Notes under the pieces: model-generated | Database searches by the model: none | What the model saw: the letters and a program-made list of their open reading frames with translations, nothing else | What the model was told of the DNA's origin: nothing | From: a virus | Virus record (IMG/VR): IMGVR_UViG_3300025435_000050 | Span: 1-33,822 of that record | Length of the DNA stretch: 33,822 bases | Direction: 5' to 3' (one strand) | Program-made: the position numbers and the translations under genes | Part shown: positions 1 through 33,822 of the stretch, in pieces | Position numbering within the stretch: the first letter of the stretch is position 1 | Layout: each line of letters opens with the position of its first letter

Positions 1-2212
1 TGTGGTGAACGTTCGCGGTGACGGTAACGACCGGGGTGACGGTTAGTGTGTCGATCGCCAACTCTGGCGACAGGTAGATAGATCCCGTAACTGTGGGTGC
101 GGTGGTCAGGTGGGCGCTGTTGGGGTGACTGACTGGCGCGGTGACCGCTATCGTAGGAGTCGCCGATAGCGTGGCGGCGGCGTGAATGGTTTTCGCTGTA
201 GTCGCTGACAGTTCCGGTTCCGACGTAAAGTGTCTGGTAGCAAGTTCGGGATGCAGATGTGCTACACCCGAAACGGCGGGAGTGATCGTGGTGTCGGCGG
301 TGTTGACGTGAGCCACTGCCACCTGGCCGCTAATTGTGGGCGTAATGGTGACGCTGGCTTCGTTGACGTGGGAAACCGTGACGGTGGAAGAAACAGTCGG
401 GGTGACAGTGAGTGTGTCCACGGCAAGTTCGGGATGCAGATGTGCGACCCCGACGATTGTGGTGGTGATAGCCAGTTCTGCGGTGTTGACGTGAGCGACG
501 TTTTCGCGTGCCGAAACTGTTGGGGTTTCGGTGAGAGATGCGGCCAGGTGAATAATCTTCTGCGCGGTGGCGGCAAGTGTCGGTGTGACGGTGACGGCGT
601 CGGTAGCGAGTTCGGGATGCCTGTACAGGTTCGCTATTGCGGTCGGTGCGAATGTGGCGTTCGCGGTGTTGACGTGATGGACCGTGACCGCTGCCGTGAA
701 TTGTGGATCTATGGTGGCGGCGGCTGTCGCGTATGTTTCGCGCCGGCCGACGGCGGCGAGTGTTGGGGCGATGTTAAGTTCGGGACTGGCGGCAGCGGGA
801 TGCAGATGCGCGGTGCTGGCCAGTTGCGGAGTGTAGGTGACGTGGTCGATGGCCAGTTCCGGGTGAAGATAGATTTGGCCGGAAACAGAAGGTGTAGCTT
901 GCAGGGCGGCGGCTTCGACGTGCCGCACAGTGTCCGACAGCGACACCGTTGGCGTCACAGTGACGTTTCCGCTGTTGACGTGGTGGACAGCGACAACAGC
1001 GTCGAAGTTCGGGGTGATGTTCAGATCGGCAGTAGCGTGCAAAGTCTTCTCGAACGCCACCACCGCGGTCGGCGTGATCGTGGGGTTCGCGTTATTGATG
1101 TGCCTGACCGTTATCGAACCCGACAGGGACGGCGTGACCTGAAGTGCGTCGGTCGCCAACTCGGGATGACGATAGATCCTGCATGAAGCGGACGGTGTAA
1201 CGGTCAGCGCCGCAGAGTTGACGTGATCAACGTTGACGACACCCGAAGCGGTAGGCGTGACGGTAAGGGCTGCCTCAACATGAATCGTCTTGGACACCGT
1301 CCCGAAAACCTGCGGTGCAACAACCGGGCCGGAACGCGAAAGGCCGGGACGATAGTTTGCATTCGCCGAAACTTCCGGATTGATGATCGGCGAAGACGTA
1401 AACAGCTTCGCGAAAGACTCGGCGAAAACCGGGGCCGCGGTCAAATGCGCGGACATGGCGCTCGTGCGAACCGCTACACCGTGAAGCGTAGGCGGCATAG
1501 CCAACGCTGCCGAACCGTGCGCAGTACGCAAACCGGCGGCCGAAAATGCCGCCGACAGAGTAGCCGCTGCAGCGTTGTGAATTGTTTTTCTGACGGCGGC
1601 AGCAAGACCAGGAACAACTGCCAGACTGTCTATCGTCAACTCGGGGTCGAGGTAAATGGAGCCGATAATTCTGGGCGAGAACAGACCGGCGGCGTGCATC
1701 GGCGCAATAGTTGTGATCGAGAATACTGGGTTGACATTTAACGCGCCGACGATGTGCCGAATCTTGTGAACAGCGGAAGTCAACGACGGCGGTACGGCCA
1801 AACTGTTATACCCGTAAACCGTACGATGACCGAAAGCGTTAAGAACGGGCGCAATGTTGAGGTACGTATTTCCGTACGCTTCGCGAAGAATGCTGGCATC
1901 TATAAAAGCATCTAGCTCGATAGACAAAGAAACCAAAACTTCGGACACCATCTCGATGCCGAACTGCGGAACAAGATCAAAAAGGGCCTGAGCGAAAACT
2001 TCGGTAACGATCGGGTTCGTGCCCGCCACAACCGTACTAATGCGGTTCTGCTGAGAAGTGCTCGATCTATTCTGCGCGGCTGCTGACGAAACTCGAGAAT
2101 CCGGCGCAGCTACTGAAGCGGTTCGCTCCGGACCCACCGTGGAGACGCGGCTCCGGTCTGGCGCAACTGGAGTGATGCGCCCCGGAACCATTGAGATACG
2201 GTTCCCGGCCAT
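1..2212 (-). CDS. Repetitive Ser/Thr/Val-rich virion (tail or surface) protein, 3' end outside window
   Basis: An uninterrupted frame of 737 codons runs from ATG at 2212 off the left edge; it has no stop in the window. Residues 1-60 carry a short R(I/V)S..V.P.R repeat and residues 65-145 look globular or helical. From about residue 148 to the edge the chain is built of roughly 20-residue units, each starting H(V/P)(N/E).A and followed by (V/I)TPT.S; variants begin HVNTA, HPELA or HVEAA. This composition (Thr, Ser, Val, Ala, His, few Lys or Cys) suggests a beta-strand repeat rod. It lies at the downstream end of the head module, so a tail-fibre, adhesin or surface-lattice role is inferred; I do not recognise a named family. 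An AGAGAAG Shine-Dalgarno lies about 10 bases before the start. Its repeats also create many meaningless open frames on the other strand. Confidence 0.85.
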   Translation of the reverse strand, partial: MAGNRISMVPGRITPVAPDRSRVSTVGPERTASVAAPDSRVSSAAAQNRSSTSQQNRISTVVAGTNPIVTEVFAQALFDLVPQFGIEMVSEVLVSLSIELDAFIDASILREAYGNTYLNIAPVLNAFGHRTVYGYNSLAVPPSLTSAVHKIRHIVGALNVNPVFSITTIAPMHAAGLFSPRIIGSIYLDPELTIDSLAVVPGLAAAVRKTIHNAAAATLSAAFSAAGLRTAHGSAALAMPPTLHGVAVRTSAMSAHLTAAPVFAESFAKLFTSSPIINPEVSANANYRPGLSRSGPVVAPQVFGTVSKTIHVEAALTVTPTASGVVNVDHVNSAALTVTPSASCRIYRHPELATDALQVTPSLSGSITVRHINNANPTITPTAVVAFEKTLHATADLNITPNFDAVVAVHHVNSGNVTVTPTVSLSDTVRHVEAAALQATPSVSGQIYLHPELAIDHVTYTPQLASTAHLHPAAASPELNIAPTLAAVGRRETYATAAATIDPQFTAAVTVHHVNTANATFAPTAIANLYRHPELATDAVTVTPTLAATAQKIIHLAASLTETPTVSARENVAHVNTAELAITTTIVGVAHLHPELAVDTLTVTPTVSSTVTVSHVNEASVTITPTISGQVAVAHVNTADTTITPAVSGVAHLHPELATRHFTSEPELSATTAKTIHAAATLSATPTIAVTAPVSHPNSAHLTTAPTVTGSIYLSPELAIDTLTVTPVVTVTANVHH

Positions 2213-2230
2213 CCATCCCCCACTTCTCTC

Positions 2231-2255
2231 ACCGCCGAGTCCCGAGGACGGCGGT
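2231..2255 (-). repeat. Intergenic hairpin before the repetitive protein
   Basis: ACCGCCG (2231-2237) pairs with CGGCGGT (2249-2255), between the stop of the 2256-2639 gene and the start at 2212. There is no T tract, so it is more likely an mRNA structure or processing site than an intrinsic terminator. Confidence 0.4.
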
Positions 2256-2639
2256 TTAGCTGGCGGTGGGGATGGAAACGCTCAAAGAGGAAAGCTGCAG
2301 GGTGTCTCCCGACGCCCAAGCTTTCGACGCGGAAAGAGCACAGGAGAACAAGAAGGTTCCGCTGGTCGCCGCCGACCAGATAGCAATGTCGGTGATTGTC
2401 TCCGTCGTCCCACCGTTCGTCCATGAAGGAGTGGTGGTCAAAGACACCGTCCCGGACGTCGCCGAACCGAACGTTGCGCTCGCCCTGGTCGTAGAACCGG
2501 CCGAAATCGAAGTTTGGCCACTAGACCCCGGGGGTGCTGTATGCAACTCGACGTAGACCGTTGAGTAGGTCGACGCGGACGTGCCGTTCAGGACGTTTAG
2601 GAGTGCGTTAGCGAGGGTGCTGCTGAATCCGTCTGACAT
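2256..2639 (-). CDS. Small beta-rich phage structural protein (head/tail module)
   Basis: 127 residues. After an N-terminal helix (SDGFSSTLANALLNVLNGTS) the protein is Ser/Thr/Gly rich, with YVELHTAPPGSSGQ, WTNGGTTETITDIAIWSA and SKAWASGDTLQL segments. This pattern, LHT.PPG ... W.NGGTTETIT...IW.A ... A..GDTL, recurs in beta-sandwich proteins of actinophage structural modules, variously annotated as tail or head-fibre proteins. The placement is from memory and no exact function is claimed. AAGGA precedes the ATG by 6 bases. The start overlaps the end of the upstream 40-residue frame by 43 bases. Confidence 0.8.
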   Translation of the reverse strand: MSDGFSSTLANALLNVLNGTSASTYSTVYVELHTAPPGSSGQTSISAGSTTRASATFGSATSGTVSLTTTPSWTNGGTTETITDIAIWSAATSGTFLFSCALSASKAWASGDTLQLSSLSVSIPTAS

Positions 2640-2719
2640 TCTTTTTCCTTATCTTTTTCAGAGGCCCGAATGACTTCGGCGGTAGCCGCTGCTACAAGTT
2701 CTACGTTGACCTGCGACAT
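2597..2719 (-). CDS. Small hypothetical protein (40 aa)
   Basis: Begins MSQVNVELVAAATAEVIRAS and continues with a charged Lys/Glu tail ending in PSLTHS. The ATG at 2719 is preceded by a strong GGGAG ribosome site, and TAG of the upstream gene lies 8 bases away, so translation is very plausible. The first 20 residues would form an amphipathic helix. The 3' end overlaps the next gene in another frame, so part of the tail is constrained by the 2639 start region. Function unknown. Confidence 0.5.
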   Translation of the reverse strand: MSQVNVELVAAATAEVIRASEKDKEKECQTDSAAPSLTHS

Positions 2720-2727
2720 TTTTCTCC

Positions 2728-3036
2728 CTACCAGCACTGCGTCGTCGGAGTGGTGTACATGGTCGGATGAACCTGCCACGGAACCTGCTCACCGATAGCC
2801 GACCCGTCCTTCTCATCTTTCTCGTCTTGCGTGACCTTCAGCTTCGGCTTGACCGCCCCACTGGACTGCTCACCGATACCGTCGTCCTCGCACTCCTCGC
2901 CGTCCTCCATGTTCAACTTTTTCGCCTGCAGTTCGGCGTCAGCCCTGGTCACATAGCAGCCAGCCACCGAACCCCGGCCGTCGGTCACCGCAAACGGCAC
3001 ACCGGGAACATCAGAAACAGCGAGGAACCAACTCAT
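2728..3036 (-). CDS. Acidic hypothetical protein downstream of the prohead protease
   Basis: 102 residues starting MSWFLAVSDVPGVPFAVTDG. The N-terminal ~45 residues read as a small beta/alpha fold (GSVAGCYVTRADAELQAKKL). They are followed by an acidic Asp/Glu linker and a Lys-rich then Pro/Thr-rich tail ending QCW. The ATG at 3036 abuts the TAA of the protease gene (3037-3039), so the two are translationally coupled. The position between protease and small structural genes fits a capsid accessory or scaffold-assisting role, but this is inference only. Confidence 0.7.
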   Translation of the reverse strand: MSWFLAVSDVPGVPFAVTDGRGSVAGCYVTRADAELQAKKLNMEDGEECEDDGIGEQSSGAVKPKLKVTQDEKDEKDGSAIGEQVPWQVHPTMYTTPTTQCW

Positions 3037-5373
3037 TTAGATGACCTTCCGGTGGCGACGGATAACATCATTGAGTTCCGCTTCGCGCTGCGCAGCCTTC
3101 AATCTCTGCTCGGCCAGTTGAGACTCCGAATCCAGGGTTTTCGCGCGGGCGCGCTTGTCGATAACCTCGCGTGCCAGGCGTTCCGCCGGGGTGGTGATGC
3201 GGCAGTTGGGGTCTTGGTCGAGAATTCCGCGGTAACCGACAGGGGCGGAACCAGCGCTACGGAGGTACGCCAACCCCTCGCTGACGGTGCCAGTGTCTGG
3301 CGCACCGATCTCTTTACGAAGCTCTGAGAGCTTGTTGTTGATGTCGCTGCTGGTTCCGGCCTTGATGGGTTTCTTTCCGGTCAGGGTGAGCAACTGGCGG
3401 CGGGCCACGACTAGGCTTTTCCGGAGTTCCACGCTGTTAGAAAGCTGGTAGCAGTGGACGATGGTTCGCTCCAGCGCCTCGGCCATTCCCAGGTCGATGC
3501 TCATCATCTCGCCGTCGTCGCCGCACTCCTCTTTGTCTTCCTCGTCCGCAGCCATCTCGTCGTAGCACTCTTCTTCTTCTTCGCCACGAATGTTGGTGGG
3601 TTCCCAACTCGAACCGGGGCTGAACGCGGTCCCGGGGCCACCGAGGGTAGGGCCGTCGTGCGGGTCGGTGCCGCACATTTCGTCGCTGCCATACATTTCG
3701 GCGTCCATCGAACGAAGCGCGTCGTCAAGGTTCTGCGGGGCAGGGTTCAGGTCATGCGGACCGTTGTACTGGTGCTTCGGGTCGCTCGGCTCGAGTGGAC
3801 CCGTTGTCCAGTCGTAAGCCTGGTGTCCGGGGGCTACGACCGGCGCAGTTCCGACGACAGGGTTCGCGACAGGAACGTTCACGCCACCGGAAACTCGGCC
3901 ATTTCCTTGAACAATGATGTTGTCCGCAGTTTTTCCTTTGGCACCGCCGTAGTTGGGTCGGTCATCGGGCACGGACCCGACCTCTCCACCCACGCTGTAG
4001 GGTTCGTCGTGCGGGTCGCCGCCGCCGCCCTCTCCCTTGAAGTTTCCGTTGACGGGCTTGATTTTCGATCCGGCCGGGTAGGGGCCGAAATCGTACGAGT
4101 CATCGTGGTTGTCCATTGACAGCTCCTGAGTGGACGTATCGTGGGGATCTTTCTCCGGCTGCGGTTTGCTGAAGACAGGTTTCTGGTCGATCATTTTTCC
4201 GCCCTGAATATTTCCAGGAATGGGGCCGGCGTCTACGAGTCCCATCGCGCCGATCTTGTAGGGGCGGTCGTGGGGGTCTTGCGGGTTGCCCGGTCCGTTA
4301 TTTGGACTCCATTGTTGCGCCGGGTCGTTCGCCCTTTTCGTGGAAGGCAACGGAACCTTGGAGCCGTCCGCCATTACGGCAACGAGCGAAACATTTCCAT
4401 CTGCACGCTGAACCTGCTCGATGTGGGACAAACCGGTCTCCGACTTCTCTTCACTGATCTTGATGTTCAGCTTCTCGGCGCGCGCCTTCACTCGCGATTT
4501 AATCGCATTCACCTGAGTCGCTGTATAACCCTTTTGATTCTTCGGCATATTGATGTACGACCAAGCGGCGCGGCAATGATCCTCGGTATCGATCGGATAA
4601 CGCTTCTTGCCGTCCGCCTTATATCCGGGGTCCGCGTACATGACCCCGCCGCCGGATTTTCCTTCCGCATTTTTTCTTTTCATCGGTTGCGGACGAATAG
4701 AACCCAAGCCCTGCGGAACATCTCCGGCCGAAATCGAAACCAACGCCGCCGCCGCACGCTTCACCTGGTCAACGTCCAACTTCCGAAGCTCAACAAGTTC
4801 CTTATTCGACAACTGCGACAATGCGCCAACGGCGTCCGCGATCACGGCGCGAGTTCCAGGATTCATCCCGTAATTAACAACACTCACATCACCCTTTTCC
4901 AGGGTCAGGGAGTTAATCATCCGGTGACTATAAGAGGTGTCCCAGGTCTGGTCCTGAACTCGGAAAGCGAAACTCATCTCGTCCATGTCCTTGCGGCGCA
5001 TCTTCGGAATCAACGCTTTAACATCCGGGTCCGAGGCGTCCAACGAGGCCCACACCCGCAACCCGTGCTGGTCGCTGCTCAGCTTCAACGTTCCGCTCTT
5101 CGTGCGTGCCAGTGGAGTACCAGTGTGATTGATCAGTAGCTGCACGTCGGGCTGCTCGGCGAGGGTCGTGTCGAAGGCCCGCTTCGACAACTGCTCCACC
5201 CAGCCGCCGGCCGCTGGACCTCCATGAACGTCATATTTTTCGAAGGTGGCTGCATAGCCTTCCAAAATAATTTGTCCGGTAGACTTGTCCTCACGGAACT
5301 CGAAACGGCCAACACCCTCACGGCGCTCCACGACGCCAATCAAGTTGGCCCGATCGCTGCGCAATTCAGTCAT
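3037..5373 (-). CDS. HK97-family prohead serine protease fused to a long repeat linker and C-terminal coiled coil
   Basis: 778 residues, far longer than the usual ~200-residue prohead protease. Residues ~20-185 are the S78-type protease, with His83 in LLINHTGTPLARTKSG and Ser134 in DEMSFAFRV as the probable catalytic pair. Residues ~245-303 (KKRYPIDTEDHCRAAWSYIN ... KSRVKARAEKL) match the small helical domain often attached to phage capsid-maturation proteins (DUF6582-like, from memory). Residues ~360-575 are a disordered Gly/Pro linker with repeated DPHD.P motifs at about 366, 409, 453 and 570. A very acidic stretch (~598-622) and a charged C-terminal helix (~725-778) follow. The protease would cut scaffold and capsid N-termini during head maturation; the extra C-terminal part may itself act as scaffold. 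GGAGG precedes the ATG. Confidence 0.9.
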   Translation of the reverse strand: MTELRSDRANLIGVVERREGVGRFEFREDKSTGQIILEGYAATFEKYDVHGGPAAGGWVEQLSKRAFDTTLAEQPDVQLLINHTGTPLARTKSGTLKLSSDQHGLRVWASLDASDPDVKALIPKMRRKDMDEMSFAFRVQDQTWDTSYSHRMINSLTLEKGDVSVVNYGMNPGTRAVIADAVGALSQLSNKELVELRKLDVDQVKRAAAALVSISAGDVPQGLGSIRPQPMKRKNAEGKSGGGVMYADPGYKADGKKRYPIDTEDHCRAAWSYINMPKNQKGYTATQVNAIKSRVKARAEKLNIKISEEKSETGLSHIEQVQRADGNVSLVAVMADGSKVPLPSTKRANDPAQQWSPNNGPGNPQDPHDRPYKIGAMGLVDAGPIPGNIQGGKMIDQKPVFSKPQPEKDPHDTSTQELSMDNHDDSYDFGPYPAGSKIKPVNGNFKGEGGGGDPHDEPYSVGGEVGSVPDDRPNYGGAKGKTADNIIVQGNGRVSGGVNVPVANPVVGTAPVVAPGHQAYDWTTGPLEPSDPKHQYNGPHDLNPAPQNLDDALRSMDAEMYGSDEMCGTDPHDGPTLGGPGTAFSPGSSWEPTNIRGEEEEECYDEMAADEEDKEECGDDGEMMSIDLGMAEALERTIVHCYQLSNSVELRKSLVVARRQLLTLTGKKPIKAGTSSDINNKLSELRKEIGAPDTGTVSEGLAYLRSAGSAPVGYRGILDQDPNCRITTPAERLAREVIDKRARAKTLDSESQLAEQRLKAAQREAELNDVIRRHRKVI

Positions 5374-5407
5374 CTCAAAGCCTCCGCGTTTTCACGGCCG
5401 GAAATGG

Positions 5408-7882
5408 TCATGTCAACTCCTCACCGTCAAGCATGTCACTATGTTTACCGTGGATAACGGAAGCTAGACGTATTTCTTTTTCGTATGTCGCAAATGGATC
5501 ATTATCGGCAGCCCTATTACCGGAACCGTCTTCTCCCCCACCAACTGGCGGAGTCGGATAATGCGCGGGCTTAATATCCGAATCAGGCGGTCCCGCAGGC
5601 GTAGTGCCCAAGGGAACAAAGCCAGGTGGGGCTAGTAAATCATCACCATTAGCCAACGGATCCATTTCTTCGCCGGCGCGAGCCTCATTCGGAGTCAAGA
5701 ACGAACCCTGAATAGCTTCCTTTAGTGCCGCATAACGACCATTCATATCTCCACGCAGCAAAGAATTGTAATCAAAACGGACGAATTGTCCGCGCGGCAA
5801 ACACGATGAAATAACAGATTCAATACACGAAGTCCACGGACGGAACGTATATGTAACGGCACCGAGAGTAATCTGCTCGACACCAGTACCCCACGCCGTG
5901 GTGTTATGCGTAATTATGCCATTAGTGACGTGGGTATGGGTTTCTTCAATCTCAAGCCCAACTGCCTGGCCGTCACCCAGGTGCTCAACAAACTTTACGC
6001 GGTCGTACTCGAATACAACCGGACGCACAGTGGCACAAGGATCTGCCAGAGACTTAAGCCGATCGGCCTTTCCTCGATGCGCCGGATAAAGTACCTGAGC
6101 CAGCTTGGCAAGTTCAGCCCCGCCTTTGACGCGCAGTTGCCAATGATCCCGGCAATCGGATTCTCGGCCATCCGGCATTTTTCGCCGCCCCGCCTTGGTT
6201 GCAAGGTACAGCGACGAGTTGATCCCCAGAAGAGCCAAGAGGTGCTGACAACCGTCAAGAAGTTCACGGCTTGCCGATCCCCAGTGGGCGTGAGGATGCT
6301 TGGCGGTCGTAGAAACGCAACCGTCTGAGTCCATGTAGCCGGTCAAAAATCCTTTCCACGCGTCCGGACCGCCGGCCATCACCATATCGGGCACAAACTT
6401 GTCGTAGCTGTGCGTGCCGATTAGTCCGGACTCGCGCAGTATTCCGCCGATTACCGAACCCGCACCGGCCCCAAGGATGTCGTAAGACCGATTGCCGCGG
6501 TAGGCCAAGCGTCCACCAAGCCCCTCGGTGATAGCTGTCATCTCGGCAATTACGTCAGGATCGGTGTTAGCCCAGCTTGAGTAGTGCTTACCGTCCATGC
6601 GGATATGACCGTCTCCGATCATCTGGCCGAGGAAATACCCGACTTTGCGGTCTAGATGCCCAACCTCGGATTCGAGATGCCCGAGGCCAATCCTGACGTA
6701 GTGACCAGGCTTAAGGTTGCCTGCGTGAATCCACTCGCCGCGGGCATCTAGTGGCCGGTTACCGGGTGTACGGAGTGCGGTCGCGGCCAACATGGGGTGA
6801 TCCGCCGTGCAGGTAAGTTCGCGTCCACGGGTTGTCGTGACTTTAACGATAGGCTTTACTGGAATGCTGCCGACCCAGGACACGCGGGACGCAACCAGCT
6901 TGGACCCATCCCACGCAGTCACCCTGTCACCGGGTATCAGCCGCTCAACCGGGGTGCGAGTACCGTCTGCCATCGTTACTAAAGTTCCCGCCACGACACA
7001 TTCTTTAGTGTCCCCAATCAGAATTGGTGGCACACCAAAAAGAAGACAAATTTCACTACGCTGAAATTGCCTAGTCTGAAGGAATTGTGATTCGTCGGGA
7101 CGCAGCGAGATCGGCTCGAATTTAAAACCTTTACTCAAAACTGCAGGTAGCCGCCGCCCGCCGTGGGATTGAATCCAGTTTTGTTGAATGAGCTGCAGTG
7201 TAGCGGCGTCAACATCCTGGTCGGTTTGTAGCGTTCCAGACGGGGTAGCCGATTCTTTATAGAAACGGTAACCGTATTCTTCTGCCGATAACCCAAGTCC
7301 GATGGCGACTGCTGCTTGACGGATAGGCGACATGCCCCACGGTTCTCCTGGCATTGTGAAACGGCGCATGTGGATGATGTCCTCTTTAGGTACCGGCTCG
7401 CCCATGATTCGATAGATGGGGTCGAACCACATGAGGATGTCTGGTCGGCGCTCGAGGAAAACGATGTCTGGGTGGAGCGGAAGAATGGATGTGGGGTAGC
7501 CGCTGCGGTCACGAGCGGTGATGTAGCTGTAAGCGTTTCCGCGCAGCGCCATGCTGGCCACCATCATCCATTTCCACTGGAAAAGATCGAATCCGGGAAA
7601 AGGTTGGCTGATGATGGCGGGCTGTGGCCTGACCTCTTTGGGGACGCCGCTGCTATCGCGGCGATACGCTTTCCAGGGCAGGCTGGCTATTGTGTCAGCA
7701 AGGAGCCGAACGCAGGCGAACACCGTCATGTGCGCCATCGCGCGATGAACACCCACAAAATCGTCAATGACGCCGACCTGCGGCGGAGGAACGAAGCTTG
7801 AACTCATCAAACTTCGTCGCTCAGGTTCTCCGCCGCCGACGTTACCTCCCGCCGATTGGAGGAATCTTCCAAGAATGCTCAT
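5408..7882 (-). CDS. Portal protein (HK97 type) interrupted by an intein
   Basis: 824 residues from ATG at 7882. That start overlaps the preceding stop as ATGA, which favours it over the in-frame TTG at 7909. N-extein residues 1-294 contain the portal core (MAHMTVFACVRLLADTIASL, GNAYSYI, PEDIIHMR-like, GMSPI). The splice junction falls in the highly conserved PPILIGDTKE / TTAWGTGVEQ stretch. Residues 295-660 are the intein. The C-extein (about 164 residues) carries QITLGAVTYTFRPW, the helical SLLRGDMNGRYAALKEAIQG and a Pro/Gly-rich tail. The portal forms the dodecameric vertex through which TerL packages DNA. Without the intein the mature protein would be about 458 residues, a normal portal size. 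Confidence 0.95.
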   Translation of the reverse strand: MSILGRFLQSAGGNVGGGEPERRSLMSSSFVPPPQVGVIDDFVGVHRAMAHMTVFACVRLLADTIASLPWKAYRRDSSGVPKEVRPQPAIISQPFPGFDLFQWKWMMVASMALRGNAYSYITARDRSGYPTSILPLHPDIVFLERRPDILMWFDPIYRIMGEPVPKEDIIHMRRFTMPGEPWGMSPIRQAAVAIGLGLSAEEYGYRFYKESATPSGTLQTDQDVDAATLQLIQQNWIQSHGGRRLPAVLSKGFKFEPISLRPDESQFLQTRQFQRSEICLLFGVPPILIGDTKECVVAGTLVTMADGTRTPVERLIPGDRVTAWDGSKLVASRVSWVGSIPVKPIVKVTTTRGRELTCTADHPMLAATALRTPGNRPLDARGEWIHAGNLKPGHYVRIGLGHLESEVGHLDRKVGYFLGQMIGDGHIRMDGKHYSSWANTDPDVIAEMTAITEGLGGRLAYRGNRSYDILGAGAGSVIGGILRESGLIGTHSYDKFVPDMVMAGGPDAWKGFLTGYMDSDGCVSTTAKHPHAHWGSASRELLDGCQHLLALLGINSSLYLATKAGRRKMPDGRESDCRDHWQLRVKGGAELAKLAQVLYPAHRGKADRLKSLADPCATVRPVVFEYDRVKFVEHLGDGQAVGLEIEETHTHVTNGIITHNTTAWGTGVEQITLGAVTYTFRPWTSCIESVISSCLPRGQFVRFDYNSLLRGDMNGRYAALKEAIQGSFLTPNEARAGEEMDPLANGDDLLAPPGFVPLGTTPAGPPDSDIKPAHYPTPPVGGGEDGSGNRAADNDPFATYEKEIRLASVIHGKHSDMLDGEELT
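5903..7000 (-). mobile_element. Intein with LAGLIDADG homing endonuclease in the portal gene
   Basis: 366 codons in frame. It starts with Cys (TGT at 6998-7000; CVVAGTLVTMADGTRTPVE) and ends with ITHN before Thr+1 of the C-extein (Asn codon 5903-5905). Splicing block B is seen as CTADHPML. Endonuclease blocks are VGYFLGQMIGDG and FLTGYMDSDGCVS, each with the expected acidic residue. A canonical class 1 mechanism is expected: Cys1 acyl shift, Thr+1 nucleophile, terminal His-Asn cyclisation. Insertion is in the most conserved strand of the portal, typical for homing endonuclease targets. Confidence 0.93.
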
Positions 7883-8025
7883 AATGATTTCCATCCGCAC
7901 GCGAAGCAAGGAACGACCAGCGCATCTTTCCAGACTGCTTTCCGCTCCTCACTTGAGGAATAACCGATTCTGGCGACCGGGGCGGCTTTCACGAACTCCG
8001 CACCGTCGCACACTGGGCACGTCAT
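7879..8025 (-). CDS. Zinc-ribbon microprotein (48 aa)
   Basis: ATG at 8025 to TGA at 7879-7881. MTCPVCDGAEFVKAAPVA opens with CPVC and the C-terminus has PCFACGWKSL, so two CxxC pairs form a likely zinc ribbon. It is locked into the operon at both ends: its ATG overlaps the stop of the membrane-protein gene (CGATGACG) and its own TGA overlaps the portal ATG (TTATGAGC). Such coupling between TerL and portal suggests a packaging or portal-assembly accessory, but no function is known to me. Confidence 0.8.
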   Translation of the reverse strand: MTCPVCDGAEFVKAAPVARIGYSSSEERKAVWKDALVVPCFACGWKSL

Positions 8026-8411
8026 CGCGTTACCTCGGATTTGTTAGTAGATGGCAATCCGGCGGCAATACCCAGGACAATCATGCAGATACCGAGAACA
8101 ACGATGCCGAGCCACAAATAGAGCATGCCGAATCCTGCGGACAGGACAAACATTCCCGCTAGTTGGAGCAGCGTCGCAATAAACTGCTGCCAGTCGCGCT
8201 TCTTGACCTCAGGTACATTGGGCACTCCTACCGGCCTCGTTGACCACGGAGTCGGAAGAACCGGGGCCTGCTGGTCAACTTCGGGATGCGGCGTTGACGC
8301 TCTATCTCCTCCTTCGCGTTCCCGCGCATCGCGATAAAGTCGACCACCCGTGCCGATCTTTGGGCTGTCGCCGTTGATTTTGCTTTTGATGTCGGTCACC
8401 TTGTCCACCAC
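8022..8411 (-). CDS. Small membrane protein between TerL and portal genes
   Basis: 129 residues from GTG at 8411, which is preceded by GAGGGA. The first ~70 residues are polar and Pro/Arg-rich. Two hydrophobic segments follow (about residues 75-92, FIATLLQLAGMFVLSAGFGM, and 95-115, LWLGIVVLGICMIVLGIAAG), giving a two-helix hairpin with a short polar tail. The start lies inside the last 16 bases of the terminase gene. Holins are often this shape, but the position inside the packaging operon makes that only one possibility. Confidence 0.75.
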   Translation of the reverse strand: MVDKVTDIKSKINGDSPKIGTGGRLYRDAREREGGDRASTPHPEVDQQAPVLPTPWSTRPVGVPNVPEVKKRDWQQFIATLLQLAGMFVLSAGFGMLYLWLGIVVLGICMIVLGIAAGLPSTNKSEVTR

Positions 8412-11113
8412 GATGTTCCCTCGCCGTCTTTGCTAGTTGACGAATTAGGAGGTTTTATGTCCTTAAACATTTGACCGCCCTCCTGGTCCCAATCTCTGAT
8501 CGTGTCCTCATCCGGCCACGAATGAATCATCGGACCACTATGCGGCTGCCGTTCCAGCCAGATAGCCGCAACGCACGCAATGAGCGGAGAAACGTCTACC
8601 AAACTGTTACGTCTATCAAAAACGAATCCCTCGCCAACGCTGCGCGACACGCCGGAAGCGGCCGCACGGTCTAAAACAGGGGCTGGGCGATGGAAAATCT
8701 TATGCTCAATAATTTGGTCGTAAAAAAATCCGGTAGTGCCGGCGACTTCAACGCCCGGACCCCACTCCACCACGGGAATTCCGGCTCGCTGAAGATCGTC
8801 AATCATCCCGCTGACAGGCGAACCGGTCTTCTGCACAGCAATACCAGCCAGCCATGTATTCTTCCGCTCCTGTAGCCACGGAATAATCCACTCCGTTCCC
8901 CTCGCAGCCTGGACAACCTCAATATGAAGATCACCGTCAGCTCTACGAGCCGCAATAGCAACATAACTACGAGAACGGTCATAATTAACGTCCAGGCCGG
9001 CATAAAACTTAACAACATCATCAGCAGGACGGCTATTCTTATCGGTCGTATAAGCCCAATGCTCGGCCGGAATAATACCCGGCTTCAACGCATCCACCCA
9101 CTGGCAATTTTGAGTCGGGATAAGGTCCCGGCCTGCAAGCCAGAGGCTGTCAGGGGAATTCACTGTAATGCAGCGCGTCGGGCGACTCGATACGGGCGAG
9201 ATCGATCGGATGCTAACTGTTGTCCGCTCTCTTGCCCGCGAAGGACGATTGTTGATCCTGGCCAGTTTGCGTTGCAAACGGAACGGCGACGGCTCTTCAG
9301 CGTCATGCGTCCAACCAACGTAGTACGCGGCACCACAAACCTTGTCGCCGAACTTAGACACTCCCTCACAAAGCGTGGCACGCCATCCCAATGATCTCGC
9401 GAGGTAAAGAACCTGCTCAGCCATCTCTTTATTGGTTGAGCAGTAGCGCACACGGCTATTTGCATCAATTGAGCCGTCTGTATCGCACAACCCTTGAATC
9501 AAGGCCAGTCGCTGTTCCGTACCGGCGCGCAGGTATATGTCGGGAATTCTTTTATCCGCCCAAATGCCCAAGTCGCGGCATCGGGCGGGGAACCCGTTCC
9601 GCGACTTTCGGGGTGTAATCCGAAAATTTATTCTCCGTGCGGTGCCAGTATTGCGCGTCGAGGTGACATTTACGCCAAGATGGCGCGTTAATTCGTCGGC
9701 ATCGGACTCAATACACGTAATCTCCGCCTTGCCCGTAGTTCCATCTCCCAACCAGGCACCCAGTAAATACGGATCTATGGGCAGTTTCAGTGGCTTGGAG
9801 ACGATTGCGTGTTGGCGCGGAAGTCGATACGCAAATTTGCCACCCGAGTTGTTTCTACCGGTTCCTCGCAGTACAAGATCTGCGGTGGTCAGTGTTTCCC
9901 ATCCACGATTACTACGTCGGTCATTAACCATCCAACGATGGTCGGAATCGGCGACCAGCTTACGTCCGTCAGTGGTCACGACCTCGTAGCATTGTCGATC
10001 GTTGAAAACCTCAGTCGTGTGTATAACATCAATCGGGTGTCCATCGGGGTGGTAGACCTGATCGCCAACGTCGATATCGCCCATCGTTGTCCAGCCGCTC
10101 GGCGTGAGTATAGGAGTGGCGATATCCAGTGCGAGATGCTCGGTCTGAAATCCTGGCAAATTTCTATACTGCTGAGCCTCAAACATCGAACGCAAATCAG
10201 AAAGTTTGAAATTATTCAAATGCCCTAAAGCCGGGTTAGCCAAATACCAATAAGACTCATCGCGCGGATCAACATCATCGGGGACTGACCATTCAAATAA
10301 ACCAGTCCTGGTATCGGAAGTATCGGCGGAAGTTATCTTCCGGATCGCGGCATCCCGCAAATCGCGTAAAACAATACTCCGCGCGTCACCCGCATTAGAT
10401 GTACAAACAACCTGAGAAAACGGCCTGACCAGCGTTGTCGGAGCGATGGCATCCCAAGCATCGGTGGTCGTGTGTTCACGCAGCTCATCCAACATCGCAA
10501 TATCGACAGACAAAGAACGGCCACCCTTTCGAGAAGCTGTCGCGGCTCGCCAATAACGTCGATTTGTAAGAATCGCACGGTGATTTCCGTTCGTAACCCT
10601 ATGATTAATCAGTTCTTTAGCTAACAAAGGGTTGTCTCTAATCTCGTCAACGACGTCTTTGAGTACCCCTTCGGCATATTGCAGGTTCTGTGCGGCGATC
10701 AATGCGAGTCGGGCACCCGGAGTTATTTTGTTGGCGTTTCCTTTGTTGCTGACGAAAAGTCTCCACAGGCCGAGTTGGCGTAGCCAAGTGGTTTTTCCTT
10801 GCTGCCGACTGACTAAAACAACAAGAATTTTAAAGCGGAAACCCCCATCTTCATCGTCTTTCTCGAGGGCGTGAATGTTTAGCCATTTCTGGTAAGGCAG
10901 CAGCTTCCATTTGAGTACGCTTTCGGAAAATGCGTTACAGTAAAATCCCCATGACGTTAAAGGGTTAAGTCCACAGCCGCACGGGCATTCTTCTGGTTTG
11001 CCAAATATGCCTTCGGCTGGACCCGTGCAGTGGCTTTCCAGGGGCGGAGTGTAGACGCGAGGAACCATCGCCCCGTATTGTGGATCTGCTTTAGATTCTA
11101 CTGCTGTAGTCAT
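8396..11113 (-). CDS. terL: Terminase large subunit interrupted by an intein
   Basis: 905 residues. The N-extein carries a Cys-rich patch (EECPCGCGLNP), Walker A-like VSRQQGKTT (101-109) and Walker B VDIAMLDEL (203-211), then FQTEHL at 322-327. Residues 328-669 are the intein. The C-extein resumes with CQWVDALKPG and holds the RuvC-like nuclease fold (FYAGLDVNYDRS, with the first metal-binding Asp, and late SPLIACVAAIW). TerL is the ATP-driven packaging motor and head-full/cos nuclease docked on the portal. Intein-free length would be about 563 residues, as expected. It lies 133 bases downstream of the small subunit gene and overlaps the next gene. Confidence 0.95.
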   Translation of the reverse strand: MTTAVESKADPQYGAMVPRVYTPPLESHCTGPAEGIFGKPEECPCGCGLNPLTSWGFYCNAFSESVLKWKLLPYQKWLNIHALEKDDEDGGFRFKILVVLVSRQQGKTTWLRQLGLWRLFVSNKGNANKITPGARLALIAAQNLQYAEGVLKDVVDEIRDNPLLAKELINHRVTNGNHRAILTNRRYWRAATASRKGGRSLSVDIAMLDELREHTTTDAWDAIAPTTLVRPFSQVVCTSNAGDARSIVLRDLRDAAIRKITSADTSDTRTGLFEWSVPDDVDPRDESYWYLANPALGHLNNFKLSDLRSMFEAQQYRNLPGFQTEHLALDIATPILTPSGWTTMGDIDVGDQVYHPDGHPIDVIHTTEVFNDRQCYEVVTTDGRKLVADSDHRWMVNDRRSNRGWETLTTADLVLRGTGRNNSGGKFAYRLPRQHAIVSKPLKLPIDPYLLGAWLGDGTTGKAEITCIESDADELTRHLGVNVTSTRNTGTARRINFRITPRKSRNGFPARCRDLGIWADKRIPDIYLRAGTEQRLALIQGLCDTDGSIDANSRVRYCSTNKEMAEQVLYLARSLGWRATLCEGVSKFGDKVCGAAYYVGWTHDAEEPSPFRLQRKLARINNRPSRARERTTVSIRSISPVSSRPTRCITVNSPDSLWLAGRDLIPTQNCQWVDALKPGIIPAEHWAYTTDKNSRPADDVVKFYAGLDVNYDRSRSYVAIAARRADGDLHIEVVQAARGTEWIIPWLQERKNTWLAGIAVQKTGSPVSGMIDDLQRAGIPVVEWGPGVEVAGTTGFFYDQIIEHKIFHRPAPVLDRAAASGVSRSVGEGFVFDRRNSLVDVSPLIACVAAIWLERQPHSGPMIHSWPDEDTIRDWDQEGGQMFKDIKPPNSSTSKDGEGTSWWTR
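9107..10132 (-). mobile_element. Class 3-type intein with LAGLIDADG endonuclease in terL
   Basis: 342 codons. The inferred first residue is Ala (ALDIATPILTPSGWTTMGDI), not Cys/Ser; it ends PTQN before Cys+1. The class 3 signature is visible: Trp in block B (ADSDHRWMV), Cys in block F (PTRCITVNSPDSLWL) and Thr in the last block (IPTQN). In this class the block F Cys makes the first nucleophilic attack. Endonuclease motifs are LLGAWLGDGTT and LIQGLCDTDGS. The exact N-terminal boundary (Leu327 or Ala328) is chosen so that the rejoined extein reads EHLCQWVDA. Confidence 0.9.
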
Positions 11114-11162
11114 TCATTTATTCCCGAATTTGGGCGCTCAAATTCTTGGCAGCCACAACCAA

Positions 11163-11178
11163 TTGACCAAGTTGTCAA
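11163..11178. promoter_or_regulatory. Inverted repeat upstream of terL
   Basis: TTGAC and GTCAA arms separated by six bases, in the 133-base gap between terS and terL, the longest gap of the late operon. Possible operator or overlap with an internal promoter; no convincing -10/-35 pair could be fixed on the minus strand. Confidence 0.3.
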
Positions 11179-11246
11179 GTCTACAAGAAGTATAACGCAG
11201 ATACCGTACTCGTTATGTAACACTAATTCGTGACCGCACAGGCAAA

Positions 11247-11759
11247 TCACCCTGCATCAGCATCTTCATCGTCAGAACTTCGTCGGCGGTGCTGCAGTCT
11301 GAATCGCGTCAGTTCGTCGACATTAGCCGGGTTTTCGTCAAGCAGTTCGTCGGCCAAGGGCGGCATGGCTGCTGGTTGTTCGCTAAAGTCGTAGAGTCGT
11401 GCCTGCTGCTCCATGAGCCGACGGGCGACCTCGACCGCCTTCAGGTCTTGTTGCATAACTTTTGGCCACACGGCTTTAAGCAAGGTCTCGAGTCGGGCCG
11501 TATAGATTGATAGCGCTTCAGTGGTGAGAAGCTGCTGGTGCCGCGCGGCGTTTTCCAACTCGGCCTTGATGATCTGGTGGACGCGCTGTCCGGTCAATCC
11601 GACTGATCTGCCGATTTCGCGTTCTGAATGCCCTGCGAGAAACCGCGCGAATATTAGATAATTTCGTTGTTCGCGATCTTCTTTTGTTTCCGGCGGTGCT
11701 TTAACGCCGGGTTGAGGTCCGGGTTTCTTGCGTGGCTGGTCATCATCGTCATCGTCCAT
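11247..11759 (-). CDS. terS: Terminase small subunit (probable)
   Basis: 170 residues. The N-terminus is a run of six Asp followed by a basic Pro-rich stretch, then a helix-turn-helix (SEREIGRSVGLTGQRVHQII, about residues 44-63) able to bind the packaging site. A long helical region (EALSIYTARLETLLKAVWPK ... VEVARRLMEQQARLYDF) suited to oligomerisation and an acidic tail complete it. HTH plus helical core plus position directly upstream of terL is the standard small terminase layout; there is no catalytic motif. Assignment rests on context and architecture. Confidence 0.8.
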   Translation of the reverse strand: MDDDDDDQPRKKPGPQPGVKAPPETKEDREQRNYLIFARFLAGHSEREIGRSVGLTGQRVHQIIKAELENAARHQQLLTTEALSIYTARLETLLKAVWPKVMQQDLKAVEVARRLMEQQARLYDFSEQPAAMPPLADELLDENPANVDELTRFRLQHRRRSSDDEDADAG

Positions 11760-11782
11760 ACCGGTAATGATCCCAATTAGTG

Positions 11783-11796
11783 CGGAAGATCTTCCG
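11783..11796. repeat. Perfect 14-bp palindrome upstream of terS
   Basis: CGGAAGATCTTCCG in the 66-base gap between the glycosyltransferase stop and the terS start. It could be an operator or a short RNA hairpin; no T tract follows on either strand. Confidence 0.45.
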
Positions 11797-11825
11797 ATTT
11801 ATCGTTCCGGCGTGTCTGGTATTTA

Positions 11826-12629
11826 TTACTGATACCAGCGTTTTTTCCAGTCCGAACCGGACGGCGGGGTGTTTTTTCCTGGTTCGGTGAAGAAAAGTTT
11901 ATGGTGAACCGGATCGGTTTCATTCGCTCCGAAACGGCTACGCCAGTCAACTCCTTTTTCGCGACCTTCGTTTCGTATCTTAATCAACTCCCGCATGAGA
12001 TCGGGGTTTCCGTTAGCCACCTCGTAGGGGCGAACGATATCAGCGTTCCGTCTGCTGTCTCGATGCCATTCTGGCGTATCGGCGACGCGCAGGCGCTCGT
12101 TGTGTTCAACTGAATAAGCTATTCCAGCTATTCTGCGGAAAGTCGAGAGTGTTGTCGCAACCATGTGAAAAGCGCGGTCTTCGTGGCCCCAGCCCTCAAA
12201 CTCTTCGGGCTGGCCACCGATTCTCCAGTATTCTTCTACGGTACAGACCATCACTCCGCCGAGTCCGCCCGCATATTCGACCAAGGTCCGCGCCTTGGGA
12301 AACTCGTTGAAGGGCCTATCGGCGTACTCTGCCGGGATCAAACGCCACACTTTATGCGGCCACGTTATTCCTACGGGATTTTCGACAGCGATCTTGACGC
12401 TTTCGGTTGGCGGTATTGTGTCTGCATCGCAGAACACCACGACATCGGTATCTGCTTGTCGGCAGGCATTATTACGGGCCTGGGACAGGTTAAATATTTT
12501 TGTATCGCTATCAGACTCGATAACGGGCCAATCCGGAAAGTTCTCTTCCCAGTATCTACGCACGGCGTCGTGCGGTTTTAGCCTCGTCGGAGAAGGACGC
12601 CAGGGAATACACACTGTAGCTTTAGTCAA
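11826..12629 (-). CDS. GT-A fold glycosyltransferase (galactosyltransferase-like)
   Basis: 267 residues from TTG at 12629, which overlaps the TGA of the upstream gene. The Rossmann-like start TVCIPWRPSPTRLK is followed by NLSQARNNACRQA and the metal-binding DAD at 68-70 (VVFCDADTIPP). The acceptor-site signature YAGGLGGVMVCTVEEYWRIG then EGWGHED (about 145-151) is the family 7 galactosyltransferase-type GG...GWG.ED pattern. It should transfer a hexose from a nucleotide sugar. No membrane segment is seen, so it acts in the cytoplasm. With the second glycosyltransferase at 13299-14000 and the methyltransferase at 17322, it probably decorates virion proteins, though other acceptors cannot be excluded. 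Confidence 0.88.
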   Translation of the reverse strand: MTKATVCIPWRPSPTRLKPHDAVRRYWEENFPDWPVIESDSDTKIFNLSQARNNACRQADTDVVVFCDADTIPPTESVKIAVENPVGITWPHKVWRLIPAEYADRPFNEFPKARTLVEYAGGLGGVMVCTVEEYWRIGGQPEEFEGWGHEDRAFHMVATTLSTFRRIAGIAYSVEHNERLRVADTPEWHRDSRRNADIVRPYEVANGNPDLMRELIKIRNEGREKGVDWRSRFGANETDPVHHKLFFTEPGKNTPPSGSDWKKRWYQ

Positions 12630-12868
12630 GATCGAGTTCTTTCTTTCCCGCAGTGAACGCAGCGTGTTGACCGCGGAGTAATTTCATGCGGACAGCCATC
12701 TGCTTCATCTTCATCATGATAGCGGCCGGCATACTCGACACAGCCGCACCGACGTTCTCCGGTGAAGTGTTGAATATCTTCTTTCCAACCCGTCAAAATA
12801 ATTACTTGACACGAGCCGGAGTCGTCATCGTGCTGATCAGCAGTGTGACCGCACTGGGAACACCTCAT
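12626..12868 (-). CDS. Cys/His-rich zinc-binding protein
   Basis: 80 residues. MRCSQCGHTADQHDDDSGSC gives CxxCGHxxxxH, then RRCGCVEYAGRYH and a C-terminal CVHCGKERTRS, enough ligands for two zinc sites. The CGH....H ... C.C..Y pattern recurs in the proteins at 18595-18822 and 24221-24529, so this is a phage family present in several copies. The ATG overlaps the preceding stop (ATGA) and its stop overlaps the next start. Role unknown; DNA, RNA or protein binding is possible. Confidence 0.75.
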   Translation of the reverse strand: MRCSQCGHTADQHDDDSGSCQVIILTGWKEDIQHFTGERRCGCVEYAGRYHDEDEADGCPHEITPRSTRCVHCGKERTRS

Positions 12869-12999
12869 AAGAGTTTATCGAGCAATATGGCCGAGGAAAA
12901 AACCGCAAAAAATAAAACGGCAGTTCCGGAAATCGCCTGGAAAATTACGGCCGACATCTCTTTCACGGAGATATCGACGACCAGCTCCTCGGCTTCCAT
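12865..12999 (-). CDS. Single-pass membrane microprotein (44 aa)
   Basis: MEAEELVVDISVKEMSAVIF begins an acidic N-terminus followed by a hydrophobic helix (SGTAVLFFAVFSSAILL) and DKLL. The stop TGA overlaps the next ATG. The ATG at 12999 lacks a clear ribosome site; the in-frame ATG at residue 15, preceded by AAAGAG, is an alternative start. Function unknown. Confidence 0.55.
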   Translation of the reverse strand: MEAEELVVDISVKEMSAVIFQAISGTAVLFFAVFSSAILLDKLL

Positions 13000-13050
13000 A
13001 ATTTAATTGTTGTGTAGCTTATCCGGTATGCTTAGACGGCACGCCGAAGC

Positions 13051-13302
13051 CTAATCTAACCCGACCCCGTTCCACATTGATTCCTTGTACAGAATCTCGC
13101 CGATAACATCGCGCGGATCACCGGTTTTATTGATTATTGACAATGCGTGGGCCATGCCAGACATATACCCCGCACAGAAAAATCCGCGAGAATTGGCATC
13201 GAAGTCATCGGCCAGTACAAGTTTATCGATGAAATTACTTAAAGCTTCAGGATCTTCTGAAGGATTTTTGGAACCGTCCGATATAACTTCGTTGATTTTC
13301 AA
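13051..13302 (-). CDS. Hypothetical protein (83 aa)
   Basis: TTG at 13302 overlaps the TGA of the glycosyltransferase gene (AATTGAAA) and has GAAAGG six bases upstream, so I prefer it to upstream in-frame starts that would lie wholly inside the previous gene. The protein starts MKINEVISDGSKNPSEDPEA and contains SRGFFCAGYMSGMAHALSII, a small helical fold with a hydrophobic core. I do not recognise the family. Confidence 0.65.
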   Translation of the reverse strand: MKINEVISDGSKNPSEDPEALSNFIDKLVLADDFDANSRGFFCAGYMSGMAHALSIINKTGDPRDVIGEILYKESMWNGVGLD

Positions 13303-14000
13303 TTCGCGCCTTTCTCTTCCTTTGGTGCTGACCAAACCGGGCAATGCCCTAATTGAACTGTCCCGGTATACCAGCAAGATGGCTGACTAAAATTCCACGC
13401 CTTTCGGCCCGTATACTTATCGCCTCTCCACGGCCGTCCAATCGAATCAACATCCGCGTGATCAACAAGGCTCGGCTGGGTATAGCAGATCGGAATCTTT
13501 CGATCCTGCGCCCACCGCGAAATTCGCAGCGGCAACTCTTCATCTCGATCTTCAATAAATTCGATCATATCTTCAAGAAGATGGGCTTCCAGTGCGTAGC
13601 CGACGGAACCAATCAAGCAGTCCGCCAGGAGCCACGCATGGCCACGTTCTTCCGCCGACACGACAGCCTGACGTATTTGACGCTGCGCCTCTCCAGATGG
13701 ATTTCCGGTCCCTAAATACAGGCCGACCACTGGGGCGGGGGCGTACTCCAGGGCTTCGCTCAGGTGCCTGCGAAATTCGGGCAGCGGCACCGCATCGTCT
13801 TCCAGGCACACAACCCAGTCAACATTCAGCTCAAGGAAAGACTTGAGCGCGTCAAGATGGTTGAGGGCACATCCAAGTAGGTGATCCATCCGGCCCCTGG
13901 AATGCCAGGAAACTACTCCGTCAACTTTTTCGGCCAATCGTTCGGCCATGGAACGCCTATCGGGATGCCCGATTATTTTTATTGGTATTTCTTTTATCAT
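13299..14000 (-). CDS. Glycosyltransferase family 25-like protein
   Basis: 233 residues from ATG at 14000, with AGGA six bases upstream. MIKEIPIKIIGHPDRRSMAE resembles the opening of family 25 enzymes (a name plus DRR..M). NHLDALKSFLELNVDWVVCL leads to the LEDDAVP motif (EDD at ~67-69), the expected nucleotide-sugar/metal site. PVVGLYLGTGN and GSVGYALEAHLLEDMIEFI follow. A frame extension upstream to 14108 overlaps the zinc-finger gene and is not needed. It probably adds a sugar to a phage protein or existing glycan. The next gene starts inside its stop codon. Confidence 0.75.
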   Translation of the reverse strand: MIKEIPIKIIGHPDRRSMAERLAEKVDGVVSWHSRGRMDHLLGCALNHLDALKSFLELNVDWVVCLEDDAVPLPEFRRHLSEALEYAPAPVVGLYLGTGNPSGEAQRQIRQAVVSAEERGHAWLLADCLIGSVGYALEAHLLEDMIEFIEDRDEELPLRISRWAQDRKIPICYTQPSLVDHADVDSIGRPWRGDKYTGRKAWNFSQPSCWYTGTVQLGHCPVWSAPKEEKGAN

Positions 14001-14169
14001 CGCCATTCCTGCATTTAGTCCACCAATTCGCCGGCTCTCCGTCGAGCGTAATTCGGAAAGGATAATACGAAGCTGGGCAGCAATTTCCAGATCGATCGAA
14101 ATGACCAAATATGTGATTCTGCCGAGTTGACCGAACAGGTAGCCAACACGCGGGGCAGCGATTTTTCAT
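13957..14169 (-). CDS. Small zinc-finger protein (70 aa)
   Basis: MKNRCPACWLPVRSTRQNHI then FGHFDRSGNCCPASYYPFRI gives CxxC ... H..H ... CPAS, a recurring actinophage zinc-finger pattern (C..C, H, then CP.S). The ATG at 14169 overlaps the previous stop (GAATGAAA), which fixes the start. The basic Asn/Lys/Arg tail overlaps the start of the glycosyltransferase by 44 bases in another frame. Likely a nucleic-acid or protein-binding accessory; function unknown. Confidence 0.6.
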   Translation of the reverse strand: MKNRCPACWLPVRSTRQNHIFGHFDRSGNCCPASYYPFRITLDGEPANWWTKCRNGDDKRNTNKNNRASR

Positions 14170-14459
14170 TCTCCGTCTCTCCAGCTAGGATCAACAACTG
14201 GAACTGTTTCCCACCATCGCGGAAAAGTTTTTTCCTCATCTTCGGCAGAAACATTCGAAATTTTTTTCAACAATTTCTTAAATTTCGCGTGATCTAAATC
14301 GTAAAGATCTTTCAGCAACTTCGCGGCAAGGTTATCCGCATCTCTTAAAATCCCTAAAAGGATATGTTCCGGACCAACATTTTCATGGCTCAACATAGAA
14401 GCTTCTCGGAGCGCCAACTCGAGAACTCTTTCGGACTTAAAATTTTTCTTTTTCACCAA
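14166..14459 (-). CDS. Free-standing Clp N-terminal repeat domain protein
   Basis: 97 residues. Positions ~10-65 match one Clp N-domain repeat: ERVLELALREASMLSHENVG then PEHILLGILRDADNLAAKLL, the hallmark A...A..L.H..VG.EH(I/L)LLG(I/L)L of ClpC/ClpA N-domains. The rest is a Lys-rich helix and a Trp-containing tail. There is no AAA+ ATPase, so the protein cannot unfold substrates itself. The ClpC N-domain is where adaptors and substrates dock, so this may be a decoy, adaptor or inhibitor of host ClpC, or protect phage proteins. That is inference. It overlaps both neighbours by a few bases. Confidence 0.85.
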   Translation of the reverse strand: MVKKKNFKSERVLELALREASMLSHENVGPEHILLGILRDADNLAAKLLKDLYDLDHAKFKKLLKKISNVSAEDEEKTFPRWWETVPVVDPSWRDGE

Positions 14460-14941
14460 CGTATTACCTCGGCCCGGTTAGTGATTACCGATACCTTCCC
14501 GTCGTAATGCGAACCTAAAGCGCAGACAGTTGCGACTGCAGTGGGAGTAACAACCTCGTCGCCCACTTTCAGTTCGCCCTCACCATCCCATGCGTAGGTG
14601 AAAGAAGCTCCAGTAGGGGAGAACTTAACCTGTATAAGTTGTCGGCCACCAGAATCCCTCGTCGGGGCCGACGTAACGACCTTCGACTCTACCGGTGCTG
14701 CACTTTCGCCAAGGCGCGCACGATACTCATCAATAGCTGTTGCGCAACGGTCCCTCAACTCCTTGATTTTCCTCCAATACTCAAGGATGTCGATTACTGC
14801 GCGCAACTCAATCTCGCTGAGATTCGTCAGGCTATCCACATCGCGGCGGATCAGATATCCGACTAAAGTCAAACGATCCGCGCGATCTGATACATCGGCA
14901 TCTTTGAGGAGGGCAAACAATCGCCGAACACTATCGGCCAT
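14453..14941 (-). CDS. Two-domain hypothetical protein (helical N-domain, SH3-like C-domain)
   Basis: 162 residues; GGAG precedes the ATG at 14941. The N-terminus (RRLFALLKDADVSDRADRLT then LVGYLIRRDVDSLTNLSEIE) is the small helical module often found at the C-terminus of phage recombination and replication proteins. The C-terminus (VKFSPTGASFTYAWDGEGEL, KVGDEVVTPTAVATVCALGS) looks like a beta-barrel with SPTG...YAWD, reminiscent of small DNA-binding barrels. A DNA-metabolism accessory role is plausible but unproven. Confidence 0.75.
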   Translation of the reverse strand: MADSVRRLFALLKDADVSDRADRLTLVGYLIRRDVDSLTNLSEIELRAVIDILEYWRKIKELRDRCATAIDEYRARLGESAAPVESKVVTSAPTRDSGGRQLIQVKFSPTGASFTYAWDGEGELKVGDEVVTPTAVATVCALGSHYDGKVSVITNRAEVIRW

Positions 14942-15110
14942 GAAGAACTCCTATCTCGGTGAACCCGCGGATTGCGCAGTAGAAAAAACTCACGGCGGCG
15001 AGGCCGATAAGCGCTCTTGCGCACAGAGCGGCCGCTGCACTGATATGAACATCAGTCCTTTTACACAGAAACAGCCCATACAGCACTCCGGCAATCACAA
15101 GCCACAGCAT
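14931..15110 (-). CDS. Two-helix membrane protein (59 aa)
   Basis: MLWLVIAGVLYGLFLCKRTD is a first membrane helix and ISAAAALCARALIGLAAVSF a second, joined by a short polar loop and ending FTEIGVLHGR. AAGG lies six bases before the ATG. The stop is 11 bases inside the next gene, a coupled arrangement. Holin-like size, but no lysin is nearby; function unknown. Confidence 0.65.
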   Translation of the reverse strand: MLWLVIAGVLYGLFLCKRTDVHISAAAALCARALIGLAAVSFFYCAIRGFTEIGVLHGR

Positions 15111-15126
15111 AATTTACCTTGCTCTA

Positions 15127-15411
15127 TTAAGATTCTAAGCATTCTAGGCACAGACCCTCTGTGAGCTGGTCTTTTGTGAAGTTACCTCCACAGAAATCGC
15201 ACACTAAGTACCTGGACCTGCTTCGGGGCTTACCGGTCATTCGGTCAATTGCGTATTTGACGGCCGGCTGAGTCATGCCGACAGTCTTTCCGATCTGCCT
15301 TTGAGACCATCCCTTGTTGTGTAGCTTTAGAATGATCTCGTCCCGCTGCTGATCGGTGATCTTCGTTTCGGAGTACCGGGCTTCCCTGCCGATATGCTGA
15401 CCAGGCATCAT
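15127..15411 (-). CDS. HTH plus zinc-finger DNA-binding protein
   Basis: 94 residues. A helix-turn-helix (GWSQRQIGKTVGMTQPAVKY, about residues 33-52) resembles resolvase/terminase-type HTHs. The C-terminal CDFCGG...LCLEC is a treble-clef-like zinc site. It lies next to the HNH nuclease gene in the packaging operon, so it may recognise the packaging site or regulate the late operon. MM at 15406-15411 leaves two adjacent start choices; AAGG is just upstream. Confidence 0.75.
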   Translation of the reverse strand: MMPGQHIGREARYSETKITDQQRDEIILKLHNKGWSQRQIGKTVGMTQPAVKYAIDRMTGKPRSRSRYLVCDFCGGNFTKDQLTEGLCLECLES

Positions 15412-15496
15412 TCGGCCTTAAAAGTGTTCTTCACGGGACCGATCCTAGCAGCGCGCTGGCATCATCCGGTGACTGACATCAGCGCGCCGCAAAAAA

Positions 15497-15524
15497 TTAT
15501 TACTCATAAAGCGGCTCAGCGCAA
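15497..15524 (-). promoter_or_regulatory. Possible minus-strand promoter
   Basis: In the 128-base gap upstream of the HTH/zinc gene, the minus strand reads TTGCGC, 16 bases, TAATAA. This is a moderate match to a sigma-70-type promoter and could give extra transcription of the late operon. Confidence 0.35.
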
Positions 15525-15539
15525 TACCAGCGCACTGGC

Positions 15540-16001
15540 CTAACCTACTCCACGGGCGCGCTGGATACGCTGCCGCGATGTCACCTTGACGTGACATTTG
15601 TGGCACAAAGTCTCTAAATTAGATAGGTGGTGGCCGCAATCCGCGCCATAGCCAGCACCCCGGCGCGGATCAATGTGGTTGACTTCCAGACGGTTATCGT
15701 TTCCTTTGCCCAGAAAAAAGGCCCTGCTCCAGTACGCGAGCTGCCCATTGCGCAAGCACATCTCGTAATACTCGCCCTCGATCCAGCCACACTTCACACA
15801 CTGAGCGCCATCTCGATCAACAGCAGCGGCCCTGGCTTCCGTCCAGTAGTGATTACGCTCATACATGGTTGCACATTCCCGGCCACACCAGGAACGCTGC
15901 TTTTTGCTGAGCGGAATACCACACGCCCTGCATACACCGGAAACAGAATCAAATGGCAGAAGAAAACAGCCAGGCATCAAAGCAACACGTAATTCCCCCA
16001 T
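15540..16001 (-). CDS. HNH endonuclease with N-terminal zinc fingers
   Basis: 153 residues. The C-terminal HNH core is clear: LEVNHIDPRRGAGYG, CGHHLSNLETLCHKCHVKVT. The N-terminus adds VCRACGIPLSKKQRSWCGRE (a CxxC...CxxxC finger) and CVKCGW. HNH proteins encoded near terminases are commonly required for specific DNA cutting during packaging in HK97-like phages, which fits its place here, although a homing enzyme cannot be excluded. The start overlaps the upstream gene by 25 bases; a downstream in-frame ATG (MPGCFLLPF) is an alternative. Confidence 0.9.
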   Translation of the reverse strand: MGELRVALMPGCFLLPFDSVSGVCRACGIPLSKKQRSWCGRECATMYERNHYWTEARAAAVDRDGAQCVKCGWIEGEYYEMCLRNGQLAYWSRAFFLGKGNDNRLEVNHIDPRRGAGYGADCGHHLSNLETLCHKCHVKVTSRQRIQRARGVG

Positions 16002-16234
16002 GAAACAATGGTCGCATCGGTACCCGGCGTGTCGCTGTATTCAGTTAAATAAGTCGGATATTCCAGCCGAGTTCGAGACCCGCACTGCTGGGGAGAAGAC
16101 TCCCAACAAAACCGCGCACCCCTGATCCAGCGCTGCTGCGGTACCGGATCTGGTACCGCCTTTTGCGACGGCAACGGAAGCGAAAGCGTGGCGGCGACGC
16201 ATGTTATTAGCGCCGCCGCCCGCATTCGCCTCAT
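15977..16234 (-). CDS. Small secreted protein
   Basis: 85 residues. MRRMRAAALITCVAATLSLP is a classic signal peptide (basic n-region, hydrophobic core) followed by SQKA. The mature part contains two Cys (FCWESSPQQCGSR) that could form a disulfide, and Tyr/Thr-rich C-terminal segments. No lipobox is seen. It is the second gene of the leftward operon. Role could be cell-envelope interaction during infection; no known family recognised. Confidence 0.6.
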   Translation of the reverse strand: MRRMRAAALITCVAATLSLPLPSQKAVPDPVPQQRWIRGARFCWESSPQQCGSRTRLEYPTYLTEYSDTPGTDATIVSWGNYVLL

Positions 16235-16238
16235 GACA

Positions 16239-16529
16239 TCAGGGAGCCGGAGCGGGGGCCGGAGGAGCCGGCGGCTCGAGTCCCTGCAGATCGCTAAGCG
16301 CCTTGTTCAGGCCGGACAAGTCGGCCAGTGGCAGCGACTGCTGCAAGCTGGCGATCTCGGCCGCGAGGCTGGTCTTCACTTCTTCCAGGCTGGCAGCAAG
16401 AGCGTCCAACGTGGTCTGGTCCACCTCTACGAGTGACATGATCTGATTGATTCCCTTCTGTATGTTTTCAATCCCAGCAATTATTTGCGTGGCCCAATGC
16501 GGTGGCGTCTTACTGCATCCGCACCGCAT
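16239..16529 (-). CDS. Coiled-coil protein with Pro/Ala-rich tail, first gene of the leftward operon
   Basis: 96 residues. MRCGCSKTPPHWATQIIAGI is followed by long amphipathic helices (TTLDALAASLEEVKTSLAAE, IASLQQSLPLADLSGLNKAL) and a PPAPPAPAPAP tail. AAGGA precedes the ATG at 16529. Short coiled-coil proteins of this kind are frequent among actinophage structural genes. Function unknown; possibly a multimerising virion or host-interaction protein. Confidence 0.7.
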   Translation of the reverse strand: MRCGCSKTPPHWATQIIAGIENIQKGINQIMSLVEVDQTTLDALAASLEEVKTSLAAEIASLQQSLPLADLSGLNKALSDLQGLEPPAPPAPAPAP

Positions 16530-16589
16530 ATTTTTCCTTTTCCGTCGATCAGGTTCACTACAAATTCTACCGACGCCGCCCCTTTAAGC

Positions 16590-16618
16590 TTGACTCAAAA
16601 CACCACGCAAGATAATTT
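16590..16618 (+). promoter_or_regulatory. Rightward promoter, probably leaderless
   Basis: TTGACT, 17 bases, TAATTT, with the ATG of the next gene beginning 7 bases after the -10 box. A transcript would therefore start at or next to the start codon, as in actinobacterial leaderless mRNAs. The -35 lies in an imperfect palindrome (TTTTGAGTCAAG on the other strand) in the divergent region between the two main operons. Confidence 0.55.
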
Positions 16619-16624
16619 TTGATC

Positions 16625-17047
16625 ATGAATAATTGGGTTGACGAGTTAGACCCGGAAGTAATCTCAGTGTCCGAGGGGTTTGAGTACCTAAAATCGGTCA
16701 CCGAAGAACGTGCTTACGACAATATCAACTTCAGCCCCCCGGAAGCCGTCCGCGCAGAGGCTAAGCGCGGCCTTGAGTGGCGTAGAAAGTTCAACCGCGG
16801 CGGAACGCCAGTCGGCGTAGCACGCGCCCGCGACCTATCCAATGGAAAAACAATCAGCCCTTCAACGGCACGCAGAATGCACAGCTACTTTTCCCGCCAC
16901 GAAGTCGACAAGCAGGGCCAAGGCTTCAGCTCGGGCGAGGGATACCCCAGCGCCGGCAGAATCGCCTGGGCACTCTGGGGCGGCGACCCGGGACAGTCAT
17001 GGTGCGCGAAACTTACACGTCAAATGGACGCGGCCGACAAAAAGTAG
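16625..17047 (+). CDS. Conserved phage protein of unknown function
   Basis: 140 residues from ATG at 16625. An acidic N-terminus (NNWVDELDPEVISVSEGFEY) leads to a conserved block: PPEAVRAEAKRGLEWRRKFN, GGTPVGVARARDLSNGKTIS, then RRMHSYFSRHEVDKQGQGF and YPSAGRIAWALWGGDPGQSW. I remember this block as recurring in phage proteins, sometimes fused to capsid or portal-associated domains, but I know no established function. No ribosome site is visible, consistent with a leaderless transcript. Confidence 0.8.
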   Translation: MNNWVDELDPEVISVSEGFEYLKSVTEERAYDNINFSPPEAVRAEAKRGLEWRRKFNRGGTPVGVARARDLSNGKTISPSTARRMHSYFSRHEVDKQGQGFSSGEGYPSAGRIAWALWGGDPGQSWCAKLTRQMDAADKK

Positions 17048-17116
17048 TGGCGGGGGCAGGATTCGAACCTGCGGCTCTGAATTTTGTCCAGCGAGCTTCC
17101 ACTGCTCCACCCCGCA
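17048..17116 (-). tRNA. Degenerate tRNA-like element resembling actinobacterial initiator tRNA
   Basis: Read on the minus strand from 17116: a G-rich acceptor strand with T1 opposite C72, D-arm GAGC...GCTC, arm CTGGA...TTCAG, and a perfect T-arm GCAGG-TTCGAAT-CCTGC followed by CCCCGCC. The overall similarity, and the unpaired first position, are closest to initiator tRNA(fMet). But the anticodon loop is shortened to CAAAA (or, with a 4-bp stem, ACAAAAT lacking U33), and the D and variable loops are also short, giving 69 bases. Probably a non-functional tRNA relic or tRNA mimic, possibly part of an attachment site. It lies opposite to the surrounding genes. Confidence 0.5.
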
Positions 17117-17148
17117 AGTATTCTAATCTAACCGCAAAAGGAGTAACA

Positions 17149-17325
17149 ATGAGCGCCGAAAACGATGGTTTCGAGATCTACGAAGAAGCCGTTTACGTTC
17201 TACACAGCGAGTGGGACGCCCAGGACGTTGCATCATTCAGCAGACGCGAGGACGCTGAACAGTACAGAGAGATCTTGATCAAAAAGCGTGAGGAACAGCT
17301 CGCAAAAGAAATCGCTCACCTGTGA
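17149..17325 (+). CDS. Small charged hypothetical protein (58 aa)
   Basis: GGAG precedes the ATG at 17149. MSAENDGFEIYEEAVYVLHS then WDAQDVASFSRREDAEQYRE and a Lys/Glu-rich helix. The stop overlaps the GTG start of the methyltransferase (GTGA). The pattern Y.L...W..QDVASF..REDAE.Y is like small phage proteins that carry a single alpha/beta unit. Function unknown. Confidence 0.75.
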   Translation: MSAENDGFEIYEEAVYVLHSEWDAQDVASFSRREDAEQYREILIKKREEQLAKEIAHL

Positions 17326-18149
17326 ACTGGCGCGAAGCGCTAGGTCCAGAGCTTTCCGCAGAAGTCCTCTGGTCGGCATCGGACAATCCGCTGCCTGACG
17401 GCGATATCGCGAGACTTTTCAACGCAGCAGAAAATATCCACAAGACAGCGCACTTCATTGAATTCTATGAGCGAACCTTTCGCTCATACCGCGACCGACC
17501 GATACGAATGCTTGAAATTGGGGTAGCTTGCGGCGGCTCCCTCGAACTTTGGCGGCAATACTTCTGTCCCGAAGCGACAGTAGTCGGAGTGGACGGCAAC
17601 CCTCAATGCGCCCAGTTCGATGACCCGTCCCGCAACAAATACGTGCGAATCGGACAACAACAAGACATTAACTTCCTAAAACAGCTAGTCGAGGAACTCG
17701 GACCGTTCGACATCATCCTCGACGACGGCTCCCACCTTCCCTCCTACACGCTTAAGACGTTCCGCCACATGTTTCTCCACGGAATGAACAAAAGCGGCAT
17801 CTACCTAGTAGAAGACCTCGAATGGTGCTACATGCCGTGCGGCCGCGAACCATTCAAAAACGAGATCGACTGCAACGACGGATCACCTACATTCACTAAC
17901 TTCATAAAAATCCTGATTGACGTTATGCACGAACACTACGAGCGCGCCCAACCGGAAAACACCGACGCCTTCCAAGCCGAACATCCTGATCGCATGAGCG
18001 CCGTAACGGTGCCCCTCATCACAACGCTGATAGACCAAATCGACCTATCCGACGGAATAGTGGCCATCCACAAAAAGCCGCGCGACCTGCCCCGCTTACT
18101 CTTCAAAACCGGAGAAGAATTTCTAAAACAGTGGTTAGCCGCCGACTAG
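17322..18149 (+). CDS. SAM-dependent O-methyltransferase, macrocin/MycE-like
   Basis: 275 residues from GTG at 17322. Motif I is LEIGVACGGSLELWRQYF (64-81), followed by TVVGVDGNPQC, RIGQQQDINFL and the metal-binding FDIILDDGSHLPSYTLKTFR (DDGSH ~134-138), then GIYLVEDLEWCY. This order (LEIGV..GGSL..W, IG.Q.D..FL, DDGSH, YLVEDL..CY) is that of the Mg-dependent sugar O-methyltransferases of macrolide pathways and related cephalosporin-hydroxylase-like proteins. In a phage with two glycosyltransferases, a glycan-capping methyltransferase is a reasonable inference; the acceptor is unknown. Confidence 0.88.
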   Translation: MNWREALGPELSAEVLWSASDNPLPDGDIARLFNAAENIHKTAHFIEFYERTFRSYRDRPIRMLEIGVACGGSLELWRQYFCPEATVVGVDGNPQCAQFDDPSRNKYVRIGQQQDINFLKQLVEELGPFDIILDDGSHLPSYTLKTFRHMFLHGMNKSGIYLVEDLEWCYMPCGREPFKNEIDCNDGSPTFTNFIKILIDVMHEHYERAQPENTDAFQAEHPDRMSAVTVPLITTLIDQIDLSDGIVAIHKKPRDLPRLLFKTGEEFLKQWLAAD

Positions 18150-18338
18150 ATGACGACCGCCGAATTTTTTCAAGGCATGTGCCCGCAGTGCGGAAAAATC
18201 GGTGACCTGTTTCCTATCGACTTCGGACCCCACCGCAATCAGTTGACCTGCCACTCCTGCTGGCAGCCCATATACTCGAATACCGGAAGAACTTTAACAT
18301 CACTTCAAATACCAGAAGACCAAACGGAGGAAAAATGA
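18150..18338 (+). CDS. Zinc-ribbon protein (62 aa)
   Basis: The ATG directly follows the TAG of the methyltransferase gene. CPQCGKIGDLFPIDFGPHRN then LTCHSCWQPIY provide CxxC ... CxxC for one zinc ribbon, with a short polar tail. The stop overlaps the next gene's ATG. Function unknown. Confidence 0.7.
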   Translation: MTTAEFFQGMCPQCGKIGDLFPIDFGPHRNQLTCHSCWQPIYSNTGRTLTSLQIPEDQTEEK

Positions 18339-18418
18339 GAGACTGGGAATGCCCAATCTGCGGCGCACATAACGAATACCCCGGCGGAATTTGCCTCGAT
18401 TGCGCCGAAAACGACTAA
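18335..18418 (+). CDS. Zinc-ribbon micropeptide (27 aa)
   Basis: GGAGG lies just upstream and the ATG overlaps the preceding TGA (AAATGAGA). MRDWECPICGAHNEYPGG and ICLDCAEND make a minimal CPIC...CLDC zinc knuckle. Despite its size the start signals and ligand spacing argue that it is translated. Confidence 0.65.
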   Translation: MRDWECPICGAHNEYPGGICLDCAEND

Positions 18419-18419
18419 C

Positions 18420-18611
18420 TCATTTCGCGCCTGAATCAGCAATACCCTGAAGATGCTCCCAGCACCGCACAGAGCATTTAGTCGGCCATACCCCATGCTG
18501 CCCAGGGCCGCAAACCAGGACACCATCCTCGTATTTCGGCGCATCATCAGTTTTTACGCAAGGCGTATCACCGGAAAAAAAGTTCCGCACCGGATCACTC
18601 ACGACCATCAT
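18420..18611 (-). CDS. Small Cys-containing hypothetical protein
   Basis: 63 residues from ATG at 18611 (ATG at 18608 and GTG at 18602 are close alternatives). MMVVSDPVRNFFSGDTPCVK, then LVCGPGQHGVWPTKCSVRCW holds four Cys with a CGPGQHG turn and could bind zinc. The 5' end overlaps the stop of the upstream gene. Its stop is one base from the stop of the convergent plus-strand gene, with no terminator between them. Confidence 0.55.
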   Translation of the reverse strand: MMVVSDPVRNFFSGDTPCVKTDDAPKYEDGVLVCGPGQHGVWPTKCSVRCWEHLQGIADSGAK

Positions 18612-18822
18612 CCACCAAATACTCACAACATCCGCAGTGACACTCGTCGTGGTCATATGTGGCATAAGGATGCGTCAAAGCGACATTAGAAAACCTCTGA
18701 CCAGCCAAAATGTAATCCGACTTCGGATTAGGATTAACCAAAGGAACCGACATCAGCACCCCGCGGTGAGAATCCTTCGAATGCCCACAAACGCAGCGCT
18801 CGGGACGGCAAAAAAGTCTCAT
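18595..18822 (-). CDS. Cys/His zinc-binding protein
   Basis: 75 residues. RCVCGHSKDSHRG and CHCGCCEYLVDDGRE give a CxCGHxxxxH ... CxCGCCxY zinc pattern shared with the genes at 12626 and 24221. The ATG at 18822 overlaps the stop of the short upstream frame (ATGA). Probably a small nucleic-acid or host-protein-binding factor. Confidence 0.65.
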   Translation of the reverse strand: MRLFCRPERCVCGHSKDSHRGVLMSVPLVNPNPKSDYILAGQRFSNVALTHPYATYDHDECHCGCCEYLVDDGRE

Positions 18823-18893
18823 TCGAATTCGGGCTGTTCAAAATCGACCGACCAATACCAGAAATCCTCATGCGCCGGCCAAAGAAAATCCAT
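18819..18893 (-). CDS. Trp/acidic micropeptide (24 aa)
   Basis: MDFLWPAHEDFWYWSVDFEQ, ending PEFE, is very rich in Trp, Phe and acidic residues. Its TGA overlaps the next ATG. AAAGG lies 11 bases before the ATG, a rather long spacing. Coupling argues for translation, but it is short and I recognise nothing in it. Confidence 0.45.
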   Translation of the reverse strand: MDFLWPAHEDFWYWSVDFEQPEFE

Positions 18894-19110
18894 CAACGAG
18901 AACACCTTTTAAATTTATCACGCGGCAATACAGGTACACACACATGCACAACGTTGCGCAGCGCACATTTCCAACTTCCTAAGCTTTAAAAAAACCCTTT
19001 AAGCACCAAGTCGGTGTAGCTCCACTAGTTATTACCCACTTATGCATAAAATTAGATGCCCAGCCCCCTCGGCTCCATAGCGCCACAGCATAGGGAATAG
19101 TCGGTTAAAC
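18894..19110. other. Non-coding intergenic stretch
   Basis: A locally AT-richer stretch with no supported gene. It must contain the 5' region of the small minus-strand cluster at 18893. It has a small hairpin (GCACC/GGTGT around 19003-19017) and a GCTTTAAA...TTTAAGC inverted repeat around 18983-19004. I could not fix a convincing promoter. Confidence 0.4.
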
Positions 19111-19131
19111 AAAAAGCCCCGACTGGGGGCT
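19111..19131 (-). terminator. Intrinsic terminator of the 20389-19146 operon
   Basis: On the minus strand AGCCCC-CAGTC-GGGGCT is followed at once by TTTTTG. A 6-bp GC stem plus T run is a textbook rho-independent terminator, 15 bases past the stop of the last gene of that operon. Confidence 0.85.
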
Positions 19132-19145
19132 GCGGCCAAAATATA

Positions 19146-19286
19146 CTATTTGGGTTTATCCAAGATTCCCGGACCGGAACGGTCCTCCGAAGGCTTCCCC
19201 TCAGGTCGACGACTAGACCAAAAACTTGCATCCGGCCACAGAACATCAAGGATTGAACTTATTTTAAAACCGGACAAAAATCTCAT
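19146..19286 (-). CDS. Small hypothetical protein (46 aa)
   Basis: GGAGG lies five bases before the ATG at 19286, 11 bases after the preceding stop. MRFLSGFKISSILDVLWPDA then FWSSRRPEGKPSEDRSGPGI, a short amphipathic helix plus a basic, Pro-rich tail. Last gene before the terminator. Function unknown. Confidence 0.65.
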   Translation of the reverse strand: MRFLSGFKISSILDVLWPDASFWSSRRPEGKPSEDRSGPGILDKPK

Positions 19287-19297
19287 ACCAACCTCCA

Positions 19298-19564
19298 CTA
19301 ATACGCCAACGAGATTTTCTTCATCAAAAAATTCCGAATAAAATCTTCCGCAGCGCGCTTCGAATCACCCTTGTCGAAGAAATTACCAGAAGCTAAAATC
19401 TTCTGCTTGCTGACAGGCAGCGATTCCGCACTCGACTGTCTAACCTCCCAAAACCAGTTATGCGGCATCCAATAAACAGAGGCAGTCAAACCGCCGATCT
19501 GAAGAAACTCATCCTCCCCGCACTCCGAATAAAGCAACCACTCGCCCGACAAAATAATGTCCAC
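19298..19564 (-). CDS. Hypothetical protein (88 aa)
   Basis: GTG at 19564 overlaps the TAG of the upstream gene by one base. MDIILSGEWLLYSECGEDEF, SVYWMPHNWFWEVRQSS and KGDSKRAAEDFIRNFLMKK suggest a small alpha/beta fold: a beta-rich Trp-containing sheet and a C-terminal helix. No family recognised. Confidence 0.65.
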   Translation of the reverse strand: MDIILSGEWLLYSECGEDEFLQIGGLTASVYWMPHNWFWEVRQSSAESLPVSKQKILASGNFFDKGDSKRAAEDFIRNFLMKKISLAY

Positions 19565-19908
19565 TAACCGACCGATTCCCAGACTATCGCCCTCCGCCCC
19601 GAAGGCAAAGTCACAGTCTTCCCGCTATCACGCACCAAACCCTTTTCCACCAACTCCGCGCGCCGCGTCCGCAAACCCGAAGGAGACTGCTGCGGAGAAC
19701 CGCTGTACAGCTTCACTAAACTCGAGTCATCCATGCCACCATGCCGCCTCAAAAAAGACAACACCGCTTCCTGCGACTGCCTAATCTTATCGGACTCTAA
19801 ACTCTGCGCCGCCGCGTGAGAAGTCCAGGGATCAGAAGCGCGCGCCCTAGCGCCATCACCGAAATCGAAACTACCCTGACTCATTTTTTCAGATCCAATC
19901 TGCGTCAT
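19564..19908 (-). CDS. Winged-helix DNA-binding protein
   Basis: 114 residues. The ATG at 19908 overlaps the previous stop (CAATGACG). After SDPWTSHAAAQSLES come helices SQEAVLSFLRRHGGMDDSSL, a recognition segment SPSGLRTRRAELVEKGLVRD and a wing TVTLPSGRRAIVWE. This TS..AA ... LR.RR.ELV..GLV.DSG pattern is a common actinophage winged-helix protein. It is likely a transcriptional regulator or DNA-binding accessory. Confidence 0.78.
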   Translation of the reverse strand: MTQIGSEKMSQGSFDFGDGARARASDPWTSHAAAQSLESDKIRQSQEAVLSFLRRHGGMDDSSLVKLYSGSPQQSPSGLRTRRAELVEKGLVRDSGKTVTLPSGRRAIVWESVG

Positions 19909-20192
19909 TGACAGCCCACTGCACGATGTGTTTGTTCCCAATCATCTCTGGATTGTTTGCTGGTAAAAAGTTTAGTTTCTGAGCAACGCCCACATAAGAA
20001 GGCGTAGCATCCACTGTCTGGCTCTACCCATAGTGGATTAATCGGGGATTCGATCACGGATTTCAACGTGACAGTTATCCTGTCGCCGCGATCAACAACT
20101 TCTTTGACGACACAAACCGTCGGAGTTCCCCCAATATCTACGCTCCAAATATCCCCTGGAACGGTAGTCTTCCAGCCACGAATACGGTCCAT
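19905..20192 (-). CDS. Hypothetical protein with beta-barrel-like N-terminus and C-terminal zinc motif
   Basis: 95 residues; the ATG at 20192 overlaps the upstream TGA (TGATG). MDRIRGWKTTVPGDIWSVDI and VCVVKEVVDRGDRITVTLKS look like a small beta barrel. CYAFLCGRCSETKLF and a final VGC offer zinc ligands. Part of a fully overlapping four-gene cluster. Function unknown. Confidence 0.65.
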   Translation of the reverse strand: MDRIRGWKTTVPGDIWSVDIGGTPTVCVVKEVVDRGDRITVTLKSVIESPINPLWVEPDSGCYAFLCGRCSETKLFTSKQSRDDWEQTHRAVGCQ

Positions 20193-20389
20193 CACGTCCC
20201 GGTGCCGGCCAGGACGATCGACTCATCGACAGGCGGAAGAGGACGACCCGGGCATAAAAGGTTGTACAAAGCTTCCCGCGTCCCACACTCCGAACAGATG
20301 TCAGTTTCGTTGTCGAAACGAGACAAAGCCGGAAAAGTAGTGATCTCATCGCCGCAGCGCGGACAAATGTCTCCAGTGCTAGACGCCAT
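20192..20389 (-). CDS. Zinc-ribbon protein of a common actinophage family
   Basis: 65 residues; GGAGG seven bases before the ATG. ICPRCGDEITTFPALSRFDN then ETDICSECGTREAL is the frequent CPRCG...ALSR.DN.T.ICS.CGTREA zinc ribbon seen across actinophages. The role of the family is not established; it is usually placed in early or accessory regions. First gene of the leftward operon. Confidence 0.85.
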   Translation of the reverse strand: MASSTGDICPRCGDEITTFPALSRFDNETDICSECGTREALYNLLCPGRPLPPVDESIVLAGTGT

Positions 20390-20442
20390 GCCAAATCCTC
20401 CATCAGCTTAGCGGAAACAACAGCCGACTGGCCATTGTTTAC

Positions 20443-20471
20443 ATCGTACCCACTCCGCCGACACCCCGCAA
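20443..20471 (-). promoter_or_regulatory. Promoter for the leftward 20389-19146 operon
   Basis: Minus strand TTGCGG, exactly 17 bases, TACGAT, ending 54 bases before the first ATG. A good sigma-70-type match in the divergent gap. Confidence 0.5.
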
Positions 20472-20512
20472 CCCGGCATCAAGTACGACCAATATGTCAT
20501 CATGAAGCCGTG

Positions 20513-20668
20513 ATGTCATGCGTGAAGTGCCGAGCGGTCTGCCCACCCTGGCTGGGCGCTCCGCATCGCTGCCTCGAGGCCGGCGACTACGTCGTCGCAC
20601 CCAATTCGTGGTTCGTCATCGATGAGGACGGGCTAGATTTTTATTGCCCCGACATACAAGAACAGTGA
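20513..20668 (+). CDS. Small Cys-rich protein (51 aa)
   Basis: MSCVKCRAVCPPWLGAPHRC gives CxxC...C...HxC, then LEAGDYVVAPNSWFVIDEDG and a final FYCPDIQEQ. Probably zinc-binding. First gene of the rightward arm, divergent from the zinc-ribbon gene at 20389. The ribosome site is weak. Confidence 0.6.
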   Translation: MSCVKCRAVCPPWLGAPHRCLEAGDYVVAPNSWFVIDEDGLDFYCPDIQEQ

Positions 20669-20674
20669 AGCGCC

Positions 20675-20727
20675 GTTCGGGAAAACACCTTGTTCGGCGA
20701 TTCGCAGAACACCCCATTTACCCGAAC
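20675..20727. terminator. Imperfect long hairpin, diverged copy of the 22408 stem-loop
   Basis: GTTCGGG (20675-20681) pairs with CCCGAAC (20721-20727), with weaker inner pairing (GTTC/GAAC and A/T-rich steps). The outer arms, including GTTCGGGAAAA, match the perfect hairpin at 22408-22460. It lies 7 bases after the stop of the first rightward gene, so probably a terminator or mRNA-end structure. Confidence 0.5.
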
Positions 20728-20945
20728 AAGTGGCGTAAATAGTCCCATCCGCGACCCATTGTGACTCCAGTCAGACATTCCGTCACAGATGTTACAAGCC
20801 GCTTGGCAGAAACAGGCCACATCAACAATTTGCCGAACAACAGGCTAAACCCGAAAAATCTGGCATAAAACCCAGGTCGCAAAAACAATACGAGTTTGCT
20901 ACCGCGCCAAAAACCTAAACGGTACGCGGCCCACAAAAAATGCAA
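20718..20945 (-). CDS. Possible small hydrophobic/basic protein (low confidence)
   Basis: An open frame of 75 codons from TTG: HFLWAAYRLGFWRGSKLVLF then RPGFYARFFGFSLLFGKLLM. It looks protein-like and membrane-associated. Against it: only TTG starts, no ribosome site, and its 3' end runs into a hairpin shared with the other strand. Otherwise 20728-20945 would be empty. Confidence 0.3.
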   Translation of the reverse strand: MHFLWAAYRLGFWRGSKLVLFLRPGFYARFFGFSLLFGKLLMWPVSAKRLVTSVTECLTGVTMGRGWDYLRHLFG

Positions 20946-21096
20946 AGCGATAACCCCGGACGGGGAAAACCCGCACCGGGGAGTGTGGGGGTGCTGGTCA
21001 GGGACTTTGCACCCCCGCTGACCTGGGCTTTTGGATCAGGCGGGGCCTGCTGGCAGCGTTTATGGTGTCAGGACGTCCTGTCCCGGCAATTCCAGC
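20946..21096. other. Structured leader region upstream of the first HTH paralogue
   Basis: No gene seen. It contains GGGGGTGC / GCACCCCC arms (about 20989-21017), a CAGGACGTCCTG perfect palindrome (21069-21080) and GC-rich stretches. It probably holds the promoter of the 21139 gene, but I could not fix -35/-10 boxes. Confidence 0.4.
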
Positions 21097-21117
21097 GCCG
21101 TTGCAAGATGCAACGGC
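21097..21117. promoter_or_regulatory. Type-G palindrome upstream of the first HTH paralogue
   Basis: A perfect inverted repeat whose core is GTTGCAAGATGCAAC, flanked by GCC/GGC, 21 bases before the ATG of the 21139 gene. It is the first of six elements with this core between 21.1 and 24.2 kb. Confidence 0.7.
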
Positions 21118-21138
21118 AACATCGAGAGGGTAATCATC

Positions 21139-21657
21139 ATGGCAACCAACAACACCATCACCGTCTGGACTGGCCGCCACAGCTACGCGGAGCTGCGCGA
21201 GCAGGCCGAGCTTACCGTTGCATCTTGCAACGCTGCAGCGCATGACCTGGAGCGTTTGATCGGCCTGGCAGGCTGGTACGTGCAGTCGAAGAAGTGGTCC
21301 AAGGCCACGGCGGACCACGAGGCGTTCGACAGCAAGCAGGACTTCCTGGCGTGGTTCTGCGGTGAGCACCTCAGCGGATTGCGTGCCGAGGCGCGCAACA
21401 TGGTCATCAGGTTCATGGCCGCCCATGGCGTTGACGCGGGTCCGATCGGGCGTGCCATGAAGGTGTCCACCGCCACCGCGTCCCGGGTGGGGCGTGGCTT
21501 GCAGGGCAACGGCGGTCACGGTGGTGCCCGTAACCAGGTGTCGCCGGTTGCCAAGCTGGCGGAGGGTCTGGCCAAGGTCCAGGCGGACAAGCTGACCAAG
21601 GAGGACCTGGCGGCGCTGCGCAAGATGCAGAAGCAGATCGCCAAGCTGATCGGCTGA
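21139..21657 (+). CDS. HTH DNA-binding protein, paralogue 1 of 3
   Basis: 172 residues; GAGAGGG precedes the ATG. The core HEAFDSKQDFLAWFCGEHLS is followed by an HTH at about 95-118 (GVDAGPIGRAMKVSTATASR) and a glycine-rich GNGGHGGARN linker, then a C-terminal Lys/Leu helix (KLTKEDLAALRKMQKQIAKL) that may oligomerise. The block AF....F..WF...L.G......VI.FM...GV...I..A...S...S and GNG..GAR are shared with the proteins at 23454 and 26998. A sequence-specific regulator is likely. Type-G palindromes lie upstream, inside (codons 27-31) and downstream of the gene, suggesting self-regulation. GC content is higher than in the late operon. Confidence 0.85.
   Translation: MATNNTITVWTGRHSYAELREQAELTVASCNAAAHDLERLIGLAGWYVQSKKWSKATADHEAFDSKQDFLAWFCGEHLSGLRAEARNMVIRFMAAHGVDAGPIGRAMKVSTATASRVGRGLQGNGGHGGARNQVSPVAKLAEGLAKVQADKLTKEDLAALRKMQKQIAKLIG
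21217..21231. promoter_or_regulatory. Type-G palindrome inside the coding region of paralogue 1
   Basis: GTTGCATCTTGCAAC in frame, encoding VASCN (residues 27-31). An exact copy of the intergenic core within the gene body. Confidence 0.6.
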
Positions 21658-21672
21658 TTCTCTCACCACACC

Positions 21673-21705
21673 GCCTGCCCCGTTGCATCTTGCAACGGGG
21701 CAGGC
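21673..21705. repeat. Hairpin with type-G core after paralogue 1
   Basis: Perfect 15-bp stem with a TCT loop. The tip is GTTGCA-TCT-TGCAAC and the base is GCCTGCCCC/GGGGCAGGC, 15 bases after the stop. No T tract, so either a U-less terminator or a protein/RNase-recognised stem. Confidence 0.75.
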
Positions 21706-21713
21706 TCACCTTC

Positions 21714-21792
21714 AGGGCGGCACGGCAGCCAGTGGTTACCGTGCCGCTCTGTGGGTGTCCAACACCGGACCCCGATCAAACCCCGCGAGGGG
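21714..21792 (+). promoter_or_regulatory. Structured 5' leader of the 21814 gene
   Basis: A 12-bp stem (21714-21725 with 21739-21750, one G-T pair), then the GGGTGTCC/GGACCCC bulged hairpin (21753-21773) and CCCC-GCGA-GGGG, a GNRA-type tetraloop hairpin. The same modules recur before the 22186 and 22569 genes. Confidence 0.6.
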
Positions 21793-21813
21793 ACGAACGA
21801 GAGGTGTATAGCC

Positions 21814-22044
21814 ATGAACGTCAACGTCGGCGACAAGGTCGAGTGGAACGACATGGGGAGCGTCCGCACCGGAACGGTGCTGCTCGTCGGTAAGAAGCTG
21901 GTGACGATCGAGCTGGACAAGCCTGCGAAAAACTGGCAGGCGAGGGGCATCGGGAACAGCCAGAAGATCATGGCCGACCGCTTGACCGTGGTCGAGGAGG
22001 CCGAGTACGACTTCCCGAACTGGGAGGAGCTGGGCTGCAACTGA
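21814..22044 (+). CDS. Small SH3/KOW-like protein (76 aa)
   Basis: MNVNVGDKVEWNDMGSVRTG then TVLLVGKKLVTIELD reads as a short beta barrel of the type NVGDKV.W.....RTGTV. It is followed by a basic segment (GNSQKIMADRLTVVEE) and an acidic C-terminus. GAGAGG lies upstream in a leader conserved with later genes. Possibly RNA, DNA or protein binding; function unknown. Confidence 0.75.
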   Translation: MNVNVGDKVEWNDMGSVRTGTVLLVGKKLVTIELDKPAKNWQARGIGNSQKIMADRLTVVEEAEYDFPNWEELGCN

Positions 22045-22061
22045 CCTCTTGCCAGCACACC

Positions 22062-22096
22062 GCCTGCCCCCGTTTCAAGATGCAACGGGGGCAGGC
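22062..22096. repeat. Hairpin with type-G core after the 21814 gene
   Basis: GCCTGCCCCCGTT and AACGGGGGCAGGC arms around CAAGATG, with one mismatch (T opposite C). Duplicate of the 21673 hairpin with a one-base-longer GC stem and the core in the opposite orientation (AGA loop). Confidence 0.7.
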
Positions 22097-22104
22097 ACAC
22101 CTTC

Positions 22105-22166
22105 AGGGCAGCCGGTTATACAACTGGCATAACCGGCTGCCCTGTGGGTGTCCAACAACGGACCCC
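22105..22166 (+). promoter_or_regulatory. Structured 5' leader of the 22186 gene
   Basis: AGGGCAGCCGGTTAT (22105-22119) pairs perfectly with ATAACCGGCTGCCCT (22129-22143) around a 9-base loop, followed by the GGGTGTCC/GGACCCC hairpin (22146-22166). It is a duplicated and diverged version of the leader at 21714. Confidence 0.65.
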
Positions 22167-22185
22167 GAACGAGAGGAGTACGGAA

Positions 22186-27968: not shown

Positions 27969-28295
27969 ATGAACGCAACACCTAACTCGATGCCCGGACA
28001 ATCCGTCGCGGCGCTCATCGCATCTCCACCGGAGGGGATGCAGCGTGCCGCAGTGTCGGTGATGTCGCTGGCGAAACTCATGTCCAGTCCTAACGACGGG
28101 CCGTACATCGTTCATCCTGGTCGCGGGAAGATCGTTGATGTGTCTTTCACCGATCATTCGCTGGTGCTGACGCTGCGGCGGTGGCAGCGCAAGGATCGGG
28201 AGCGGACAGAGATTCAGGAAACTGTCGAGGTGCGGCCGACCGATCAGCTCGTGCTGCAGCGTGCTGCGGCGCGTCCCGCGAGAAGGAGGGGGTGA
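27969..28295 (+). CDS. Hypothetical protein (108 aa)
   Basis: GAAAGGGAAA before the ATG. MNATPNSMPGQSVAALIASP then YIVHPGRGKIVDVSFTDHSL, VLTLRRWQRKDRERTEIQE: an N-terminal helix and a beta-rich domain ending in a basic Arg-rich tail (ARPARRRG). Nucleic-acid contact is possible. Stop overlaps the next start (TGATG). Confidence 0.68.
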   Translation: MNATPNSMPGQSVAALIASPPEGMQRAAVSVMSLAKLMSSPNDGPYIVHPGRGKIVDVSFTDHSLVLTLRRWQRKDRERTEIQETVEVRPTDQLVLQRAAARPARRRG

Positions 28296-28471
28296 TGCGG
28301 GACATTAATTCTGAGTTGTTTCTAGCTCAGGCGTTGGCGGCGGAAACGTCGGGCCGCAGTGACGAAGCTGAGTCGTTGCTGGCGGCAGCTATCGGTAAGG
28401 AAAACCGTCCTGGGGTCGCTGCCCGTAGTGACTTCATTCCAGAGGAGGAGGAAATCGGTTGGATGTTTTGA
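28295..28471 (+). CDS. Small acidic helical protein (58 aa)
   Basis: AAGGAGG upstream; ATG at 28295 shares a base with the preceding TGA. MRDINSELFLAQALAAETSG then RSDEAESLLAAAIGKENRPG resembles a single tetratricopeptide-like helical hairpin, with an acidic PEEEEIGWMF tail. Function unknown. Confidence 0.68.
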   Translation: MRDINSELFLAQALAAETSGRSDEAESLLAAAIGKENRPGVAARSDFIPEEEEIGWMF

Positions 28472-28533
28472 TCAGTATCTCGACTTTAGTGGTCACGGTT
28501 TTTGGGACGTTGTACCTTCCCACGAGGAGATGA
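28459..28533 (+). CDS. Membrane micropeptide (24 aa), TTG start
   Basis: GAGGAGG lies about 7 bases before TTG at 28459. MDVLISISTLVVTVFGTLYL then PTRR is one hydrophobic helix with a basic end. It overlaps the previous stop. First of three consecutive tiny membrane-type frames. Confidence 0.42.
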   Translation: MDVLISISTLVVTVFGTLYLPTRR

Positions 28534-28542
28534 GGTTAGAAG

Positions 28543-28653
28543 ATGGAGAATCTTGCAGCGGCAGTGCTCACTGTTCCGATGGTTCATCTGTACGCGCTGT
28601 TGTGGCGCGTCGGAATTGTGGAAGTCCGAACGGAACAGGAGTCGGTTCGATGA
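28543..28653 (+). CDS. Membrane-type micropeptide (36 aa)
   Basis: GAGG seven bases before the ATG. MENLAAAVLTVPMVHLYALL then WRVGIVEVRTEQESVR: hydrophobic helix followed by a charged tail. The stop overlaps the next ATG. Confidence 0.5.
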   Translation: MENLAAAVLTVPMVHLYALLWRVGIVEVRTEQESVR

Positions 28654-28727
28654 TGCTGGGCTTGTTCATGATCGTCATGATTATGGCGAGTGGTGTTTCG
28701 GTAATTGCAATTCTCTCAATGTCCTGA
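28650..28727 (+). CDS. Membrane micropeptide (25 aa)
   Basis: AGGAG lies eight bases before the ATG, which overlaps the preceding stop (CGATGATG). MMLGLFMIVMIMASGVSVIA then ILSMS is almost wholly hydrophobic. Confidence 0.5.
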   Translation: MMLGLFMIVMIMASGVSVIAILSMS

Positions 28728-28745
28728 CGAAAGGTAAAATAGAAA

Positions 28746-29201
28746 ATGACTGTCATCAGCGAATACCAGCAGGTTTTCTTCTTGGAAGATCGCGCGCAGC
28801 GCAAGGATGCGTTTCTGGAGATCAATCGGGATCGGTTTCGCGACGAATACACGATCGGTCAGGGCCACCGGCTTGCTGTTTCCATGATTCGCGAGCACAT
28901 GATCGCTCTGCGAGACGTGTGCATGTCGCCGACCGAGGGCGTCCTGTTTCGGTTCATTGATTTCTATGGCGATGCGCTGTTGATCGTCGGGGACGGTGAA
29001 CGCTACGACGTGACAATCACATGCATTCGGGACCAGAAAGCATTTTCTGTGAAGGTGCAGATGACGCGTGAAGACCTGATGTCGATGGGACAGAAAATCG
29101 AGGGCTCGTTGCTGGCGGTCGGGTTGGATCCTTGGTCGTTTTGGGATAAAGGTATGGTGCTGGAGCCGCTGGTTGCGACCAAATCGGGGGCGCTTTTCTG
29201 A
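28746..29201 (+). CDS. Hypothetical protein (151 aa)
   Basis: GAAAGG before the ATG. MTVISEYQQVFFLEDRAQRK, DEYTIGQGHRLAVSMIREHM, then beta-rich FRFIDFYGDALLIVGDGERY, DVTITCIRDQKAFSVKVQ. A mixed alpha/beta protein with no catalytic motif I recognise. Its stop overlaps the next ATG (TGATG). Confidence 0.7.
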   Translation: MTVISEYQQVFFLEDRAQRKDAFLEINRDRFRDEYTIGQGHRLAVSMIREHMIALRDVCMSPTEGVLFRFIDFYGDALLIVGDGERYDVTITCIRDQKAFSVKVQMTREDLMSMGQKIEGSLLAVGLDPWSFWDKGMVLEPLVATKSGALF

Positions 29202-29317
29202 TGGATGGTTACACGGTAGCGATATTGCTGATCGGCGCACTCGTGATGATCCTGCTTCTGCCTGACATTCAGGCAGAGCTGGAGAAGCGCGACTACATCA
29301 AGCACTTCAACGACTGA
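29201..29317 (+). CDS. Single-pass membrane protein (38 aa)
   Basis: MDGYTVAILLIGALVMILLL then PDIQAELEKRDYIKHFND: one N-terminal membrane helix and a charged cytoplasmic helix. Start coupled to the previous stop. Confidence 0.6.
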   Translation: MDGYTVAILLIGALVMILLLPDIQAELEKRDYIKHFND

Positions 29318-29331
29318 AAGGCGTGACAGAT

Positions 29332-29718
29332 ATGAAAGAGGCATTTTTCGCGGCGTGCGATTGGCCGAAGCCGGCGCAGTCTGCGTACGTAAGTTTGTAC
29401 GTCAACCTGCCGTTCTACGGCGGTCCGCAAGAGGGCGGCTGGTGGGGTAACGACGTGGAACTCGTCGCTTACCAGCAGTTCGCGACCCTTGAGGCGGCCG
29501 AGGCCGTCCTGGAAAATGTGCAGAAGTTAGCGGAGCGGCAGTCGAAGGCGGCGAAGGATGGTTTCAACCGGCAGTGCCTTGCTGAGACTGCGTGGCTTGA
29601 GGAGCGTGGGCTGGACGATAGTTTCTTGCCGGAGGTTGACGGTGAGGCTACCTACTTCGTGGTGGTCGAAGATCGTGTCGGTTCCAGGGCGCGTGTGGGT
29701 AACCGGCACTACGAGTAG
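29332..29718 (+). CDS. Conserved actinophage hypothetical protein (128 aa)
   Basis: ATG at 29332, AAAGG upstream (GTG at 29323 sits too close to that site). SAYVSLYVNLPFYGGPQEGG, WWGNDVELVAYQQF and LEERGLDDSFLPEVDGEATY form a pattern (YGGPEEGGWWG.D) familiar from many actinophage accessory genes; function not established. Acidic. Confidence 0.78.
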   Translation: MKEAFFAACDWPKPAQSAYVSLYVNLPFYGGPQEGGWWGNDVELVAYQQFATLEAAEAVLENVQKLAERQSKAAKDGFNRQCLAETAWLEERGLDDSFLPEVDGEATYFVVVEDRVGSRARVGNRHYE

Positions 29719-29734
29719 AAATAGAGGTAATGCG

Positions 29735-30181
29735 ATGCGGCCGAAAGCTGTGATTGTGGATTGCGATGGCACGTTGGTTAATGTGTCGTCGATTCGTCAT
29801 CATGTTGCGACACCTGGCGAGAAGGATTTCGATGCTTTTCATCGGGAGTCTCGTCATTGTCCGCCGAATGAGCAGGCGCTCGAGTTTTGTCGGCGGCATC
29901 ACGCGGCTGGTCACGTCGTGGTTGTTGTGACGGCGCGGATGGAGCGGCATTTCGGCGTGACGAAAGCGTGGCTGGATGAGTTCATGACCGTGCCGTTCGA
30001 TGGGCCGATCATGCGCGAGGACGGCCTGCGGTACTCAGATGTGGTGATCAAGCGCGGCATCCATCGCTACTTGTCGCGGCACTACAACATCGTTGCGGCG
30101 TGCGACGACAACCCGGCAATCATCGAGTTGTGGAAGGAGTTGGGTATCCCAGTAGAGATCGTCCCCGGCTGGGAAGAATGA
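29735..30181 (+). CDS. HAD-family phosphatase, polynucleotide 3'-phosphatase type
   Basis: 148 residues. MRPKAVIVDCDGTLVNVSSI carries the DxDGT nucleophile (Asp9, Asp11). VVVVTARMERHF is motif II, Lys in DVVIKRGIHRYL motif III, and CDDNPAIIELW motif IV. The layout (F..FH....CPPN...., T..WL, MR.DGLR.D..IK, DDNP.I..LW...GI....VPGW) is that of the phosphatase domain of T4-type polynucleotide kinases, here without the kinase. It may remove 3'-phosphates from nicked RNA or DNA ends in repair or anticodon-nuclease resistance. That substrate is inferred. Confidence 0.88.
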   Translation: MRPKAVIVDCDGTLVNVSSIRHHVATPGEKDFDAFHRESRHCPPNEQALEFCRRHHAAGHVVVVVTARMERHFGVTKAWLDEFMTVPFDGPIMREDGLRYSDVVIKRGIHRYLSRHYNIVAACDDNPAIIELWKELGIPVEIVPGWEE

Positions 30182-30189
30182 CATCTGTT

Positions 30190-30224
30190 CGTTTCTAATT
30201 TCAAAATGAAATCGAAAGGGAAAT
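30190..30224. repeat. Start-associated repeat, copy 1 (type-A core)
   Basis: About 35 bases identical to 30551-30585. Contains ATTTCA-AAA-TGAAAT (30198-30212) and runs through the GAAAGGG ribosome site almost to the ATG at 30227. Confidence 0.75.
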
Positions 30225-30226
30225 AA

Positions 30227-30547
30227 ATGCCCCGTAACGGCGACGTAGCTGAGCAGGTTTTTGTTGATCTCTCCCCGGTGGGAGTTCGGGAAACCGTGAT
30301 GGTTCGAATTGAGTGGGAGTCTGGCTGTGGGGAAAGCCAATGCTGCCCATCGGGTTGGGCACTTGAGGTGGGAACCTATCAGGAGGACTGTGGCTGTTCG
30401 GACACGGTGGATCATCGGTTGGATCCGTGCGGTATGGGTCGAGTGGACTTGTACAACAGTCTCGCCGAGGCGCATTCCGCATTCTCGGAACTCGTCATTG
30501 ATGTGGATCGAGTCGAATTGGAAGCGCGTCCATTCGTCGCTTTTTGA
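30227..30547 (+). CDS. Cys-rich hypothetical protein (106 aa)
   Basis: MPRNGDVAEQVFVDLSPVGV, then SGCGESQCCPSGWALEVG and EDCGCSDTVDHRLDPCGMG hold eight Cys that could bind metal or form a compact fold; acidic helix at the end (DVDRVELEARPFVAF). Start is fixed by the repeat-borne ribosome site. Function unknown. Confidence 0.68.
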   Translation: MPRNGDVAEQVFVDLSPVGVRETVMVRIEWESGCGESQCCPSGWALEVGTYQEDCGCSDTVDHRLDPCGMGRVDLYNSLAEAHSAFSELVIDVDRVELEARPFVAF

Positions 30548-30550
30548 GCG

Positions 30551-30585
30551 CGTTTCTAATTTCAAAATGAAATCGAAAGGGAAAT
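30551..30585. repeat. Start-associated repeat, copy 2 (type-A core)
   Basis: Same sequence as 30190-30224, again ending at the ribosome site one or two bases before the next ATG (30587). Core ATTTCA-AAA-TGAAAT at 30559-30573. Confidence 0.75.
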
Positions 30586-30586
30586 T

Positions 30587-30985
30587 ATGTTTCAGCTCGT
30601 TCACGACTATAGCTTCACTCCGCCCTACATCTTCCCGAAGGGACGTTCGGGTCACACCATGCTCACCGTTGAGATGGATATCGCCGGAAATCCCGATCAC
30701 ATCGTGGATGTGGTTGAGAAGATCGACCCCGCAGTGGACCACCTCTACCTCAAGCGCGATGACACGCTAGATGGGCTGGTCATCGTCACGCACCCCATGA
30801 CTGCGGCGTGGGCGGCCACATATCCGTTCGGGAATCTCATCAAAGAACTGCGCCGGAATGGCTGCGAACACGCGTATGCGCTGCGAGTGTTCAATGCGCG
30901 AACCGGGAACCAGTTCACCTTCAACACGGAGTTGGTTAGTTGGAAGTTCATCAATGCCTTGGCATGGGCGGCGCTGGACGAGTGA
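30587..30985 (+). CDS. Truncated amidoligase-like paralogue (132 aa)
   Basis: YSFTPPYIFPKGRSGHTMLT, VEMDIAGNPDHIVDVVEKID, HLYLKRDDTLDGLVIVTHPM and LIKELRRNGCEHAYAL align segment by segment with residues ~70-175 of the 32911 protein. It lacks the N-terminal zinc fingers, has Met-Asp in place of the conserved Glu-Glu pair, and ends before the catalytic HVHVS and ELRFF parts. So it is probably inactive: a decoy, regulator or remnant. The C-terminus is unrelated. Confidence 0.75.
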   Translation: MFQLVHDYSFTPPYIFPKGRSGHTMLTVEMDIAGNPDHIVDVVEKIDPAVDHLYLKRDDTLDGLVIVTHPMTAAWAATYPFGNLIKELRRNGCEHAYALRVFNARTGNQFTFNTELVSWKFINALAWAALDE

Positions 30986-30999
30986 CACGAAAAGGAGAC

Positions 31000-31290
31000 A
31001 TGAAAACCACAACACAGAATCTTGTTGGCGCAAGCAAACCGATCTACGGCACTGCCCATGTCGCGGACGCGCTCGGTGTGAGCCGCGCAACCGTGAGCAA
31101 CTGGCTGCGTCGTTACGAAGGATTGCCGCCCGCCGATTTCGTCACCACTGACGGCAGGTTCTTCTGGCTGAGCCTAGACGGCTGGGTGCAGTGGCAAGAG
31201 TTGCGAATCAGTGCCGTTCGTGACAAAACGGTCAGCAAGCTGGAGCGGTTGAAGGCTCGCATCGCACAACTTGAGAAGGGAAAACTATGA
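31000..31290 (+). CDS. MerR/excisionase-like HTH protein (96 aa)
   Basis: GGAG before the ATG at 31000. YGTAHVADALGVSRATVSNW then LRRYEGLPPADFVTTDGRFF is a winged HTH of the excisionase/MerR type. The C-terminal DKTVSKLERLKARIAQLEKG is a coiled coil for dimerisation. Likely a phage DNA-binding regulator; no integrase is seen in the window, so an excisionase role is not supported. Confidence 0.8.
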   Translation: MKTTTQNLVGASKPIYGTAHVADALGVSRATVSNWLRRYEGLPPADFVTTDGRFFWLSLDGWVQWQELRISAVRDKTVSKLERLKARIAQLEKGKL

Positions 31291-31487
31291 GGCGTGGCGA
31301 ACTCAAGTGGTGGCGGATTGATGACGGCCGCACCGACGAGACGATCGTCATTCAAGCAAAAACCAGCACGGACGCCATGAACCAGTTTTTCGAATGCTGC
31401 GCGGAGAACTGTTCTATTGCAGAAGCGACTGAATCCGACCTGAAAAACTACGGGCCGGGTTCTGGTAATGGCTGGTTCCAGAACTAG
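31287..31487 (+). CDS. Small hypothetical protein (66 aa)
   Basis: ATG overlaps the previous stop (CTATGAGG). MRRGELKWWRIDDGRTDETI, QAKTSTDAMNQFFECCAENC: short beta-alpha protein with three Cys. Unknown function. Confidence 0.65.
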   Translation: MRRGELKWWRIDDGRTDETIVIQAKTSTDAMNQFFECCAENCSIAEATESDLKNYGPGSGNGWFQN

Positions 31488-31501
31488 GAAAGGAAATCAT
31501 C

Positions 31502-31759
31502 ATGGGCATTCACCAAGATATTTGGGAGCTGGAGAAAGCTGCCATGCTGCCTTCAGAATGGGAGTGGTGGCTCGGCGCTGTGCGCGAGATTCTGGGATTC
31601 AACCCAGACGGCGACCAGGACACCGACGGCTACTCGGTGGATGATTTTTATATCCGGTGGGAGCGAGGCGAAACGCCGAGACAGGCCGCTGCGGCTGTTT
31701 TATACACACCCCTGGCGCAGAGGTTGACTGTCGGATGGGACATGAACAGAAATGCTTAG
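31502..31759 (+). CDS. Hypothetical protein (85 aa)
   Basis: AAAGGAAA before the ATG. MGIHQDIWELEKAAMLPSEW then EWWLGAVREILGFNPDGDQD, YSVDDFYIRWERGETPRQAA: acidic, Trp-rich, helical. The DG..TDGYSVD..Y..WERGETP.QAA segment resembles small phage proteins of unknown role. Overlaps the next gene by 8 bases. Confidence 0.7.
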   Translation: MGIHQDIWELEKAAMLPSEWEWWLGAVREILGFNPDGDQDTDGYSVDDFYIRWERGETPRQAAAAVLYTPLAQRLTVGWDMNRNA

Positions 31760-31961
31760 TCGAATGTTCGTCGATCAAGTTCAGAAGGGCTATCGCATTG
31801 AGGTATCTCATCCCACCAATCCGCAACTGAACAGCGAACTCATTGTGGACAAAGTGGTGATGAATGACGGCTGGCACATCCACTGCCATTCCGAAACGGA
31901 ATACGAGTCAGAAGTAGTGGTCACGTACCCGTGGGATACCCGAATCTACGTTAGGACATAA
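31752..31961 (+). CDS. Small hypothetical protein (69 aa)
   Basis: MLSRMFVDQVQKGYRIEVSH then ELIVDKVVMNDGWHIHCHSE, TEYESEVVVTYPWDTRIYVR: beta-rich, His/Tyr-containing. Translation coupled to the gene it overlaps. Unknown function. Confidence 0.65.
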   Translation: MLSRMFVDQVQKGYRIEVSHPTNPQLNSELIVDKVVMNDGWHIHCHSETEYESEVVVTYPWDTRIYVRT

Positions 31962-31963
31962 CT

Positions 31964-32176
31964 ATGAGCAAAGTGGATCCACTGTTGCGTCGCGCCGAGT
32001 CGTCGAGTTTGATGGCGCGGGAACTCAGGGCACGTGGCGCAAGTATCGCCGTTGTTTCCTGGTGGCGGCATCAGGCGTCGCGGGCCACGCTAACCGCTTT
32101 CGACCAGTTGGGGATTATTGTGCCCGATGACTGGTGGCCACCGATGCCAGCCGACTTCACTTGGAACCTGGCCTGA
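31964..32176 (+). CDS. Small basic hypothetical protein (70 aa)
   Basis: ATG two bases after the preceding TAA. MSKVDPLLRRAESSSLMARE then RARGASIAVVSWWRHQASRA, QLGIIVPDDWWPPMPADFTW: basic helical half and a Trp/Pro tail. Unknown function. Confidence 0.6.
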   Translation: MSKVDPLLRRAESSSLMARELRARGASIAVVSWWRHQASRATLTAFDQLGIIVPDDWWPPMPADFTWNLA

Positions 32177-32223
32177 CCAGGCGTGGCGGCGACTGCGGGC
32201 GGCGGCGCGGCGCGGAGCGGGGG

Positions 32224-32240
32224 GATTTCAAAATGAAATC
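32224..32240. promoter_or_regulatory. Type-A palindrome
   Basis: GATTTCAAAATGAAATC after a GC-rich stretch (32183-32223) resembling that before the 26622 element. A short AGACGC-TAA-GCGTCT hairpin (32245-32259) follows. Confidence 0.62.
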
Positions 32241-32306
32241 GGAAAGACGCTAAGCGTCTGAGGCGCGACACGAGCTACCGGAACTGGACAATAGAATACT
32301 AAGTTC

Positions 32307-32321
32307 GATTTCAAAATGAAA
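32307..32321. promoter_or_regulatory. Partial type-A element overlapping the ribosome site
   Basis: GATTTCAAAATGAAA; the right arm runs directly into the AAAGG ribosome site of the 32331 gene. Confidence 0.5.
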
Positions 32322-32330
32322 GGCACAAAT

Positions 32331-32630
32331 ATGTACTGGAATTATCGGTTGGTTCGCCACGCGGGACGTGTTTTCTTGGCTGAGGTCTACTATCCCGAAC
32401 TGGTTCGGGAAGAGGGAGAGCCGGGATGGATGTTCTGCGAGGCGCGTCTCGACCCGATGATGTTCGGAGGCCCGGACTCGTATTACGACTCCGAATCTGA
32501 GTGCATTACTGAGGCCCGTCGCGATTTGGAGTCGATGTTGCTGGCGTTCGAGAAGCCGGTTCTCCGTGCGGTTCCGAATCCCGACAATAGCGAGCTTGTT
32601 GTTGACATGGTTGAGGAGCTTCCGGTCTAG
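32331..32630 (+). CDS. Hypothetical protein (99 aa)
   Basis: ATG at 32331, with AAAGG seven bases upstream; an in-frame ATG at 32316 lies in the palindrome and is less likely. MYWNYRLVRHAGRVFLAEVY then MFCEARLDPMMFGGPDSYYD, ECITEARRDLESMLLAFEKP and an acidic C-terminus. The (M)Y(W/Y)NYR(L/I)VR opening is frequent in actinophage small proteins; function unknown. Confidence 0.72.
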   Translation: MYWNYRLVRHAGRVFLAEVYYPELVREEGEPGWMFCEARLDPMMFGGPDSYYDSESECITEARRDLESMLLAFEKPVLRAVPNPDNSELVVDMVEELPV

Positions 32631-32655
32631 CTGATCCAATCAGGAGGAGAATACT

Positions 32656-32787
32656 ATGCACGGTCTTTTGGGTGTTGCTGCCGTAACGATTGCGTTGGCG
32701 GCGGTCTTTGAGGGTTTTCGGGTGGCGGGTTCGGCGGCGCGTGAGATTTCATACACGCCTGCTGAGCGAGATGGGCTGGACCGTTAG
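32656..32787 (+). CDS. Small membrane or exported protein (43 aa)
   Basis: AGGAGGAGA before the ATG. MHGLLGVAAVTIALAAVFEG is a membrane helix or signal anchor, followed by FRVAGSAAREISYTPAERDG. Unknown function. Confidence 0.6.
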   Translation: MHGLLGVAAVTIALAAVFEGFRVAGSAAREISYTPAERDGLDR

Positions 32788-32800
32788 CTTATTGCAAAAC

Positions 32801-32829
32801 TTGACAAGAGTGGCTTGATTTGATAGAAT
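32801..32829 (+). promoter_or_regulatory. Strong rightward promoter before the amidoligase gene
   Basis: TTGACA, exactly 17 bases, TAGAAT: the best sigma-70-type promoter in the window. The transcript would start near 32836 and carry the type-A palindrome at 32866 in its 5' leader. Confidence 0.75.
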
Positions 32830-32865
32830 TATATTTGAGGCTCGAAAGCGCACTAACCGCAGGCC

Positions 32866-32886
32866 CCGATTTCAAAATGAAATCGG
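32866..32886. promoter_or_regulatory. Type-A palindrome in the amidoligase leader
   Basis: GATTTCAAAATGAAATC with CC/GG flanks, about 37 bases after the -10 box and 24 bases before the ATG at 32911, so it is placed to act as an operator or RNA hairpin on that transcript. Confidence 0.7.
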
Positions 32887-32910
32887 ATGACACCACAAGA
32901 AAGGGAACCC

Positions 32911-33822
32911 ATGCCTTTTTACGGCGACGAGGACTTTGAGGCGTACTGCGACGAGTGCAGCGAGGGTACGGACGACCCGTACTGGTGCGAAGCTTGCGAC
33001 GAGAGCTTCTGCCAGACGTGCTGGTACAACCTCGACAGCGATGATTACCGTTGCGGTCGCTGCGGCGGGAGTTCGTGCGAGGACGAGGACATGCCGCGGG
33101 GTGTCCACGGGTACAACTACACGCCCGATTATCGGCCGAAGGGTGATCCGGCGCACACCATGATGGGTGTGGAGTTGGAGGTCGGGGACGACTACGGTCG
33201 CAACGTGGTCGATGTTGTGCAAGACATCGACCCCGGCGAGGCGCACCTCTACATGAAGGAGGACGGCAGCATCCAGGGTGTCGAGATCGTGACGCACCCG
33301 ATGACGTTGGCGTGGGCGCGGAACTACCGTTTCGATGAAATGTTGCGTCGGCTGAAAACCAGCGGTTGCTGGGCCGATTACAACTACGGTCTGCACGTTC
33401 ACGTCTCGCGTGCGGCTTTCCGTCAGCGTCCGTCAGCTAACCGGCGGCGCGGTTACGGAACGCAGTCACAGCACCACCAGATGATGTGGCTCATGTTCCT
33501 GTACCGCAACTCCGATCCGCTCAAGCGACTGGCTCGCCGCGACAGCAGCCGGTGGGCGAGTTTCCGCTCGCCGCGACCGGGCGAACTGAAGCGCAAGTCG
33601 ATGGGGCCGGATCACGACGAGCGGTACGTGGCCGTCAACTGCAACAACCGGGACACCTACGAGTTGCGGTTCTTCCAGGCCACCCTCAACGTCGAGGAGT
33701 TCTGGGCGGCGCTGGAGTTCGCTGACGCCAGCGTCAAGTACACCCGGAACCTGGGCAGCAGCGAGGTACTGAAAGGCGGCGGACTGTCCTGGGACCGCTT
33801 CACCAACTGGTGCAGCGACCAC
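32911..33822 (+). CDS. Amidoligase-like enzyme with N-terminal zinc fingers, 3' end outside window
   Basis: 304 codons to the edge, no stop. The N-terminus YCDECSEGTDDPYWCEACDE then FCQTCWYNLDSDDYRCGRCG has four CxxC pairs in a cross-brace-like arrangement. The ligase region follows: HTMMGVELEVGDDYG, HLYMKEDGSIQGVEIVTHPM, YNYGLHVHVSRAAF and NNRDTYELRFFQATLN, matching the E-x-E, DGS...E.V..P, H.H.S and E.R...T order of the amidoligase_2 (carboxylate-amine ligase-like, COOH-NH2 ligase) group. It probably forms an amide or isopeptide bond on a peptide or amine; the substrate is unknown. AAAGGG precedes the ATG. Residues ~70-175 are duplicated in the 30587 protein. Confidence 0.85.
   Translation, partial: MPFYGDEDFEAYCDECSEGTDDPYWCEACDESFCQTCWYNLDSDDYRCGRCGGSSCEDEDMPRGVHGYNYTPDYRPKGDPAHTMMGVELEVGDDYGRNVVDVVQDIDPGEAHLYMKEDGSIQGVEIVTHPMTLAWARNYRFDEMLRRLKTSGCWADYNYGLHVHVSRAAFRQRPSANRRRGYGTQSQHHQMMWLMFLYRNSDPLKRLARRDSSRWASFRSPRPGELKRKSMGPDHDERYVAVNCNNRDTYELRFFQATLNVEEFWAALEFADASVKYTRNLGSSEVLKGGGLSWDRFTNWCSDH

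Follow-up and report, generated by a model that had tools for sequence, protein, structure and literature searches.

A gene on the minus strand of an IMG/VR virus record is shown by its sequence to encode one repeat of the ClpC N-terminal domain and no ATPase, in an intact frame that overlaps the genes on both sides; it is absent from the relatives searched and outlying in base composition. We tentatively suggest, at somewhat less than an even chance, that its product is soluble and competes with the N-domain of host ClpC late in infection. The window (the whole stretch of DNA analysed, an IMG/VR virus record 33,822 bases long) carries portal, terminase and prohead protease genes, in agreement with the original prediction that the protein is phage-encoded. 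The stretch recurs in two more IMG/VR contigs, which match it across 12.8 and 14.8 kb with 100% identity; this argues against an assembly slip but tells nothing about conservation. The features referred to below are as follows.

14166..14456, minus strand: single Clp_N-repeat protein, 96 aa from a GTG start (97 aa from a TTG at 14459)
14256..14441, minus strand: the Clp_N repeat proper, four helices, residues 6-67 (DSSP on the model, VIA-align)
14169..14255, minus strand: acidic, Trp-containing C-terminal tail, residues 68-96 (pI 4.2; pLDDT 63-68 by blocks)
14453..14941, minus strand: upstream neighbour, 162 aa, phrog_25178, with homologs in relatives (L159 8859-9245, and L157)
13957..14169, minus strand: downstream neighbour, 70 aa, Cys-rich, phrog_5559 (E 1.5e-9), with homologs in two relatives
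13299..14000, minus strand: glycosyltransferase, phrog_854 (E 8.8e-52), syntenic in relatives; start taken as the ATG at 14000
8396..11113, minus strand: terminase large subunit, phrog_9 (E 1.7e-55), downstream on the same strand, with an intein-like insert (LAGLIDADG_3, E 1.9e-8)
5408..7909, minus strand: portal, Phage_portal (E 1e-72), with an intein-like insert (LAGLIDADG_3, E 2.2e-13; Hint, E 1.4e-6)

The Clp_N gene overlaps both of its neighbours, through a GTGA shared by its own GTG and the upstream TGA, and through an ATGA shared by its own TGA and the downstream ATG. With a GAGG motif 7 nt ahead of the TTG and 10 nt ahead of the GTG, which could serve either, TTG 14459 and GTG 14456 are both candidate starts. 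The sole Pfam match of the protein is Clp_N (PF02861), which scores 39.3 bits where the cut-off is 20.7 (E 7.2e-10), covering residues 15-51 and profile positions 1-37 of 53. No other Pfam domain was found and no NCBIfam model scored over its cut-off, hence no AAA+ module; for a protein of 96-97 aa in which Clp_N is the only Pfam domain, the predicted lack of an ATPase was confirmed. With phmmer, 36 distinct PDB sequences were matched at E<=0.001, the best being the N-domain of Bacillus lehensis ClpC (E 7.8e-20), and the protein aligned with either repeat of two-repeat ClpC N-domains. Only one such stretch is present, a second Clp_N repeat being absent, and a clear assignment to ClpC repeat 1 or repeat 2 was dropped at 49.3 versus 50.6 bits. 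Among phage families, the protein matched phrog_35667 (E 5.6e-7, profile positions 94-134 of 235).

The repeat does not account for the whole protein. It had been claimed that the frame matches one ClpC N-repeat and nothing else; the match itself was upheld by Pfam and PDB, and the second part nearly so, residues 68-96 being a low-confidence acidic tail. This 29-residue tail matched no family in Pfam or PHROG. Such a distinct acidic tail after the repeat would suit an adaptor that holds a phage or host protein with its Trp-containing tail and delivers that protein to ClpC through the repeat, promoting degradation, and SPO1 Gp53 offers a precedent for phage-made adaptor-like proteins of ClpC in the portion of the source available (PMC6873191). 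However, an N-domain is normally the place where adaptors bind, not a part that itself docks onto ClpC, and the tail is without a family match; we regard an adaptor as quite unlikely. At the other end, a basic start (KKKNFK) precedes the repeat, which begins at about residue 6 with no N-terminal dimerisation part before it. The basic start and acidic tail would also fit a small regulator whose repeat has DNA or a phage protein, not ClpC partners, as its target. ClpC2 gives some substance to this idea, since it binds its own operator and represses its own gene, with the DNA site placed in the C-terminal Clp_N part, according to the excerpts available (PMC10030653). The same excerpts describe ClpC2 as a two-repeat protein that dimerises via an N-terminal domain (PMC10030653), a domain that the window protein does not have, and we consider a regulator of this kind very unlikely.

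An AlphaFold2 model built with an alignment of 30 Clp_N rows had a pLDDT of 84.8 overall, with four helices (DSSP: 6-21, 29-38, 43-52 and 56-67) mostly above 90 and an unsure tail. Foldseek against the PDB placed ClpC N-domains first with probability 1.00, at an E of only 7e-3 at best, while VIA-align superposed the model on S. aureus ClpC (9rai_e) with Z 9.7 and an rmsd of 1.1 over 60 residues (range 6..67), with N-domains of ClpT, ClpB, ClpA and ClpC2 among the lower-ranked matches. Against BFVD the best E was 1.8, though relatives such as Myrna gp251 exist. Folded from its single sequence, the protein gave a pLDDT of 56.6, so that the well-scored model is not independent of the Clp_N alignment, and the primary evidence for homology to a ClpC N-repeat is the sequence match rather than the model. 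ClpT2 and ClpT1 also appeared in the VIA-align list (4y0c_B, Z 7.0; 4y0b_A, Z 6.6). In plants these two are Clp_N proteins that have no motor, and the matches could point to an accessory factor resembling ClpT, one that would dock on ClpP or the ClpCP complex and alter its assembly. Yet ClpT has two repeats where the window protein has one, and the ClpT Z values are no higher than those for ordinary ClpC N-domains; we therefore hold a ClpT-like factor to be most improbable.

The genomic setting points to an actinobacterial phage, as the original prediction had supposed: the closest named-phage portals belong to Mycobacterium phages, for example Courthouse (genus Omegavirus; 48% identical), and a portal-alignment scan of bacterial genome contigs found one relative, in Mycolicibacterium sp. 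S2-37. From these sequences an actinobacterial host is inferred. Clp_N matches occurred in 61 of the 61 Mycobacteriales genomes sampled, the best ones mostly in frames of ClpC length. Read leftward, the gene order begins with an HNH gene (15540-16001), an HTH gene, the 162-aa protein, the Clp_N gene and the Cys-rich 70-aa protein, and continues with two glycosyltransferases, another HTH gene, terminase, portal and prohead protease. The N-terminal part of the 162-aa neighbour resembles the C-terminal end of the RecT-like phrog_4171. Expression with the virion genes, also part of the original prediction, is plausible from this arrangement, given the common strand, the overlapping frames and a terminase gene that lies about 3 kb downstream.

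Several other features of the window were recorded. The terminase insert is matched across by relatives L091, L092, L108 and L110, while other relatives are without it. A tRNA-Phe gene (17047-17116, minus strand), scored by both ARAGORN and Rfam, has the anticodon AAA, which is unusual for Phe. The homolog of a plus-strand gene at 16619-17047 (phrog_2859) stands between portal and prohead protease in L103 and L104, a different position that makes the gene seem mobile. At the end of the window is an Amidoligase_2-like protein (32887-33822, plus strand; phrog_22302, E 8.8e-85).

The Clp_N gene was not encountered among the relatives of this phage, a result beyond the reach of the original prediction, which was based on the window sequence. 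A scan with a portal alignment gave 98 loci, of which the best 80 were kept; two of these (L077 and L078) are the window's own phage and were left out of the comparison. A Clp_N match was found in none of the 78 other portal loci in the fetched DNA of the best 80 of 98, and in none of the 50 portal-relative records searched whole. Many of these loci and records are fragments that end before the Clp_N place; the junction itself was read in G001 and G002. G001 has a portal 85% identical to that of the window, and its homolog of the 162-aa protein (8859-9245) directly overlaps the Cys-rich homolog with no Clp_N gene between them; the G002 junction is likewise without it. On these counts (0/50 relative records and 0/78 other portal loci) we rejected the view that the Clp_N gene belongs to the conserved gene set of the lineage. 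Searches that included INPHARED and viral contigs yielded no divergent homolog of the window protein usable to show selection. The GC content of the gene is 0.405 versus 0.559 for the window, and it is the lowest-GC 291-nt stretch there, with 32 of 33,532 starts at or below its value, all at 14157-14229. Taken together, absence from relatives and outlying base composition make insertion from elsewhere the simplest reading, by which the gene would be an acquired accessory gene; loss in the relatives is the alternative.

To place this gene among viral Clp_N proteins, two scans of viral contigs were made with Clp_N alignments, giving 72 loci besides the window's own contigs, which were classed according to the length of the frame, the presence of a Walker A motif and the number of repeats. 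Two repeats without an ATPase were encoded at 54 of the 72 loci (49 different sequences), a Walker-A ATPase at 14 (one cut off) and a single repeat at two (L019 and L059); another two were cut off by contig ends. Two repeats are therefore carried by 54 of 56 uncut motorless viral proteins, in contrast to the one repeat of the window protein. Some of the 72 records may be bacterial DNA misfiled as viral. Phage_portal was matched in 15 of 32 records, which we chose ourselves among the 72 loci, and in 4 of 14 control genomes; TerL_nuclease was matched in 3 of the 32; and phrog_2 was matched in 15 of them but also in 11 of the 14 controls, which makes it a weak phage mark. In a tree of 63 two-repeat domains, the 50 motorless ones lay in two main groups, with bootstrap not settled, and the well-supported branches forced at least two changes. 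To judge from these sequences, viral contigs commonly encode motorless Clp_N proteins, which probably have more than one origin. One of the contigs, L015, carries two different two-repeat Clp_N genes side by side (5127-5687 and 5713-6396, plus strand).

Proximity to head genes was seen in some of these contigs. In L019, an unrelated 5.1-kb contig, portal and prohead protease flank a 99-aa single-repeat gene whose GTG overlaps the stop of portal, and L017 and L025 each have a two-repeat gene directly ahead of portal. These cases are suggestive, but an association of Clp_N with portal genes was not supported statistically, the distance being <=1.5 kb in 3 of the 15 portal records (two of them short contigs) versus about 1.9 expected by a rough hand estimate. 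Among catalogued phages, the window protein found no match in INPHARED at E<=1e-3; at E<=10 there were 18 records, including Myrna, Phabba and a second Phabba record (NC_054714). The MT835711 frame from this list is a whole ClpC of 819 aa, and 14 unannotated records in it are presumed to be bacterial DNA. Phabba gp260 (L005 2755-3420) is annotated as 'Clp family protein, ATPase domain' and Myrna gp251 (L004 2725-3432) is noted as 'ATP protease'; each has two Clp_N repeats and no Walker A in its frame, and they are certainly phage cases of motorless Clp_N. No description of phage Clp_N proteins was found in the literature of open-licence PMC papers. Motorless Clp_N is known from cells and is present, mislabelled or unnamed, in two mycobacteriophages; the single-repeat form is a new, reduced version of this kind.

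The docking surface of the window protein departs from that of other Clp_N repeats. In a comparison with 118 repeats from 59 two-repeat frames, frames with ATPase included, the protein has K for F/Y4, N for T5, N for Y26, P for T29 and N for G42; T stands at position 5 in 105 and at position 29 in 109 of the 118 repeats. The Thr of the FT motif and that of GTEH, both missing here (T5 and T29), presumably take part in phosphoarginine binding. E30 and H31 are kept, E30 being aligned with the Glu of the GTEH motif. E32 and E106 are crucial determinants of two phosphoarginine sites in the part of the source available (PMC12583610), and the equivalent Glu is present in the window protein as E30. 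The 42 distinct motorless two-repeat frames in the alignment mostly keep the pocket residues, and L019 and L059 keep T5, Y26, T29 and the Glu, so that the window protein, with its replaced pocket residues, is the most altered of the three single-repeat proteins. At the sequence level, this altered pocket argues for either a changed partner or decay.

Decay would make the gene a remnant of a captured ClpC or ClpC2 gene with little or no function. A single repeat that has lost pocket residues, a foreign base composition and the fact that no relative keeps the gene are all what such a remnant might look like. Against this stand the intact frame with overlapping starts and stops on both sides and an upstream GAGG, the complete four-helix unit of the model, and L019, a second, independent single-repeat gene of near-equal length (99 aa). 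On balance we find a remnant rather unlikely.

We return to competition with host ClpC, our best guess. The roles that the original prediction had offered, adaptor competition, protection of virion proteins and redirection of ClpCP, are putative. Translation of the Clp_N gene would be joined to that of the leftward genes running on into terminase, portal and prohead protease, and the Clp_N product would act late as a free competitor of the ClpC N-domain, by binding ClpC partners (adaptors or tagged substrates) or by contacting ClpC N-domains; self-pairing might rebuild a two-repeat domain. ClpC-dependent degradation would then be slowed or redirected during virion assembly. The idea of a decoy draws on two precedents, each from a source available in part: ClpC2, which has two repeats and no motor, titrates a ligand of ClpC1 (PMC10030653), and SPO1 Gp53 targets ClpC (PMC6873191).

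Fold and homology, the overlapping neighbours, the same-strand course to terminase and portal, the place of the L019 gene among head genes and the Clp_N matches throughout the sampled Mycobacteriales all favour such a competitor. A decoy is further favoured by the retained phosphoarginine-site Glu and by the many surface-keeping two-repeat orphans in viral contigs, and a simple decoy is disfavoured by the lone repeat and the replacement of F/Y4, T5, Y26 and T29. Competition is likewise weakened in that the pockets were described on a two-repeat domain, that the model relies on Clp_N rows, that no divergent homolog shows selection and that the link of Clp_N to head genes is not statistically shown. 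A broader and bolder version, which we consider unlikely, is that phages repeatedly took the ClpC N-domain without the motor and turned it against ClpCP as a decoy for substrates or adaptors. The window protein would then be the minimal form, a single repeat pairing with itself to imitate a two-repeat docking domain whose specificity has changed, and it would be produced alongside the packaging genes so that virion proteins escape degradation. Antibiotics target ClpC1, several natural peptides attacking it at the N-domain, and a motorless N-domain made by a phage would offer a natural way of probing what that surface does during infection. Phage mimics of ClpC-N may, to go by the survey, form a broad class, the mislabelled Phabba gp260 included.

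Compared with known systems, the window protein has in common with the ClpC/ClpC1 N-domain the four-helix repeat and the pocket Glu and His, whereas ClpC and ClpC1 have two repeats plus AAA+ modules and the window protein has one repeat, no AAA+ module and several changed pocket residues. Mycobacterial ClpC2 is alike in being a Clp_N protein without an ATPase in an actinobacterial setting, but it is described, in the excerpts available, as having two repeats and an N-terminal dimerisation part (PMC10030653), in contrast to the single repeat without extension seen here. SPO1 Gp53, compared by description, is likewise a phage protein; in the portion available it binds ClpC as an adaptor-like factor and acts there (PMC6873191), that is, as an adaptor-like ligand of ClpC for which kinship with Clp_N is not claimed. 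Myrna gp251 and Phabba gp260, of the phrog_35667 kind and from phages of Mycobacterium hosts, are phage-borne motorless Clp_N proteins like the window protein, but unlike it they have two repeats and a different C-terminal part (235 and 221 aa, respectively). The L019 protein is alike in its single repeat, near-equal length, place among head genes and overlapping stop and start; it keeps YT and YIGTEH and scores as a second repeat (94.9 versus 79.1 bits), while the window protein is undecided between the two (50.6 as second repeat, 49.3 as first).
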